A DNA stretch of 54,481 bases, taken from NCBI GenBank assembly GCA_903908555.1, contig CAIVSG010000137.1, positions 1 to 54,481 of the forward strand, given 5' to 3'. Numbering within the stretch: the first letter of the stretch is position 1; the number at the start of each line of letters is the position of its first letter. Below, one piece after another: positions 1-54,481 of this stretch. The notes below the pieces were generated by a model. The model was not told the origin of the DNA and searched no databases. It saw only the letters and a program-made list of their open reading frames with translations. This stretch comes from an uncultured Chlorobiaceae bacterium. Its GTDB lineage: Bacteria > Bacteroidota > Chlorobiia > Chlorobiales > Chlorobiaceae. The position numbers and the translations under genes were made by a program.

Positions 1-140
1 ATCCCGTCGACCAGGGGAACCAGTTGCTCATATACTGCCCCGTGCAGAACCTTGGAGCCATCCTCTGAAAGAAGGAGAACTCCCTCGCCGGGAATCGTCA
101 CAGGATGGAGATACGCCTTGAAAATTGGAATATGGAGCAT
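1..140 (-). CDS. TOMM leader-binding / cyclodehydratase-like protein, N-terminus only
   Basis: The minus strand from an ATG at 140 is open to the window edge (46 codons), so the gene is partial and its 3' end lies outside. The start MLHIPIFKAY is followed by PGEGVLLLSEDG and VLHGAVYEQLVPLVDG. That pattern is typical of the N-terminal peptide-clamp (leader-recognition) domain of bacteriocin/TOMM cyclodehydratases, whose family role is to bind a precursor leader and help install azoline heterocycles on Cys/Ser/Thr. It sits downstream of, and codirectional with, the Nif11 precursor at 323-604. No strong ribosome-binding site is visible before the ATG. The family call rests on the N-terminal pattern alone; the YcaO or ThiF-like part is not in view. 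Confidence 0.65.
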   Translation of the reverse strand, partial: MLHIPIFKAYLHPVTIPGEGVLLLSEDGSKVLHGAVYEQLVPLVDG

Positions 141-322
141 TGGGCAGAGAGTGTGTTACCGTTGAGGGTGTGTGTAACAGTATGCAACGGCTCAAAGAAC
201 GGGCTTGCCTGATTTTATGAGCACTCAGGTGGTGCAAAGGAAAAGGGGAAACGATAAAGCTGTAACGCCGCTGTATCCCGATTCTGCAGACTCATCCAAA
301 ATACCCGAAGGTGTGCACTCTG
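141..322. other. Spacer between precursor gene and cyclodehydratase-like gene
   Basis: No gene is seen. In the minus direction the first 40 bases after the precursor stop contain CACACCTTCGGGTA. It resembles sequence in the spacer around 3555-3585, so part of this spacer belongs to the repeated flank shared by the precursor cassettes. Confidence 0.4.
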
Positions 323-604
323 TCAAATGGCACATGTAACCAGGTTAAGTGGCAGACATGCTGGATCGTGGGTATAAGAATTCACTGGAAAGAAATCTTT
401 ATACGCGCCTCCCGCCGCCTTATCAAGTTCGTCATCGCTTAGCTCTCCAGCTAACTCTTTAATCTCCACCTCGCTGCAGTCAAACCCCTCGTTTTTAATG
501 AGAACAAAGCGCTCCGCAACATCTTCGATAGCCATTATGCGATTGCGAAATGCCTCGTCCGATTTCATCTTCTCGATGAATGCTCTTGCCTGGTCTAATG
601 ACAT
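323..604 (-). CDS. Nif11-type RiPP precursor peptide 1 (93 aa)
   Basis: This is a Nif11-like leader peptide gene. The start was set at the ATG at 604, where the shared leader MSLDQARAFIEKMKSDEAF begins; an upstream in-frame ATG lacks homology to the other copies. The leader (about 66 residues) contains the helical AIEDVAERF segment, the FDCSE segment, and ends in the double-glycine site KAAGG. The predicted core after GG is 27 residues, the longest in this window, with two Cys plus Ser, Thr and Pro residues suitable for modification. It lies between the metallopeptidase-like gene and the cyclodehydratase-like gene, so it is the best candidate substrate of that enzyme. A promoter-like element is at 668-697. 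The product and its activity are unknown. Confidence 0.9.
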   Translation of the reverse strand: MSLDQARAFIEKMKSDEAFRNRIMAIEDVAERFVLIKNEGFDCSEVEIKELAGELSDDELDKAAGGAYKDFFPVNSYTHDPACLPLNLVTCAI

Positions 605-667
605 GACTATCTCCTTGGCTTGGGGGTTAAAAAATGAACCTTGATAAGAAATGAATATATCGTTCGT

Positions 668-697
668 AAGATACCCGGCTATGTGTTGAACTTGCAA
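668..697 (-). promoter_or_regulatory. Candidate sigma-70-like promoter of precursor 1
   Basis: On the minus strand TTGCAA (692-697) and TATCTT (668-673) are 18 bases apart, 64 bases upstream of the precursor ATG. The same TTGCAAGTTCAACA block recurs upstream of precursors 2 and 4 at a comparable distance. That conservation is the main evidence; transcription is not shown. Confidence 0.5.
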
Positions 698-735
698 AAT
701 GTCGATTGCACACTGGGTTATCCCGCATAACCAGC

Positions 736-1908
736 TCAATCGGAATGGGATAGTGGTTGTTCTTTCACTGAAAACTTTTGCAGAGCATCAGGACGGGAAA
801 GCTCATCAAGCGTCATCAGAGAGAGTTGAAGCAAGAACCGCATTCTACTCCAACCATCATCACCTGACACACCATCCAATCGATAGATCTTTTCGAGATT
901 TGCCGCAGCATCCGCCACAATGCGGGTGAGAATCAGAAACGCGCCATCGGAAAGAGGCGGATTACCTCTGTAATTTTCCATCCGTCCGCCGGAGGGATAT
1001 TCAGGAGAAGGTGCAATCCCCATAAATGTCAGGAACCTCGCTCCGCTGTATTCGCCAAATGCTGCCATAAGACCCATATAATCAGCAAGTAACTCATCAA
1101 AAAGGTTGTTCTGCATTGAACCCAGTAACCTCAGAGTCATATAATGGGTGCACTCATGCTCCAGACGGATAATCAGTGATTTCTCCTGCCACTCCATTTC
1201 AGTTAGCCCCATGGCTGAAGCGTTCACGCCACTATAGGGGCCGTCGCTCAAAACGATCAGACGGTCACGATAGCGTTCATGATGTTCCTTGAAATCGATA
1301 AACTCCAGATTCCAGTCGCATTCAGGATGCTGCTCAAGCCACCTGGTTTTATAACGGTTAATTCTGTCCCAGTTGTTGTATCCCTTAATCATACAAGCCC
1401 CCATGGAATCGGGTACCACTTTAGGTTCATTCCGGTACGACAAAGCCTGTACGACACACACAAAATCGCTCCGATCAGGAATAACAAGCACGGGAATCCG
1501 GCCTGCTGCCGTCGGGTGCAGAAAGAGTTCTATCCGGTCAGGCTGATGAAGTATATTTCCGGTAGCAGTCTCAAAGCCCTTTGCATCCTCACCTTTGAGT
1601 GTGACAGCACGATATGCTTCGGTTTGACTGATCCCATCATTGACAGGAAATGAGAGCTGAACAAGCTTTTGCTGAAGCATTTGGTATACCCCCCCATATT
1701 CTGCTTCGCGAATATATCCATCCCAGACTGCCGCAAATGGTTCATCTACAAGAGGCAACTCAATACTTGGAGGCAACAGAGAATGATCGAACCTGTTTGC
1801 AGTATAGCGAAGCAATTCCTCCACTTCTGGCTCGTTTGCTCCGAGTTCAAGGAGATAGTGTTCTCTTTGTGTCTGCTCGTCCATGGGATGCAATTCTATA
1901 TAAGGCAC
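736..1908 (-). CDS. HExxH metallopeptidase-like protein of the RiPP locus (390 aa)
   Basis: I do not recognise a named family. Residues 251-255 read HECTH, a HExxH zinc-binding pattern in a hydrophobic helix (SLIIRLEHECTHYMTLRLLG), followed 17 residues later by Glu272 in FDELLADYMGL, which could supply the third ligand as in gluzincin-type proteases. There is no signal peptide, so it probably acts in the cytoplasm. It is codirectional with the precursors on either side (2095-2358 upstream, 323-604 downstream), which suggests a role in peptide maturation or immunity. The start is GTG at 1908 after a GAGAG stretch; an ATG at 1884 is an alternative. A decayed copy of its 5' end lies at 2696-2782. 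Protease activity is inferred from the motif only. Confidence 0.75.
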   Translation of the reverse strand: MPYIELHPMDEQTQREHYLLELGANEPEVEELLRYTANRFDHSLLPPSIELPLVDEPFAAVWDGYIREAEYGGVYQMLQQKLVQLSFPVNDGISQTEAYRAVTLKGEDAKGFETATGNILHQPDRIELFLHPTAAGRIPVLVIPDRSDFVCVVQALSYRNEPKVVPDSMGACMIKGYNNWDRINRYKTRWLEQHPECDWNLEFIDFKEHHERYRDRLIVLSDGPYSGVNASAMGLTEMEWQEKSLIIRLEHECTHYMTLRLLGSMQNNLFDELLADYMGLMAAFGEYSGARFLTFMGIAPSPEYPSGGRMENYRGNPPLSDGAFLILTRIVADAAANLEKIYRLDGVSGDDGWSRMRFLLQLSLMTLDELSRPDALQKFSVKEQPLSHSD

Positions 1909-2094
1909 CTCTCAGAGGTAAAATTTCGATAATCAATTTATTTAATGCATCCTATTTGAATAAAAAGAGATGCCCTATAGTCACCAGAGACACCTGCCGC
2001 CTTGCGGTTTATGACCACTCCGGCATCGTAAAGGCTTAACGTGGAAAAAAAACTTCTTGCATGAGGTGTCTCCTGGCTGGTTTTGGCAGATTTT

Positions 2095-2358
2095 TTAAGA
2101 ACAAAACATAGTCTGATACTGCCCTTTACTAGTATAGACTAAGCTAATAGTAGCTCCTCCCCCTCCAGCAGCCGAATCGAGCTCCGCATCGGATAACTCG
2201 CTTTGTACCTCTTTCACCTCGGTTTCGGTAAACTGAAATCCTGCGCTGCTGGCCGCAGCAAGCCGGGCATCAACATCTTCAATTGCCAAAATGCGATCTC
2301 TGAACGCTTCGTCCGACTTCATTTTCTCGACGAACGCCCTTGCTTGATCTAATGACAT
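2095..2358 (-). CDS. Nif11-type RiPP precursor peptide 2 (87 aa)
   Basis: Starts MSLDQARAFVEKMKSDEAF at an ATG preceded by a purine-rich GGGAGAACTCC stretch. The leader belongs to a second subtype shared only with precursor 6: it has DARLAAASSAGFQFTE and VKEVQSELSD in place of the FDCSE type, so it lacks the leader cysteine. The leader ends SAAGGGG, so the cut could fall after either glycine pair. The core is 17-19 residues, rich in Ser/Thr/Tyr/Gln with a single Cys next to the last residue. It has its own promoter (2421-2449) and an operator-like palindrome (2395-2415). The 3' flank contains the conserved cassette element (about 2003-2070). Confidence 0.9.
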   Translation of the reverse strand: MSLDQARAFVEKMKSDEAFRDRILAIEDVDARLAAASSAGFQFTETEVKEVQSELSDAELDSAAGGGGATISLVYTSKGQYQTMFCS

Positions 2359-2394
2359 GGAGTTCTCCCTATATTTGGTTTAAGAAACGAACGT

Positions 2395-2415
2395 TTATAC
2401 ACTTGAAGTGTATAA
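2395..2415. promoter_or_regulatory. Operator-like 21-bp palindrome at precursor 2 promoter
   Basis: TTATACACTT-G-AAGTGTATAA is a perfect palindrome (10-bp arms, one central base). It lies just downstream of the predicted -10 element at 2421-2426, across the likely transcription start of precursor 2. That position fits a repressor site. It is not found in the other precursor upstream regions. Confidence 0.45.
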
Positions 2416-2420
2416 CTTGA

Positions 2421-2449
2421 AATTTACGTACTATTTGTTGAACTTGCAA
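2421..2449 (-). promoter_or_regulatory. Candidate promoter of precursor 2
   Basis: On the minus strand TTGCAA (2444-2449) and TAAATT (2421-2426) are 17 bases apart. The element matches the upstream blocks of precursors 1 and 4. Confidence 0.5.
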
Positions 2450-2463
2450 AATGCGAAAAAGGT

Positions 2464-2612
2464 GGCGTCACAAAATACTGGATCTCTGTTCAGAAATACC
2501 TTCACTTCACCTTGGCCACGGTTCGAACATGACGCCAAGGCGTTTTATGCCCTCTCATGCGATGTAAAGTCGTAATGTGGAAAAACAACTTTTTTCAAGA
2601 GGTGTCTCGCTG
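2464..2612. repeat. Repeated cassette spacer, copy A
   Basis: GGCGTCA (2464-2470) and TGACGCC (2530-2536) are inverted arms with 59 bases between them. The same arms with the same 59-base gap occur at 3914-3986, and the sequence between them is recognisably similar. At 2557-2612 follows a block (TTTACATCGCATGAGAGGGC when read on the minus strand) related to the 3' flanks of precursors 2 and 6. The arrangement indicates that whole gene-plus-spacer cassettes were duplicated and that a precursor gene has been lost here. Confidence 0.55.
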
Positions 2613-2695
2613 GTGCGGGCATATTCTTCATCACCCGATCAGTACCTTCTGCTATCAACCACATAAATACTCACGCAATTAGCCATACCTTCTGT

Positions 2696-2782
2696 CAAAA
2701 GAGAGTTATCGAACCTGTTTGCATTATAGCGAAGCAACTCCTCTGCTTCACGATCGTTGGCTCCGAGTTCAAGGAGATAGTG
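2696..2782 (-). pseudogene. Remnant of a second metallopeptidase-like gene (5' part)
   Basis: Twenty-nine codons on the minus strand read HYLLELGANDREAEELLR and on to FDNSLL. They are nearly identical to residues 17-45 of the intact metallopeptidase-like protein at 736-1908 (HYLLELGANEPEVEELLR...). There is no start codon in place and the rest of the gene is absent. It is a decayed duplicate. Confidence 0.8.
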
Positions 2783-2862
2783 TTTTATTGTTTATTGAAA
2801 ATAGGTAACTTATAAGCGCTTATTTCCCAGCATTAGCCAAACCCCTATCCAAGGAGATTATC

Positions 2863-3102
2863 ATGTCACTTGATCAAGCAAGAGCGTTCGTCGAGAAAAT
2901 GAAGTCTGACGTTGCTTTTAAAGAGCGCGTTTTGGCAATTGAAGATGTTGACGCTCGTCTGTCGTGCATCCAGAGCGAAGGGTTTGACTGCAGCGAATCA
3001 GAGATTAAAGAGGTTGCAGGAGAGTTGAACGATGAGGAGTTGGATTTGGCGGTTGGGGGCGTGGTAAAACATATATTTTGGGGTATGTCCTATCAGTGTT
3101 GA
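2863..3102 (+). CDS. Nif11-type RiPP precursor peptide 3 (79 aa)
   Basis: This is the only precursor of the left cluster on the plus strand. The ATG at 2863 has a clear AAGGAG (2851-2856). The leader MSLDQARAFVEKMKSDVAF resembles that of precursor 7 (SDVAFKERV), the other plus-strand copy. It carries FDCSE and ends DLAVGG; the usual AAGG is changed to AVGG. The core is only 13 residues, hydrophobic and aromatic, ending in Cys. The stop codon overlaps the first base pairs of the very stable stem-loop at 3101-3158, its probable terminator. Confidence 0.9.
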   Translation: MSLDQARAFVEKMKSDVAFKERVLAIEDVDARLSCIQSEGFDCSESEIKEVAGELNDEELDLAVGGVVKHIFWGMSYQC

Positions 3103-3158
3103 GAGACGCCACCTTCGGTTAACCCCGGAAGAGGGGTTGACCGAAGGTGGCGTCTCTC
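3101..3158. terminator. Stem-loop with 26-bp arms between convergent precursors 3 and 4
   Basis: Arms 3101-3126 and 3133-3158 are complementary over 26 positions with one G-T pair and a six-base loop GGAAGA. It lies between the stop of precursor 3 (plus) and the stop of precursor 4 (minus), so it could end both transcripts. There is no clear T-run on either side, so it could instead protect mRNA 3' ends. Its inner part (ACCGAAGGTG) recurs at about 3561-3571. Confidence 0.6.
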
Positions 3159-3173
3159 ACGCGCAACAACAAA

Positions 3174-3419
3174 CTAACAAAAAATAAACCACATAAAATC
3201 ACCGGCATTCCTATCAATCCCTCCGCCCGCAGCGGCATCAAGTTCCTCGTCGCTCACAACACCAGAAATCTCCTTAATCTCCTCTTCGCTGCAGTCGAAC
3301 CCTTCGCTTTTAATGCTATTAAAGCGCTCTGCAACATCTTCGATAGCCATAACACGATTACGAAATTCCTCATCTGATTTCATCTTTTCTATGAACGCTC
3401 TGGCCTGGTCTAATGACAT
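3174..3419 (-). CDS. Nif11-type RiPP precursor peptide 4 (81 aa)
   Basis: The start was chosen at the ATG at 3419 (MSLDQARAFIEKMKSDEEF), in line with the other copies; an upstream in-frame ATG exists. The leader has AIEDVAERF, the FDCSE segment and ends DAAAGG. The 15-residue core is hydrophobic, with Trp and Phe, and ends in its only Cys, so it offers little for heterocyclisation; ring formation with a terminal Cys is conceivable but unproven. A promoter-like element is at 3479-3507. Confidence 0.9.
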   Translation of the reverse strand: MSLDQARAFIEKMKSDEEFRNRVMAIEDVAERFNSIKSEGFDCSEEEIKEISGVVSDEELDAAAGGGIDRNAGDFMWFIFC

Positions 3420-3478
3420 GAAGTTCTCTGATTGGGGGTGAAGAAGTGGACTTTGATACACATGAATTTATCGCTCGT

Positions 3479-3507
3479 AAGTTAGATGCTATTTGTTGAA
3501 CTCGCAA
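3479..3507 (-). promoter_or_regulatory. Candidate promoter of precursor 4
   Basis: On the minus strand TTGCGA (3502-3507) and TAACTT (3479-3484) are 17 bases apart, followed by the conserved ACGAGCGATAAATTCATG stretch also seen before precursor 6. Confidence 0.5.
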
Positions 3508-3579
3508 AATGTGACAAAGGCGGCTTCACCAAATACTTGGTTTATGTCCGGAAACATCTGACCGAAGGTGTGGATTCTT

Positions 3580-3831
3580 TCAGCAGGCTTGAAAATGTCG
3601 CCCACAAAAAGAATTAAAAAAATAGCAATTCAAGCCTCCCGCCGCCTCATCCAGCTCCTCGGTGCTTAGCTCTCCTGCTACCTCTTTAATCTCCTCTTCG
3701 CTGCAGTCGAACCCTTCGCTTTTAATGATATTAAATCGTTCTGCAACATCTTCGATAGCCATAACCCGATTGCGAAATGTCTCGTCCGACTTCATCTTCT
3801 CGATGAACGTTCTTGCTTGATCTAATGACAT
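3580..3831 (-). CDS. Nif11-type RiPP precursor peptide 5 (83 aa)
   Basis: Start at the ATG at 3831 (MSLDQARTFIEKMKSDETF). The leader carries FDCSE and ends DEAAGG. The 17-residue core has three Cys (positions 3, 10 and 17), the most in the set, plus aromatic residues and one Ser, so it is the best candidate here for multiple thioether or disulfide links. The upstream region keeps the TTAACCCCCAATCCAAAGAG leader sequence but lacks the TTGCAA promoter block. It may depend on read-through from precursor 6. Confidence 0.9.
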   Translation of the reverse strand: MSLDQARTFIEKMKSDETFRNRVMAIEDVAERFNIIKSEGFDCSEEEIKEVAGELSTEELDEAAGGLNCYFFNSFCGRHFQAC

Positions 3832-3913
3832 AGAGTTCTCTTTGGATTGGGGGTTAAGAAAAAAAATACAGTCTGCACGGAAAGCTGGAGGGTCTATAGA
3901 ATAATCAGCATGC

Positions 3914-4060
3914 GGCGTCACTAAATATTAAGTCTCTGTTCTGAAGCATCTGCACATCACCAGCGCCAAGGTTCGCACCTGACGCCGAGGCGATGCATGA
4001 TCACTCTGACATCTACAGGCTTAAAGTGGAAAAGAGAGCTCATGACAGAGGTGAGCCACC
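3914..4060. repeat. Repeated cassette spacer, copy B
   Basis: GGCGTCA (3914-3920) and TGACGCC (3980-3986) arms with the same 59-base gap as copy A, followed by a block at 3985-4060 related to the 3' flanks at 2003-2070 and 2557-2612. It links the 3' end of precursor 6 to the 5' leader of precursor 5. Confidence 0.55.
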
Positions 4061-4061
4061 C

Positions 4062-4313
4062 CTAATGAAAACCTCTCGGAATATTTATAATTCCACCATA
4101 CGCCTCACAGATGTAGCCGCCGGCTGCCGCGTCAAGCTCATCGTCCGATAACTCGCTTTGTACCTCTTTCACCTCTGCATCGGTAAACTGAAATCCTGCG
4201 TCGCTGGCTGCAGCAAGCCGGGTATCAAAATCTTCCATTGCTAAAATGCGATTCCTGAATGCCTCATCTGATTTCATCTTTTCGATGAACGCTCTTGCTT
4301 GATCGAATGACAT
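4062..4313 (-). CDS. Nif11-type RiPP precursor peptide 6 (83 aa)
   Basis: Starts MSFDQARAFIEKMKSDEAF at 4313. The leader is of the second subtype (DTRLAAASDAGFQFTD, VKEVQSELSD), like precursor 2, and ends DAAAGG. The 17-residue core has one Cys at position 3, a Gly pair, two Ile-rich stretches and ends in Arg-Gly-Phe-His. It is the most upstream minus-strand precursor; its promoter block (4376-4403) is degenerate. Confidence 0.9.
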   Translation of the reverse strand: MSFDQARAFIEKMKSDEAFRNRILAMEDFDTRLAAASDAGFQFTDAEVKEVQSELSDDELDAAAGGYICEAYGGIINIPRGFH

Positions 4314-4375
4314 GGAGTTCTCTTTGGATTGGGGGTTAAGAAATGAACCTTGATAAACATCAATTTATCGCTCGT

Positions 4376-4403
4376 AAGTTACGAGTTATCTGCTGAACAC
4401 AAA
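4376..4403 (-). promoter_or_regulatory. Degenerate promoter block of precursor 6
   Basis: On the minus strand TTTGTG (4398-4403) and TAACTT (4376-4381) are 16 bases apart, aligned with the promoter block of precursor 4 but missing one or two bases in the -35 part. Confidence 0.35.
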
Positions 4404-4775
4404 AAAATACTGGCTGTACGCTGGTTTGGACGGTAAAGCTGTAGTAGTCTGGTAAAAATGTGTCTAATGAACGGGGTTAACCGATTGTTCGAAAATAGGT
4501 TATTTGATGCACCTCCATTTATTGCCGAGATAAAAGATGGAAGGGAAAAACTTAACACCTTCCGAAGGTTATCTCTTCACGTACCACTCCCAACCATACA
4601 TAGGGGGAACCAACGGACATAGTGATGAATTCCGTCCTGATTTAACGGTAATTACGCAATAGCATCGAACGATGCACTATGTCAGTTTTTGAATTATATT
4701 GTTCTCCAGTTGTAATGAAGCAGATTTAGTTTTGTATTTTCCCCATAAACCCCAAAACTTTCAAGGAGTCTGATT
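4404..4775. other. Divergent intergenic region before the export operon
   Basis: No gene is seen in this 370-base stretch between precursor 6 (minus) and the adaptor gene (plus). It holds inverted arms GACATAGTG (4616-4624) and CACTATGTC (4675-4683), an inner palindrome GCATCGAACGATGC (4662-4675), and an ACCTTCCGAAGGT palindrome near 4556-4568. These could be regulatory sites for the operon; no promoter stands out. Confidence 0.35.
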
Positions 4776-5897
4776 TTGGCTCTTGAGTTCAGAAAAGAAG
4801 CGCTTAAAAAGCTCAGCTCTCCGGATGACCTTGACCGGTTGATGCCGGTCACCGATGCGCGCGGCTGGATTGCCTTGTTTGCAGGAGGGATCCTGCTTCT
4901 GGCAGTTATTATTTGGGGCTTTTTTGGAAAAATACCCGTCACGATCCCGGGTGACGGAATTACCATGGTGACGGGTTCCATCGATGCTATTTATATACGG
5001 ACAAATGGTGTCCTACGGCGTTTTCACCTGAAGGGCGGTGATGTGGTTCAAAAGGGTGAGTTGCTTGGTGTTATCGAGCAACCGGAATTGCATCAGGCGG
5101 TTGAGAATGCGCGTTCTGAGCGTTCATTTATTCAACAGCATCATAACGAACGAGAGGCTTTTCTTCAAAAGACAGTTCTGTCGCTAAGCGAAAGGGTTGA
5201 GCGACTTAACGCTTTATTCAAGGAGGGGCTTGTTGAAAAGGCTCTTGTCACCAGCGCCGGCCAGGATTTGATGAATGCAAAAAACGAGCTTTACAGTACT
5301 ACTGAAAAAAAAGCTGCTGCTGACCGTAACTATAGTGCTCTTCAGTATAATTATCAGTGGCAGACTGATCTTGTAGCTCCTTATACAGGAAAAGTTGCAG
5401 AAGTTCATTATAACAACGGCGATTTTGTTACAACAAGTAAATATCTGCTGCTTCTGGAGCAACTTGAGCCAAATGGGAAGTCTTCTGAGGGACTGTTCTT
5501 CTACATGTATGTTTCAGCAGAAAATGCAAAGAATGCAAAGAGAGGAATGAAGGTGTATGTATCTCCTTCAACAGTTGTCCCTGAAGAGCACGGACATATT
5601 ATTGGTGATGTGATTGCTGTAAGTGATTATCCTGCAACTGCAGAGTCGATTGAAAATGATATCAATGAATCAATTGCCCGAAAATATTCATCAGGTCCTC
5701 CCGTTTACAAGGTTATTGTCAAGCTTCGACGTGATCCATTATCGTATAGCGGATACAGTTGGACTTCAGGAAAAGGCCCTCATGTAACGATTACCTCCGG
5801 CACCCTTTGTACAGGACGGATTACTGTTGAGGAACAGCGCCCTGTTGATCTTGTCATTCCTGTTTTCAAAAAATATGTACTTGGTGAGGCCCGCTGA
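4776..5897 (+). CDS. HlyD-type adaptor of the NHLP bacteriocin export system (373 aa)
   Basis: The start is a TTG at 4776, supported by AAGGAG at 4763-4768. The protein has a short cytoplasmic N-terminus, one membrane segment (about residues 32-52) and a periplasmic part. That part has a split lipoyl/biotinyl-like domain (GGDVVQKGELLGVIE and LVAPYTGKVAEVHYNNGD) flanking a helical hairpin, as in membrane-fusion proteins. In this family it bridges the inner-membrane ABC transporter and the outer-membrane channel. It is the first gene of a tightly packed operon (one base to the next start). Subfamily assignment to NHLP (Nif11/nitrile-hydratase leader peptide) export comes from the neighbours. 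Confidence 0.85.
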   Translation: MALEFRKEALKKLSSPDDLDRLMPVTDARGWIALFAGGILLLAVIIWGFFGKIPVTIPGDGITMVTGSIDAIYIRTNGVLRRFHLKGGDVVQKGELLGVIEQPELHQAVENARSERSFIQQHHNEREAFLQKTVLSLSERVERLNALFKEGLVEKALVTSAGQDLMNAKNELYSTTEKKAAADRNYSALQYNYQWQTDLVAPYTGKVAEVHYNNGDFVTTSKYLLLLEQLEPNGKSSEGLFFYMYVSAENAKNAKRGMKVYVSPSTVVPEEHGHIIGDVIAVSDYPATAESIENDINESIARKYSSGPPVYKVIVKLRRDPLSYSGYSWTSGKGPHVTITSGTLCTGRITVEEQRPVDLVIPVFKKYVLGEAR

Positions 5898-5898
5898 C

Positions 5899-7458
5899 AT
5901 GCCCGCCCCGTATGGTCAGACTCGACCAATATCACACCATGAGTCTCGCTGGAAAGGGAAACTGCTGCTTGTGGTTGGCATGTCCATCATGTTCTTGTTG
6001 CCGGTTTCTTTATTTGCATCGGTTTCTCTGCTTGACATGGTGAGAACAGCTCTTGACCGTTCACCGGGGCTTCTGCTGGAGAGACAGAGTTTGCGAAGTT
6101 CAGAGAGCAACATGCTTGCGGCTCGATCGGCATTTGATTCACAACTATCACTCTCTTCGAGCTACAGCCAAGCGGACTCTACGGCATCAGGCATTGAACT
6201 TAAAACGGTTGCATCGAAATTATCTTCAAGCACTCTTCTTCCTTTTGGCTTGATTATTGCACCTGCTATATCTGTTCAGGGATATACATCACCTGGATTT
6301 TCTACCCTCAATACTGCTTCAGCAGGTGTTTCATTTACGTTACCTCTTTTGCAAGGTCTTGGTAACAACTCCTACAATATGGCGTTGAAGGCATCACGAA
6401 AGAGTTATCAGGCGGAAGGTTTTGCGTTGCAGCATATAGCTTCAACGAGCATTTATTCTGCTGCCAGTGCTTACTGGAATTACGTTTATGCCTACCAGAC
6501 CTTGAAGCGTGACCAACAACTCACTTATAATGCAAAAGAGAGTTGCCGGGCCACAAAAGCTCTTGCTGGAGCCGGAGAGGTTGCCTCTGTCAGGGTGGTT
6601 CAGGCTGAGGCTTATTTGCAGCAATTAGAAGCTACTGAGATCGGCGATGCCCAAGGGCTTCGACAGGCGTGGAGTGATTTATTTGCTACTGTTGGTTGTT
6701 CTACAAAAGGAAGGGAAGAACCGGAAGAGCCTTTAGACTCATTTCCAGTTCCTGATAGAAATTTAATATTGCCTGGTGATCTCTCAAAACTTAAAGCCAA
6801 AGCACTTTCCAGCCGTGCTGATCTGCAGGCGCTTCGTCTGCAGAGCGATGCGGCAAATGACCTCCTGGCAGGCAGCCGTAACGGCCTGAAGCCTAAAATT
6901 GATCTTTTGCTGTATGCTGGATACAATGGCATGCATAACGGTTCATTGATTACTGATTATTTCAGCTCTCTCTTCAGTCAGGTTCCAGGTGTCAATGCGT
7001 CAGCCACACTCTCTTATACGTTCTCCTATGGAAACCATAGTAACAAGTCTACTTTTATCCGTAACAGTGCTCAGTATGAAACTGCAATAATCAACAGAGA
7101 GGTACTTGAACGCAGCATTGACGAAGGGGTGGGTGTTGCTACAGAATCTGTTAAAAATATCTCAGCAATATTGTTGCTTAGTATGAAAAGTGCAGAGACA
7201 TACCGCTTCCTCAATGCAGCTGAACTCAAGAAATTCAAAGAGGGAATGTCAGACCTTTTCAAAGTGCAGAGTGTCAGCACTGATTTGGGCAATGCTGAAA
7301 AGCAGCTTCTTGCAGCCCAAAAAGCCTATGCATTGGCAGTGCTCACCTATCGCTATCAAATTGCAGAAATCATGCATGAGCACAATGGTCTCTATAGCGT
7401 TGAAGAGCGTGACCTGGTCAGTATTCCAGCACTTGATAATACCATCAATAAGCAATGA
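5899..7458 (+). CDS. TolC-family outer-membrane channel (519 aa)
   Basis: The start chosen is the ATG at 5899, one base after the adaptor stop, although the frame is open from 5827. Residues about 18-42 form a signal-like segment (KGKLLLVVGMSIMFLLPVSL). The rest shows two similar helical repeats with QAEAYLQQLEA and a second LGNAEKQLLAAQKAYALAVL segment, typical of outer-membrane efflux proteins. It should form the exit duct for the exported peptides. Its stop overlaps the next start as ATGA. Confidence 0.8.
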   Translation: MPAPYGQTRPISHHESRWKGKLLLVVGMSIMFLLPVSLFASVSLLDMVRTALDRSPGLLLERQSLRSSESNMLAARSAFDSQLSLSSSYSQADSTASGIELKTVASKLSSSTLLPFGLIIAPAISVQGYTSPGFSTLNTASAGVSFTLPLLQGLGNNSYNMALKASRKSYQAEGFALQHIASTSIYSAASAYWNYVYAYQTLKRDQQLTYNAKESCRATKALAGAGEVASVRVVQAEAYLQQLEATEIGDAQGLRQAWSDLFATVGCSTKGREEPEEPLDSFPVPDRNLILPGDLSKLKAKALSSRADLQALRLQSDAANDLLAGSRNGLKPKIDLLLYAGYNGMHNGSLITDYFSSLFSQVPGVNASATLSYTFSYGNHSNKSTFIRNSAQYETAIINREVLERSIDEGVGVATESVKNISAILLLSMKSAETYRFLNAAELKKFKEGMSDLFKVQSVSTDLGNAEKQLLAAQKAYALAVLTYRYQIAEIMHEHNGLYSVEERDLVSIPALDNTINKQ

Positions 7459-9644
7459 GATCGCAAGCTGAAAAACTGCCATGGAAAGAGGTGAGGGTAA
7501 AAACCCCGACGGTGCTGCAGATGGAAGCAGTGGAGTGCGGAGCAGCTTCGCTTGCTATGATTTTAGCTTATTACGGCAGGTTTGAACCTCTTGAAAAGCT
7601 TCGCGAGGCATGTGGGGTTTCGCGTGATGGCAGCAAGGCGAGCAATCTGATTAAAGCGGCACGTACCTACGGATTTGAGGCAAAAGGCTTTCAGATTGAG
7701 CCTGAGGGGATTAATGGGAAGCGTCTGCCAATGATCCTCTTCTGGAACCTTTATCACTTTGTGGTGCTGGAGGGATATAAAAACGGCATGTATTATATCA
7801 ATGATCCTGGTTCCGGCCCTCGAAAGGTGACCGCAGAGGAGTTTAGTGATTCATTTTCCGGTGTGGCGCTGACTTTTTTACCTACTGCTGACTTTAAAAA
7901 AGGAGGGAAGCCCTTCAGTCTTTTTGATGGACTAAAAAAGCGGTTGCCAGGCCTTGAGACAGCACTGGTTTATATTGTACTGGTCAGTCTGTTATTGGTG
8001 ATACCCGGTCTTGTAGTGCCTTCGTTTCTACGAATATTTATTGATTACGTTCTCGTTAAGGGAATGAGCGGCTGGCTGCAGCCTCTGCTTATCGGCATGC
8101 TGCTGACAGCGCTTTTGCAGGCTGGCCTTACCGGGCTGCAACGCCAATGTCTCCTTAAGGCTGAAACAAAACTCGCCCTGACCTCATCAGCCAGGTTTTT
8201 CAACCATGTTTTTGCGTTACCGATCAGGTTTTTCACCATGCGCCAGGCTGGGGAGATTTCCAACCGTGTACAGCTGAACGATAAGGTGGCTACCATTGTG
8301 GCCGGTGATTTGTCGTCAAACACGCTCAATATCCTGTTGATATGCTTTTATGCTTTATTGATGTTCCGTTACGATGTGCTTCTGACCTTTGTGGCAATTT
8401 TTATCGCTGCTCTTAACGGTATAGCTCTCTCTTATGTATCGAGCAGGCGTATTGTGTTGAACCAGAAGTTTCAGCAGGATAACGGCAAGCTGCTTGGCAC
8501 CACTTTTTACGGGATCAAGACGATTGAAAGCATCAAGGCTACCGGGTCGGAGCAAGACTTCTTTTCGCGTTGGTCCGGGCTTTTTGCCAACATGGTTGCG
8601 GGCCGCCAGACGCTTGAGGTGTCGACGGTTTTCCTGCTTGCTATTCCGCCTTTTCTGCAGACAGCTGGCAATATTGCGATTTTGTCGGTGGGGGGAATGA
8701 GGGTGATGGAGGGAGAACTGACCATGGGTATGCTGGTTGCCTTCCAGAGTCTTTTACTCTCTTTTCTTGCGCCGGTTAACCAGATGGTGACGCTTGGCCA
8801 AAAATTGCAGGAAGCGGAGGGGGATATGCAGCGCCTTGATGATGTGATGAATAATGAAGCATCTCTTGGCGGTGATGACAATGAAAGCCTTTCCGATGCC
8901 GCTGAGAATGGTTACACAGAGAAACTTTCCGGTTTTGTTGAGCTGAAGAACGTAACATTTGGTTACAACGTCCTTGAGCCTCCCCTGATCACTGACTTTT
9001 CGCTTAAGCTTGTTCCCGGTGCAAGGGTGGCATTGGTGGGTGGTTCTGGGTCAGGTAAATCGACCATTGCAAAACTTGTGGCTGGTCTTTATGATCCATG
9101 GAGTGGTGAGGTTCTTTTTGACGGTAAATCGCGGAGTGAGATTCCTCGAAGGTTGCTGGTCAACTCGATTGGAATGGTTGACCAGGAGATCACGCTTTTT
9201 GAGGGCACTATTGCTGAAAATATTGCCATGTGGGACAGCACCCTGCCTCAGGAGGAGATTGCCCGGGCAGCCGAAGATGCTGCCATCAACGCGGTAATTA
9301 ATGCGAGAACAGGAGGGTATCAGGGGGTGCTTGGTGAAGGGGGCAATAACTTTAGCGGCGGGCAGAGACAGAGGATGGAGATTGCCCGTGCTCTTGCCAC
9401 TGATCCTTCTATTCTTATTCTTGATGAAGCGACCAGCGCGCTTGATCCGGCGACGGAAATGGTTATCGATGGAAATATTCGACGCAGAGGATGCACCTCA
9501 CTTATTGTAGCGCACCGTCTCAGTACCATTCGGGACTGTGATGAAATTATTGTGCTTGAATATGGGCAGGTCAAAGAGCGGGGAACACACAGTGTACTGA
9601 TGGCCAAAGAGGGCGTTTATGCCGGCCTGATCAAAACAGGATAG
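7455..9644 (+). CDS. NHLP peptidase-containing ABC transporter (C39 peptidase, 729 aa)
   Basis: Cuts the leader after GG and exports the core peptide. Domains in order: C39 papain-like peptidase (residues about 15-150) with Cys28 in MEAVECGAASLAM, His101 in NLYHFVVLEG and Asp117 in INDPGSG; a six-helix ABC membrane domain (about 165-460); an ATPase domain with Walker A GGSGSGKST, signature FSGGQRQRMEIARAL, Walker B ILILDEATSALD and switch AHRLST. All key residues are present. It overlaps the TolC-type gene by four bases. The family is the NHLM/NHLP ABC transporter 1, matched to the GG-ending Nif11 leaders in this window. Confidence 0.92.
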   Translation: MRSQAEKLPWKEVRVKTPTVLQMEAVECGAASLAMILAYYGRFEPLEKLREACGVSRDGSKASNLIKAARTYGFEAKGFQIEPEGINGKRLPMILFWNLYHFVVLEGYKNGMYYINDPGSGPRKVTAEEFSDSFSGVALTFLPTADFKKGGKPFSLFDGLKKRLPGLETALVYIVLVSLLLVIPGLVVPSFLRIFIDYVLVKGMSGWLQPLLIGMLLTALLQAGLTGLQRQCLLKAETKLALTSSARFFNHVFALPIRFFTMRQAGEISNRVQLNDKVATIVAGDLSSNTLNILLICFYALLMFRYDVLLTFVAIFIAALNGIALSYVSSRRIVLNQKFQQDNGKLLGTTFYGIKTIESIKATGSEQDFFSRWSGLFANMVAGRQTLEVSTVFLLAIPPFLQTAGNIAILSVGGMRVMEGELTMGMLVAFQSLLLSFLAPVNQMVTLGQKLQEAEGDMQRLDDVMNNEASLGGDDNESLSDAAENGYTEKLSGFVELKNVTFGYNVLEPPLITDFSLKLVPGARVALVGGSGSGKSTIAKLVAGLYDPWSGEVLFDGKSRSEIPRRLLVNSIGMVDQEITLFEGTIAENIAMWDSTLPQEEIARAAEDAAINAVINARTGGYQGVLGEGGNNFSGGQRQRMEIARALATDPSILILDEATSALDPATEMVIDGNIRRRGCTSLIVAHRLSTIRDCDEIIVLEYGQVKERGTHSVLMAKEGVYAGLIKTG

Positions 9645-9669
9645 TCAAAACCCTATATTTCCCTACATC

Positions 9670-11895
9670 ATGGATAGAGGCAAAGCAGAGGCGGGAAATG
9701 AACGGTCTTATGCTGCAAAAGCGGCAATCAAAGCCGGTGCACAGCAGAAGGAGTACCGCACGGCGCTTGGCCGTATCGCATCCTTGATGCATGGTAATGA
9801 TAATGCAGCTAAAGAGAGTATTTTAGATCCTGACCCCTTGTTTGCAGCATGCGCTCTTGTTGGGAAAGCGGCTGGAATCACTTTTCGGAAACCCTATGAG
9901 ACAGTTGATGGATCTCATGAAGATACCCTGCAGTTGCTTTGTCATTTTTCGGGTATCCGGGCACGAAGTGTGACGCTCCGGCATGCTGATCAGTGGTGGG
10001 CAAAGGATAACGGCCCGATGCTTTGTTACAGTGTGGACGGGAATAGGCCGTTTGCCCTTCTTCCTGGCAGAGCTTCCGGATACCTGCTTGTTGATCCTTT
10101 GACCTCTGACAGGGTTGAGCTCACCTCTGCAGTTGCTGAGGGGCTGGCACAGCAGGCATGGATGTTTTACCGTCCATTCCCGGAAAAGCCTATGCATGGA
10201 AAAGAGTTGCTCCGGTTTGGCATGTTCGGGTGCCGCGGGGATGTGATACGGATGCTTCTGCTTGGCACTGCCAGCTCTCTGCTTGGTCTTTTGACCCCAG
10301 TTCTGACCGGTATGCTTTTTGGCACGGTTATTCCGAAGTCGGATCGCAGCCAGCTTTTGCAGCTAACCTTAATTCTTGTGGCTAGTGTGATCTCTGTATC
10401 GGGATTTGACCTGGCAAGACAGATTGCTGCAATGAGGATGCAGACGCGTATTGATATGTTGATTCAGCCGGGGTTGATCGATCGGCTTTTGAATCTTCCA
10501 AGCAACTTTTTCCGTACCTACTCTTCGGGCGATCTGGCGGTAAGGGTCATGGGCGCGACGCAGATCCGAGAGATTCTCAGCAGTTCAGCGGTCAGCGTTG
10601 TGCTTGGTATGATGTTCAGTGTCTTTTCGCTCGGTCTTCTTTTTTATTACAGCTGGAAGCTTGCGCTTGTGGCCCTTTTGTTGACGGTGATCATGCTTGC
10701 CGGAACGGTCTTTATATCTCTCCGCCAGTTGACCTTTAATCGTGATGCTCTTACTGTGCAAGGCAGGATATCGGGGCTGCTTGGCAACCTGCTTGGTGGT
10801 ATAACCAAGATCCGGGTGACTGGCACAGAAAAAGTTGCATTTTCAAAATGGGCAGATCTTTTTACTCGTGAACGGGGTCTCATGTTTGAGGCTGGTAAAT
10901 TGCAGAATACGCTGGCCGTGGTTACGACCTCGTTTCCTGTGGCGGCGCTGGCGCTGATCATTTTTTCTGCAGGAAATTTTTTACAGGGCGAGAGACTCAG
11001 TGCTGGCTCTTTTATAGCCTTTACATCAGCCTATACGGGATTTCAGACTACACTTTTACAGATGGTGATGACTGTTATTGCAAGCCTTAATGTAGTGCCG
11101 CTTTATGAACGGTTGAAGCCGGTGCTTGAGATGGTGCCAGAGGCCGATGAGTCTAATAAATACCCCGGCAAACTTTCGGGCGGCATCTCGGTCCACAACC
11201 TGAACTTCAGTTACAGTAGTGACAGCCCTCAGATTCTCTACGATATTAATTTTTCTGCCGCACCTGGCGAGTTTATCGCTCTTGTCGGGGGCTCTGGCTC
11301 GGGGAAGTCAACCTTGCTAAGGCTTTTTCTCGGGTTCGAAAAGCCTGATTCCGGAACTGTTTTCTATGATGGAGAGGATCTGGCCTCTCTGAATGTGCAG
11401 GCAGTGCGTCGCCAGATCGGGGTGGTGATGCAGAATGGCCAATTGCAGCCGGGTTTTATTTTGCAGAATATTATCGGTTCATCCACTCTGACGGTGGATG
11501 ATGCCTGGGAGGCGGCTGCAATGGCCGGGTTTGATGAGGATATTCGCAACATGCCGATGGGCATGCATACCGTCATCAGTGAAGGGGGGGGGACACTTTC
11601 CGGAGGGCAGAAGCAGCGGTTGATTATTGCTGGTTCTCTCGTTCGTAAACCTGGTATTATCTTCTTTGACGAGGCTACCAGCGCGCTCGATAACCGCACG
11701 CAGGAGGTGGTCAGCAGCAGTCTTGAGAAGCTTAAGGCCACCCGTATTGTGATTGCTCACCGACTCAGTACCATCCGTCATGCTGACCGTATTTACTGTC
11801 TTGATAACGGGCGTATTGTACAGTCCGGCAGTTACGCAGAGTTAATGGCTCAGGAGGGCTTTTTTAAGGAGCTTGCCAGTAGGCAGATAGCATAG
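9670..11895 (+). CDS. NHLP second ABC transporter, ATP-binding protein (741 aa)
   Basis: This is the usual partner of the peptidase transporter. Residues about 1-175 form an N-terminal domain. It looks like a degenerate C39-type fold, with a GPMLCYSVDGNRPFALLPG stretch and YLLVDP where the peptidase has its His and Asp segments, but without a catalytic Cys-Gly context. Then come the ABC membrane domain and an ATPase with GGSGSGKST, LSGGQKQRLIIAGSL, IIFFDEATSALD and AHRLST. Twenty-five bases separate it from the first transporter. The two ATPases may work as a heterodimer. The start at 9670 has no strong ribosome-binding site. Confidence 0.88.
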   Translation: MDRGKAEAGNERSYAAKAAIKAGAQQKEYRTALGRIASLMHGNDNAAKESILDPDPLFAACALVGKAAGITFRKPYETVDGSHEDTLQLLCHFSGIRARSVTLRHADQWWAKDNGPMLCYSVDGNRPFALLPGRASGYLLVDPLTSDRVELTSAVAEGLAQQAWMFYRPFPEKPMHGKELLRFGMFGCRGDVIRMLLLGTASSLLGLLTPVLTGMLFGTVIPKSDRSQLLQLTLILVASVISVSGFDLARQIAAMRMQTRIDMLIQPGLIDRLLNLPSNFFRTYSSGDLAVRVMGATQIREILSSSAVSVVLGMMFSVFSLGLLFYYSWKLALVALLLTVIMLAGTVFISLRQLTFNRDALTVQGRISGLLGNLLGGITKIRVTGTEKVAFSKWADLFTRERGLMFEAGKLQNTLAVVTTSFPVAALALIIFSAGNFLQGERLSAGSFIAFTSAYTGFQTTLLQMVMTVIASLNVVPLYERLKPVLEMVPEADESNKYPGKLSGGISVHNLNFSYSSDSPQILYDINFSAAPGEFIALVGGSGSGKSTLLRLFLGFEKPDSGTVFYDGEDLASLNVQAVRRQIGVVMQNGQLQPGFILQNIIGSSTLTVDDAWEAAAMAGFDEDIRNMPMGMHTVISEGGGTLSGGQKQRLIIAGSLVRKPGIIFFDEATSALDNRTQEVVSSSLEKLKATRIVIAHRLSTIRHADRIYCLDNGRIVQSGSYAELMAQEGFFKELASRQIA

Positions 11896-11913
11896 ATTAC
11901 AAGATTTACCATT

Positions 11914-13053
11914 ATGTCATATTTCGGAGATATCTATGAACGTGCGATCCTGCCGGTGTCTCTCCAGCTTATATCGTTGGAGAGCAGGCGAAGGATAAGA
12001 ACTATCATTGATGTTTTGCCTAAAGAGTACGGGTTGATGACATTCGGGTTTGAGTGTCCGCTTCATGAGGCATCTGCAGATGCAGATTTCCTGGTTTCAT
12101 CCGATGTCACTAATGATGGTCCTTCCATTATGATGCATGCATCTGCTGCCGGTAGTGAGTTCCCTGACTCAGTATTTGAAAAGGTTCGTGAATTTGGTTC
12201 CTACTGGAAGGGGGTTTTGTCAAATAAGCAAAGTGACCCAGCGCCTTTGATTGATGATGTCTGGCTTGAATATGATTTGATAGCTCATCCAGAGAGTTTC
12301 CCCGTTCCAGGCATTTTTTTCAGGACCGCCAGTAATATCGAGAAAGATGGCGATGCCCTGCATCTGGACGTGATTGTTGATTTTTTATGCCGGACATATT
12401 TTGATGTGAAAAAAACTTATCCATCCACGCTGTTGCGGCGACAACTTGAAGCGTGTGTTGTATCTGAAGGTGATAATAAAAATGTAAAAAAAAGCATCTA
12501 TATCGGTATGATGCTGTCAAGAAAGTCATCAGGATTGCGACTGGTTGTTGGCTTTGCGTCATCTGAAGCGCTGTTGTCGTTTTTGAGGGATTCAGGTTGG
12601 CCTGGTCCATTAACTTTTATCAAGCCTTTTGTTGATGAGTGGTATCAAATGGTTGATATGGTCACTCTCAATGTGGATATTGGTGAAGATGGTTTGGGGA
12701 TTAAACTTGGTTTTGAGCTTTCTTTTAACTGCCGTCGTCCCCCTGAACGTGAGCCTCGCTGGGCTTTGCTTTTGGATTATCTGGTTGAAAAAGGGATGTG
12801 CTGTCCATCTAAAGTGCAGGGACTGATAACGTATGCCGGCTATGAGGAGTACCCCGGTATGCAGGGGATTATGGCTGAATCATCCGATATGGAACTTCTC
12901 AAAGATGCGTGCAGAATGTTTGTTGTGCGGAAACTTTTTCATATCAAGGTAGTCTATGATGGCACACCTTCGCTTTTTGCAAAGGGTTACCTTGGTGTGA
13001 CACCGTATTTTCGCAGGTGGGATATTTTTAAAGAGGCCACGTCACTACCTTGA
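11914..13053 (+). CDS. Unidentified protein at the end of the export operon (379 aa)
   Basis: I do not recognise this protein. It begins MSYFGDIYERAILPVSLQL, has no signal peptide or membrane segment, and is of mixed helix/strand composition. Notable stretches are DDVWLEYDLIAHPESFPVPG, AKGYLGVTPYFRRW near the C-terminus and several aromatic clusters. It starts 18 bases after the second ABC gene and is codirectional, so it belongs to the export operon and could be a maturation enzyme, an immunity protein or a chaperone for the precursors. No catalytic motif stands out. Codon use and length are consistent with a real, intact gene. Confidence 0.75.
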   Translation: MSYFGDIYERAILPVSLQLISLESRRRIRTIIDVLPKEYGLMTFGFECPLHEASADADFLVSSDVTNDGPSIMMHASAAGSEFPDSVFEKVREFGSYWKGVLSNKQSDPAPLIDDVWLEYDLIAHPESFPVPGIFFRTASNIEKDGDALHLDVIVDFLCRTYFDVKKTYPSTLLRRQLEACVVSEGDNKNVKKSIYIGMMLSRKSSGLRLVVGFASSEALLSFLRDSGWPGPLTFIKPFVDEWYQMVDMVTLNVDIGEDGLGIKLGFELSFNCRRPPEREPRWALLLDYLVEKGMCCPSKVQGLITYAGYEEYPGMQGIMAESSDMELLKDACRMFVVRKLFHIKVVYDGTPSLFAKGYLGVTPYFRRWDIFKEATSLP

Positions 13054-13216
13054 TGTAAAACTGGATCAACAAGAGTTGCCGCTAATCATAAAAATATGAC
13101 CGCTTAGCGCCATTGAGAATTAGCAGTGCTTCGAGAGCATCTTCTATGATGCTTTAAACGTATCGCTTCCGAGTGATAGGCTCATTTCTTAACCCAATCC
13201 AAGGAGGAATAATATT

Positions 13217-13450
13217 ATGTCACTTGATCAAGCAAGAGCGTTCATTGAGAAGATGAAGTCGGACGTTGCTTTTAAAGAGCGTGTTATGGCTATTGAAGAT
13301 GTTGCAGAGCGCTTTAAGCTCATTAAAAGTGACGGGTTTGATTGTAGCGAGGAGGAGATTAAAGAGGTAGCAGAAGAGCTAAGCGACGAGGAGCTGGATG
13401 AGGCCGCGGGGGGGCGATATTGCTTTGGGGATTGCATGCTTGTAGGGTGA
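13217..13450 (+). CDS. Nif11-type RiPP precursor peptide 7 (77 aa)
   Basis: The ATG at 13217 follows AAGGAGG. The leader MSLDQARAFIEKMKSDVAF carries AIEDVAERF, FDCSE and ends DEAAGG. The core is just 11 residues, with Cys at positions 3 and 7 and a C-terminal Leu-Val-Gly; it is the shortest of the set. It lies 163 bases downstream of the export operon on the same strand. The 5' leader (CATTTCTTAACCCAATCCAA) matches those of the minus-strand precursors, so it derives from the same cassette. A stem-loop follows at 13478-13502. Confidence 0.9.
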   Translation: MSLDQARAFIEKMKSDVAFKERVMAIEDVAERFKLIKSDGFDCSEEEIKEVAEELSDEELDEAAGGRYCFGDCMLVG

Positions 13451-13477
13451 CGTTTTTGCCAAGTTGCCTTTACGACA

Positions 13478-13502
13478 CCGGAGTGGTCATAAACCACTTC
13501 GG
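13478..13502 (+). terminator. Stem-loop downstream of precursor 7
   Basis: CCGGAGTGGT (13478-13487) and ACCACTTCGG (13493-13502) pair with one G-T and a five-base loop CATAA. The same sequence block, in gene sense, follows precursor 2 (about 2003-2036). There is no T-run, so a processing or stability role is as likely as termination. Confidence 0.4.
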
Positions 13503-13557
13503 CATCCGGATTGAACCATGGCCCAGGTATCCAGTATCTTTTTACACCGCTTGGTTG

Positions 13558-13683
13558 ATCGGCAAAACAAAGAAAGCTTTGCGGGAACTGGAGAATATTT
13601 GCCGCACACTCTATACCCTCGAATTCATAGACGATGTTCAATTAAGACAGTGCGTGCAAAAAGCTTTCAATCTAAAGTACTTT
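13558..13683 (+). pseudogene. Tn3-family transposase fragment
   Basis: One frame reads KKALRELENICRTLYTLEFI then DDVQLRQCVQKAFN. It resembles the C-terminal region of Tn3-family transposases (ALRELGRIERTLFxLDW, then LRRRVQxGLNKGEA). Only about 40 codons are recognisable; the frame runs into unrelated sequence at both ends and no terminal inverted repeat is visible. The fragment marks an old transposon event at the right border of the RiPP locus. Confidence 0.6.
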
Positions 13684-13785
13684 AAAATCTGTTTTCTGAA
13701 GCGACCCGAATCTGTGCCTTTTTGTTATATATCGGCTGTTGTATAATATATATTATGTAAAGCAGTTATCTAAAAAAAACATAAG

Positions 13786-14064
13786 CTATCGTTTAATGTC
13801 CCGATAAAAGTTCTGATGAGAGCCTACTGCCTCCAGATATACCAATCGAATATCTTCATCCAGCGTATACCCCAAGAGGTACAATTGCCCGCAGCTATGA
13901 AATTTGTAAACATACAATGCAGAAAGGTCTCCCTTTTTTCGCTCGCCGATTTCAGGGTTTTGCTGCACTTTATCAACTGCACAATCGACATCCAAAACGG
14001 TGTTGTCATGAAGCTTTTTGTATTGCCTGGTAAATCTACGTGTCTGACTGACTGACCATGTCAT
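13786..14064 (-). CDS. RelE/ParE-family toxin (92 aa)
   Basis: A short basic protein beginning MTWSVSQTRRFTRQYKKLHD. It has the RelE/ParE fold pattern: an N-terminal helix pair, then GDLSALYVYKFHSCGQLYLLGYTL and a C-terminal VGSHQNFYRDIKR. Toxins of this type act as ribosome-dependent or free mRNA interferases, or poison gyrase. The start codon overlaps the stop of the upstream antitoxin gene by four bases (ATGA), as usual for such pairs. It appears intact. Confidence 0.8.
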   Translation of the reverse strand: MTWSVSQTRRFTRQYKKLHDNTVLDVDCAVDKVQQNPEIGERKKGDLSALYVYKFHSCGQLYLLGYTLDEDIRLVYLEAVGSHQNFYRDIKR

Positions 14065-14294
14065 TTACGGCCACTCCTGGGAACGAACGGTATAGACTGT
14101 TCCCGCGGTTCTGCCATTGAAGCAAGAGACGCTACTATAAAATCTACTGGCAGGTCAGGATTATCAATGGAAGCACGACCAACCTGAGCCCAAAATTCTA
14201 TCTGCCCTGCAATGGTGCGATGCTCTGCAACAGCATCCTGCTTGGCTTGCTCGTACAGATGATGATTAATTCGTATTGATGTACTGACTGACAT
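14061..14294 (-). CDS. ParD-like antitoxin (77 aa)
   Basis: The product starts MSVSTSIRINHHLYEQAKQD, a ribbon-helix-helix DNA-binding N-terminus, followed by a region with FWAQVGRASIDNPDLPV typical of ParD-like antitoxins. The ATG at 14294 is preferred over one at 14321 because AAGGA precedes it at a proper distance. The protein should bind the toxin encoded next and repress its own promoter, probably at the palindrome at 14321-14336. Confidence 0.78.
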   Translation of the reverse strand: MSVSTSIRINHHLYEQAKQDAVAEHRTIAGQIEFWAQVGRASIDNPDLPVDFIVASLASMAEPREQSIPFVPRSGRK

Positions 14295-14320
14295 ATCGAT
14301 TTTCCTTATTATATTATTCA

Positions 14321-14336
14321 TACCACATTTGTGGTA
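14321..14336. promoter_or_regulatory. Operator-like palindrome of the toxin-antitoxin operon
   Basis: TACCACA-TT-TGTGGTA lies 27 bases upstream of the antitoxin ATG. Its position and symmetry fit an autoregulatory site for the ribbon-helix-helix antitoxin. Confidence 0.5.
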
Positions 14337-14402
14337 AAGTAATAAACAATTTCATCCTTTCAATACATCCCAGTGAAATTTCAGCTCCATAGAGCCATCC
14401 AA

Positions 14403-14462
14403 CATTCCCAGAAAACCTTGCTTAACATCCCAATTTTTCAAAAGCTTTTCCGTCCCGGTCAG
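14403..14462 (-). pseudogene. Fragment of a livF-type gene (C-terminus)
   Basis: The minus strand reads LTGTEKLLKNWDVKQGFLGM. This closely matches the C-terminus of the intact LivF in this window (LTGTGEELLNNQDVKKAFLGM, encoded at 23508-23570). The upstream frame hits stops after a few codons and no Walker motifs are nearby. It is the last trace of another branched-chain-amino-acid-type ABC ATPase gene. The rest of the spacer 14295-14674 shows no gene. Confidence 0.65.
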
Positions 14463-14674
14463 CTGTCCGAAACCACAATATTACCGCCAAAGTCTCAGCC
14501 AGTAGCCTACCGGCAAAAAGAAAGAAATTGGATAAAAATATGTAAGTTCTAACAGCAAATCTGGCATGAAAAAGATGGTACACTTTGCCGCGGAATAATC
14601 ATTTCGTGGATTAAAGCTTTTTTTGCACTATGTGCATAAATGCGAAGCTCACTTCTCTTCAATAATTGCAAGCG

Positions 14675-16132
14675 ATGAAAAAAACTTTCATCATCACCGG
14701 AATTTTTCTTGCTTTGATTGGCTCCGGTCTCTATTTTTTTCTCAGCCAGAGGCAGTTCACGCCTCCGAAGGCGGTGACTGAAATCCTGCATATTGACGTT
14801 CCTGAATCCAGCTTCAACCTCCCGATTACTCTCGATTTAACAACCCTATCCGATTTTCTGAACGGCAAGATCAGCGGCCGCTTCCTTGAAACGACATTGT
14901 ATCTTCAGGAGTCGAAAAAAGAACGGGTTGCCTTGGCGTTTATCAAACCAAGCGACATCCTTATCAGTTCGACAGGAAAAGAGCTGGTTTGTACTTTTCC
15001 GTTGACAATTGAAGCCAAACTTGTCGAAAGCCGTTTACCGAATTTTCTCACGAAAATGGTTAAGCCGGTGTCAACCAAACTCATCGTCACTCTTACATCG
15101 CCTGTCACTCTCGATAAAGGCTGGAATCTGAAGACGAAGTTCAGATTAAAGGATTATCGATGGATTACTGAACCGGTTGTCCGGATCGGCCCTTTCAAAA
15201 AAAACCTGAAAAGTACGCTCGACAACCTTATTAAAGAGGAGAAACACGGTCTGACGGCCATGCTGGACCAAGAGATCAAGAAGGGAGTTTCGCTTGAAGG
15301 TACGGTCGCTGAAATATGGACTGACATTCAGGATCCGATTATTGTAACCCGAAAGCCAGCTCCTGTCTGGATAAGGTTTCTTTGCAAGGATCTGAAAGGA
15401 GACTTTCAGTTGGAGAAGTCCAAAATCGTCTGTTATACCAGCATCAAGGCGAATATGATGGTTATGACGGACACTACTAATCTGACCAAACCCAATCGTC
15501 TTCCGGCTTTCAAAGGAATGAGGGCACAGGAAAGGGATCCGCTATCCCATATTTACATCTATGCATATACCTCTTTTGACGAGATCAACAAGCACCTCAA
15601 TGAGCTGGTGGCGGGAAAGGATAATACTGTAAAGGGGTATGTAAGGAGTCATACCATAGCCATTGAAAAAATCAATGCCTATGCTTCGTCTGACGGTTTG
15701 GCTGTTACGGTGAAGACGGGGAAGGATCTCAATGGTGATTTCGCTCTCACCGGTTCTCCAAAGTTCGATGTCCCTACGCAAACGCTGAAAATACGAAACT
15801 TCGATTTCGCAGTCGATACCAACAGCATGCTTGTAAACAAGGGGCACGATGTTTTACACACCCAGCTTCGAGATATGGTAGCAGGAAAGCTTAATCTCGG
15901 ACTCGATACTCTTATTCGCAAGATACCCATGATCGCAACCAATGCTATTGCAAAAGGAAACAGTGGTCGGACCATACAGCTCAGAATGAAAGATGTTAAG
16001 GTAAATAAGTGCGATATACAGATGGATAAAGAGAAAATTCATTTTCTCATTGACACGGAAACCGAGGCTGCAATAAGGTTGAAAAGAATTAATGCCGGCA
16101 AGCCTCTTCGGATCAAGTCAGGTAAAGACTGA
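14675..16132 (+). CDS. DUF4403 family protein, membrane-anchored (485 aa)
   Basis: Starts MKKTFIITGIFLALIGSGLY, an uncleaved signal anchor or signal peptide; the ATG at 14675 was preferred over a TTG nine bases upstream. The remainder is a long beta-rich periplasmic region. It has repeated halves (SFNLPITLDLTTLSDFLNGK in the first; HTIAIEKINAYASSDGLAVT and DLNGDFALTGSPKFD in the second) as in DUF4403 proteins, which are predicted to have a lipid-binding BPI/TULIP-like fold. The function is unknown; a role at the cell envelope is inferred. It stands alone, with about 250 bases of empty sequence downstream. Confidence 0.7.
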   Translation: MKKTFIITGIFLALIGSGLYFFLSQRQFTPPKAVTEILHIDVPESSFNLPITLDLTTLSDFLNGKISGRFLETTLYLQESKKERVALAFIKPSDILISSTGKELVCTFPLTIEAKLVESRLPNFLTKMVKPVSTKLIVTLTSPVTLDKGWNLKTKFRLKDYRWITEPVVRIGPFKKNLKSTLDNLIKEEKHGLTAMLDQEIKKGVSLEGTVAEIWTDIQDPIIVTRKPAPVWIRFLCKDLKGDFQLEKSKIVCYTSIKANMMVMTDTTNLTKPNRLPAFKGMRAQERDPLSHIYIYAYTSFDEINKHLNELVAGKDNTVKGYVRSHTIAIEKINAYASSDGLAVTVKTGKDLNGDFALTGSPKFDVPTQTLKIRNFDFAVDTNSMLVNKGHDVLHTQLRDMVAGKLNLGLDTLIRKIPMIATNAIAKGNSGRTIQLRMKDVKVNKCDIQMDKEKIHFLIDTETEAAIRLKRINAGKPLRIKSGKD

Positions 16133-16384
16133 GATCATCCTGCCATGGGGAAAGATTCGGTGTGAGTATTTTAAAACCATGCATCAGGAAATTGTTCCAA
16201 GGGATGGAACGCCTTACGATGTCAGAGCGATAACCGAAGCGTTAACTTGAACTCAATGCGAGATTCGTTAAAATTCTGAAGCTCCTCACTGGAAAAAAGC
16301 TACTCACGGCTGCCTTTCTTAAGCAGAGACAGCCCTGAAAGCCACCTATACAACAGTTAACGATTACATTACTTCATCTACCTG
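16133..16384. other. Spacer without recognisable gene
   Basis: Short frames on both strands contain stops every 20-30 codons and none resembles a known protein. It may be decayed coding sequence. Confidence 0.3.
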
Positions 16385-16852
16385 TTATTCAGCAACAAAG
16401 TGAGCCCTTCTGTTCTGAGCCCATGCCTCTTCGTTGTGCCCTTCGACAAATGGCTTCTCTTCACCATAGCTCACTGTTTTAAGACGGGCTGGCTCAACGC
16501 CAAGATTAACGATATAATCTTTTGTACTGTTGGCACGACGTTCACCAAGAGCAAGATTATATTCATTGGTACCTCTCTCGTCACAATGCCCCTCGATAAT
16601 AACCTTTCTGCCTCCAGTTGACTGTATCCAGTTGGCATTGGTTTTCAACTGTGCAACAGCATCTGAGCGAAGCCCTGATTTATCAAAATCAAAAAACACA
16701 TCACCAAGACCAAGCACTACAATTTCGGCAGGTGGTGGAAGCGGAGGTGGCGGAGCTAAAACAACAGGCTGTTCATGACAGCAGGCACCAAGAAAGATCA
16801 TACCCGGAATAAACAATGTCATAAATACAGATGACGATTTAAAATTTTTCAT
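16385..16852 (-). CDS. pal: Peptidoglycan-associated lipoprotein, OmpA/Pal family (155 aa)
   Basis: An N-terminal lipoprotein signal with lipobox LGAC (Cys at about residue 24) is followed by a proline-rich linker and an OmpA C-terminal domain: VFFDFDKSGLRSDA, VIIEGHCDERGTNEYNLALG and ERRANSTKDYIVNLGV. The Asp and Arg that hold diaminopimelate are present. It anchors the outer membrane to peptidoglycan. It is not next to tol genes here, so the symbol reflects family, not operon context. Confidence 0.85.
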   Translation of the reverse strand: MKNFKSSSVFMTLFIPGMIFLGACCHEQPVVLAPPPPLPPPAEIVVLGLGDVFFDFDKSGLRSDAVAQLKTNANWIQSTGGRKVIIEGHCDERGTNEYNLALGERRANSTKDYIVNLGVEPARLKTVSYGEEKPFVEGHNEEAWAQNRRAHFVAE

Positions 16853-17098
16853 TTTTAAACTTGTTTTTTAAGTTTTTTTTCAAGAAATAAACTTCATTAC
16901 CAAAACTTAAATCCGAAAAATGCTACCTATATAGGATATGTTCTTGAAATAAATGTATAATAAATTCAAATAAAACAATTACTAAGAGTATTAAAATTAA
17001 TAAATAAGCACCTTGCTTTCTATATGGTTAATTCATATACTTTATGTACTTGCGTTTGGGCTTTTATGAACAAATAACAATTAAACAGGAATATATTT

Positions 17099-17320
17099 AT
17101 GAAAAAAATATTTTGCTGGCTTTAGGAGTAGTCGGGATTCTTTTCGGTACTCCCCTTTCTGATGCTCAGGGGGAAGAAGGCTTCACCACCCTCACCACCG
17201 CAATTGGCATAGAAGATAAAGGCATTCAGGGTTGACCACGTCAACCTCCTCAGCCATGAAACAGGTATAAGCTTTACTCTCATTGATTTAGTGAATACGA
17301 AAACAGCAAAGGCGGACTGA
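17099..17320 (+). pseudogene. Small secreted protein gene with two compensating frameshifts
   Basis: ATG at 17099 follows AGGA at a good distance, but after ATG and seven A the frame stops at once. One more A would give MKKNILLALGVVGILFGTPL, a clear signal peptide, continuing to QGEEGFTTLTTAIGIEDKG. A second shift near 17230 returns to the ATG frame, which runs VDHVNLLSHETGISFTLIDL to a stop at 17318. The predicted original product had about 73 residues of unknown function. The stop lies in the loop of a strong terminator, as expected for a once functional gene. Confidence 0.55.
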
Positions 17321-17343
17321 AAAGTACGCCTTTGCTGTTTTAT
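17302..17343 (+). terminator. Rho-independent terminator
   Basis: AACAGCAAAGGCG (17302-17314) and CGCCTTTGCTGTT (17327-17339) form a 13-bp perfect stem with a 12-base loop, followed by T residues. It ends the small (now broken) gene at 17099-17320. Confidence 0.8.
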
Positions 17344-17701
17344 ACTGCGCTCCTGGTGAATAGCAAATCATTTTTCCTATCAACGGTATCAAGGAAACAC
17401 TTGCTGCTTAGTGCGTGCTTAAACACAACTTTTGTAAATGCTCCAAGCCGAACAGTCTCAAACAAAAATATATTACTATGAAAGTATTGGGGAATAAGTG
17501 AAATTATGAGCTGATCTAAATAAACCGGCATTATAGATAGGTGATAATTTTATATTTTTTATAATAATAGTTTAAACTGCTTTTCGGAATGATTTGAAAG
17601 TTGTTATACAGGCATACAGTGTGTGATTTTTCAGAATTAGGCAGAACAGTCTAAACAATGTTAGCTTTTAGTAAGTGCTGCAACCAATAGGAGAAACCAC
17701 T
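17344..17701. other. AT-rich intergenic region
   Basis: No convincing gene. It contains long A/T tracts around 17540-17575 and should hold the promoter of the gene at 17702; no element is clear enough to name. Confidence 0.3.
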
Positions 17702-18811
17702 ATGCATTTTAAAGGATTTGTGTTTTCGGCGATTATCTTGTATTGCGTTACGTTTTCCCTGCAAAACAATGTAAACGCCTGCACTGGTATTTCGCTGAAA
17801 AGTGAGGATGGATCACTTATTGTCGCACGCACCGTGGAGTGGGCGCTTAGTGATGCTCAGCACAATCGAATCGCTATATTTCCTCGCAACATAGCGTTTG
17901 CGGGGATGACCCCGGAGGGCGTTAACGGTAAGCGGTGGAAGGGGCGCTATGGTTTTGTATCCATGACCGCCTATGATCAGCCGTATGGTCCTGATGGAAT
18001 GAATGAAAAGGGGCTCTATGTCGGCATGTACTATCTGCCGGGATATGCCAGTTATAAAAGTTACAATCCTAAACAAGCGGCAATGTCGTTAAGCGTTGGG
18101 GACTTCATGCAGTGGATGCTATCCTCTTTTCAGTCAGTCGACGAGGTGCGCAAGAATCTTCAAAACGTCTCTGTGGTGAATGTAGACGATCCAAGGTTCG
18201 GCGGCGCTGCGTTACCATTCCATTGGAAGATCGCTGATCCCAGCGGTAAAAGCATCGTTATTGAACTCGTGGATGGTGGCCAAGTGAAAGTTTATGACGC
18301 CTTCCTTGGCGTAATCACAAACGCGCCGACTTATGACTGGCACCTTACGAACCTGCGGAACTACATCAAGCTGACTCCGAAGGCGACCGAACCCTTGACC
18401 GTAGCGAATCTTCAGCTTAGCCCCTTGGGTGCTGGCTCTGGCATGATGGGCTTACCCGGTGACTTTACCCCGCCATCACGTTTTATCCGCGCCGCGGCAC
18501 TTACGGCATCTGTGCGGCCTCTTGCAAATGCTGAAGAAGCCGTGTTCGAGTCGTTCCGCATCCTCGACAGCTTCAATATTCCGCTTGGTGCCGTTGCTTC
18601 ACGCGAAGAAATCGCTAAGGACATTGAAAGCGCCACTCAGATTACTTCAGCGTCTGATCTCACAAACAGGCGGTACTACTACCACACAATGCACAATCGT
18701 CAGGTTCGCATGATTGATTTGAAAAAGATCGATTTCGAAAGCATAAAGCAGCAAGTTGTCGATGATGATAGTGGTCGAGCGCACGCAGTGCGTGAAATTT
18801 CTGTAAAGTAA
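17702..18811 (+). CDS. Choloylglycine-hydrolase-family (linear amide C-N hydrolase) protein, secreted (369 aa)
   Basis: An Ntn hydrolase related to bile-salt hydrolases and penicillin V acylases. The ATG at 17702 has TAGGAGA upstream. A signal peptide (residues 1-26) ends just before Cys27 in [10 protein letters not shown], so cleavage would expose the catalytic N-terminal cysteine. Other family residues are visible: Arg43 in VARTVEW, the [14 protein letters not shown] loop, and [17 protein letters not shown] with the conserved Asn. It probably hydrolyses amide bonds of small periplasmic or external substrates, perhaps acyl-homoserine-lactone-like or beta-lactam-like; the substrate cannot be read from sequence. 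Bile salts are not expected in this habitat. Confidence 0.85.
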
Positions 18812-18833
18812 CCCCACCCGCGTGCTGGTGGGG
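18812..18833 (+). terminator. Hairpin after the hydrolase gene
   Basis: CCCCACC (18812-18818) and GGTGGGG (18827-18833) form a GC-rich stem immediately after the stop codon. No T-run follows, so termination is uncertain. Confidence 0.4.
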
Positions 18834-18885
18834 CTAACACTTCGTTCCACCAGACAGCCCTGAAGGGCTGGAAATGAAAATATAG

Positions 18886-19926
18886 ATGGTCTCCATGTCC
18901 CTCATACAACAAGCCACATCTTCCAAGGGAATTTCAAGATCACAGTCGCTCGGTGCGAACCGGGACAGCTTTTGCAAACTTGTACGTTCTTCCTTTGCTG
19001 TTGCGCTGGTTCTTGCTACTGCCTTACCCGCAAACGCTGGACTTATTTGTGAGGGTCAAGTGATCCGGTCTATTCTTTTCTCGTTGCGCGATGCCGACAA
19101 ACCCATGATTGAAGCCACCGTTGCCGGCAAGAAAGGGGTACTGATGTTGGACAATGGCACACCCGACTTCCTGTTTCTCAACCGTGCCACACTGAGCTTG
19201 CCAAAGGGTAAGTTCACTGGAAGAGGATTTGCCGCTTCGGGCCAACCCATAGAGGTGCAAGTGCACCAAACGCCACCCATTCAAATCGCGGGGCAATCGC
19301 TGGTCATGAGGGATCAGGTGCGCAGCGGGGACTTCGGCTTCACCGCACCCGCCTTCGGCGACGATTTTCTTGGCTTCATCGGCACGAAGATGGTTGAGAA
19401 CAATGCTTTTCTGCTGGACTATGCGCGGAGCAATTTGGTGATTTTCAGAGTCAACAAAGAGGGTACGCTCCCGATCGCGCCTCCGCAAGCCTCTGATGTT
19501 GTTGCAGCAGTTCACTTCTTGATTTGGCCTGACGAGCAACCGACCATTGCAGCATCCCTGGGCACATTGCCAATCGTCACCGATTTCGACACGGGTGACA
19601 GCGGAACACTGTATGCCACGCCTGTCTTACGCAAAAGGCTTAGTGAGCAAAACCTCTTGGAACCAGATGGCGAACGGTGGTGGCTGCACGGTCTGGCCAT
19701 CGGCGGTGTCATCTTCAGTCCAATCAAGGTACGTATTGTTGAGGCCGGCGGCCCGCAAGATTTCCGCAAAGCAGGCCAGGCAGATCAGCTTCGGCTGGGT
19801 GCCAGTTTTCTTTCAACCAATCCCTGCCTTTGGAATTTCCCTGCCAAAACGCTTACCTTCCTCAAACCAGAAGCTGCTTTCTTATACGACTTGTCTGTTT
19901 TTGGGAACAAGAGAAAGAAGGGATGA
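18886..19926 (+). CDS. Retropepsin-like aspartic protease-like protein, exported (346 aa)
   Basis: The N-terminus is long before a signal-like segment (SSFAVALVLATALPANAG). The body has two related beta-rich halves. In the second, VTDFDTGDSGTLYATP has the Asp-Thr-Gly of aspartic proteases. In the first, VLMLDNGTPDFLFLN has Asp-Asn-Gly instead. Each half is followed by a hydrophobic block (FLGFIGTKMVENNAFLLDYA in the first). One altered motif suggests reduced or no proteolysis. It is codirectional with the Ntn hydrolase 75 bases upstream. Base composition is somewhat higher in G+C than the neighbours, hinting at transfer. Function uncertain. Confidence 0.6.
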   Translation: MVSMSLIQQATSSKGISRSQSLGANRDSFCKLVRSSFAVALVLATALPANAGLICEGQVIRSILFSLRDADKPMIEATVAGKKGVLMLDNGTPDFLFLNRATLSLPKGKFTGRGFAASGQPIEVQVHQTPPIQIAGQSLVMRDQVRSGDFGFTAPAFGDDFLGFIGTKMVENNAFLLDYARSNLVIFRVNKEGTLPIAPPQASDVVAAVHFLIWPDEQPTIAASLGTLPIVTDFDTGDSGTLYATPVLRKRLSEQNLLEPDGERWWLHGLAIGGVIFSPIKVRIVEAGGPQDFRKAGQADQLRLGASFLSTNPCLWNFPAKTLTFLKPEAAFLYDLSVFGNKRKKG

Positions 19927-19952
19927 GAGGTAAAAAGGGGGCCATGAGTGGA

Positions 19953-21647
19953 TCAGGCGATATTCTCGGCTGAGTCTCCAGCTTCCTTTCGGGATGGAGC
20001 GGCAAACCACTCCTCCTTCGGAACCACAACCTCCTTGTCGGGCTGCATCACGAAGTTCGGCGACATGATCTGCACTCCATACTCGTTGAAGAGATCCTGA
20101 ATGTGACCGTGAAGCTCTGAAAGCATGTAATAGCGCACTTCTGGTTGATCGATTGTCACCATGAGCGAGTATTGAACATAGAAGTCAGAGAGCGCTTTCT
20201 GCAGCACGATGGGCTTGGGTGATTTCCGGATACCAGCACTCCTTTCTGCTGCCAGTTCAAGCATTGCATGCACCTGTCTCCAGGGGACATCGTAACCGAT
20301 AGTCACTTCGGTTGTAACAATAGCACCGTGCACTTTTGCTTGACGGCTATAGTTGATCGTCGTCGAACTCATCAGCAAAGCGTTTGGAATGGTAATCTCC
20401 TCTTTTCTGATCGTAACGATCTTCGCAGCAAGAAGTCCGAGCTCCTGTACCACACCCTCATGATCTCCTATCCTGACATAGTCCCCCGACTGGAACGCGC
20501 GCGTATAGACCGCAACAATCCCTCCGATAAGCTGACCAACAAGTCCTGCTGAACCAAGTGAGAGCATCAGACCAAGAAAAACGCTGACCCCCTGGAATAC
20601 CTTGGTCTGTGAACCCGGAATCATGGGATAGGCGACAACAAGGGCAAAAATCCAGACCAGCACCACGATGATTCTGCGAGTAGCCTTTGCTGTTTCCGGT
20701 TCAAACCAGCGCAGAGGGATCTGTTCCTCCTCCACAGCCCGGAAAAAGGCAGTAAGCAGCCTGACAAGAAGACGGGTGATATAAAAAATCACGCCGACGA
20801 CAAAGAACCCCGGTATTGCTACCATCACTCCGTGGCTGAAACCGGTCACCGTTTCAACGAGAAATCCTGACAGTTTGCTAGACAAGGGTGCGGTATAGGG
20901 GAATACGGAGAGCACGAAGGTCAGCCAGAGATACCCGTTAAACATCAGCAACACAATCTGGAAAATATTTACGAGACCTGTGGCAAGCGAAACAAAATAA
21001 GGGCCGATATTGAAGCCGGCTATGACAAAATGACGTAGAGAACTGGTCCCGAGACGGTTGACATGATTCATCAGCCAGAAGATCGATCTCTTGACCGCGA
21101 AATATGTAAGGCCTAAGACGATCGTCGCCAGCACAGCTAAACCAAAAGCCTGGAATAAGAGGGGCAATCCATTCTGCTCCCTTCGAGCCAGAAGCCATGA
21201 CTCCACTGCTTTGACTGTCCGCTCTTTATAAACCGCGTACGACTCACCGTTTGCAACGTCCTGCTCGCCCTCGATGAGGGTGAACATAATGCGCCCGTTC
21301 ACCTTGACCCATGCCAACCGATGCCCCCCCTCGATCCCGTCCACAGCTACCACCCGGTACTCTGGCAGATTGATCGGCATCTGGTTCATACGCTCAATGG
21401 CAAACTTGGCCCGTTCTCCGGGAGATATCTCTTCAGAATTTAACCTGAAAACAACAATGGTTCTGTTCCAGATAACAACAGGCGCCGCCTGGGGGTGCAA
21501 TCGAGAAACCGCAGAGGAGTCAGGTTGCACAGCAAGAATCTCCGATGAACCATATCCTGCAAAAACATGTATGCAGATCAACAGAACAAACATTCTGCAT
21601 ACAAACGCAATAATGGAGTGCATGGTTTTCATGCGGTATATTCTCAT
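19953..21647 (-). CDS. MscS-family mechanosensitive channel, large form (564 aa)
   Basis: An N-terminal signal and periplasmic domain of about 150 residues is followed by four to five membrane segments. The MscS pore and beta domain follow: GSAGLVGQLIGGIVAVYTRA, SGDYVRIGDHEGVVQELGLL and EITIPNALLMSSTTINYSR. It releases solutes on hypo-osmotic shock. It starts 10 bases downstream of mscL, so they probably share a transcript. The periplasmic domain is not one I can name. Confidence 0.85.
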   Translation of the reverse strand: MRIYRMKTMHSIIAFVCRMFVLLICIHVFAGYGSSEILAVQPDSSAVSRLHPQAAPVVIWNRTIVVFRLNSEEISPGERAKFAIERMNQMPINLPEYRVVAVDGIEGGHRLAWVKVNGRIMFTLIEGEQDVANGESYAVYKERTVKAVESWLLARREQNGLPLLFQAFGLAVLATIVLGLTYFAVKRSIFWLMNHVNRLGTSSLRHFVIAGFNIGPYFVSLATGLVNIFQIVLLMFNGYLWLTFVLSVFPYTAPLSSKLSGFLVETVTGFSHGVMVAIPGFFVVGVIFYITRLLVRLLTAFFRAVEEEQIPLRWFEPETAKATRRIIVVLVWIFALVVAYPMIPGSQTKVFQGVSVFLGLMLSLGSAGLVGQLIGGIVAVYTRAFQSGDYVRIGDHEGVVQELGLLAAKIVTIRKEEITIPNALLMSSTTINYSRQAKVHGAIVTTEVTIGYDVPWRQVHAMLELAAERSAGIRKSPKPIVLQKALSDFYVQYSLMVTIDQPEVRYYMLSELHGHIQDLFNEYGVQIMSPNFVMQPDKEVVVPKEEWFAAPSRKEAGDSAENIA

Positions 21648-21657
21648 TGTGAGTAAA

Positions 21658-22113
21658 TTACTTTTCTATTTCTGAAGTGCAGTTTGGACAACGGCTCGCT
21701 TTGACAGGGACAACACTGAGGCAGTAAGGACACTCCTTTGTTGTCGGATCCGAAGAAAGCTGCTTTTCCTTCTGACGAAGTGTGTTGATTGCCTTTACAA
21801 GCAGAAAGACCGCAAAGGTCATGATTAAAAAACTGAAAACAGAATTCAGGAAAAGCCCGTAATTTATCGTTACTGCACCGGCCGCTTTGGCATCGACAAG
21901 CCCGGCGTAGGGACCTGCAGCTTTAATGCCTTCTTTCAAAAGAAGATAAAGGTTTGAAAAATCCACTCCTCCCAGCAACAACCCCAGAGGAGGCATCAGT
22001 ACCTGTGAAACCAAGGTGTTGACAATGGTGCCGAAAGCTCCCCCGATGATTATACCGACGGCCATATCAACTACATTGCCTTTCATGGCAAACTCCTTGA
22101 ACTCTTTCAGCAT
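21658..22113 (-). CDS. mscL: Large-conductance mechanosensitive channel MscL with zinc-ribbon tail (151 aa)
   Basis: Starts MLKEFKEFAMKGNVVDMAVG, the MscL N-terminal helix and first membrane helix (GIIIGGAFGTIVNTLVSQVL), with the second membrane helix in LNSVFSFLIMTFAVFLLVKA. After the usual end the protein continues with CPYC and CPNC pairs (about residues 130-146), a zinc-ribbon-like tail. Such tails occur in some MscL proteins but are absent from the standard E. coli form. Flanked by two MscS-type genes on the same strand. Confidence 0.93.
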   Translation of the reverse strand: MLKEFKEFAMKGNVVDMAVGIIIGGAFGTIVNTLVSQVLMPPLGLLLGGVDFSNLYLLLKEGIKAAGPYAGLVDAKAAGAVTINYGLFLNSVFSFLIMTFAVFLLVKAINTLRQKEKQLSSDPTTKECPYCLSVVPVKASRCPNCTSEIEK

Positions 22114-22211
22114 AGTCAGTTAATGATATTGTTAAATGGAGAAAACATGCCAGGTGATGTACACCGGCAGCACAGCCGACACCAGTCAGGGTTAGAAAAC
22201 TTTTTCCCTTG

Positions 22212-23495
22212 TCACTGCGGAGCATTTGATATATGTGGCAAAGATGCTGCTAAATTTTTATCCGCCTGAGTTATAACGGAACCGCATGGATTTTGGAAAA
22301 CCCGCAATTCAAAGTTAGGCAGCACGGCAAGTATGTGATCCATAATATCAGCTTTTACTTGTTCATACGGAAGCGAATCTTTTTCGCTGCTGAAAACATG
22401 GAGCTCAAGGGGAATACCATTTGCTGTTGGCTGGAGATAACGGATAATAAGAGTCATAGACGCATTGACTTTCGGATGATGGTGAAGATATTCCGAAAGG
22501 TAGGCTCTGAAGGTCCCAAAATTGGTAAGTCTTCTTCCATTGACCAGAGAGCTGTCATCAATATTGTCCCCACTGTTGTAGTCCTTGACTTCTTTAGTTT
22601 TCGCATCAAGGTAGCCACGGAGAAGTTGAATTTCCAGTAGTCTTGAAAGCAATACATCATCACAAAACTTGATGCTGGTCATGTCGATAATCACCGATTG
22701 TTTGATTCGCCGGCCTCCCGATTCCCTCATCCCCCGCCAGTTTTTAAAGCCCTCGGAAATCAAGGCATAAGCTGGTATGGTACTGATCGATTTATCCCAA
22801 TTCTGAACAGAAACAGTCACTAATGAAATATCTATGATTTCACCATCAGCATTATATTTCGGCATCTCTATCCAGTCACCAATTTGTGCAAGGTTGTTGC
22901 TTGTAAGCCTAATTCCGGCGACAAGGCCGAGTATTGAGTCTTTAAAAATTAAGAGCAATACTGCGGTGAAAGCACCGAGACCACTTAAGAAAACAACCGG
23001 AGATTGCCCAAGAAGTTTTGACAACACCAGAATAAGTCCAACAAAAACCGTCAGAAATTTGAGTACCTGAACAAAGCTATTGATTGGAAGTCTTGGGGCT
23101 ATAGGGTGTCCATTTAAATATTCTGCAAAAGCATCAAAAAACGAAAACGATACCAGAACAACCCCAAGGATAAAATAGAGAAGAGCAAAGTCCTTAACCA
23201 GCAGAACAGCTTCGGGATAGTATTGGAAAACTGGAAAGGATAAAAGATGTATGAGAATGGGTGGAACCAATCTGGAAAAGCCTGAAAATACGTTATGGCT
23301 GACAAAAAGATCATCTATTTTTGTGCTGGTTTTGGCTGCAAAATGATCGACCCAGCGCAATAAAATCCGCCTGATGAGTACTTCAACAATGAAAATAAGA
23401 AAAATTGCTAAGGCTGCTGCCACAAGAGTCGCGATGAGCGTAGACTGCTCACTGTCAAATCCGTATGTATGTAAAAAGCTGAGTAATGACTTCAT
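22212..23495 (-). CDS. MscS-family channel, YbdG/MscM-like (427 aa)
   Basis: Five membrane segments at the N-terminus, then the MscS pore region (LSGLGAFTAVLLLIFKDSIL, GLVAGIRLTSNNLAQIGDWI), and the insert-bearing cytoplasmic domain characteristic of the YbdG/miniconductance type (VQNWDKSISTIPAYALISEG, FKNWRGMRESGGRRIK). It responds to membrane tension and helps in mild osmotic downshift. It begins only 12 bases after livF, so it may be transcribed with the liv genes. Confidence 0.88.
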   Translation of the reverse strand: MKSLLSFLHTYGFDSEQSTLIATLVAAALAIFLIFIVEVLIRRILLRWVDHFAAKTSTKIDDLFVSHNVFSGFSRLVPPILIHLLSFPVFQYYPEAVLLVKDFALLYFILGVVLVSFSFFDAFAEYLNGHPIAPRLPINSFVQVLKFLTVFVGLILVLSKLLGQSPVVFLSGLGAFTAVLLLIFKDSILGLVAGIRLTSNNLAQIGDWIEMPKYNADGEIIDISLVTVSVQNWDKSISTIPAYALISEGFKNWRGMRESGGRRIKQSVIIDMTSIKFCDDVLLSRLLEIQLLRGYLDAKTKEVKDYNSGDNIDDSSLVNGRRLTNFGTFRAYLSEYLHHHPKVNASMTLIIRYLQPTANGIPLELHVFSSEKDSLPYEQVKADIMDHILAVLPNFELRVFQNPCGSVITQADKNLAASLPHISNAPQ

Positions 23496-23507
23496 TTCAT
23501 AGAAAAC

Positions 23508-24203
23508 TTACATTCCAAGAAACGCCTTCTTGACATCCTGGTTATTCAGAAGTTCTTCTCCTGTCCCTGTCAGAACAATTGCTCCAATTTCAATGACGTA
23601 GCCTTTATTGCTGATTTTCAGTGACTGATACACATTCTGTTCAACAAGAAGCACGGTGACTCCGCTTTTGTTTATGCTTTGAATTGCGCTGAAAACCACC
23701 TCGGTGAACAAGGGTGACAAGCCAAGGCTCGGTTCATCAAGAAGAAGAAGTTTCGGATTTCCCATCAGTCCTCTTCCAATGGCAAGCATCTGCTGTTCTC
23801 CGCCCGACATGGTGCCTCCAAGTTGGTTGCGGCGATCAGCAAGTTTTGGAAACAAGGCAAAAACCTGCTCCATGTTCTTTTTGCGATCTTTGGGATGGAG
23901 ATAGCCTCCCATTATAAGGTTTTCAACAACACTCATTTCAGGGAATATTTTCCGGCCTTCGGGAACATGTATAATTCCACGATGCACTATCGTATGAGCC
24001 TGAAGGGCATGAAGCGATTCGTTGTTGTAAGTAATGGTTCCTTTTGACTTTATGAGTCCTGATATCGCTTTCAGAAGCGTCGACTTACCTGCACCATTGC
24101 TTCCTACAACTGACACAATCTCTCCCTGGGCAATAGTGATATTGATATCCTTCAGAACAGGCATTTCGCCGTATCCGGCATTGAGATTCTTTATGTTAAG
24201 CAT
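23508..24203 (-). CDS. livF: Branched-chain amino acid ABC transporter ATPase LivF (231 aa)
   Basis: Walker A GSNGAGKSTLLKAI, signature SGGEQQMLAIGRGLM, Walker B KLLLLDEPSLGLSP and a LivF-type C-terminus LTGTGEELLNNQDVKKAFLG. The ATG at 24203 was chosen over a GTG at 24212 because GGGAGG precedes it at nine bases. It overlaps the end of livG by eight bases. With LivG it energises the LivHM permease. Confidence 0.9.
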   Translation of the reverse strand: MLNIKNLNAGYGEMPVLKDINITIAQGEIVSVVGSNGAGKSTLLKAISGLIKSKGTITYNNESLHALQAHTIVHRGIIHVPEGRKIFPEMSVVENLIMGGYLHPKDRKKNMEQVFALFPKLADRRNQLGGTMSGGEQQMLAIGRGLMGNPKLLLLDEPSLGLSPLFTEVVFSAIQSINKSGVTVLLVEQNVYQSLKISNKGYVIEIGAIVLTGTGEELLNNQDVKKAFLGM

Positions 24204-24924
24204 TATAACCACCTCCCAGGTAAGCTGCTATGACTTCAGGATTTCCAGTAATCTCTTCGGGCGTACCTTCGGCAAGCTTTTCACCGGAATTCAGAACAAC
24301 TATCCAGTCACAGATAGCAGTAACAGCTTTCATGTCATGTTCGATAAAAACAATTGTGGCGCCTTTATTTCGCACCTCGCGGATGATATCAAGAATGGTT
24401 TCAGTTTCCGTATGGTTCAATCCGCCGCAGATTTCGTCGAGCAGCAGCATTTTCGGATGGGTAGCCAGCACCCTTGCGAGTTCAAGCTTTTTTTTGAGTC
24501 CGATTGAGAGTGAGCCTGCAGTTTTTTGTGCATAATCAGTCAATCCTACTGAGCCTAACTGTTCAATTGCAATATCCTCAGCCTCTCTGGTGGCACTGGT
24601 AATAGAAAAGGCACCGATCATCACATTCTCAAGAACCGTAAGACTGCCTAGCGGCTTGACCCTCTGCCAGGTTCGTGCCATTCCCATATGGCAAACCTCA
24701 TCCGGCCTCAGGTTGTTGATTGTTTTGTTATCGAAAATGATATGCCCGGAGGTTACAGGATAAAAACCTGAAATGCAGTTGAACAAGGTTGTTTTACCCG
24801 CTCCATTGGGACCGATAAGTCCAAAAATCTGCTTTTCATCAACTGAAAAACTGATGTCCGACACGGCAACGTTGCCGCCAAAATGCTTGGAAACGTGGTT
24901 GATATGAAGAAGATGCTGTATCAT
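24196..24924 (-). CDS. livG: Branched-chain amino acid ABC transporter ATPase LivG (242 aa)
   Basis: Walker A GPNGAGKTTLFNCISG, the long LivG-type insert with TWQRVKPLGSLTVLENVMIG, signature LSIGLKKKLELARVLA (a divergent LSxG), Walker B KMLLLDEICGGLN and switch FIEHDMKAV. LSIGLKK in place of the usual LSGGQQR and DEICGGLN are common in this subfamily. It overlaps livM by four bases. Confidence 0.9.
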   Translation of the reverse strand: MIQHLLHINHVSKHFGGNVAVSDISFSVDEKQIFGLIGPNGAGKTTLFNCISGFYPVTSGHIIFDNKTINNLRPDEVCHMGMARTWQRVKPLGSLTVLENVMIGAFSITSATREAEDIAIEQLGSVGLTDYAQKTAGSLSIGLKKKLELARVLATHPKMLLLDEICGGLNHTETETILDIIREVRNKGATIVFIEHDMKAVTAICDWIVVLNSGEKLAEGTPEEITGNPEVIAAYLGGGYNA

Positions 24925-25916
24925 TTTTTCCTCCGGAAAAGCCCAAGAATACCTTTAGGCATATAAAGAATGCATAGTACCGTTATAATTCCGTATACAA
25001 GGACGTGGGCATGAGCCAGGTTCCCTTTGAGAAAGACACCTAGACCTGAGTTTTCGGAAACAATACCTTGTTTTACCAGCACATCACCAATGACGTTTGA
25101 ACGCAGCATTTCAGCAAGTGGCACCAGGAGAACAGCTCCAAGAACCGGTCCCCATACCGTCCCGACACCACCAATAATTGCCGTTAGAATAATTTCAATT
25201 GAGAGCCTAAGATCAAGAACAGCTGTCGTATCGATAAAGCGGATATAGACCGCATAAAGGCTTCCAAGAACGGATGTCAACCCGGCAGAGATCAGTAATG
25301 CCTTGTTTTTATAGAATGAAAGATTAATTCCCAGAGAGGCCGCTGCATCCTGGTCCTCACGGATAGCTTGCAGATAATAGCCGGTTTTCGATTTTCTGAG
25401 ATTGAGTGCAATGCTGAGGGTGAAAACAAGCACAAGCAGCATTCCATAGTAAAATGGGATTTTACTGTTCAGGTCGATGCCCCAAAGGGATACGTCAGAA
25501 AGCAGAATTCCCTGTGCTCCTCCGGTAAAGTCAAAATTCAACGCTGAAAGACGGACAATTTCCGCAACAGCAATTGAGGCAAGACCAAAGTAATGGCCGC
25601 GCAGCCTGAACACAATGCTTCCGGTAATCAAGGCAATAATGCATGCCACAATGATGCCCGCAACCATGCTGACCAGCGGGTTGAAGTTGAATTTGGAAAT
25701 AAGGATCATGGTCGTGTAGGCACCGGCTCCAAAGTAGGCTGCGTGACCAAAGCTGTACTGGCCGGCATAACCTCCCAGAATATTCCAGGCAGATGAGAGC
25801 GCGGCCATCATGAGAACCGAAATCAATACTCCAATAAAATAGGGACTATCCCCTATCGCAAGTGGCAACAGGGCTGCAATCCCTGCGAGAACAGCAATAA
25901 TGGCGATCTGTTTCAT
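24921..25916 (-). CDS. livM: Branched-chain amino acid ABC transporter permease LivM (331 aa)
   Basis: About nine to ten membrane helices with the LivM hallmarks ILGGYAGQYSFGHAAYFGAG, FRLRGHYFGLASIAVAEIVR, YYLQAIREDQDAAASLGINL (coupling helix to the ATPase) and AIIGGVGTVWGPVLGA. It starts immediately after livH. Confidence 0.92.
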   Translation of the reverse strand: MKQIAIIAVLAGIAALLPLAIGDSPYFIGVLISVLMMAALSSAWNILGGYAGQYSFGHAAYFGAGAYTTMILISKFNFNPLVSMVAGIIVACIIALITGSIVFRLRGHYFGLASIAVAEIVRLSALNFDFTGGAQGILLSDVSLWGIDLNSKIPFYYGMLLVLVFTLSIALNLRKSKTGYYLQAIREDQDAAASLGINLSFYKNKALLISAGLTSVLGSLYAVYIRFIDTTAVLDLRLSIEIILTAIIGGVGTVWGPVLGAVLLVPLAEMLRSNVIGDVLVKQGIVSENSGLGVFLKGNLAHAHVLVYGIITVLCILYMPKGILGLFRRKK

Positions 25917-26786
25917 TTACTGCTCCCCTTTTTTACCTAACAGTCCTTGAGGACGAAGCAGCAGAACAGCCAGAAAAATGATGAAAACGACAACATCTTT
26001 CCAGTCGCTTGAGAGGTAGGTTGACGACATGGATTCAACAATTCCGATAATAATGCCTCCGATTCCTGCACCGACAACCGAACCGAGACCGCCAAGGACA
26101 CAGATTGTAAATGCTTTCAGAAGAAAGGTATGGCCTGCCAGTGGATGAATGTAATAGACTGGAGCTATCAGAGCTCCTGCAGTTGCAGCCAGAGCAGTCC
26201 CAAGACCGAATGCTATTGCACTCATCTTTGCGACGTTAATGCCCATCAGTTGCGCAGCCTCCCTGTTTTGACTTGTTGCCCACAATGCAAGGCCGGTAGT
26301 GGTTTTTGAAAGAAACAGGAAAAGGATTCCTGTAATAACGGCGGTAATGACAAAGGATAATAACAGGGGCACTGATAACGATATCCCTCCAAGAATATTG
26401 ACTGCACTGCTTGAATATGATGTTGTCAAAATCTTCGGGTCACTGGTGAAAGCAAGGAGTGCGGTATTACTCATAATCAGACCAAGACCAATGGTCAGGA
26501 GAATCTGATTTTGATGGGGATGATCTATAATCCTATGGATAAATACCTTTTCAATAATAAACCCGAAAAGAAATGCTGTTGGAATAATCAGCATAAGCGA
26601 TAGATAGGGGTCAATATGAAGCAGGGTAAAGGCAAAATATGCCAGATACATTCCCAGCATCATTAAATCACCATGCGCAAAGTTGCTGATATTCATGACG
26701 CCGAAAACAAGTGACATACCTATACCGGCTAAGGCATAGACACCACCGCTCAAAATTCCGGAAAGCAAGGATTGAAGAAAAAACAT
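25917..26786 (-). CDS. livH: Branched-chain amino acid ABC transporter permease LivH (289 aa)
   Basis: Eight or so membrane helices; GGVYALAGIGMSLVFGVMNI, NFAHGDLMMLGMYLA, ATSQNREAAQLMGINV and CVLGGLGSVVGAGIGGIIIG are LivH signatures. AGGGAG precedes the ATG. It is the first gene of livHMGF; the binding-protein gene livK lies about 2 kb further upstream beyond decayed genes, which is an unusual separation. Confidence 0.92.
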   Translation of the reverse strand: MFFLQSLLSGILSGGVYALAGIGMSLVFGVMNISNFAHGDLMMLGMYLAYFAFTLLHIDPYLSLMLIIPTAFLFGFIIEKVFIHRIIDHPHQNQILLTIGLGLIMSNTALLAFTSDPKILTTSYSSSAVNILGGISLSVPLLLSFVITAVITGILFLFLSKTTTGLALWATSQNREAAQLMGINVAKMSAIAFGLGTALAATAGALIAPVYYIHPLAGHTFLLKAFTICVLGGLGSVVGAGIGGIIIGIVESMSSTYLSSDWKDVVVFIIFLAVLLLRPQGLLGKKGEQ

Positions 26787-26910
26787 GATGATCTCCCTGT
26801 GAAATGAACTGCTAAAGTTATGGGGGCAGCTGATTATCTATAATAATACATTTTACGTATCAGAATCAGAAAAAAAGAACAAGAACTGTTTTAATACAAC
26901 GAGTTACCAT

Positions 26911-27841
26911 TTATCGAACATCGCCCAGGCCTCCCTGAATGGCATTTAACAGTCTTAGTTTCAGCTCTTCGTTTTCATCAAAGTTTTCATTGATAACAGC
27001 GTCAATAAGGTCGTGCAATAACTCTTTTTCAATGTTACCTGCCGCAAGGTGATAGCTGATGTTTTCCATCTTCCGTATAAAGTCGGAGGCACAATACATG
27101 TAGCCATTGAGCAGAAGAAATTGCGCAGAGAGTGTAATGGCAATCCTTTTGTTACCGTCCTGAAAACGTATCTCTCACCTTATCCTTTTCATGCAGCTTC
27201 AGAATACGACGGTATTCCTGGGCATTTTCCCTGAAAATGCTGATATATATTTTATTGGTATAGATCGCATATTTTGCCGTACCCATAGACACATAGCTCT
27301 CAAGAGCGCCTGTGAATTGCTTGCGATAGTTTTCTTCTTCAAACCAGGAGGACAGAAATTCTTCATCTCGTTGGTTGATGTACTTGGTACCGCCTCCGGT
27401 TTTCTGGTTGATGGTATCTATGACAATATCTAATATGACCTGACGCAGAACACGAGCCTTCTGGCTTTCTGCAATCAACATAGCCAGATTGAGAAAAGCT
27501 CTGAAGTCGAGAATGCCAAGTTGAGGCGTTTTCAGGATGTTCCCGAAATCTGTTTCGGGAACATCCTGTTCAGAAATAGCCAACTTAAATTCTTTTAATG
27601 ACTTACCTCGCAAAACCTCGTAACCGTTCTGATGAAGCTCATTGTCGTTGCTTGCCAGATAATTTTCAATGGTACGAAGGGTAACTTCAAAGAAAGCTGC
27701 AACTTGCTCTTTAAGCAGTACAACCTTGCCATTAAATTCAATACCCTTCAAGCCGATGCTTTTCTGTATTTCAGCAACGGCATAGAGGTTGTTGAGGATG
27801 TTCTGCCGGTCTATATTGGAAACTGTTAAATCATTTGCCAT
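26911..27841 (-). pseudogene. RhuM/Fic-Doc family gene with internal deletion
   Basis: The 5' part (27152-27841, 229 codons) matches the RhuM-type N-terminal domain of 'virulence RhuM/Fic/Doc' proteins (AAFFEVTLRTIENYLASND, GGTKYINQRDEEFLSSWFEE, EYRRILKLHEKDKVRDTF). Immediately after, in another frame, the sequence reads FQDGNKRIAITLSAQFLLLN, the Fic/Doc motif and C-terminus, to a stop at 26911. The segment normally between, including the first half of the Doc domain, is missing and the frames do not match. The gene is therefore broken by a deletion of roughly 100 codons (estimated from family layout). Such proteins are toxins or adenylylating enzymes. Confidence 0.75.
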
Positions 27842-28010
27842 GGTAGTGCTCTCCCTTATACCGTTTTAAAGAAAATCTGGTTTGGCTTTTCTTTCTGCAT
27901 GTTGTTGGCGTTGAAGGGATGCACTGCATTTGCTTTGAGGTGAACTACCCCACGCACTTTTAGCTGCCGGGACAAGCTGGGCTGAGAAAATAAACGCATC
28001 GTTGGATTCA

Positions 28011-28214
28011 TTATGTGAGTTCCAGTAGTTTGGTCTGGGCTAGGGCCATGGAAACAAATGGATTTTCCTCTGAGCACGGATTTTTGACCAGAATATCCCC
28101 ACCATGTCGCGTGTCGTCCAGCCTTGAACCGTATAACCAAACCAGCGTATCCACCCCGACAATAGTAGAACTAGTAGTAAAGATGGTGTTGATTTGTTGT
28201 GTTGTCAACCACAT
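28011..28214 (-). pseudogene. Truncated MNT-type nucleotidyltransferase
   Basis: MWLTTQQINTIFTTSSTIVG leads to VWLYGSRLDDTRHGGDILV, the nucleotidyltransferase motif. In the family the motif reads GSRxxDxxxxxDxD; here the second metal-binding Asp after GGDI is missing, apparently with the loss of two codons. The frame then keeps SMALAQTKLLELT and stops, lacking the C-terminal part. GAGGAAT precedes the ATG. It probably was the antitoxin half of a HEPN-MNT type pair; no partner is seen. Confidence 0.65.
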
Positions 28215-28450
28215 TTTTTTATTCCTCTAAAGCGACTATACCCTGCCGATTAGGATCGATTAGTGATATTTTATAAGTATAACCAAAAAAATGATTTTAT
28301 CAGCCCACCCCCTTCGTCCTGGGGCGATGAGAAGTCTTTTGTTGGAAAAAAGGGTTGTTTGGATTCTTGTGCTTGAGAAGGGGGAAATTGTCGCGCAGTG
28401 TATGCACGGGGAGCTGATGGACGGGAATGGGTTTTATCGAAGACTACAGG

Positions 28451-28663
28451 TCATGCATACATCAACCGCCCCTTTGGTTCCGGCACTGGCCTGCCGAGTG
28501 AATGAGCGGTTTCGACCCACTCCTCAATAACTCTTTGAGCATTCGTTACGGCCTCTTCATAAGTCATGCCATCAGCCATACACCCGGGAAGCTCCGGAAC
28601 TTCCGCAATGAAAACATCATCTTCTTTGCTCCAGTAGATAATCACTTCGTATTTAATCGACAT
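28451..28663 (-). CDS. HicB-family antitoxin, orphan (70 aa)
   Basis: MSIKYEVIIYWSKEDDVFIA then EVPELPGCMADGMTYEEAV and NAQRVIEEWVETAHSLGRP form the HicB fold, an RNase-H-like domain that normally neutralises HicA. Start at the ATG at 28663 with GGAG upstream. No hicA gene is adjacent, so it is an orphan; some HicB proteins lack a DNA-binding tail, as here. It sits in the decayed segment between livK and livH. Confidence 0.78.
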   Translation of the reverse strand: MSIKYEVIIYWSKEDDVFIAEVPELPGCMADGMTYEEAVTNAQRVIEEWVETAHSLGRPVPEPKGRLMYA

Positions 28664-28800
28664 CAGCATCTCCAAGTATATACTTCGTTAAAATTGATCT
28701 GACCTGCTTGACCAGATGCCCATCAGTTCAGGAGAGCCTTTTTCTTTTGTTGGGGTTCAGGAATCACCCCAACCTACATAGGGGCACATCAATTCAGGAT

Positions 28801-28836
28801 AAAAAAAAGCGCCTTCATAATCTTTGAAGGCGCTTT
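28801..28836 (-). terminator. Rho-independent terminator of livK
   Basis: AAAGCGCCTTCA (28806-28817) and TGAAGGCGCTTT (28825-28836) form a perfect 12-bp stem with a seven-base loop. In the minus direction it is followed by an eight-T run, 38 bases after the livK stop. Confidence 0.88.
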
Positions 28837-28874
28837 GGCTCTGGATTTTCTGGTAAACTTATTCAGACTGGAAC

Positions 28875-30020
28875 TTATCGAGTGAAAGGATAAACCAGTT
28901 TCTTTTTGCTGAATTTTGCAGGGAAAACAGTCTCGTACTTGCCGCCGATAATTTGCTGAACCAGCATCGGGTGGTTGTTCTGGTTGGTAAAGCCGCTGTA
29001 GTCTGCAAATTTTACAGGGCCTAAAATACCATTCCAGCTTCCTGCTTTAAGGCCGGCACGAAGTTTGGCTGAGGTGTTATTTTTGGAAGCTGTTTCGACC
29101 ATGATTCTCATTGCCTCATACGCGCAGGCTGCATGATAGGATGGCTCTTTGGCGAATTTCGCCTTGTAACGCTTTCCAAAGTCTGCTGCACCCGGCCAGT
29201 TGACATCATCAGTCCTCTGGGTGGCTGAAACTACGAGGTTCGATATTTCTGACTGCTGTGCAAACTGGGCTGTCGTATATCCGGCACCGGCACCTAGGAA
29301 TGCCTTTGGAGTAAGCCCGATTTCCTTCGACTGACGCATCAGGAGAATGGCATCCGCATCATAGGAAACAAGAAAAATAAGATCCGGATTTGCAGCTTTC
29401 ACTTTGGCAAGTGATGGGCGGTAGTCAGGTTGTCCCTGCTGATACTTTTCGTTGGCAACTTCCTTCAAGCCCATTTTTAAAGCGTTCTCCTGAGCGGTTT
29501 TCACAGTTGAAACACCAAAATCAGTTGCGGCATAGACATAGGCAATTGTTTTCGGTTTATATGATGCTACTGCCGACATCAGCACGCTTGAATAAACATT
29601 GGCAGGTGCATTCAGCCTGAAAACGTTTTTATACCCTTTCATGGTAATATCTTCCTTTGCGGCTGCAGGCACAAGGATAGGCACCTGATACTGATCGGCC
29701 CTTGAGGCAACCACATTTGCAGCACCGGAAGTGTAAGGTCCAACAACACCAATAACACCATCACGGGTCACAAGCTTTTCATAAGCAGCAAGGGCATTTT
29801 TTGGATCACCGCCATCATCCTCCCTGATTAGTTCGACCTGAATGCCTTTTGCTTTCAAGTCTTCAATTGCCATTGCAGCACCATTAGTGAGATTTTCACC
29901 AATTTGGGCCTCTTTGCCGGTAATGGAGTTGATAAAACCGATTTTGACCGGAGCCGCATGACCGAGTAACGGCAACGCTACCAAAGCTGCTGCGACTATG
30001 GATACAAACTTTTTCTTCAT
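28875..30020 (-). CDS. livK: Branched-chain amino acid-type substrate-binding protein LivK (381 aa)
   Basis: A signal peptide (MKKKFVSIVAAALVALPLLG, cut near HAAPVKIG) is followed by a type-1 periplasmic binding fold: KIGFINSITGKEAQIGENL, VIGVVGPYTSGAANVVASRA, VPILVPAAAKEDITMKGYKN, RPSLAKVKAANPDLIFLVSY. It captures the solute for LivHMGF; ligand may be a branched-chain amino acid, another amino acid or an amide, which sequence alone does not settle. AGGAG lies nine bases before the ATG. It has its own strong terminator and is separated from livH. Confidence 0.9.
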   Translation of the reverse strand: MKKKFVSIVAAALVALPLLGHAAPVKIGFINSITGKEAQIGENLTNGAAMAIEDLKAKGIQVELIREDDGGDPKNALAAYEKLVTRDGVIGVVGPYTSGAANVVASRADQYQVPILVPAAAKEDITMKGYKNVFRLNAPANVYSSVLMSAVASYKPKTIAYVYAATDFGVSTVKTAQENALKMGLKEVANEKYQQGQPDYRPSLAKVKAANPDLIFLVSYDADAILLMRQSKEIGLTPKAFLGAGAGYTTAQFAQQSEISNLVVSATQRTDDVNWPGAADFGKRYKAKFAKEPSYHAACAYEAMRIMVETASKNNTSAKLRAGLKAGSWNGILGPVKFADYSGFTNQNNHPMLVQQIIGGKYETVFPAKFSKKKLVYPFTR

Positions 30021-30285
30021 ATGCTGTTACTCCTGTGATTTAGGTTATTGACACTACTGAGTTCTGCTGAGAAAAGAGTCACCTGAAAAGTAATATAAAG
30101 TTTTCATAACTGTCAATTTACAACTAATATGATCACTCAATCAATGTCATCAGACCTTTGATAATTTTGGCAGAAAAGGAAAACAAACCCTATGGATATT
30201 GTCGCTCACGTTGTCGTTATTATTTAAAAATATGTACATTGACGAAATTAAAACTGACAAATAACATCTTAAATCCGGAGGAGAA

Positions 30286-30465
30286 ATGAGCGCAAAAGAT
30301 ACCGTTCTTGAGGTGATGAAAAAAGAGGGAACACCACTCAACGCCGGCCGTATTACCGAAATCAGCGGCCTGGATCGCAAAGAGGTAGACAAGGCTCTGA
30401 AAGCGCTGAAAGATGAAGAGGTAATCGTCTCTCCGAAGCGTTGCTTTTGGGAGCCAAAGAAATAA
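30286..30465 (+). CDS. Small winged-helix DNA-binding-like protein (59 aa)
   Basis: The ATG at 30286 has a near-perfect GGAGGAG at 30277-30283. The 59-residue product begins [20 protein letters not shown], then [26 protein letters not shown] and ends RCFWEPKK. This is a compact winged helix-turn-helix of the kind that reads DNA in small regulators and dissimilatory sulfite reductase D-like proteins. It lies 61 bases upstream of the cytochrome gene, codirectional, and could regulate it or be cotranscribed. Family assignment is by pattern only. Confidence 0.7.
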
Positions 30466-30526
30466 TTTTCGATTGTAACCCCCGAATGATTATTGCCAAT
30501 CCCAATAACCACACTGCATCACGACG

Positions 30527-30913
30527 ATGACAATGAAATTATTTGTGCCTGCTTTTTTTATCGTTGGCCTTATTTCCCTCGGAGCCTGCACCCCTGAAAA
30601 ACTTCCGCCCTCAGATGAGGCTTTAGAATCAAAGGCAGATGCTTTAGCTGAACAGAAAATTGAAGAAGGTAAAAAGATCTACGAATCAAATTGTGCCGGC
30701 TGTCATGATAGCGGTGTATCGGGAGCCCCGAAACCTGGCGATAAAGAGGCCTGGCGTGAGAGAATTGCTCTCGGTGCAGCTTCCATGGTAAAAAAATCCC
30801 TTGAAGGATATGCGGGCAAAACCGGAGTGATGCCACCAAAAGGCGGTAATGACACCCTAACTGACCAGGAAGTTACAAACGCTGTTGATTTTATGACACT
30901 GAAGGTGAAATAA
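30527..30913 (+). CDS. Lipoprotein c-type cytochrome (128 aa)
   Basis: A lipoprotein-type signal (LISLGAC, Cys at residue 21) precedes a helical linker and a single-haem class I cytochrome c domain. The haem motif is CAGCH (residues 56-60) and the likely axial Met is Met102 in GVMPPKGG, a c5-like arrangement. It would carry electrons on the periplasmic face of a membrane, for example in sulfur oxidation or photosynthetic electron transfer; the partner is unknown. Its 3' end overlaps the recD 3' end by 23 bases on the opposite strand. Confidence 0.85.
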   Translation: MTMKLFVPAFFIVGLISLGACTPEKLPPSDEALESKADALAEQKIEEGKKIYESNCAGCHDSGVSGAPKPGDKEAWRERIALGAASMVKKSLEGYAGKTGVMPPKGGNDTLTDQEVTNAVDFMTLKVK

Positions 30914-32648
30914 ACAACGCGTCCTTCAGGCCGGATTGACGTACTGTCTTTTTCCTGACAGCTCTACAAAACACACCTTCATTTGACCATATTTCAACGC
31001 CCTCTTTTGCTCTCGTTATACCGGTATAAATGAGTTCTCTCGTCAGGACTTCGCTGTCTACCGGAGGCAGAACCATCACTACTCGGTTAAATTCAGATCC
31101 CTGGCTTTTGTGGACGGTCATGGCAAAGGCTGTTTCATGGAGAGGCAAGCGTTCCGGCATGATGCTGCGGACTCCGCCATCCGGAGCCGGGAAAAAGGCC
31201 ATGAGAGCTCCTCCTCTTTGGGGATCAGGAAAAAATATACCGGTATCACCGTTAAAAAGCTTCATCGAATAATCATTGACCGTGACAAGTAATGGCCGCC
31301 CTCGATAAACGCTGCTCCCCTGCATGATAAGGCCTTCCCTCTTAAGAATACTTTCAATAGTGCTGTTAAGACCGGAAACCCCGTATGCTCCATCACGCAG
31401 GGCACAGAGAATACGAAACCCGTTGAACCGCTCCAGAGCCTCCGAGGGTGATTCTGCAGCAAGATAGCTTTGATATCCCTGAAGCACTTTGTTCGCCAGA
31501 ACCTTTCGCAGTTCTTCGCTGTTTGGCAGCTCCTGCCAGGCAATACCGTTCAGTGTACTGCTTTTCAGTAACGCCAGTGCTTCTTCCCCCAACCCTGCAT
31601 TAACTGCACGACTTAGTTCAGCAATGCCGCTTCCCGGCTGAAACCTGTAGTTTTTTTCAAGCGTAACGAGTGAACTGCTGAATGGCGAAGCCTCACTCCC
31701 CTGCTCCCCTGCGCTGCAGATATCACCAAGGACAGCACCCGCCTCAACCGAAGCGAGCTGATCCTTGTCACCCAAAAGAATAAGCCGGGCTGATGGCTTG
31801 AGAGCGGCAACAAGAGCGGTCATCAGCGGCAATGCAATCATTGAAGCTTCGTCAACAATAACGGTATCAAACGGAAGCGGATTTTTCGGGGAATAACGAA
31901 AATGGGACGATCCTGAAACAGCACCAAGAAGCCGCTGAATCGTCATGACATTGTCCGGTATGGCAAGTTTTACCTCCTCTGAACACAGAAGAGTTGGCCT
32001 GATCTCGTTAACAGAGGCTTTCAGGCGTTGAGCTGCCTTGCCTGTAGGAGTGGTCATGGCAATCCTTTGCTTACGACCCTCTTTCTGCTCAAGCAGCAGC
32101 GCAAGAATGCGGACAACCGTCGAGGTTTTTCCTGTACCGGGCCCGCCCGAAATAACGCAGAACTGCTTATGCAGGGCAACCGATGCCGCCTCTTTCTGTC
32201 GATCACTCTTTTCCCCCTTACAGCCGGGGAAAAGTCGCACAAGCCCCGCCTGAAGAACAGCCTCATCAATACCCACTGCAGGCGTTGAGGCTTTTTTAAG
32301 AATGCTTCGGGCAAGCTCCTCTTCATAATGCCAGTAGCGATAGAGATAGAGTCGGCCATGCAAATCAAGCACCAGAGGCCGGTGTTGACCGGGCAGGCCA
32401 ACCGTAGGAAAACTTCTCAATAACTCCTCAAGATCATCAAGATCCGGCACGACAATCTCATGTTCATCCAGAGAGAGTGTTTGCCCGGCGCACTCGGCAA
32501 GAGTAAGACAGATATTCCCTCCCCCTACGGCACTGCTGAGGAGCGAAACCAGAAGACGGAACGTATCACCGGCTGCACCCCCGCTCTGTCGGCAGATAAA
32601 AGAGGCAAAATGCCGGTCAATGGGACGTTCCTGAAATAGTATGGCCAT
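30891..32648 (-). CDS. recD: RecBCD enzyme subunit RecD (585 aa)
   Basis: The 5'-3' helicase subunit of the RecBCD double-strand-end processing enzyme. Walker A GGPGTGKTSTVVRI (residues 168-181), DTVIVDEASMIALPLM, GDKDQLASVEAGAVLGDI and the C-terminal AMTVHKSQGSEFNRV of superfamily 1B helicases. It begins two bases after recB, so translation is coupled. Length is typical. Confidence 0.92.
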   Translation of the reverse strand: MAILFQERPIDRHFASFICRQSGGAAGDTFRLLVSLLSSAVGGGNICLTLAECAGQTLSLDEHEIVVPDLDDLEELLRSFPTVGLPGQHRPLVLDLHGRLYLYRYWHYEEELARSILKKASTPAVGIDEAVLQAGLVRLFPGCKGEKSDRQKEAASVALHKQFCVISGGPGTGKTSTVVRILALLLEQKEGRKQRIAMTTPTGKAAQRLKASVNEIRPTLLCSEEVKLAIPDNVMTIQRLLGAVSGSSHFRYSPKNPLPFDTVIVDEASMIALPLMTALVAALKPSARLILLGDKDQLASVEAGAVLGDICSAGEQGSEASPFSSSLVTLEKNYRFQPGSGIAELSRAVNAGLGEEALALLKSSTLNGIAWQELPNSEELRKVLANKVLQGYQSYLAAESPSEALERFNGFRILCALRDGAYGVSGLNSTIESILKREGLIMQGSSVYRGRPLLVTVNDYSMKLFNGDTGIFFPDPQRGGALMAFFPAPDGGVRSIMPERLPLHETAFAMTVHKSQGSEFNRVVMVLPPVDSEVLTRELIYTGITRAKEGVEIWSNEGVFCRAVRKKTVRQSGLKDALFISPSVS

Positions 32649-32650
32649 TG

Positions 32651-35600
32651 TTATTGTACCTGATCTATCAACAGTTGAGTCAAGTCGCGAATCAGCTCTT
32701 CAGATGGCCGATCACGGTAAAATCCTGTAGTTTCACCATGTTCCTTGCTTACCCCACGAAGAAACACATAGATCACCTCGCCAAAATGGGTGCTGTAGTG
32801 ATAGTTTTTCACTCTCAGGGAGAGGTAACGGTCAAGCGCCACTGTATAGAGAAGGTACTGGAGAGCATAAAGATTATTGTCCATTGCTTCTTTCATGGCA
32901 TCAGGACTGTAATCCTGCGTTCCACTGCCAAGGTGGTTTGATTTCCAGTCAACAAGGTAGTATTGCCCTCCGGCTTCGAAGACCATATCGATAAATCCCA
33001 TCAGCATTCCCTTCACCGCTTTGAACTGCAATGCCTTGGCATGTGCCGGAAGGTCGACGCCTCCTGAAAGAACGCCATGACGCGCCAGTACCTCTCCGAG
33101 TAGAGGCGAAGTAACCAGCCTGAGCGGAAAGAAAAACTCCAGTTCGGTTATCCAGCTCCCCGGGCTTAAGCTGCCGAGAGCGAATGTTTTTTGCCCTGAT
33201 AAGAGAGTTGCCTGGAGAACGTTCTGAACCATAGCGGTGATGTGCGGCTGCCACTCAGGATTGTAGCTGAAACGCTCAAGTGCTTTTATAACAAGATCAC
33301 GAACGGAATCTTCCGCAGGAGAGGCAAAATCAAGTTTTTCAAAAATCCAGTGCATGAATATTCCCGCCTGCGCACCACGCGGAAAGCTGAAAATAGTGTT
33401 GTCGACAGCAACTGCCGCCGGAATGATGCTTTCTCCCCTCGCTTCATCACGGTCGGGCAGTTCAGCATGTTTTGGAGCATATCTCTGTTCATTGCGGCTG
33501 AACGAAGTGAAACTTGATACCCTCCAGCTGGTGTCGATAGTCAATGAGAACGTGTGCAAATGAGGCGTAAAACTCTTCGGCGTTGACTGATAGTCAAAAC
33601 GGGACTGGGCCTCATCCATACCTTCACGCCTCAACAGCTCAAATGAGATTGCCCCTTCAGAACTGTCAGACAGTTCCTGCAGATGTCGGGCCATCTCTTC
33701 TGCAGTTATGCTCTTCGCCTCCTCTGCGAGAAGAGATGCCTGATTATCAGCATCCCTTACTTCCTGAGAAGCATGAAAAAGGTAGTTAATGGGCGATATA
33801 TCCGCATTGGTTTTCCCCGTGAGCACGTAACATCGATTCTTTGCTCTGGTCAAAGCCACGTAGAGCAGCCTGAGGCTTTCTGCAAGCGACTCTTTTGCAG
33901 CAACCAACCGGTGACGGGCAAACTCGCTTGAACCGAAATCCTTGATGAGCTGCCAATCGTCATCATGATACATCACCACATTTCCTTTATTGTTCACCTT
34001 ACCCCACAGAAAGGGAGCGAACACTATCGGGTATTCCAGTCCTTTGCTGACATGGACAGTAACAATTTTAACTGCCGCTTCATCTGTTTCAAGACGTATC
34101 TGATACTCCTCCGCCTCATCGGCAGCAGCAATCCTTTCAGAAAACCATGCAGCAAGCCCCTCCATTCCAAGCCTCCGCTCATGCTCCTCTTTGTGCAGCA
34201 GTTCAAAACAGTGCAGGAGATTAGTCAACCTGCGTTCACCCGATAGATCAGGTAAGCTTAACAGGCGCCCTCGAACCCCTTCGGCCGCCATCAGCTCCCT
34301 GATCATCACCATAAATCCCCGTTCAACCCAACGATGATGATACTGCCGGAAATCCTTCAGGCATTCAGTCCAGCTCTCTTCATCATCAATAAAACGAGCA
34401 ATATCGTTGCCCGATCGCCCGAGAATATCGGTCACCATTGCAGACCGTACCTTTGTCTCGTTTCCAGGATCACACAGGGCCGAAAGAAGTATGCTCACCT
34501 CCATAGCCTCGGTTGAGGCAAAAACAGTCATGTCGCTCTGCATCACTCCCGCGATTCCCCTTGCCCTGAGAGCTTTCAATACAATTCCTGCCTGTCGATG
34601 AGTCCGCACAATAACGGCAATGTCTCCCGCAGTAACTGCGCGGGTTCCAGACCCCTCTGAGGCTATCCTGACATCTTTCAAAAGACGGCAGATTTCATTG
34701 GCTACAGCTTGTGAGGCAAAGGTGCCGGCATCATCTACCGTCAATAACCCGCTCTTTCGGTCACCAGCATCCATGAACCAGAGTTGCAGCGGTGAGGACT
34801 CTGTATCTTCTACCAGTTCACACTCCTTTGAACTTCCTGCCTTCAGCGGATGGTAAGCGATACCATCATAGATAAAAGGGTTTCGCTTTTGATCAAACAG
34901 CGTGTTAAAAGCCTTAAGCAGGCGGGGTGTGGAACGCCAGTTTTCGGTTAAGGTAAAGCGCCTCTCGCTTGTTATTTCGCGTGCCGCACCCATATAGGCA
35001 AAAATATCGGCCCCACGGAAACTGTAGATGGCCTGTTTGGGGTCGCCTATCAGAAACAGCGGTGCATCGCAACCAGCATAGATCATCCTGAAAATATCAT
35101 ACTGCAGCGGATCGGTATCCTGGAACTCATCAATCAGCGCGGCAGCATACTTTTTCCGGAGCAACAGAGCAAGCGCCTCTCCCCCACTCTCTGAAACGAG
35201 GGCATGAAAGAGATCTTCCAGAAGATCATTAAAGAACCGGACGTTTCCGGCCTGCTTGAGAAGCGGAAGGTTATTGCGGTAATAGCTTACCAGTTCAGCC
35301 TGTAAAGCAAGAAACCGCTGTTCTACCCCAACTAAAAGTGTTTCACAAAAGCGGAAAAACAGGTGCTCCGGCGGTGAGCTTTTTTGTTTAGTCCCCTTGG
35401 TAATGGAGGATTTTGTGAACTTGGCAAACCCCTCAAAAAGATCGAACGGATCGCCGTTTGCAACAAAGGCATCCATAAGCAGAAACAGCGGCTCAATACG
35501 GTCAAGGCGATAAGAATCTGCGGCTCTCCCCAGCCCTTTATCACTCCTCATCACTTCCTGTATCGACTCCTTCTCACTTCGCCACATCTCCGCTATCTCT

Positions 35601-36253
35601 TTTCCGGCATTGTGGCATGTTGCTTCAAGGGCAGCAACAGCATCGACACTGAATTCAGGGATAACCTTGACCCCTGAACCGCTCTGAAGTTCCTTTATGA
35701 GAGAGGCGAACAGTTCTGAGGCTTTATTCTGGAGAGCATAACTGAGCAGGGGCGCAGAATCAGTAAAAAAGTGAATCCTCCAGAAATCATCCAGAAGTTC
35801 CTGAAGCAGCGCGCGCTGATCTTTAATCAACTCTGTATCGTAGAGTGATCCGGTCTCAAAAACATTATCCTGCAGGGCCCTCAGACAAAAACCGTGAATG
35901 GTATAAATCGAAGCTGTATCAAAATCCCCGAGTGCCCGTTCCAAAATGTCCTTAACGGTTGTGAGCCCCGATAATTGAGCATTCTCGCAGAACGAAAGGA
36001 GAAAAGCATCTTCTGTCTCACAACCATCTATAACATCCAGCGCCTCCCTTATACGGCTGCGGATTTTAGACCGAAGCTCCTTCGTCGCCGCCTCGGTATA
36101 GGTGACAACAAGAATCTCTTCAGGCCGAAGTTCCTTTTCCACAAGCAGACGCAGATAAAGAGAGGCAATAGCATAGGTCTTGCCCGTCCCCGCACTGGCC
36201 TCAATCAAATTCATCCCCGCCAACTCCACAGAGGCATGGTTCAGTCTTTCCAT
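32651..36253 (-). CDS. recB: RecBCD enzyme subunit RecB (1200 aa)
   Basis: 3'-5' helicase and nuclease subunit. Walker A ASAGTGKTYAIASLYLRLL (residues 19-37), LIDEFQDTDPLQYDIF, FLIGDPKQAIYSFRGADIF, TVHVSKGLEYPIVFAPF, LLYVALTRAKNRCYVL, and a C-terminal nuclease domain with GFIDMVFEAGG and YLVDWKSN carrying catalytic Asp and Lys. Complete at the length usual for the family. A BRO/DinD-like gene ends 15 bases upstream. Confidence 0.95.
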   Translation of the reverse strand: MERLNHASVELAGMNLIEASAGTGKTYAIASLYLRLLVEKELRPEEILVVTYTEAATKELRSKIRSRIREALDVIDGCETEDAFLLSFCENAQLSGLTTVKDILERALGDFDTASIYTIHGFCLRALQDNVFETGSLYDTELIKDQRALLQELLDDFWRIHFFTDSAPLLSYALQNKASELFASLIKELQSGSGVKVIPEFSVDAVAALEATCHNAGKEIAEMWRSEKESIQEVMRSDKGLGRAADSYRLDRIEPLFLLMDAFVANGDPFDLFEGFAKFTKSSITKGTKQKSSPPEHLFFRFCETLLVGVEQRFLALQAELVSYYRNNLPLLKQAGNVRFFNDLLEDLFHALVSESGGEALALLLRKKYAAALIDEFQDTDPLQYDIFRMIYAGCDAPLFLIGDPKQAIYSFRGADIFAYMGAAREITSERRFTLTENWRSTPRLLKAFNTLFDQKRNPFIYDGIAYHPLKAGSSKECELVEDTESSPLQLWFMDAGDRKSGLLTVDDAGTFASQAVANEICRLLKDVRIASEGSGTRAVTAGDIAVIVRTHRQAGIVLKALRARGIAGVMQSDMTVFASTEAMEVSILLSALCDPGNETKVRSAMVTDILGRSGNDIARFIDDEESWTECLKDFRQYHHRWVERGFMVMIRELMAAEGVRGRLLSLPDLSGERRLTNLLHCFELLHKEEHERRLGMEGLAAWFSERIAAADEAEEYQIRLETDEAAVKIVTVHVSKGLEYPIVFAPFLWGKVNNKGNVVMYHDDDWQLIKDFGSSEFARHRLVAAKESLAESLRLLYVALTRAKNRCYVLTGKTNADISPINYLFHASQEVRDADNQASLLAEEAKSITAEEMARHLQELSDSSEGAISFELLRREGMDEAQSRFDYQSTPKSFTPHLHTFSLTIDTSWRVSSFTSFSRNEQRYAPKHAELPDRDEARGESIIPAAVAVDNTIFSFPRGAQAGIFMHWIFEKLDFASPAEDSVRDLVIKALERFSYNPEWQPHITAMVQNVLQATLLSGQKTFALGSLSPGSWITELEFFFPLRLVTSPLLGEVLARHGVLSGGVDLPAHAKALQFKAVKGMLMGFIDMVFEAGGQYYLVDWKSNHLGSGTQDYSPDAMKEAMDNNLYALQYLLYTVALDRYLSLRVKNYHYSTHFGEVIYVFLRGVSKEHGETTGFYRDRPSEELIRDLTQLLIDQVQ

Positions 36254-36268
36254 TCCCCCCCCTCAGCC

Positions 36269-37153
36269 CTAAGCACGATCTACTCCACATTCTTCTGAAC
36301 TAGAACCGCTCCCTTTATTTGTAATCTTTTTTTGTTGTTTTGCAGGAGGAAGAAAGTTTTCTCCACTTACGACGCTTTTTCCTGTTTTCTGTTCCAATTC
36401 CAGCCGAGCCCCTTTTGCAATATTGCCGCCTTTTTTCCCGGCATCTGCATTCTCTACCATTCCCGTAGCATCAACACTTTCAGCAATTTGTCTTGTCGAC
36501 AGTTCTGCCAGAGCAGTAAAAATCAGTTCAGCTTCACTCATATGATCGCGCAGGTTTTGAGTTTTCAAACCTTTCATATTCTTATGCATTTTAACGGATA
36601 CGCCAGTCCATTCCTGATGAATGATGTTAGTTAAAATGGCGTACTCATCTTCTTTCGTGATGTCATGTTGTTTCCAGTAATCGGTAAGCTTATTGCGGGT
36701 TTCCTGACCCATCATCCGCTGCTGTATCCATTTTTCGCTTCTGCCATGTTGTTGCCAGTAATCACGGGCCCGATCGAGGGATCGAACTGGATCCGTCATA
36801 TCTTGAATGCGTTCATAGCCTACTTTGGCCAACCATTGTTTAAATGGCTCTGCTTTGGGTGATGGGATTGATTGGATAATCCGAAAAAGCCCCTGAACAT
36901 TTGCACAATCTGTAGCATATTTTTTACCATCTGAAGATTTCAGTTTCAGTTGTCGACAAATTGTCGACAACTGAAACCCATCTTCACTTTTTACCCGGAC
37001 CTTCATTTTAAACCAATAATCTCGTGGATTAGAGCTCTCAGTCAGAACTGCAACAACATCAATAATTGAAAAGTACCAGGTTTCAGTGGCATCATCAAAG
37101 TGGCGGCGGATGGGTGTATTTTCAAAAGCAATCAGCGATTCTTCTTCAGTCAT
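36269..37153 (-). CDS. BRO-N / DinD-like protein inside the rec operon (294 aa)
   Basis: The ATG at 37153 was chosen because GAGGAA lies seven bases upstream. The N-terminal BRO domain is clear (SLIAFENTPIRRHFDDATET, WYFSIIDVVAVLTESSNPRD, LSTICRQLKLKSSDGKKYAT), a nucleic-acid-binding fold common in phage antirepressors. The C-terminal half (KGLKTQNLRDHMSEAELIFT, ALAELSTRQIAE, AGKKGGNIAKGARLELEQKT) follows the layout of E. coli DinD, a damage-inducible protein reported to inhibit RecA. It lies between recC and recB on the same strand, 15 bases before recB. A regulatory role in end repair is inferred. A 33-base palindrome lies inside it. Confidence 0.75.
   Translation of the reverse strand: MTEEESLIAFENTPIRRHFDDATETWYFSIIDVVAVLTESSNPRDYWFKMKVRVKSEDGFQLSTICRQLKLKSSDGKKYATDCANVQGLFRIIQSIPSPKAEPFKQWLAKVGYERIQDMTDPVRSLDRARDYWQQHGRSEKWIQQRMMGQETRNKLTDYWKQHDITKEDEYAILTNIIHQEWTGVSVKMHKNMKGLKTQNLRDHMSEAELIFTALAELSTRQIAESVDATGMVENADAGKKGGNIAKGARLELEQKTGKSVVSGENFLPPAKQQKKITNKGSGSSSEECGVDRA
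36944..36976. repeat. Perfect 33-base palindrome inside the BRO/DinD-like gene
   Basis: TTTCAGTTGTCGACAA (36944-36959), one central A, then its exact complement TTGTCGACAACTGAAA (36961-36976). The repeat contains two inverted TTGTCGACAA units. It encodes part of the conserved FQLSTICRQLK segment, so codon constraint explains only part of the symmetry. Confidence 0.6.
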
Positions 37154-37255
37154 GATCAGCTTCCTCATATAGGTTTAAATTTCCAGGCACTGTCACGTCA
37201 TCTCTTTATGCTTCTAAATATGTGATAATGAGCGCAAGCGAAGTATCCATCCCAG

Positions 37256-40200
37256 TCAGCACTCAGCACTATTTTCAATCATCGGCCTGAGCAGCCGAAC
37301 GGCAAGCCTGCAGAACTCATCATCAAAAGGCTCTTCTGAACCAAAACAGCGGCGGATGGAAGGTTCCGAACCCTCTCCCGGATTTGGATTAAAGGCGGAA
37401 TCCCTCCAGATATTCCGGGCGTCATCAAGCGACTCTTTGGCTGCATAAGCCATCGATGAACGAGGGAAAAAATGCAGAGGCTTGAGCATCCCCTCCATGT
37501 AGAAGCTCATCAGGTTTTCAAGGTGACTGGCAGCATCCGGCAATCGGGTAAAGTGCTTGATGTGGTCCACCATAACCAGAGTGGTTTCAAGCGGGTACCC
37601 CGTTTGAGCCACTGTGTTCAGAACCAGATGCTCAATCCAGCTTCTCATCTGATCTTTGATTTTCAGTTTTGCACACCGATAGCGCAGCAGGTGCTTAGGC
37701 CAGAGCCGGTCAAGAGTTCCCTGCAGACGGAATTCACCGACATCCAGATCAAGCTCAAGCGGTGCCAGCGGCATCTCGACTCCTGTGTTCTTTCGAACTA
37801 CTCCGGCAAATGCCTGCACGTCATCAGCCACTTTCCGAAAGAGCAGTTCTCCATGACGGGCGGGAGGCAGCATGCCCCTGCTTCGGAATAACGGCAGCAG
37901 CTCTTGCAGATTGCCACCTTCAAGTTCACACTCCAGAAGTTCCTGTTTCATCTGGTAAAGCTCGAGTCCCTTAACATCAAAATGCTCCCGATCTTCGAGC
38001 GGCATTGCCATTGAGTCGATCCGGATACCAAGCCGGTGTTCAAGAAAAAAACCCGAAGGATTATCGTAAAACCGCAACAGCTTTTCAAGCGATACCGTTT
38101 TCAACCCATATCCCGGCACATCCGGTGGCTCGTTTAGTGGCTCGCGTATAAAGGGGCGAACTATGTCTGACCTGCTCTCCTTTTCAACCAGCGCCCGGTA
38201 ATTGTCAACCGAATAGCTGAAAAGCGGTGAATCGGCAGTAAAGTATTCGGAATTGAAGGCTTGGAGTCGATGACGAACCACAAGGTGCTTTTCCAGGGAA
38301 CGTTGTTCATCAGGCAGAGAAAATCCCCTTCGTACAGCATCAAGCAGTTCGCTGACCAGCACCGATGGAGGCAAATCACTATTATCCTTGATGCTTTGAC
38401 CGACATAGCTGATGTATAGAATATCCCTTGCTGAAAGGATGGATTCAAGAAAGAGATAACGATCCTCATTGCGCAGCGATCGATCGCCCCTGCACGGGCT
38501 CTTTGCAATGAGGTCAAACCCGGGAGGTCGGCTTTGCCGGGGAAAAGCACTGTCGTTCATACCGATAAGAGCAACAACCCTGAACGGGATGCTCCGCATC
38601 GGAAGCATGGCACAAAAGGTAATGCCTCCGGTCATGAACCCCACTCCCTGCTCCTGCTGTTCAAGACGGGATCTTAGCCAGGAGATCATAACAGCAGGCT
38701 CAACATCCCCGGTAAAATCAGCTGAAGACCCGCTACTCTTGATCTGCTCTCCGAGCATGGCAATAGCAGTATATTCCCGTTCGGAACTCTCATCAGGGGC
38801 AATAAAATCACCGAGCAGCCACTGGAACTGCTCGCTCCACTCTCGCAGTGGGCGTGACCGTTCAATTTGTTTAACAACGCGGTCAACCGCAGTAACGAAC
38901 CCGGCAAATTTGCCGAGCGTCTCAGCCCGGGAACCGGTAAGATCGTCATAGGGCAGAATGTCGTTATAAAGCAGACTCTCATCCACCATCGCATAACCGA
39001 GCAACAGCCTGTCAAGTCCTGCCATCCAGGAGTTTTCACGATAACCGGGCAGTGCACTGCCACTGCGATCTCCCTCATCCATTCCCCATCTGATTCCGCT
39101 CTTTTCAATCCAGCCCCGGATTATTTCAAGTTCATCATCATCCAGCGCAAAACGACGGCTAACAGGAGGCGAAGCAAGCAGATCAAAGAGTTCAGAAGCC
39201 CTGAAGCGGCTTCTGTAAAGAGCAAGCACTTTCAAGACAGCTCCGGCAATTTCACCCTCGTTCATCATTCGCCGATCGGCAATGGAGTATGCAAGCCCGA
39301 CAGTACCTTCCGCTCCTGCCCCGAAAACGCTCGAAATGTAGGGCGAGTAAGTCTCAATATCAGGCGTCATCACCACAATATCTCTCGGACTTAAATCCCT
39401 GTGTCGTTCGAAGAGAGAGAGAATGTTGTCGTGTAAAATCTCAATTTCACGCAGCGGACTGTGGGCTGAGTGTATCCAGAGAGAACGGTCCAGAGTGTCG
39501 AAGGTGCGCTTGACACTCTCTTCTCCGGTTCCCGAAAGGTTCAGAATATCAGACTGCAGGGCATGCAGTAATGTGGAATCTCCCGGATCAACATAGTTCT
39601 CCTCATGGATGAATGCCTCGTCACTAAGGTCGATTATCATCTCGGAGAAGTCACGACCAATCGTTCCAAGCGATGCAAGAAGCGGGTTGCCTTCACTCCG
39701 TAATGCTTGCTCAGAGGCAGATAGCATAGCGGTTGCTTTTTTTGAAATAATGTCGCCCCAGTACTCACGTGTTGGACTCAACAGAAAAAGATTCACCTCC
39801 GTCGCTGTTGAGACCGTAGAGAGTATATCAAGATGGAATTTTGGAAGATAGGAAATGCCGAAAAGCGCAATCCTTTCTGGGATATCCTTCTTTTGCTTTG
39901 CGGTAAAGCCGCCTTGCAGGCAGAATATCTCCTTCAGTTTTCCCCTGTGCTGACCTTCATTTCCCAACACCAGCTGCTGCCAAAGTATGGCCTGCCAGGC
40001 TTCTTCAGGGGGCTCAGGAGTGGCCGTTTCCCACCGGCCGAGCATTTCTGAACGGTAGAGTGTATACTGGTCGAAGGTATCGGCTATTTTTTCTGAAAGC
40101 TGATACCTCTTCAGCCCGTTATGGTCATCGGTAAGGTAGTGCAGGAGAGGTGCGAAAGGTGGTGTATCAAGCAGATCCGCCAGGAGCCGCATGATTTTCC

Positions 40201-40477
40201 AGGTCATAACCTCAGGGGCAAACGAGGTTGAGTCAGGAGTGGGAGAAAAAAAAACCTCAAAAAGCTCCTGAAGCATGGCATTCGGAAACGGATAATGCCC
40301 GTTCGCCCATACGCCGTACCTGGAGGCAAGCTGCATCGAAAGCCATCGCTGCATTCCCTTGCTCTGAACCACAATCACCTCTTTTGTAAAAGGAGATGCT
40401 GGTGGCTCTCGCAGCGTTGAAGCAAGAGCATCAACCAGAACTTCCATCCGGTTGCTGGTAAAGAGATTAAGCGCCAT
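37256..40477 (-). CDS. recC: RecBCD enzyme subunit RecC (1073 aa)
   Basis: N-terminal LFTSNRMEVLVDALASTLRE and VVQSKGMQRWLSMQLASRYG, then LFGISYLPKFHLDILSTVST, GGITFCAMLPMRSIPFRVVA and LIGMNDSAFPRQSRPPGFDL, all typical of RecC, the inactive helicase-like subunit that splits the duplex and recognises recombination hotspots. Full length. The gene lies 102 bases upstream of the BRO/DinD-like gene. Confidence 0.92.
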   Translation of the reverse strand: MALNLFTSNRMEVLVDALASTLREPPASPFTKEVIVVQSKGMQRWLSMQLASRYGVWANGHYPFPNAMLQELFEVFFSPTPDSTSFAPEVMTWKIMRLLADLLDTPPFAPLLHYLTDDHNGLKRYQLSEKIADTFDQYTLYRSEMLGRWETATPEPPEEAWQAILWQQLVLGNEGQHRGKLKEIFCLQGGFTAKQKKDIPERIALFGISYLPKFHLDILSTVSTATEVNLFLLSPTREYWGDIISKKATAMLSASEQALRSEGNPLLASLGTIGRDFSEMIIDLSDEAFIHEENYVDPGDSTLLHALQSDILNLSGTGEESVKRTFDTLDRSLWIHSAHSPLREIEILHDNILSLFERHRDLSPRDIVVMTPDIETYSPYISSVFGAGAEGTVGLAYSIADRRMMNEGEIAGAVLKVLALYRSRFRASELFDLLASPPVSRRFALDDDELEIIRGWIEKSGIRWGMDEGDRSGSALPGYRENSWMAGLDRLLLGYAMVDESLLYNDILPYDDLTGSRAETLGKFAGFVTAVDRVVKQIERSRPLREWSEQFQWLLGDFIAPDESSEREYTAIAMLGEQIKSSGSSADFTGDVEPAVMISWLRSRLEQQEQGVGFMTGGITFCAMLPMRSIPFRVVALIGMNDSAFPRQSRPPGFDLIAKSPCRGDRSLRNEDRYLFLESILSARDILYISYVGQSIKDNSDLPPSVLVSELLDAVRRGFSLPDEQRSLEKHLVVRHRLQAFNSEYFTADSPLFSYSVDNYRALVEKESRSDIVRPFIREPLNEPPDVPGYGLKTVSLEKLLRFYDNPSGFFLEHRLGIRIDSMAMPLEDREHFDVKGLELYQMKQELLECELEGGNLQELLPLFRSRGMLPPARHGELLFRKVADDVQAFAGVVRKNTGVEMPLAPLELDLDVGEFRLQGTLDRLWPKHLLRYRCAKLKIKDQMRSWIEHLVLNTVAQTGYPLETTLVMVDHIKHFTRLPDAASHLENLMSFYMEGMLKPLHFFPRSSMAYAAKESLDDARNIWRDSAFNPNPGEGSEPSIRRCFGSEEPFDDEFCRLAVRLLRPMIENSAEC

Positions 40478-40500
40478 CTATGATCTTTATCACGTTCAAA

Positions 40501-40533
40501 GAATAGGTACTATAGGACTTATTGGACCTATTC
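40501..40533. repeat. Inverted repeat between PH-domain gene and recC
   Basis: GAATAGGT (40501-40508) and ACCTATTC (40526-40533) with a 17-base gap that itself contains related ATAGGAC/GGACCTAT steps. Could be a weak hairpin; no T-run. Confidence 0.3.
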
Positions 40534-40548
40534 CCCTTTCTCGCTTCG

Positions 40549-41040
40549 TTAATTCTGTGAAGCATCAATAGCCTCCATAGCCTTCCGGCGGAATCCAAGC
40601 GGATCGGAAATTTGCGGGATCGGCGTTATTCCTCCACCTGTACCGTTAATGTGCAGGGTACCAAACCCCAGAAGCCGTCCAAGGACACTCTGCTCCACAT
40701 GAAAGCTCTCAACTTTGCTGTGATTCAGCTCGATGGTGCTGCGTTTGATAAATCCGAATTTTGCTATCACTCTTTTGGAGGTTACAGCAAGCTCAGTCGA
40801 CTGATGTTTGATTGCCGCTTCAGCAAGATACCACAAGGCTGGAATCAGTGCCAGAAAGCCTGCATTCCTTACCAGCAGAGAGACCTGAGCCTCCCCTGCC
40901 ATCGAAGTTTTCAAGGCGTATATCAAGAGAGCGACAGCTACTGCACAAAAGAAAATTGACTTCAAAAAAATTGTCCAATGGAGCCGTCCCACTACAAAGA
41001 CCTTTTCCCCCGACATAAGGTTTTTTTCAACATATCCCAA
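40549..41040 (-). CDS. PH domain-containing membrane protein (163 aa)
   Basis: Two membrane helices (WTIFLKSIFFCAVAVALLIY and AGFLALIPALWYLAEAAI) precede a bacterial PH (bPH2) domain: LAVTSKRVIAKFGFIKRSTI, ELNHSKVESFHVEQSVLGRL and GFGTLHINGTGGG. The topology puts the PH domain in the cytoplasm. Function unknown. It is 18 bases downstream of yhaN and 71 bases upstream of recC on the same strand. Confidence 0.8.
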   Translation of the reverse strand: MGYVEKNLMSGEKVFVVGRLHWTIFLKSIFFCAVAVALLIYALKTSMAGEAQVSLLVRNAGFLALIPALWYLAEAAIKHQSTELAVTSKRVIAKFGFIKRSTIELNHSKVESFHVEQSVLGRLLGFGTLHINGTGGGITPIPQISDPLGFRRKAMEAIDASQN

Positions 41041-41058
41041 AGTTCAGCCTCCTCTTGT

Positions 41059-44000
41059 TTAGTTCAAGTTTTCCATTTCAGCTTGAAGTTGATGAATAAA
41101 AACTTTTCCCGAAGATTGCAACTCTCTGGCAGTGTCTATAATCTTTTGGTGATGCGTAAAGAGGATAACCTGCGTCTTTTCCCCAAGGCTGCTCAATGCT
41201 TTTAGGGTTGCTGCAGAGCGTCTATCGTCAAAATTGATCAGGATGTCGTCCACTATAAAGGGCATCGGTTCGCTTGACGCCATGCGCCATTCAAGCGTGG
41301 CCATACGCAAGGCCAGATAGAGCTGGTCGCGAGTTCCTGAACTCATAGCGTCAACCTGGATGCTGTTGCCATTCGAGCGAATGGCTTCCAATATCAGTTG
41401 CGCGTGGTCATCAAGATCAGTGCGCAACCCAGTAAATGAACCAAGCGTCAGTTCCATAAAGTACCTTCCGGCAATGTTCAGCACAGGATCCTGGTTTTCA
41501 GCCCGGTATCGCTCTGTCTCTTCACCCAGAATTCTAGACGCAAGTTTAATGCGGATATAGCGTTCAGTCAATCGTCGTATTTTCGTAATCGAGCACTGTA
41601 ATGACTCTGCAAGATCAGCCGCCACTGCACTTCCATCCATCCGGTCAAGTTCATTTCTCTTTCCTCCAATACTCTCTGTCCACTGCTGTATTGCGGGGTC
41701 GAGTACATTTTTTATCTCGTTGCTCAATTGCTCAATCTGACCGGGAAGTTCATCAGAGTTGGTTGTTTCAGCCTGCATTTCCAGATCACGGAGCTTTACA
41801 CCTTCGGCAATCCGGTCCAGACGTCGTTCCACTTCAAGGAGGCCATTGGTCAGCTTCTTAAAGTTACTGGCCCGCTGCTCAGCTTCAATCATCCCTTCGC
41901 GGGTATCACAACAGGCCTGTTGGAACATTGTCGCCATTTCATCGGTATAACCCTTCAACTCTGAATGACTTTTCAGAATGGCATTGTCCAGAGCATTAAG
42001 TTCATCACTGTCCTGCTGTAAAATAGTTTTTTCCTCTCTGGCCCTGCCAAGCCGACTTTTAAGTTCATTAACTGCTGACCGGGCATCGGCGGCCGCAAGA
42101 TCGGGAGCAATTTTGTTAACCAGAGCCATAACATCCGCTTCAAAACATTGTATATCCCGTTCAATTCCTTCAATCCTTTTTCTGAACTCATCTGCTTCTT
42201 TCAGTTTATCGAAGCAGCGCTGAAGAGTATCAATAAAATCCAGGACCTCTGAAGGGCGGGTCCGGTTATTGAGACCGAGAGGAGTAACCTGCTCGTCAAA
42301 ATCGGAACGCCACTCGGTAATCTCTCTTTCAGCCCTTGTAAAGTTTTGCTTTGCCTGTTCTAAGGTTCTCTTTAAATCGCAGATTTTCAGCTCTAAAGAT
42401 TCTCGCCGTTTATGGGCTGTTTCATGCCGATCAAGCAGTTCTCGACTGTATGCAAGAACATCGTTCAGCTCCTCTCCCGGAAAGTCTTTTCCTTTTCCTG
42501 TTCCATCAATTTGGGTTACAAGCTCATTCCTCAACTCCTTCTGTCGAGAGAGCTTTATCGATTGCTCTTTTGATTGCTTATCCAAGGCCGTGAATTGAAA
42601 GCGCAGATTTTCAAAAGCACTGATCCATGCCCGCATTTCCCCGGGCAATAACGGTGTAAGAGCAAAGGGCACCCATACTTCATGCCAGCGGCAGCTCACT
42701 TCAGTGACTGCACTTTTGGCAAGGAGCTCAGACGCAACAATTTCAGCAAGCCTTTTGTCAATACTTTCAACCCTCGATTTCAGTGCCGCATGCTTCTGCA
42801 CCCGATCAGCCTCACGGTAAAGCCTGTCTGCAATCTGGTCAGTAACCGTTACCATACGTTCATAAGCCTCAGGCAGGGGGTGTTCGCCGTCATACTTCCT
42901 GCTCTCCTCTGCAACATCCTCCCGCTGGAGCCATTGACGGCGCAACAGCATCCATCCATGGTCACGCCGATTTCTGTTTCTTCTCAACTCCTCTTCAGCC
43001 GGAACATCAGCAGCTACCTCAAGATGATGCAACTGCTCCATCAGTGCTGTATTCTCCTTTGCAAGAGTTTCTTTTTCAATCTCCAGCTGACGCAGTTTAT
43101 CCGTGAGCAACCGAAACTCCTCATCAAACCGATTCACTGTTTCGGGTAAAGGAACTGCCAGATGGCCTGCCTTATCCAGCGGCCCTTTCCAAAGTCCCAG
43201 ACGATGGAGTGCAGCGCGGCAGTCACCCTCTGCCTGTTCACAATCAACCTCAAGACTCATTATCTCCCTGTCAAGATCACCGGCTCTCTCTGCGGCTGAA
43301 ACCGCAACAGAAAGTCGAGAGGTCTCAAAAACCGGCAATAGCATCTGCAACTCACTCCCAGCCTCATCCAATGCCTTTTTAGCATCCTCTTCCTGAAGGG
43401 TGGCTCCTCGTGTTACCTGCTTCAGAGCTGCATATCTGGTGTCAAGCTCATGCACACTCCGTCGCTTTGCCAAGCCGGGACGCAGGCTTTCAACCTCATC
43501 AAGAGATAATTCAGGCTTAATCTGTCGAAGAAGAGTTCCCGCTTCAGAACGGGATGCCATACGCTGCCCCTCACGCAGTGGTCGGTCAGTGCCCGCTTTC
43601 AGGTACTCTCCAAGTCGCTGATGCAGTTCCTCAATTGTTTCTGCCTCATCCAGAACGCCCCTGTTAAGTGAGAGTCCTTTTATTTTTTCAAGCCGGAAAT
43701 GACGCATTGCCTGTTGCTGCTCATTCTGGATGCGCAACTCTCTCTCATGTTGCTCTAAAGAAGTGCGGCGCTCACTGAAGTCAGGCGGCAGTGTTCGCAC
43801 CGTTCCAAGCTCAGCCAACTGTTTCAGCAGATTTTTGCGTTCCCACAGATCTGGAAGAGCCTGCATTAATCTCTCAAGCCTGCGTCTTTCTGTTTCCAGT
43901 TTCAGCCGGGTCGACTGGAGTTCCTCTTTTTTTCTTAAAGCCTCATCAAGAGCGTGTTTATGATCCTCCCATTCACGACTTGTAAGCGTTGCCTGCTTTA

Positions 44001-44586
44001 ATCGATGTTGCAGCTCCCTGTAATGAGCCAACTCCTCATTGATGGTTTTGCTCGACCCCTGAGGCCTGAACAGAGTGTCAGCTTCAGCGTCAAGTTCATC
44101 CATGAGCGGTTTCAAAGAAGCAAGGCCGGCTCCTGCGGCAAAAAGAGCTTTTCCAACCTCTCCCTGCTGATCAAGAATGCCTTGTCCACCCGCAACAAGC
44201 CTTTCATGATCTATTCCGTAAAGATCTTCAAAAATGCTTTTTTCAAGTCCGCCGAGATAAGGTGCCAGTGCCGATGGATCAATCGGATTGTCATGCAGGT
44301 CAAACAGATCGACCTTATTTCTTTTCCGGCGAAAAAAGGTCAACTCCTTACCGTCACTCCTCTGCAGGCATCCTCCTACCAGAAGCTGAGAGTTCTGGTG
44401 AATAAAATTATCATTGGTGCGGGATGGAAAGCCGAATAACAACGCCTTAAGAGCCCTCATGGTAGTGCTTTTACCTGCTTCATTCGGGCCATAGACTATA
44501 TGCAGCCCCGGCAAGGTGGAAGAAAAATCGAGAAGCTGGCCGGAAAAAGGACCAAAGGCTTTCAGTGCAAGGCTTTTAATTTTCAT
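41059..44586 (-). CDS. yhaN: YhaN-type SMC-like ATPase (1175 aa)
   Basis: N-terminal Walker A IVYGPNEAGKSTTMRAL (residues about 31-47), long coiled-coil arms rich in Glu, Arg and Leu through the middle, and a C-terminal half with AMSSGTRDQLYLALRMATLE (signature-like) and PFIVDDILINFDDRR (Walker B). It belongs to the SbcC/Rad50-like group represented by Bacillus YhaN and should pair with the nuclease encoded upstream to process DNA ends. It overlaps yhaO by 11 bases. Confidence 0.85.
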   Translation of the reverse strand: MKIKSLALKAFGPFSGQLLDFSSTLPGLHIVYGPNEAGKSTTMRALKALLFGFPSRTNDNFIHQNSQLLVGGCLQRSDGKELTFFRRKRNKVDLFDLHDNPIDPSALAPYLGGLEKSIFEDLYGIDHERLVAGGQGILDQQGEVGKALFAAGAGLASLKPLMDELDAEADTLFRPQGSSKTINEELAHYRELQHRLKQATLTSREWEDHKHALDEALRKKEELQSTRLKLETERRRLERLMQALPDLWERKNLLKQLAELGTVRTLPPDFSERRTSLEQHERELRIQNEQQQAMRHFRLEKIKGLSLNRGVLDEAETIEELHQRLGEYLKAGTDRPLREGQRMASRSEAGTLLRQIKPELSLDEVESLRPGLAKRRSVHELDTRYAALKQVTRGATLQEEDAKKALDEAGSELQMLLPVFETSRLSVAVSAAERAGDLDREIMSLEVDCEQAEGDCRAALHRLGLWKGPLDKAGHLAVPLPETVNRFDEEFRLLTDKLRQLEIEKETLAKENTALMEQLHHLEVAADVPAEEELRRNRNRRDHGWMLLRRQWLQREDVAEESRKYDGEHPLPEAYERMVTVTDQIADRLYREADRVQKHAALKSRVESIDKRLAEIVASELLAKSAVTEVSCRWHEVWVPFALTPLLPGEMRAWISAFENLRFQFTALDKQSKEQSIKLSRQKELRNELVTQIDGTGKGKDFPGEELNDVLAYSRELLDRHETAHKRRESLELKICDLKRTLEQAKQNFTRAEREITEWRSDFDEQVTPLGLNNRTRPSEVLDFIDTLQRCFDKLKEADEFRKRIEGIERDIQCFEADVMALVNKIAPDLAAADARSAVNELKSRLGRAREEKTILQQDSDELNALDNAILKSHSELKGYTDEMATMFQQACCDTREGMIEAEQRASNFKKLTNGLLEVERRLDRIAEGVKLRDLEMQAETTNSDELPGQIEQLSNEIKNVLDPAIQQWTESIGGKRNELDRMDGSAVAADLAESLQCSITKIRRLTERYIRIKLASRILGEETERYRAENQDPVLNIAGRYFMELTLGSFTGLRTDLDDHAQLILEAIRSNGNSIQVDAMSSGTRDQLYLALRMATLEWRMASSEPMPFIVDDILINFDDRRSAATLKALSSLGEKTQVILFTHHQKIIDTARELQSSGKVFIHQLQAEMENLN

Positions 44587-45835
44587 GGTGCCCTCTCTGC
44601 TCTATTTTGCCCATCAGGAGCTCCTTGACCTCTTCACGAATAGCTGAAAGCTCTTCCTCTCCCGGCCGGAATGGGTCGCCATCGTTCAGCAGCTCAGAAG
44701 GAAGTTTGCTGCGCAATTTTTCGAATTCCGGAATAAATTCTATAAGAGTGGCCGTGTCAAACTGCATGGCTTCAATCGACTTCATCAGTGATTCAAGAGG
44801 CGAATCACCTGCAAAAACTGCAGCTGCGCATGATGGCTTCCTGGTGTTGAAGAGTGCTTTTTCGACCCACACATCACCCAGGTTGGCCGCAATAGCCCGA
44901 AACTCTTCATGCAACTGGAGTGAGTTTTCATAAAGAGGGCCATGCAGAGGTGTAATTCCCTCTATCACAAGCCTTACTGCCAGCGGTCGCCCTTCTGCAG
45001 CAACCCTTTCTTCATGTATGGTCTCGCGAACAAGGTCGAGTAAGCGATCAAGGCTGTCGCATAACGCAACATCAATCCGGCAGAGTGCCCAACGAAGAAC
45101 ATCAAGCTCTCGATGCTCCAGAGAGACAACATGAGCATCCTCAACCGACACCAGCGTGCACCCTCTGGAGCCTGTTTCGCGGATATGACGGCCCTGAATA
45201 TTACCGGGAAACACAACCCAGGGATCAATGCTGACCTCTTCGCGTTGATGAACATGCCCTAGCGCCCAATACTGGTAGCCTTTTGAGCGCAATGCGTCCA
45301 ACGAGCAGGGAGCATAGGGTTCATGACCGGGACGGCCATTAAGACTGGTGTGAAGAAGTCCGATGTTAAAGAGCAAAGGATCACCCTGAGGATAGTTCCT
45401 TACCAGATCATCCGTCTCCGAGCGGGCTGAAAAACTCTGTCCATGCACTGCGACCCCGTAACGATCAAGGATTTCGGTTCCAACCTGAGCATGAGGAAAA
45501 AGAGTGACATTTTCCGGGAGCTTGAGAGAGCGGGTTATCTGCCTTGCAGCATCATGATTGCCAGACACCATAAATACCGGAATACCCGCATCACGCAATT
45601 TCCCCATTTTGCCGACAAAATAAATGCCGGTATTGTAGTCCTTCCAATCCCCGTCATAGAGGTCTCCTGCAAGCAGCACAAAAGCCACTTTTTCATCGAT
45701 GGCCAACTGCACGAGATTATCAAAAGCCCGACGAGCCGCCTGGCGAATCTGTTGAAGTGGAGCATCCGGATACTCTTCAAGTCCTTTTAACGGACTGTCG
45801 AGATGTATATCAGCAGCATGCAGAAAACGAAACAT
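44576..45835 (-). CDS. yhaO: YhaO-type DNA repair exonuclease, metallophosphoesterase (419 aa)
   Basis: Starts MFRFLHAADIHLDSPLKGLE at the ATG at 45835 (AAGAGAAAT upstream); an upstream in-frame ATG at 45862 is less likely. Metal-binding motifs AADIHLDSP, LLAGDLYDGDW, FMVSGNHDAAR and WALGHVHQRE are those of SbcD/Mre11-type nucleases. C-terminal region SFIPEFEKLRSK-like helices would contact YhaN. First gene of the colinear end-processing cluster. Confidence 0.88.
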   Translation of the reverse strand: MFRFLHAADIHLDSPLKGLEEYPDAPLQQIRQAARRAFDNLVQLAIDEKVAFVLLAGDLYDGDWKDYNTGIYFVGKMGKLRDAGIPVFMVSGNHDAARQITRSLKLPENVTLFPHAQVGTEILDRYGVAVHGQSFSARSETDDLVRNYPQGDPLLFNIGLLHTSLNGRPGHEPYAPCSLDALRSKGYQYWALGHVHQREEVSIDPWVVFPGNIQGRHIRETGSRGCTLVSVEDAHVVSLEHRELDVLRWALCRIDVALCDSLDRLLDLVRETIHEERVAAEGRPLAVRLVIEGITPLHGPLYENSLQLHEEFRAIAANLGDVWVEKALFNTRKPSCAAAVFAGDSPLESLMKSIEAMQFDTATLIEFIPEFEKLRSKLPSELLNDGDPFRPGEEELSAIREEVKELLMGKIEQRGHHEN

Positions 45836-46245
45836 ATTTCTCTTTTCAAAGTTGAAACACAAAGTGATAACCTATCGAATTGATGTTTTCGGATTTCATC
45901 ATCATTGCCACTCACGTTTTTAGCCTACAATAAGCAACCTGAGACGCCCAAAACATAATACATAAAATACACTTCATATCCATCAGAACGAATGTTGATT
46001 ACAATTATCTGCACAAGCGTCGGGCTATGCAATACTGGGGTTGCTTGATTCCTCCGGACAATCATACCTGTATTAAGGTAAAAAAATGTTCAAACATGCT
46101 ATAAGTTGAAGAAATATTTAACTATAGACTCACAGAGACATTCGGATTTGAAAAAAGAAGCGTAAATTGGGTTATTAACCGCAGGAAAATTGTATTGGGC
46201 ATCTCCTCTATGGAGTCATTCATAACAATATAACTCTCCACGACC
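45836..46245. other. Divergent intergenic region
   Basis: About 400 bases between yhaO (minus) and the HU/IHF gene (plus). No open frame of note and no RNA gene recognised. It must hold both promoters. Confidence 0.3.
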
Positions 46246-46551
46246 ATGGGAACGACAACAACAAAAGCTGACCTGGTTAACGCTATTGCACACAAAACCG
46301 GTCTTACGAAATATGAAACAGAATCAGTAGTTGATGCTTTTTTTGAAAGCGTTATTGATTCGCTGAAATCCGGCAAGCGTATTGAAATCAGAGGCTTTGG
46401 ATCGTTCAATATCCGTCACAAAAATATTCGCGACGCACGAAACCCGCGTTCTGGAGAAAAGGTAACCGTAGAGGCTAAAGATGTTCCGGTATTTAAAATC
46501 TCGAAAGAGTTCAAGCTGGCAGTAAGCGAAAGCCTGAAAACCGGGAATTGA
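46246..46551 (+). CDS. HU/IHF-family DNA-binding protein (101 aa)
   Basis: TKADLVNAIAHKTGLTKYET and ESVVDAFFESVIDSLKSGKR form the dimerising helices; IEIRGFGSFNIRHKNIRDAR NPRSGEKVTV is the DNA-bending arm with the conserved Asn-Pro. It compacts or bends DNA. It resembles IHF subunits slightly more than HU in RGFGSF and ARNPRTGE-like arm. The TTTT-containing N-terminal extension is short. Confidence 0.9.
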   Translation: MGTTTTKADLVNAIAHKTGLTKYETESVVDAFFESVIDSLKSGKRIEIRGFGSFNIRHKNIRDARNPRSGEKVTVEAKDVPVFKISKEFKLAVSESLKTGN

Positions 46552-46603
46552 CGCTTGTGGATTACTGAAACGAAAGTCTGATCAATTAGACGGGAGGCTT
46601 CAC

Positions 46604-47002
46604 ATGAACCTGACAACACCCTATGCGTTCGGTAAAACAGTCGATATGCCTTGTGCTGAAGCACAATTGAAGGTACGGGAAGAACTGGCAAAAGAAGGTT
46701 TCGGAGTGCTCACCGAAATCGACCTCAGCCAGAAATTTGCAGAAAAACTCCAGAAGGAGTTTCGTGACTACATCATTCTCGGCGCCTGTAATCCCTCTAT
46801 TGCCTTCGAAGCCATTGAGGATGAAATAAACCTCGGGGTGCTGATCCCCTGCAATGTTATCATCTATACCAGAAATGACGGAAAGACAGCTGTCATGTTC
46901 ATGGACCCGATAGCAAGATTTTCCTCCATAGGGAACCCGGAAATGGAGGCCTTTGGCATCACAGTCACAGAAAAACTTGAGCGTGTTCTTGATGCTCTAT
47001 AA
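46604..47002 (+). CDS. DUF302 family protein (132 aa)
   Basis: GGGAGG lies eight bases before the ATG. The product contains EELAKEGFGVLTEIDLSQKF, YIILGACNPSIAFEAIE and LGVLIPCNVIIYTRNDGKTA, the DUF302 pattern (a small alpha/beta fold often tied to redox or heavy-metal contexts). The conserved CNP and PCNV cysteines are present. Role unknown. It lies 52 bases downstream of the HU/IHF gene. Confidence 0.88.
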   Translation: MNLTTPYAFGKTVDMPCAEAQLKVREELAKEGFGVLTEIDLSQKFAEKLQKEFRDYIILGACNPSIAFEAIEDEINLGVLIPCNVIIYTRNDGKTAVMFMDPIARFSSIGNPEMEAFGITVTEKLERVLDAL

Positions 47003-47081
47003 CCTCATGCCCCTGTCTCTGCCTGACCGGCAACGAAGGCATTAAAGTGATAACAAAGACATACCCTCCTCTATAAGAATA

Positions 47082-47867
47082 ATGCGAAAAACAGTAGTTA
47101 TTACCGGCAGCTCACGAGGTATAGGATTAGGTCTTGCACACCGTTTTCTTGAGCGTGAGTGCAATGTCGTTTTGAACGGAACCACCCCTGAAAGCACCCG
47201 TAAGGCTATGGCCGGGCTTCAGCGCTTCAGCCCGCATGCTGCCGGCGTTTCTGCTGATATCAGCACCCCTGAAGGCATTACACAACTTTATGACGAGGCA
47301 GTGCGGCATTTCGGGCGTGTTGACATCTGGATAAACAATGCCGGCATAGTCAATGAGAGGCGCAATACATGGGAGCTTGATCATCAATCAATCAGCCGGG
47401 TTTTTAAAGTCAATATTGAGGGGATTGTCTATGGCACAATCATTCCCTACCAGCGCATGGTAACACAGGGTGGAGGAAAGATCTTCAATATGGAAGGGCT
47501 TGGCAGCGACGGGTTGATCCAGGACGGTATGACAATATACGGCACGACTAAAAGCGCCATCACCTATTTTACCCGTTCTTTTGCACACGAAGCACGCAGC
47601 AGTTCCGTTCAGATAGGAACACTCAGCCCTGGGATGGTCGTGACCGACATGCTTCGGAGCACCATCATTGAAGGTTCAGCCGACAGCCTGAAAAAAAAGA
47701 AATTCTTCAATATGATGGCTGATGATGTGGATACCGTTTCAGAATTTCTCTGCAGCAAAATACTTGCATCCACCGCCCAATCGCCGAGAATCAAATGGCT
47801 GACCAAACCGGGAATGATTCGCAAGTTGCTGATTGCCCCGTTTAGAAGAAGAGAGCTCTTTTCGTAA
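47082..47867 (+). CDS. Short-chain dehydrogenase resembling chlorophyll b reductase (NOL/NYC1-like, 261 aa)
   Basis: Rossmann motif [11 protein letters not shown] (residues 9-19 region), INNAG (85-89), catalytic Tyr153 and Lys157 in YGTTKSA and Ser142 in NMEGLGSDG. The combination [15 protein letters not shown] and [10 protein letters not shown] is that of plant and bacterial chlorophyll b reductase-like SDRs, which reduce a C7 formyl group to hydroxymethyl with NAD(P)H. In a green sulfur bacterium the matching substrate would be bacteriochlorophyll(ide) e; this is inference. The BciB/HCAR-like gene lies just beyond, convergent. Confidence 0.75.
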
Positions 47868-47868
47868 C

Positions 47869-47928
<60 letters not shown>

Positions 47929-48030
47929 AATAGTGAAAAGATAGAAGTCCAGATTTGATTGCCTACTTCTCCCTGTCATCCCGAATGCAATGAGGGATCC
48001 ATCTTATGCCAACGTTTCCAAATCTTCACC

Positions 48031-48163
48031 GCCAACTGCCAACTCTCTTTCTTCAATTGCCCACTGCCCACTGCCAACGGCCAACTCTCTTTCCTCAATT
48101 GCCAACTGCCAACTGCCAACTCTCTTTCCTCGCTCAGCACTCAGCACTCAGTACTCAGCACTC
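48031..48163. repeat. Heptamer repeat arrays (CTGCCAA, CTGCCCA and AGCACTC units)
   Basis: Blocks of ACTGCCA/ACTGCCC heptamers alternate with AACTCTCTTTC units repeated three to four times, then four AGCACTC/AGTACTC heptamers. The composition is unlike coding DNA; short open frames here are by-products of a 7-base period. It abuts the 3' end of the BciB/HCAR-like gene. Confidence 0.8.
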
Positions 48164-48165
48164 TC

Positions 48166-49374
48166 TCAAAGAGGCAGCCCGTACTCTGCCAGAATGACCG
48201 GAACATGACGGGGCACCAGTTTTTCAAGCAGGGCCGGATAGCGGAATTTTACATAATAGTAGTGCCTGATAAGATGGAAATCAACCGAATAGTGCGCAAA
48301 TCCTATGCCTTTCGGGCCAATCATACCAAGCACTCCGGCAAGCATGTGCCCTATCAGCAATGGAATTCTTCTTTTTGTTGAATACTCCCTGTTCACATCC
48401 CTCATGCTCTCAATAATGCGTTTCGAAGTGTTCTGGACAAATGAATGGCACTCCCATCGTCCCGATTCAGGGAAACGGTCCAGTTCCGGCTCAATCAGTT
48501 TCAGCAGTTTCTTTCCTGTTTCAGTCCTGACCAGTACCCATTGCCGGTTCTGGTTTTGCAGCAGTTCAGCCCCGATATAACCAACGGTGATGTCGGCAAG
48601 AGAGTTGAGATAGTCAAAGCAGCTCATGCAGGCAGCGGGAAATATGCCGGGATTGGAAAGTTCTTCAGGAAGGCTGAAAAAGGGTATTTTTTCAACTCTG
48701 CCATCATCGTGCCTGATGTGAATCCTGAAATCCTGCATAAACTCCATATGGCGGGCTGTATCTGGCGACCCGGTCATTCGCTCAAGAATCCACGGCCATT
48801 TTGAACGGGCAACATTGTCCACGCAAGGAATCCCAATGGTAAGGATCTCCATATCCCTCAGGTAGTCAAATCGTTCCTGAAAATCTCTCAACGTATGCAG
48901 GTGACATGCCGCCCCGATAACAAGAATCTTTTTCATCCCCAGGCTGCAGGCCTGCTGCAGGGATTGCAGAACCGGTGAAAGAACCGGCTTGTTGCCTCTC
49001 GAAGCATAGACTGCGTCACTGCTCTCAGCAAGAACAGGAACAGAGAAAAAATGATTATCAGTGGAGCGGTTGAGCGACATGACACCGTCAACGAGCTTCT
49101 CCTCCACAGCCCTCATGGCCATCCGGGTAATAATCCCGCTCCACTGCGCCCCCGACAGCGGATTTTTCAGTTGGGCAGTAAACCGCTCTTCAACAATACC
49201 GAAACGCATCTCAATCTGGTCATCAAGGCTTCTCTGGCGACCAAAAAGCTTTTTCTCCCGTTCACCGAGCCAGCCGTTTTTAAATACACAGCTTTGGATG
49301 CTCTCTTCAACGGGCCAACTCTTTACTGAACAAAGACCACAGGAACTGCAAAGCCCTTTTTCTGTCTGATGCAT
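48166..49374 (-). CDS. BciB / 7-hydroxymethyl chlorophyll reductase family iron-sulfur flavoprotein (402 aa)
   Basis: N-terminal [10 protein letters not shown] (Cys9, 12, 15) begins a [4Fe-4S] site; further hallmarks are [63 protein letters not shown] and [20 protein letters not shown]. These define the F420-hydrogenase-beta-like family that includes 8-vinyl reductase BciB and plant HCAR. Both reduce (bacterio)chlorophyll intermediates with ferredoxin. BciB and HCAR cannot be separated by eye. Facing the chlorophyll-b-reductase-like SDR favours an HCAR-type role, but a BciB role in bacteriochlorophyll synthesis is equally possible. Confidence 0.82.
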
Positions 49375-49488
49375 AGTAGAAAGCGAAATGAATAATTGCT
49401 TTTTCCTTAGGAGGTTACCATTAGAAAATCAGCATTTCCTGCAAGAATTTCAAATCGAACATCGCGTCTTCGGGGGCAATGACGTAAG

Positions 49489-49980
49489 TCAATGCCCTTT
49501 CGAGGGCTGGTCGAAGATCAAAGCAAGTACGTCCATGTCTTTTTTGTTGTTTTGCTTTGCTATTTCACGAATACTATTTGATGCAAGGCTAACCTTTACA
49601 CCCTTGCCGGCAAGTTTCTCGATCAGGGTAGCGCTGTTTTGACCAGCAACTTCAGCTACCGTTTCGAGTCTTGCCGATGCAAGAGCCTTGGTCATGTTCC
49701 TTCTGGGATTCGGACGGTCTCCAGCGGGTGCAAAAACAGCAATCAGGGTGACAACAAGCCCTGTACCAATAATTGCGAGAGCTGGTTTTCGCGAAAAGTA
49801 ACCTGTAAAGGATTTCCAGTTGGCAACGATATGCAGAACAACCCCGGCGGTCATAGCCCAACTCAGCCATTCATGAACAGGCTTGATGAATCCCGCTTCA
49901 ACGTTGAAGAACATCAGTGTGCCGGTGACTGCAAGAATAACAAAGGTTGCTGTGGCAAGCGGAGTGGCCCATGATTTCAT
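49489..49980 (-). CDS. DUF4405-type membrane protein, possible b-type cytochrome (163 aa)
   Basis: Start at the ATG at 49980 (MKSWATPLATATFVILAVTG), four residues after an alternative ATG. Three membrane helices; His in KPVHEWLSWAM and VVLHIVANWKSF are spaced like haem ligands of DUF4405/cytochrome b561-like proteins. The soluble tail (LIEKLAGKGVKVSLASNSIR) resembles a small helical domain that often follows in this family. Possible partner of a redox enzyme; none is adjacent. Confidence 0.7.
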   Translation of the reverse strand: MKSWATPLATATFVILAVTGTLMFFNVEAGFIKPVHEWLSWAMTAGVVLHIVANWKSFTGYFSRKPALAIIGTGLVVTLIAVFAPAGDRPNPRRNMTKALASARLETVAEVAGQNSATLIEKLAGKGVKVSLASNSIREIAKQNNKKDMDVLALIFDQPSKGH

Positions 49981-49992
49981 TGAAATGCTCAT

Positions 49993-50260
49993 TGTATCCG
50001 GTTGTTTGGTTTTAAGATGCTTAATTCATTGTACCTGTAAGACGACAAAGCATCATAAATCCTGCGGTTAGAAAAGGAACCATTTTGAGTAAATGCTGCT
50101 CGGAAGTAGTGACCTATAAAAATGACAGCATAAACGCGCAAATGTTGATTTTCCGATATGAATGATCGAGTCACTTGACAAAGAAGTCCATTGAAGCACC
50201 GAGATACTTCAAGCAGCTAAGCGACCCTGAGATTCATGCGATTGCAATACAAATTGGCTT
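49993..50260. other. Intergenic region without recognisable gene
   Basis: A short frame at about 50170-50290 (KKSIEAPRYFKQLSD and so on) has no start codon and no match I know. Nothing else is seen. Confidence 0.3.
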
Positions 50261-50332
50261 GCTGGATTACCAATCCGAAAAAAGCGCTTTATAATCGGGT
50301 TTATTACCGGACAACTCGGGGGTGCTCTGTGG
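50261..50332 (+). repeat. 72-bp direct repeat, copy 1
   Basis: Identical to 52609-52680 at 71 of 72 positions (one A/G difference). The two copies are in the same orientation and bracket 2.3 kb. Confidence 0.92.
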
Positions 50333-50409
50333 TACTAATCTGCTTGCTCTCAGTATTTGGCACGCTTTGTTGCGGTATTGCCTGGTTATATCAAGCGCTC
50401 TATAACTAA
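50263..50409 (+). pseudogene. Truncated copy of the small protein gene at 52500
   Basis: WITNPKKALYNRVYYRTTRG CS is shared with the protein at 52500-52748, then a diverged hydrophobic tail runs to a stop at 50407. The 5' half, with the start codon and the basic RIAARTS region, is missing. Nucleotide identity to the other copy is near complete over 72 bases, then stops abruptly. Confidence 0.75.
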
Positions 50410-50617
50410 AATAGCGATAGGCTTTCCACCTTTTGAACCCTTACATCCTCATACAAATTCTCGGTTGCAAGCAATTCGTACTTTATCATCTCCCTGAGTT
50501 CTTGAGGTTCAAGAACTTCGGCCTCGAAAACGTCTGGGAAAAATATCATCAAACATTGCTCAGCATTCTGAAAGAACGCGATGCTGCAAGTGTTGAGTTG
50601 TCAGGGTATTTGAGCCG

Positions 50618-50824
50618 ATGGCGGAGGTGATGAAAAAAGCTATATTTCAAAATGACTGTAGCCGGACATTACATATCAGTATTGCCGCTGTGCAAGGTAT
50701 AGATTTTCTGCTTACATGGAATTTCAAGCACATAAATAACGCAAACATGAGAGATAAAATGGAGCAACTGCAGTTGCCGTTTGACAAAAAGTATGAATTT
50801 GCGAAGGAGATGGTGGGGATTTGA
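50618..50824 (+). pseudogene. PIN-domain (VapC-like) protein remnant
   Basis: ISIAAVQGIDFLLTWNFKHI NNANMRDKM matches the C-terminal half of PIN-domain proteins (xGxDxLLTWNxxHIxNAxxRxKI). The N-terminal half with the first catalytic Asp is absent, so the nuclease cannot be functional. The short frame just before (50433-50630) is not recognised and may be other decayed sequence. Confidence 0.65.
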
Positions 50825-50971
50825 GGGTCTGAATTCAGCATTGGCAGGCATTGTTTTGAGGGGTCTATCTTCTCCCCTGCTCCGGGGTTATCCCTGATGC
50901 GCTTAAAAATGCACGACGGGAAAAACCGCTCAGGAGCATTATCTTGAACTGGGTGAGTTTCGGGATGGTAA

Positions 50972-52246
50972 TCATGGCCCAAGCAATGCTGCCGGGACAA
51001 CCGCAACCCCGTCGGGGCGGCGATAGGCCTGTGACCCGGTATGAATCACAATCGAGTCCAACAAATCCTCGCCGATCTGCTCGCGCAGCCATAAAAGATG
51101 TCGAACATCGCTGTCGTTGACGGTGCCGCTCAGTTTGACTTCGATAGCAATCACTCGTTGATCTCCCCGCTCCACAATCAGATCGACCTCTTGGCGACCA
51201 CCCTGAAGGCGCAGGTGGCTGACTTTAGCTTCGGCTGACTGAGCAAAGACTCGGATACCAAGGGTAACCAAGGACTCAAAGAGGTGCCCCAGCAGAGATC
51301 CATCACGTGGAATAGGCAACTTTGTCTCTACACCAGCCAATAGGGCATCGGCATCAAGACCAAGCATTCGTACAGCAAGTGCCGGATCGGCCAGATGGTG
51401 CTTGAAAGGCTGGGCAAGTCGATTCAAACGATTCCGGGACGGCAGCCATGCAGGAACCGGGTCGACGATCCAAAGTCGTTCAAGGATATCTCGGTAAGGT
51501 TGTGTCGTTGTCTTCGAAGGCTTCTCACCCTGCCCACCGGACGCTGAATCGCGGATAGTTTCGAACGAAGCCGTCGTCGCTGTCGCAGCTGCATAAGCGG
51601 CCAGCCAGCGCCGCAATACTTCTGGCCGTCGCACTAAGTAACCCTGTTCAGGGAAGTCGGTATCGATAATGTGGCGGAGATAGCCGTCCAGTTGTAAGCG
51701 AAGCGCGCGACCAGCCAATGGACGAATGCCCGGAAAGCCGGAGTGGACGATTTCGCGAACATAATCTGCCAGTGTTACATCGGATTTGCCAGCAACATCA
51801 GGCCTGTCTCCCTTGAGGAGGCGATGCAGGCTGACGCTTGGAATGCCTACACCCCGTTCCGCAAGCGACATAGGCCTCATCCTCAAGGTAACGATCCGCC
51901 CGGCTCCAGAGTGGGTCGGCGGCGTAACCGGCCCGGCCGATCCGGTCAGAAGGAAACGGCCCGGCGCTTGATCGCGGTCAACAGCCCGACGTACGGCGTC
52001 CCAGACATGAGGCACTCGCTGCCACTCATCTATAAGAAGCGGTGGCTCTCGGGTTAAGAGCAGTGCAATGTCCGCTTCGGCGATGGCACGCTGGGCTGGA
52101 TCATCAAGACGGGATACGGTCCGACAGCGCCCCTCAGCAGTAGCCGTCTTTCCGACCCCCTTAGGCCCCTCCAGCGCGATGGCGGGAAGTGTGGGCATCA
52201 GTTCGTCAAGCTCGTCATCTACTACCCTTCTCTGGTACTCTGGCAT
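50972..52246 (-). CDS. DUF4143-type ATP-binding protein (424 aa)
   Basis: Start at the ATG at 52246, with AAGGGA upstream. Walker A ALEGPKGVGKTATAE (residues about 24-38), Walker B LLIDEWQRVP, sensor-like RFLLTGSAG, then the DUF4143 region ending with QEVDLIVERGDQRVIAIEVK, the PD-(D/E)XK-like core (Glu, Asp and Glu-Val-Lys). It appears complete. G+C content is well above that of the neighbours and Arg/Ala-rich codon use differs, so it was probably acquired. The function of such ATPases is unclear; several are linked to mobile or toxin-antitoxin-like loci. Confidence 0.85.
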   Translation of the reverse strand: MPEYQRRVVDDELDELMPTLPAIALEGPKGVGKTATAEGRCRTVSRLDDPAQRAIAEADIALLLTREPPLLIDEWQRVPHVWDAVRRAVDRDQAPGRFLLTGSAGPVTPPTHSGAGRIVTLRMRPMSLAERGVGIPSVSLHRLLKGDRPDVAGKSDVTLADYVREIVHSGFPGIRPLAGRALRLQLDGYLRHIIDTDFPEQGYLVRRPEVLRRWLAAYAAATATTASFETIRDSASGGQGEKPSKTTTQPYRDILERLWIVDPVPAWLPSRNRLNRLAQPFKHHLADPALAVRMLGLDADALLAGVETKLPIPRDGSLLGHLFESLVTLGIRVFAQSAEAKVSHLRLQGGRQEVDLIVERGDQRVIAIEVKLSGTVNDSDVRHLLWLREQIGEDLLDSIVIHTGSQAYRRPDGVAVVPAALLGP

Positions 52247-52499
52247 TTCTGTCCCTTTATGGCTTTTTATCCAGATCAACTATCACTACACTACCATACC
52301 GCCATACTTTACGATACCGTTTCACCATAATATACACGACCATTCCGCCATTGCCAAGAGATTCACAGTCATTGTCTGTTATTGAGCGGTTTCAACCGAG
52401 AGTTGAAAAGCTCTGTCGGAGTTTTGATTGTTCCGCGGAAGCAGAATTTATTGTCCTGAAATGGGTTAGGTACGAAATGGTGAATGTGATGGAGATGAC

Positions 52500-52748
52500 T
52501 TGCAAGTCGGATTAAGAGTGCCATCGCTGAAAAAGCGCATTGCTGCACGCACTTCGTGGAAACGATATGCCCGGCAGAATCTTGGGCTGAAAATGCCTCG
52601 GGAATATGGCTGGATTACCAATCCGAAGAAAGCGCTTTATAATCGGGTTTATTACCGGACAACTCGGGGGTGCTCTGTGGCTCTCCTCATGCTGCTCTCA
52701 GCCGTTAGTGCGGTTATGGGGTGTCTTTTTATTGAGGATGTGACTTGA
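52500..52748 (+). CDS. Small basic protein with C-terminal membrane segment (82 aa)
   Basis: The start is TTG at 52500 with GGAG five bases upstream; a GTG at 52518 is an alternative. The sequence LKKRIAARTSWKRYARQNLG, LKMPREYGWITNPKKALYNR is very basic, then RTTRGC precedes a hydrophobic segment (LLMLLSAVSAVMGCLF). I have no function for it. A truncated second copy lies at 50263-50409. It is followed by a good terminator. Confidence 0.6.
   Translation: MQVGLRVPSLKKRIAARTSWKRYARQNLGLKMPREYGWITNPKKALYNRVYYRTTRGCSVALLMLLSAVSAVMGCLFIEDVT
52609..52680 (+). repeat. 72-bp direct repeat, copy 2
   Basis: Second copy of the repeat at 50261-50332, inside the small protein gene. Confidence 0.92.
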
Positions 52749-52782
52749 AAATGGGTGTGTCATTGGTTTATGTTTCGAATTG

Positions 52783-52805
52783 GCCACACGCCGGGTGGCT
52801 TTTTT
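52783..52805 (+). terminator. Rho-independent terminator
   Basis: GCCAC (52783-52787), loop ACGCCGG, GTGGC (52795-52799), then six T. It lies 35 bases after the stop of the small protein gene. Confidence 0.7.
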
Positions 52806-52816
52806 GTTGCTCAACC

Positions 52817-52843
52817 AATTCAGCACCCCACGGGTGCTGAATT
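52817..52843. repeat. Perfect inverted repeat downstream of the terminator
   Basis: AATTCAGCACCC (52817-52828), three-base loop, GGGTGCTGAATT (52832-52843). No T-run on either side. It could be a second terminator, an attachment-type site or a binding site. Confidence 0.5.
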
Positions 52844-53339
52844 GAGAGTCGATCCGGCCATGCCTGATAACTCTTTCTGAAATATTGAAGATTGGTTATG
52901 GAAAAGTCAGAACTATAGTGTTTGGTCAGCTGGTTTGACAGCGTTTGAATGACAAGTTTTCCATATTGAGCAAGCTCTTCACCACCCTGTATCTCTAAAA
53001 CTATTTCCCGGCCAGTACAGTATTCTTAATGAGGAAAAAGTTGACCAACTCTGTATGCATCCATAACGTTGAAGGTTGACTCCTGTTGCTGGCGGTCTGA
53101 ATAGGTGTAAGGTAAAAAAGGATTTCAAAATATTCGATACCCATAGCCGCTTCTTTGGTTGACCATAAAACAACCAGTTTTATTCTGATATAATCAATTA
53201 TGCGATATTGGGTTACATCAGGTCTTATTGTTCTCTAGGAGCGCAATAGATTTGTATATTTAACTATATGAGGGTTCACCTTCTCTGTACAAGCAGTAAT
53301 TTATTTCCATCGTACGCATATAACGATAGATTGAAGATA
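52844..53339. other. Region upstream of the BREX genes
   Basis: No gene is supported in this 500-base stretch. It should contain the BREX promoter; a plausible AT-rich -10 lies near 53253-53270, but no clear -35. No WYL-type regulator gene is present between here and the terminator. Confidence 0.3.
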
Positions 53340-53852
53340 ATGGCCAGTCCACCCCAATTCGAACCGATCCAGGAGAAGATAAAACAATCTCTCCTTGCGG
53401 CAGAAGGGCTCTATCATCGTCTGGTGTTGCTGGTTGGAGATAGTGGCTCCGGCAAAACTGAGGTTCTTCGTGAATTTGCCGGTGAGATTGGGACTGTGGT
53501 CATCAATGTAAATTTACAGCTATCGGCAGAGTTACTCGGGTTGACCGAAAAGCATCGTGTGCTTCATTTACCGGAAATTCTGGATAAGATCGTGAATAAA
53601 GAGCTGGGGACACTGGTGCTTGATAACATCGAAATTCTTTTCGACCAGCGGTTGAAGCAAGACCCATTGAGACTTTTGCAGCTCATGTCGAGAAATCGCG
53701 CAGTTGTTGCAGCATGGAATGGAAAAATTGAACAAGGCAGACTCATCTATGCCCAAACCGGACATCCGGAACACCGACACTATGATGCTAAAGACCTGCT
53801 TTTTGTCGGTATGAACGGAACAGCAACTATTGATAGTGCACATAAAAATTAG
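53340..53852 (+). CDS. brxF: BREX-3 P-loop protein BrxF (170 aa)
   Basis: Start chosen at the ATG at 53340 ([20 protein letters not shown]); an upstream in-frame ATG at 53268 would add 24 residues without family support. Walker [18 protein letters not shown] (residues 32-48), Walker [13 protein letters not shown] and sensor-like [16 protein letters not shown]. BrxF is the small ATPase that marks type 3 BREX phage-defence systems and usually precedes brxC, as here (five bases between genes). Confidence 0.85.
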
Positions 53853-53857
53853 GCAGA

Positions 53858-54481
53858 ATGAAATACGGAGAACTTATACAGTTTGACCCTATCGAGTCAG
53901 TTGTTCAGTTGCGCAAAGCTGACAATACCAGTGAAGCACAACACCTTGTTACTACCTACGTCATTTCAGACGAGATGGCTGACCGCCTTACTCAGATTGT
54001 TTTTCCCCAGTTGCAATTCGATCATCCTGCCGATAACAAAGGCTTGCTGGTAGTGGGTAATTACGGTACTGGTAAATCGCACTTGATGTCGGTGATTTCA
54101 AGCATTGCGGCGGATCAATCTTTACTGCCAGGGTTAAGCCATCCGGTCGTTCGTGACGCAGCTCATCAGATTGCCGGTCGGTTTAAGGTTATCCGTACTG
54201 AAATCGGTTCCACCACCATGTCACTGCGGGATATTCTGGTTTCCCAACTGGAAGAGCATCTCGATAAATTCGGGGTTGATTATGTTTTTCCCGAAGCCAA
54301 TACCATTTCCAGCCATAAGAGGGCATTTGAAGACATGATGGAGAAGTTCGCCCAGGTTTTTCCTCAGCAGGGCTTGCTTCTTGTGGTTGATGAATTGCTG
54401 GACTACCTGCGCAGCCGTAAGGATCATGAACTAATTCTCGATCTGAATTTCCTTCGTGAAGTAGGCGAAGTATGTAAAGAT
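53858..54481 (+). CDS. brxC: BREX ATPase BrxC, N-terminal part
   Basis: ATG at 53858 and an open frame of 208 codons to the window edge; the 3' end is outside. [20 protein letters not shown] opens the protein, Walker [16 protein letters not shown] is at residues 65-79, and [15 protein letters not shown] is the Walker B. These match the large BREX ATPase BrxC (PglY-like), which is about 1200 residues in full. pglX, a helicase, pglZ and brxA would be expected next in a type 3 locus. Confidence 0.85.

Follow-up and report, generated by a model that had tools for sequence, protein, structure and literature searches.

A predicted NHLP/Nif11-type azole-peptide cluster split over two contigs of a Chlorobiaceae genome, and an exporter-linked DUF7005 protein

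The window analysed here, a stretch of 54,481 nucleotides, is the complete contig C137 of a Chlorobiaceae MAG (81% complete, 3.3% contamination) and begins at contig base 1; paralogs beyond the assembled part of this MAG are possible. Three minus-strand ORFs had been recognised between positions 1 and 1908 in the initial annotation, and all three were found to be present and real. The genes and features at this end of the contig are the following:

3-140, minus strand: predicted 5' 46 codons (TOMM leader-binding protein) of a gene fusing RRE, cyclodehydratase and YcaO; 46/46 aa align with L041:10017-10154 at 87% identity
323-604, minus strand: Nif11-type RiPP precursor 1, start ATG 604; TIGR03798, E = 3e-21
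605-705, minus strand: upstream module of precursor 1 (CATTTTGCAAGTTCAACA ... AAGGAGA), a candidate promoter/leader region of its own; alignment of 10 upstream regions
736-1884, minus strand: DUF7005 protein with an HExxH-X16-E-x3-D motif (HECTH), putative zincin-type metalloprotein; PF22541, E = 3.4e-138
2095-2358, minus strand: Nif11 precursor 2, core with 7 Ser/Thr/Cys; TIGR03798, E = 1.9e-21
2684-2785, minus strand: decayed second DUF7005 copy without an intact ORF, 71% identical over residues 16-49; tblastn
2863-3102, plus strand: Nif11 precursor 3; TIGR03798, E = 3e-18
3174-3419, minus strand: Nif11 precursor 4; TIGR03798 match
3580-3831, minus strand: Nif11 precursor 5, core with 3 Cys; TIGR03798, E = 8e-21
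4062-4313, minus strand: Nif11 precursor 6; TIGR03798 match
4776-5897, plus strand: NHLM HlyD-type secretion protein; TIGR03794, E = 2e-80
5827-7458, plus strand: TolC-like outer membrane protein; PF02321, E = 4.6e-27
7455-9644, plus strand: NHLM peptidase/permease/ATPase (ABC1), with leader cleavage behind GG expected; TIGR03796, 1067 bits
9670-11895, plus strand: NHLM permease/ATPase (ABC2); TIGR03797, E = 9e-279
11914-13053, plus strand: unnamed 379-aa protein (hyp379); orthologs 56-59% identical next to DUF7005 in Chlorobiaceae relatives
13217-13450, plus strand: Nif11 precursor 7; TIGR03798 match

The cyclodehydratase gene at the contig ends

The 46-codon ORF at positions 3-140 ends at the contig boundary and matched the start of a relative's 748-aa gene with E = 2e-23. 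This N-terminal stub is present as a single copy in the genome, and the genome contains one YcaO gene, located at the right end of contig C113. Two ORFs of that contig are:

L010:13877-15889, minus strand: predicted remaining 670 codons of the cyclodehydratase-YcaO gene, a 5'-open ORF at the right end of C113
L010:12736-13869: TIGR00027 methyltransferase, next to the cyclodehydratase

Intact genes joining both halves were found in the relatives G052 (contig C20, 748 aa) and G025 (749 aa). Nucleotides 1-140 of the G052 gene align with window positions 140-1 at 88% identity and nucleotides 236-700 with C113 positions 15891-15424 at 84% identity, both alignments stopping exactly at the contig ends (window base 1 and C113 base 15891) and leaving 95 nt between them unassembled. 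No overlap was found between the end sequences of C137 and C113, and the 95-nt gap has no coverage in the sequences of this genome, the join of the two contigs resting on the relatives. Because the relative's gene matches both ORFs up to the contig ends and each of them is single-copy, we conclude from these alignments that the stub and the C113 ORF are one RRE-cyclodehydratase-YcaO fusion gene of about 750 aa, split over two contigs. That they would be two different genes on contigs that are not neighbours, as the lack of overlap and the fragmented and incomplete state of the MAG might suggest, has a very low probability in view of single-copy halves that each fit one relative gene exactly to their own contig end, in register and with 95 nt left.

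Profile searches with the C113 part gave matches above the cut-off for TIGR03604 (SagD family; E = 1.6e-97, 326.8 bits versus a cut-off of 219.25), for YcaO PF02624 (E = 8.8e-96, 321.5 bits versus 25.7) and for TIGR03882, the cyclodehydratase/leader-binding C domain (E = 1.3e-41, 142.5 bits versus 36.9). Among solved structures, LynD was nearest to this part (E = 4e-164), and TruD and MusD were also matched. The N-terminus of the relative's gene aligned with that of LynD at E = 3e-15, a region which in LynD constitutes the RRE (PMC12455567). Submitted alone, the 46-aa stub yielded nothing above the cut-off in NCBIfam and Pfam, as the TIGR03882 model starts only after the RRE region, and its only match in the PDB was to MusD at E = 1.5. 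Taken together, sequence comparison places the RRE start of the cyclodehydratase in the window. The truncated edge ORF, read as a TOMM leader-binding protein in the initial annotation, was thus correctly recognised from sequence as the front of such a gene; the YcaO gene predicted to lie left of position 1 was located on C113, and the TOMM cyclodehydratase model search proposed there returned TIGR03882 for the C113 part.

A nitroreductase-type dehydrogenase, likewise predicted for the left side, was identified on C113 as a SagB-family gene with ThcOx domains (TIGR03605, E = 7e-56, 188 bits versus a cut-off of 78.4). This contig further carries an NHLP precursor, a Nif11 precursor and a radical-SAM/SPASM enzyme, and the order and strand of cyclodehydratase, methyltransferase and dehydrogenase are conserved in G052 and G025. 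The N-terminus of the TIGR00027 methyltransferase resembles the RRE region of the cyclodehydratase with an hhalign probability of 95.5%, obtained from very shallow profiles; it is possibly a leader-guided methyltransferase. All genetic hallmarks of a TOMM cluster were present, namely YcaO (D), the cyclodehydratase C domain and the optional FMN dehydrogenase (B), as were those of an NHLP/Nif11 system, that is, Nif11 leaders with GG and a variable core, and the NHLM trio TIGR03794/03796/03797 above cut-off. We conclude that the left window edge is part of an NHLP/Nif11-type azole-peptide (TOMM) cluster, as predicted from its genes.

The Nif11 precursors as candidate substrates

Precursor 1 scored 75.4 bits against TIGR03798 (cut-off 32.3) and consists of a 66-aa leader ending in AAGG and the core AYKDFFPVNSYTHDPACLPLNLVTCAI. 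With 27 aa, this core is the longest among the 11 Nif11 cores checked, as had been proposed; that it would also be the most modifiable did not hold, since it contains 5 Ser/Thr/Cys (2 Cys, 1 Ser, 2 Thr) versus 7 in precursor 2, and 2 Cys versus 3 in precursor 5. Cys is present in every precursor core of the window. Genome-wide, 16 Nif11 and 2 NHLP matches were above cut-off. Two more Nif11 precursors on contig C14 (L011:6927-8060) adjoin a truncated radical-SAM ORF.

The alignment of upstream regions revealed that the module preceding precursor 1 also precedes several other, scattered Nif11 precursors. Its motif TTGTTGAACTTGCAAAATG was found at positions 683-701, 2435-2453 and 3493-3511, each about 80-100 nt upstream of a precursor start (precursors 1, 2 and 4; 3 matches versus 0.06 expected). 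Because the module is common to scattered precursors, it suggests separate expression and a cassette-like duplication of precursor genes. A promoter/terminator scan gave sites no more frequent than in shuffled sequences. Between the convergent precursors 3 and 4, an inverted repeat at 3100-3159 (27 nt, 96% complementary, 6-nt loop) looks like a shared two-way terminator. Of the "operon-like" trio of DUF7005, precursor 1 and cyclodehydratase, the common orientation stood, and the single unit was not supported, in view of gaps of about 130 and 180 nt and of the upstream module shared with the scattered precursors.

The leader of precursor 1 shares 82-83% identity with the leaders of precursors 4, 5 and 7, and an enzyme reading this leader would therefore be expected to accept these precursors, too. 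In both G052 and G025, the precursor next to the cyclodehydratase is a divergent NHLP. A counterexample is Nostoc sp. C057, whose cyclodehydratase has a Nif11 precursor directly upstream on the same strand. Precursor 1 as a dedicated azole substrate was rejected on the grounds of the leader shared with precursors 4, 5 and 7 and of the pairing of the enzyme with NHLP in the relatives. The earlier expectation that precursor 1 would gain azol(in)es "unlike the other cores" was not supported for the same reasons, with Cys occurring in all cores. We regard precursor 1 as a plausible, not a privileged, substrate among many.

Comparison of the leaders revealed two groups. The "FDCSE" group comprises precursors 1, 3, 4, 5 and 7 together with the C14 pair, the "FQFTE/FEFTE" group precursors 2 and 6 together with those on C113 and C221. 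Within a group, most leaders are 79-86% identical to each other, compared with 59-73% across the groups, which might indicate two leader subclasses feeding two enzymes, YcaO and radical-SAM, with precursor 1 possibly being a thioether-type (radical-SAM) substrate. The presence of a radical-SAM/SPASM enzyme in the cluster would agree with such a division, as would the "FQFTE/FEFTE"-type Nif11 precursor beside the dehydrogenase on C113 and the "FDCSE"-type C14 precursors at their truncated radical-SAM ORF. It is nevertheless an unlikely explanation, given that precursor 1, of the "FDCSE" group, adjoins the cyclodehydratase itself and that precursor 3 is intermediate (70-79%).

DUF7005 and the NHLM exporter

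The HECTH protein of the window is a full-length member of the Pfam family DUF7005 (PF22541). Relatives align with it from residue 9 onwards, which makes ATG 1884 a likelier start than the alternative GTG 1908. H243, E244, H247, D263, E264 and D268 are invariant in 15 aligned homologs. In the AlphaFold2 model, which is of good confidence (pLDDT 86), HECTH lies on a helix spanning residues 229-254 and the downstream D/E on a helix spanning residues 261-276. An HExxH motif and a downstream D/E on two successive helices are the usual zincin arrangement, and we infer a putative peptidase activity from the motif and the modelled helix placement only. A fold search against solved structures gave no match below E = 1, with M1 aminopeptidases recurring among the weak matches; the sequence had no match in the PDB and none in NCBIfam at E ≤ 1, and a search of the available literature found no described function for DUF7005. 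The remnant at 2684-2785 suggests, from its sequence, duplication of the gene followed by decay.

To place the protein in its genomic context, 21 DUF7005 loci from Chlorobiota, Firmicutes, Cyanobacteria and Bacteroidota were compared, and the NHLM ABC2 gene was found on the same stretch in 17 of them. As measured between alignment ends, ABC2 lies 12-61 nt upstream of DUF7005 in eight loci; in seven the distance, again upstream, is about 1 kb, and in the two cyanobacterial loci ABC2 is downstream. A close relative of the cyclodehydratase was present in one of the 21 loci, that of Nostoc sp. C057, and weak YcaO matches in one more (L024), the modifying enzymes near DUF7005 varying between radical SAM, LanM and YcaO. 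Within Chlorobiaceae, DUF7005 occurs in 5 of 86 genomes, all of them among the 22 with TIGR03797 (hypergeometric P = 0.0008, kinship uncorrected). Co-occurrence of DUF7005 with YcaO within the exporter-bearing genomes was 2/3 and not significant (P = 0.12).

Those Chlorobiaceae relatives that carry both genes have them in the order ABC2-DUF7005, and one has hyp379 next in line; the window differs in that hyp379 comes directly after ABC2, with DUF7005 standing apart and inverted. The hyp379 protein had no match in NCBIfam and Pfam. It adjoins ABC2 or DUF7005 in Chlorobiaceae, and 21-24% identical matches were detected in four Firmicutes DUF7005 loci. An island on the Nostoc sp. C057 plasmid (L045:10647-17113) carries DUF7005, Nif11 and NHLP precursors, a radical-SAM maturase, a cyclodehydratase and a SagB dehydrogenase together.

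Because DUF7005 goes elsewhere with the NHLM exporter (17/21) and not with the cyclodehydratase (1/21), gene context indicates that the trio of DUF7005, precursor 1 and cyclodehydratase is a local arrangement. Counting the HECTH protein as a member of the trio, as the initial annotation had done, was not upheld, its relatives sitting with the NHLM exporter and usually without a cyclodehydratase nearby. Our tentative proposal, held with somewhat less than even confidence, is that DUF7005 may be an unrecognised, widely conserved HExxH part of the NHLM export module, acting on Nif11/NHLP precursors irrespective of whether YcaO, radical SAM or LanM modifies them, for instance as a second cytosolic leader peptidase or in the clearance of peptides that fail to be exported.

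In NHLP-type clusters, HExxH enzymes can also be alpha-ketoglutarate-dependent hydroxylases (PMC12636437), and DUF7005 might correspondingly be an HExxH-type peptide-modifying oxygenase, as in other RiPP clusters, and not a peptidase. This we consider improbable, since the missing NCBIfam match at E ≤ 1 means that kinship to the HExxH peptide-modification models there is not detectable, and since its link is to export and not to one particular modifying enzyme, which is more in keeping with a general role. Less probable still is a single operon in which DUF7005, precursor 1 and the cyclodehydratase would make an azole peptide from precursor 1 only. Shared strand and order, the longest core with its 2 Cys, 1 Ser and 2 Thr, and the Nostoc sp. 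C057 arrangement, in which the cyclodehydratase, 42% identical, directly follows the Nif11 gene and DUF7005 is found on that plasmid stretch as well, would be in line with such an operon. They are outweighed by the own upstream module of precursor 1, common to others, by its leader identity to precursors 4, 5 and 7, by the divergent NHLP neighbour in both close relatives, and by DUF7005 following the exporter elsewhere, mostly without a YcaO gene nearby.

Proposed pathway and known systems

Overall, the locus is in all likelihood a Chlorobiaceae NHLP/Nif11 TOMM cluster split over two contigs, with the 46-codon ORF as the RRE start of the fused enzyme and with pooled precursors. By analogy with characterised family members, the fused enzyme would bind a pool of Nif11/NHLP precursors by their leaders and convert Cys, perhaps also Ser/Thr, of the cores into azolines, some of which the SagB/ThcOx dehydrogenase would oxidise to azoles; the NHLM peptidase-transporter would then cut after GG and export the peptide. 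As the least certain step, which we put forward with reservation, DUF7005 could belong to the export/precursor module as a zincin-like metallopeptidase of the cytosol, trimming or clearing precursors whichever enzyme modifies them. The link between DUF7005 and the NHLM exporter across four phyla leads to a hypothesis on what this Pfam family of unknown function may do, and the newest point of this analysis is DUF7005 as a so far undescribed HExxH protein linked to the exporter. Furthermore, the many near-identical leaders and the two kinds of maturase constitute a natural test of how a single leader family is shared between enzymes.

In Chlorobium luteolum, a fused cyclodehydratase accompanied by NHLP and Nif11 precursors was described by Haft, Basu and Mitchell in 2010 (PMC2887384), and NHLP/Nif11 was listed by Cox et al. 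as a TOMM group related to the cyanobactins (PMC4603692). The present cluster is a further case of this already described kind and provides a second example, here split between contigs, of a hybrid Nif11/NHLP azole-peptide cluster of the C. luteolum type. It shares with G025, which is probably C. luteolum DSM 273, the fused cyclodehydratase-YcaO (71% identity), the methyltransferase and SagB dehydrogenase in the same order, and NHLP and Nif11 precursors with an NHLM exporter nearby. In contrast to G025, where a divergent NHLP is the immediate neighbour of the cyclodehydratase and DUF7005 is absent, a same-strand Nif11 precursor occupies this position here and DUF7005 is present; a radical-SAM maturase in the cluster is a further difference from C. 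luteolum.

With the cyanobactin cyclodehydratases LynD and TruD (PDB 4v1t, 4bs9), the enzyme has the fused RRE-to-YcaO architecture in common. Unlike in those systems, the predicted substrates are Nif11/NHLP precursors with GG leaders served by an ABC-peptidase exporter, and no PatA/PatG-type protease was seen next to the cyclodehydratase. The combination of an RRE-bearing YcaO enzyme with many structured-leader precursors of one family is reminiscent of MprC and the MprE NHLP precursors (PMC12455567), with the difference that Nif11 leaders dominate here (16 Nif11 versus 2 NHLP).

What the first reader, a model, noticed from the sequence alone, without database searches (positions are those of the whole stretch)
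323..13450. Seven Nif11 precursors with conserved leaders and entirely different cores around one NHLP exporter
The sequence shows seven genes whose leaders (about 65 residues) are nearly identical up to GG, while the cores (11 to 27 residues) share no similarity and carry 1, 1, 1, 1, 2, 2 or 3 Cys. Four cores have Cys as the last or next-to-last residue. Two leader subtypes exist (FDCSE type in five, FQFT type in two). Such a pattern implies one maturation/export machine acting on a diversifying library. The products are undescribed as far as I can tell.
Basis: partly seen in the sequence, partly recalled or inferred. Interest (0 to 1): 0.85.

Follow-up and report, generated by a model that had tools for sequence, protein, structure and literature searches.

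The report
Variable exported peptides with hidden prenyltransferase
A green sulfur bacterium carries a family of small exported-peptide genes whose front halves are alike and whose ends differ, next to an unrecognised enzyme that probably attaches a lipid tail to them; such peptide families are known, but the enzyme and the peptides' habit of ending in cysteine look new.

Summary
In detail: seven Nif11-leader precursors surround one NHLP-type export operon, and their seven cores are mutually unrelated. Leaders are 59-86% identical, so 'nearly identical' overstates it.

Conserved leaders with hypervariable cores and one exporter were published in 2010, Chlorobium included. One window core (VVKHIFWGMSYQC) recurs in three other species and is there as conserved as its leader, or more so.

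New here:
(1) The gene after the exporter (11914-13053), without Pfam, NCBIfam or PDB-sequence match, is predicted to fold as an ABBA prenyltransferase (best Z 17.6; all 50 rows shown are prenyltransferases). In 20 of 30 homologous loci it lies among RiPP genes.
(2) Its partner DUF7005, with an invariant HECTH motif, also accompanies NHLP exporters.
(3) Of 57 precursors from the genus, 20 end exactly in Cys (4.4 expected).
(4) DNA flanking the cores, non-coding 3' side included, is more conserved than the cores; some 3' flanks are tails of broken reverse-transcriptase genes.
(5) TOMM and radical-SAM enzymes sit on another contig; no LanM in 65 genus genomes.

Products, prenyl donor and acceptor are unproven.

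The parts
323..604 (-). Nif11 precursor 1, core AYKDFFPVNSYTHDPACLPLNLVTCAI
   Evidence: TIGR03798 above cut-off; translation
736..1908 (-). DUF7005 (PF22541), 390 aa, invariant HECTH motif; putative metalloenzyme
   Evidence: Pfam 460.9 bits; alignment A3
2008..2024 (-). 3' flank element copy, 70 nt behind the stop of precursor 2
   Evidence: pattern search, distance
2095..2358 (-). Nif11 precursor 2, core GGATISLVYTSKGQYQTMFCS
2440..2529 (+). C-terminal remnant of a reverse-transcriptase gene
   Evidence: tblastn, 60% over 29 aa, E 8e-4
2863..3102 (+). Nif11 precursor 3, core VVKHIFWGMSYQC, conserved in three other species
3100..3159 (.). 27-nt inverted repeat between convergent precursors 3 and 4
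   Evidence: motif matches 3110-3126 (+) and 3133-3149 (-)
3174..3419 (-). Nif11 precursor 4, core GIDRNAGDFMWFIFC
3580..3831 (-). Nif11 precursor 5, core LNCYFFNSFCGRHFQAC
3914..3979 (+). C-terminal remnant of a reverse-transcriptase gene, convergent with precursor 6
   Evidence: tblastn, 68% over 22 aa, E 0.01
4062..4313 (-). Nif11 precursor 6, core YICEAYGGIINIPRGFH
4776..5897 (+). NHLP secretion protein (HlyD type), TIGR03794
   Evidence: 270.7 bits, cut-off 156.2
5827..7458 (+). TolC-type outer membrane protein (true start probably further in)
   Evidence: PF02321, 95.5 bits
7455..9644 (+). NHLP ABC transporter with C39 peptidase, TIGR03796
   Evidence: 1067 bits, cut-off 853; PF03412
9670..11895 (+). 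NHLP ABC transporter without peptidase, TIGR03797
   Evidence: 926.6 bits, cut-off 709.4
11914..13053 (+). Gene X, 379 aa, predicted ABBA-fold peptide prenyltransferase
   Evidence: model pLDDT 84.7, pTM 0.87; Foldseek; VIA; RiPP-cluster homologs
13217..13450 (+). Nif11 precursor 7, core RYCFGDCMLVG
13477..13493 (+). 3' flank element copy, 26 nt behind the stop of precursor 7
   Evidence: distance

Best explanation
This is a RiPP locus of a Chlorobiaceae bacterium. Seven precursors share a Nif11 leader, which is the address label for export and maturation. After modification, the C39 domain of the exporter cuts behind GG, and HlyD, TolC and the two ABC proteins release the core. At least eleven complete precursors on four contigs of this genome probably use this one exporter. 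Gene X, directly behind the exporter, is an ABBA-type prenyltransferase that most likely puts an isoprenoid on a Trp or Tyr side chain; each of the seven cores has at least one of these. DUF7005 is a second tailoring or processing metalloenzyme. Radical-SAM/SPASM and TOMM enzymes elsewhere in the genome may act on the same leaders in trans. Cores change by replacement between conserved flanks: promoter and leader on one side, terminator and an old reverse-transcriptase tail on the other. One core is held by selection, and a C-terminal Cys is kept in about a third of otherwise unrelated cores, probably because it is chemically used. Shown: genes, families, predicted fold, statistics. Inferred: prenylation, its target and donor, the use of the Cys, trans action, the manner of core change.
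For: Leaders and exporter above curated cut-offs. X: AlphaFold2 pLDDT 84.7, pTM 0.87, successive strand-strand-helix-helix units; 11 Foldseek matches at E<=0.001, all prenyltransferases (best 7e-5); VIA best Z 17.6 over 298 residues and all 50 rows shown prenyltransferases. X homologs in genome contigs: 20 of 30 loci hold a RiPP hallmark gene by thresholds I set after seeing the data; all 4 plasmid records with X are RiPP clusters. DUF7005 and X are adjacent behind the exporter in G006 and adjacent in G080; all 3 of 65 genus genomes with X have DUF7005; all 4 plasmid records with DUF7005 hold the NHLP exporter. Cores: last residue Cys in 20 of 57, 4.4 expected, 0 of 20000 shuffles as high; 16 of 53 without the FWGMS cores, 4.05 expected. 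Cores richer in Cys (1.9x), Trp (2.2x), Tyr (1.8x) and Gly (1.75x) than translated flanks. Core replacement: flanks more alike than cores.
Against: No biochemistry and no product. X is in only 3 of 65 genus genomes, so it cannot explain the shared core features: 14 of the 20 C-terminal-Cys cores come from genomes without X, and Trp/Tyr is present in 27 of 31 cores of DUF7005 genomes and 21 of 26 of the others. Foldseek TM-scores are modest (about 0.4-0.5) and sequence identity is near 10%. 10 of 30 X loci showed no hallmark under my thresholds. The DUF7005 model has no significant fold match (0 at E<=0.001; best VIA Z 3.8). The trans enzymes are on other contigs of a binned assembly with 3.3% estimated contamination.
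Confidence: 0.66

Rival explanations
1. The cores are not peptides in their own right: duplicated leaders simply run into whatever DNA follows, so the tails are random read-through.
For: Cores do not align with each other (0 of 147 within-genome pairs), vary from a few to over 40 residues, and fragments of leaders occur on C197 and C205 of this genome.
Against: Cys is last in 20 of 57, 4.4 expected; Cys, Trp, Tyr and Gly enriched and Pro, Arg, Ala depleted against translated flanks; one core conserved in four species.
Confidence: 0.07
2. The main maturation is azole formation: the YcaO/SagB set on contig C113 acts in trans on Cys, Ser and Thr of all cores, with X and DUF7005 as minor tailoring enzymes or unrelated to these precursors.
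For: C113 carries TIGR03604, TIGR03882 and SagB matches above cut-off, a methyltransferase and a Nif11 precursor; the same pairing is published for C. luteolum (PMC2887384, passages).
Against: YcaO is found in only 4 of 65 genus genomes, while C-terminal-Cys cores occur in ten of thirteen, most of them without YcaO. X stands next to the exporter; YcaO does not.
Confidence: 0.2
3. X and DUF7005 are not modifiers but immunity, regulation or leader-handling proteins; the ABBA fold of X would then be a binding scaffold.
For: Sequence identity to solved prenyltransferases is about 10%; in Pseudanabaena X is the N-terminal part of a protein annotated as a 2OG-Fe(II) oxygenase, which a recognition domain would also explain.
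Against: X-family sequences keep strand residues of the kind that hold diphosphate in this fold (R203, R209, K264, H343, K345, Y348, K357, Y359; the comparison is recalled), and an ABBA enzyme acting on a Nif11-leader precursor is published (MppC, PMC12715784).
Confidence: 0.15

Closest known systems
Nif11-derived precursors (N11P) and NHLP export system of Haft, Basu and Mitchell 2010 (PMC2887384; passages seen)
   Same: Same leader family TIGR03798, same exporter families, paralogous expansion and core hypervariability; Chlorobium luteolum and C. phaeobacteroides are named.
   Different: They tie Nif11 precursors to azole or lanthionine enzymes. The passages seen mention no ABBA enzyme, no DUF7005, no C-terminal-Cys rule and no conserved 3' flank; I did not read the whole paper.
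Prochlorosins (Nif11-type lanthipeptides of picocyanobacteria, one promiscuous ProcM; PMC10783134, abstract start in the listings; the rest recalled)
   Same: Works like it: conserved leader, unrelated cores, few enzymes for many substrates.
   Different: No LanM match in any of 65 genus genomes; different phylum; C39 exporter of NHLP type with a prenyltransferase gene.
MppC, leader-dependent lanthipeptide prenyltransferase of Moorena (PMC12715784; parts 1 and 2 of 3 read)
   Same: ABBA-type prenyltransferase acting on a Nif11-leader precursor; geranylates a core Trp; needs the whole leader.
   Different: MppC follows a LanM ring; no LanM here. Its sequence was not at hand, so whether X belongs to the same family is untested.
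Cyanobactin prenyltransferases (PatF, PagF, LimF)
   Same: Same fold: PatF, LimF and PagF chains are among the Foldseek matches of X.
   Different: They act on free macrocycles without leader (PMC12715784); no NCBIfam or Pfam family assigned any of 30 X relatives convincingly.

Membership tests
Nif11-like leader RiPP precursors (TIGR03798) | Leader matches the model above its cut-off and ends in GG | tested here: met
   7 of 7 window genes above cut-off; GG in all
NHLP export system | TIGR03794, TIGR03796 and TIGR03797 together | tested here: met
   All three above cut-off
Class II lanthipeptides / prochlorosins | LanM synthetase encoded in the genome | tested here: not met
   0 of 65 genus genomes match TIGR03897 at E<=0.001, own genome included; own assembly about 81% complete
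TOMM (azole) peptides | YcaO cyclodehydratase and SagB dehydrogenase beside the precursor | tested here: inconclusive
   Absent from the window; present on C113 of the same assembly beside another Nif11 precursor
ABBA prenyltransferases (gene X) | Barrel of repeated beta-beta-alpha-alpha units | tested here: met
   Predicted model only:
ABBA prenyltransferases (gene X) | Prenyl transfer activity and diphosphate pocket | not testable with these tools
   Conserved Arg, Lys, Tyr and His on strands are suggestive only
MppC-type leader-dependent prenyltransferases | Sequence relationship to MppC | not tested
   MppC sequence not at hand
HEXXH metalloenzymes (DUF7005) | Invariant HExxH with further conserved acid residue | tested here: met
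   H251-E252-C253-T254-H255 and E272 invariant in 9 of 9 sequences
HEXXH metalloenzymes (DUF7005) | Known metallopeptidase or alpha-ketoglutarate HEXXH fold or family | tested here: inconclusive
   0 NCBIfam families at E<=0.001; 0 Foldseek matches at E<=0.001; best VIA row a neutral metalloprotease at Z 3.8
Diversity-generating retroelement | Variable repeats that align with each other, as copies of one template do | tested here: not met
   Cores do not align: 0 of 147 within-genome pairs
Diversity-generating retroelement | Intact reverse transcriptase of the DGR kind | tested here: inconclusive
   The convergent copies beside precursors that I read are fragments of 278 aa or less; best PADLOC model RT_UG4

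The most novel reading that the evidence does not exclude
Green sulfur bacteria run a combinatorial peptide family with its own chemistry: core cassettes are exchanged between a conserved promoter-leader block and a conserved 3' block (terminator plus reverse-transcriptase tail), a shared enzyme still to be found uses the C-terminal Cys as anchor of a ring or a lipid, and in some lineages an ABBA prenyltransferase of an undescribed family and the metalloenzyme DUF7005 act on the same leaders.
Probability: 0.3. Interest if true: 0.82.

Novelty: new variant of a known kind. Interest (0 to 1): 0.57.

Why it matters
If X is a leader-guided prenyltransferase that accepts several unrelated cores, it offers leader-tagged lipidation of many peptides, which the published MppC does with one core only (PMC12715784). 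It also gives a first functional context to a protein family without a name and to DUF7005, for which a full-text search of the held library found no paper. The C-terminal-Cys rule across unrelated cores points to an unrecognised maturation step and is directly testable by mass spectrometry. The cassette-like flanks make the open question of how leader-conserved, core-variable families arise testable by comparing closely related strains.

Tried and rejected
Random read-through as origin of the cores: rejected by terminal Cys and composition. Diversity-generating retroelement: cores do not align and the reverse-transcriptase copies seen are fragments. Group II intron: no Rfam match at gathering thresholds in nine loci or in the window; the TIGR04416 score (91.4 bits) is far below its cut-off of 300. 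Conserved RNA structure of the 3' element: only 5 weak pairs in the alignment of 17. Antisense frame over the 3' element as a gene: found in 11 places, but the frame is not conserved beyond the element, and two window pieces have no Pfam match. A sequence-level assignment of X: 0 PDB-sequence matches at E<=10, only stray Pfam and NCBIfam matches, one member each, E>=0.066; no relative in viral contigs by the pattern scan. Absence from the VIA or Foldseek rows of any one family for DUF7005 proves nothing. X as the cause of Trp/Tyr-rich cores: not supported, since genomes without X are similar. X as partner of the terminal Cys: not supported for the same reason.

Limits of the counts: the library has 112 rows; I kept 57 and dropped 55 (32 without a full leader or core, 22 with leader E>=1e-20, 1 cut by a contig end). 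The leader HMM was built from the seven window leaders, so it favours their kind. The 3' pattern was chosen after looking at precursor flanks. Search of genomes was limited to the genus, and radical-SAM enzymes were not searched genome-wide.
Full report
What was checked. The window is a whole contig (C137) of a 2.8-Mb, 286-contig assembly that is about 81% complete. Two close relatives in the same genus, G080 and G006, have contigs of the same length and match as records named 'uncultured Chlorobiaceae bacterium', so the host is a green sulfur bacterium. All seven pass the TIGR03798 cut-off. The exporter is complete.

Other precursors in the genome. TIGR03798 finds 18 places at E<=0.001 in this genome. 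Besides the window's seven, four more complete precursors of the same leader type lie on C14 (two), C113 and C221. One further precursor of the nitrile-hydratase leader type lies on C197 (TIGR03793, 103 bits, cut-off 50.9). Only the window holds a TIGR03797 place above cut-off, so this exporter probably serves all of them.

Gene X. The 379-aa gene 18 nt behind the exporter has no Pfam or NCBIfam family. tblastn found four plasmid records, in Nostoc, Azospirillum, Pseudanabaena and Acaryochloris, 24-29% identical. All four lie among Nif11 or NHLP precursors and LanM or radical-SAM genes. A profile scan of genome contigs gave 30 loci. With thresholds set after seeing the scores, 20 of 30 hold at least one of LanM, TOMM protein, NHLP or Nif11 precursor, NHLP exporter, DUF7005 or radical-SAM methyltransferase; 10 hold LanM, 8 DUF7005, 9 the exporter; 10 show none. 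The model of X (30 sequences, pLDDT 84.7, pTM 0.87) shows repeated strand-strand-helix-helix units. Foldseek's 11 matches at E<=0.001 are all prenyltransferases. VIA gives Z 17.6 at 4.1 A over 298 residues for MpnD, and all 50 entries shown are prenyltransferases or dimethylallyltryptophan synthases. That these enzymes are called ABBA enzymes is recalled. No PDB chain is found by sequence. In Pseudanabaena the X part is the N-terminal portion of a protein annotated as a 2OG-Fe(II) oxygenase.

DUF7005. The gene at 736-1908 matches PF22541 at 460.9 bits. It is in 5 of 65 genus genomes, X in 3 of 65, and the three with X all have DUF7005. In G006 the order is exporter, DUF7005, X with gaps of 9 and 4 nt; in G080 a GNAT-type protein, DUF7005 and X follow each other. 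In the window X is behind the exporter and DUF7005 lies apart among the precursors. All four plasmid records with DUF7005 also hold the NHLP exporter. HECTH and a later Glu are invariant in nine sequences. The predicted structure has no significant relative. HEXXH enzymes in RiPP pathways include oxygenases as well as peptidases (PMC12636437, passages), so its reaction stays open.

Cores across the genus. From 112 candidate rows I kept 57 with a full leader of the window's kind, in 13 genomes. Cys is the last residue in 20 of 57, against 4.4 expected from shuffling residues within each core, and no shuffle of 20000 reached 20; position -1 has Cys in 35%, positions -2 to -5 in 2-5%. Without the FWGMS cores it is 16 of 53 against 4.05. 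Leaving out this genome, it is 17 of 46 (counted). The codons and stops at these ends vary, so this is not one copied DNA end. Trp or Tyr occurs in 48 of 57 cores, and Cys, Trp, Tyr and Gly are enriched over translated flanks. The pattern is therefore selected, not random read-through. X cannot be its cause, because 14 of the 20 come from genomes where X was not found.

Core change and its exception. In cross-genome comparison of equal 54-nt pieces (1231 pairs), cores exceed the shuffle threshold in 0.6%, 3' flanks in 6.0 and 10.6%, 5' flanks in 13.6 and 8.0%, leaders in 95.4 and 49.7%. Non-coding flanks are thus more conserved than the coding core. The exception is the FWGMS core, found in four species with 7 to 12 of 13 residues shared; in G000/G021 and G016/G050 the core is better conserved than the leader, in the other four pairs the two are about equal or the core is a little lower.

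The 3' flank. A 17-nt piece of it, searched in six whole genomes with one mismatch, has 19 places; 13 lie 26-112 nt behind a precursor of my list on the same strand, one more behind the C197 nitrile-hydratase-type precursor, and five are unassigned; the reversed control pattern has none. One genome of the six, G043, has no copy. Beyond it, 11 of 57 precursors have the tail of a reverse-transcriptase gene within 400 nt downstream in convergent orientation, ten of them at 83-144 nt; upstream divergent 5, upstream same strand 2, downstream same strand 1. The best PADLOC model is RT_UG4. The copies read are 278 aa or shorter. The simplest account is one ancestral precursor next to a reverse-transcriptase gene, copied many times while the latter decayed. 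A part of the enzyme in core exchange is possible but unsupported.

Maturation in trans. C113 of the same assembly carries a radical SAM/SPASM protein (PF04055; TIGR04463 240.7 bits, below its cut-off of 525), a Nif11 precursor, SagB, a methyltransferase and a YcaO fusion. Relatives of the radical SAM gene, fragments included, lie in fetched loci of six genomes, full-length ones 9-231 nt from a precursor in four places and farther away in three. YcaO is in 4 of 65 genomes, LanM in none.

Known and new. The general pattern is published (PMC2887384). In the held library, 'nif11' with 'chlorobium' gives that paper alone, 'chlorobium' with 'lanthipeptide' none, 'DUF7005' none, and of 17 papers for prenyltransferase, lanthipeptide, prenylation and Nif11 I read only PMC12715784, parts 1 and 2 of 3. 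Its MppC is the nearest worked example. I therefore file the find as a new variant of a known kind.

Noticed in passing
L166 7185-8021, L056 320-907, L130 5203-5565, L131 13313-13786 and others: Fragments of a UG4-like reverse transcriptase lie convergent and close behind Nif11 precursors in several Chlorobiaceae genomes.
   Followed up: partly
L076 1703-3499 and neighbours of X in other loci: A ~600-aa protein without Pfam family is found with X in 10 of 30 loci, mostly directly behind it; X may work with it in cyanobacteria. It was not noted in the window.
   Followed up: partly
L148, L153, L154, L155, L158, L159, L160, L161: A second Chlorobiaceae leader type (SIDQAKAFL) carries Cys-rich cores such as CCGHTCEN... 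and CGTTCGTEC... that are conserved between species, unlike the window's cores.
   Followed up: no
L046 419-700 (-): A nitrile-hydratase-type leader precursor (TIGR03793) in the same genome with the same 3' flank element as the Nif11 precursors.
   Followed up: partly
L130 6290-7330, L165 418-1458, L046 1935-2951: A GNAT-type protein stands before DUF7005 in G080 and G006; a relative is on C197 of this genome.
   Followed up: partly
L043 7617-8060: A broken piece of the radical SAM/SPASM gene lies convergent beside a precursor on C14.
   Followed up: no
L046 1-312 and 2964-3188, L048 2986-3150: Cut or truncated leaders without a core in this genome, so the family also decays; the first is at a contig end.
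   Followed up: no
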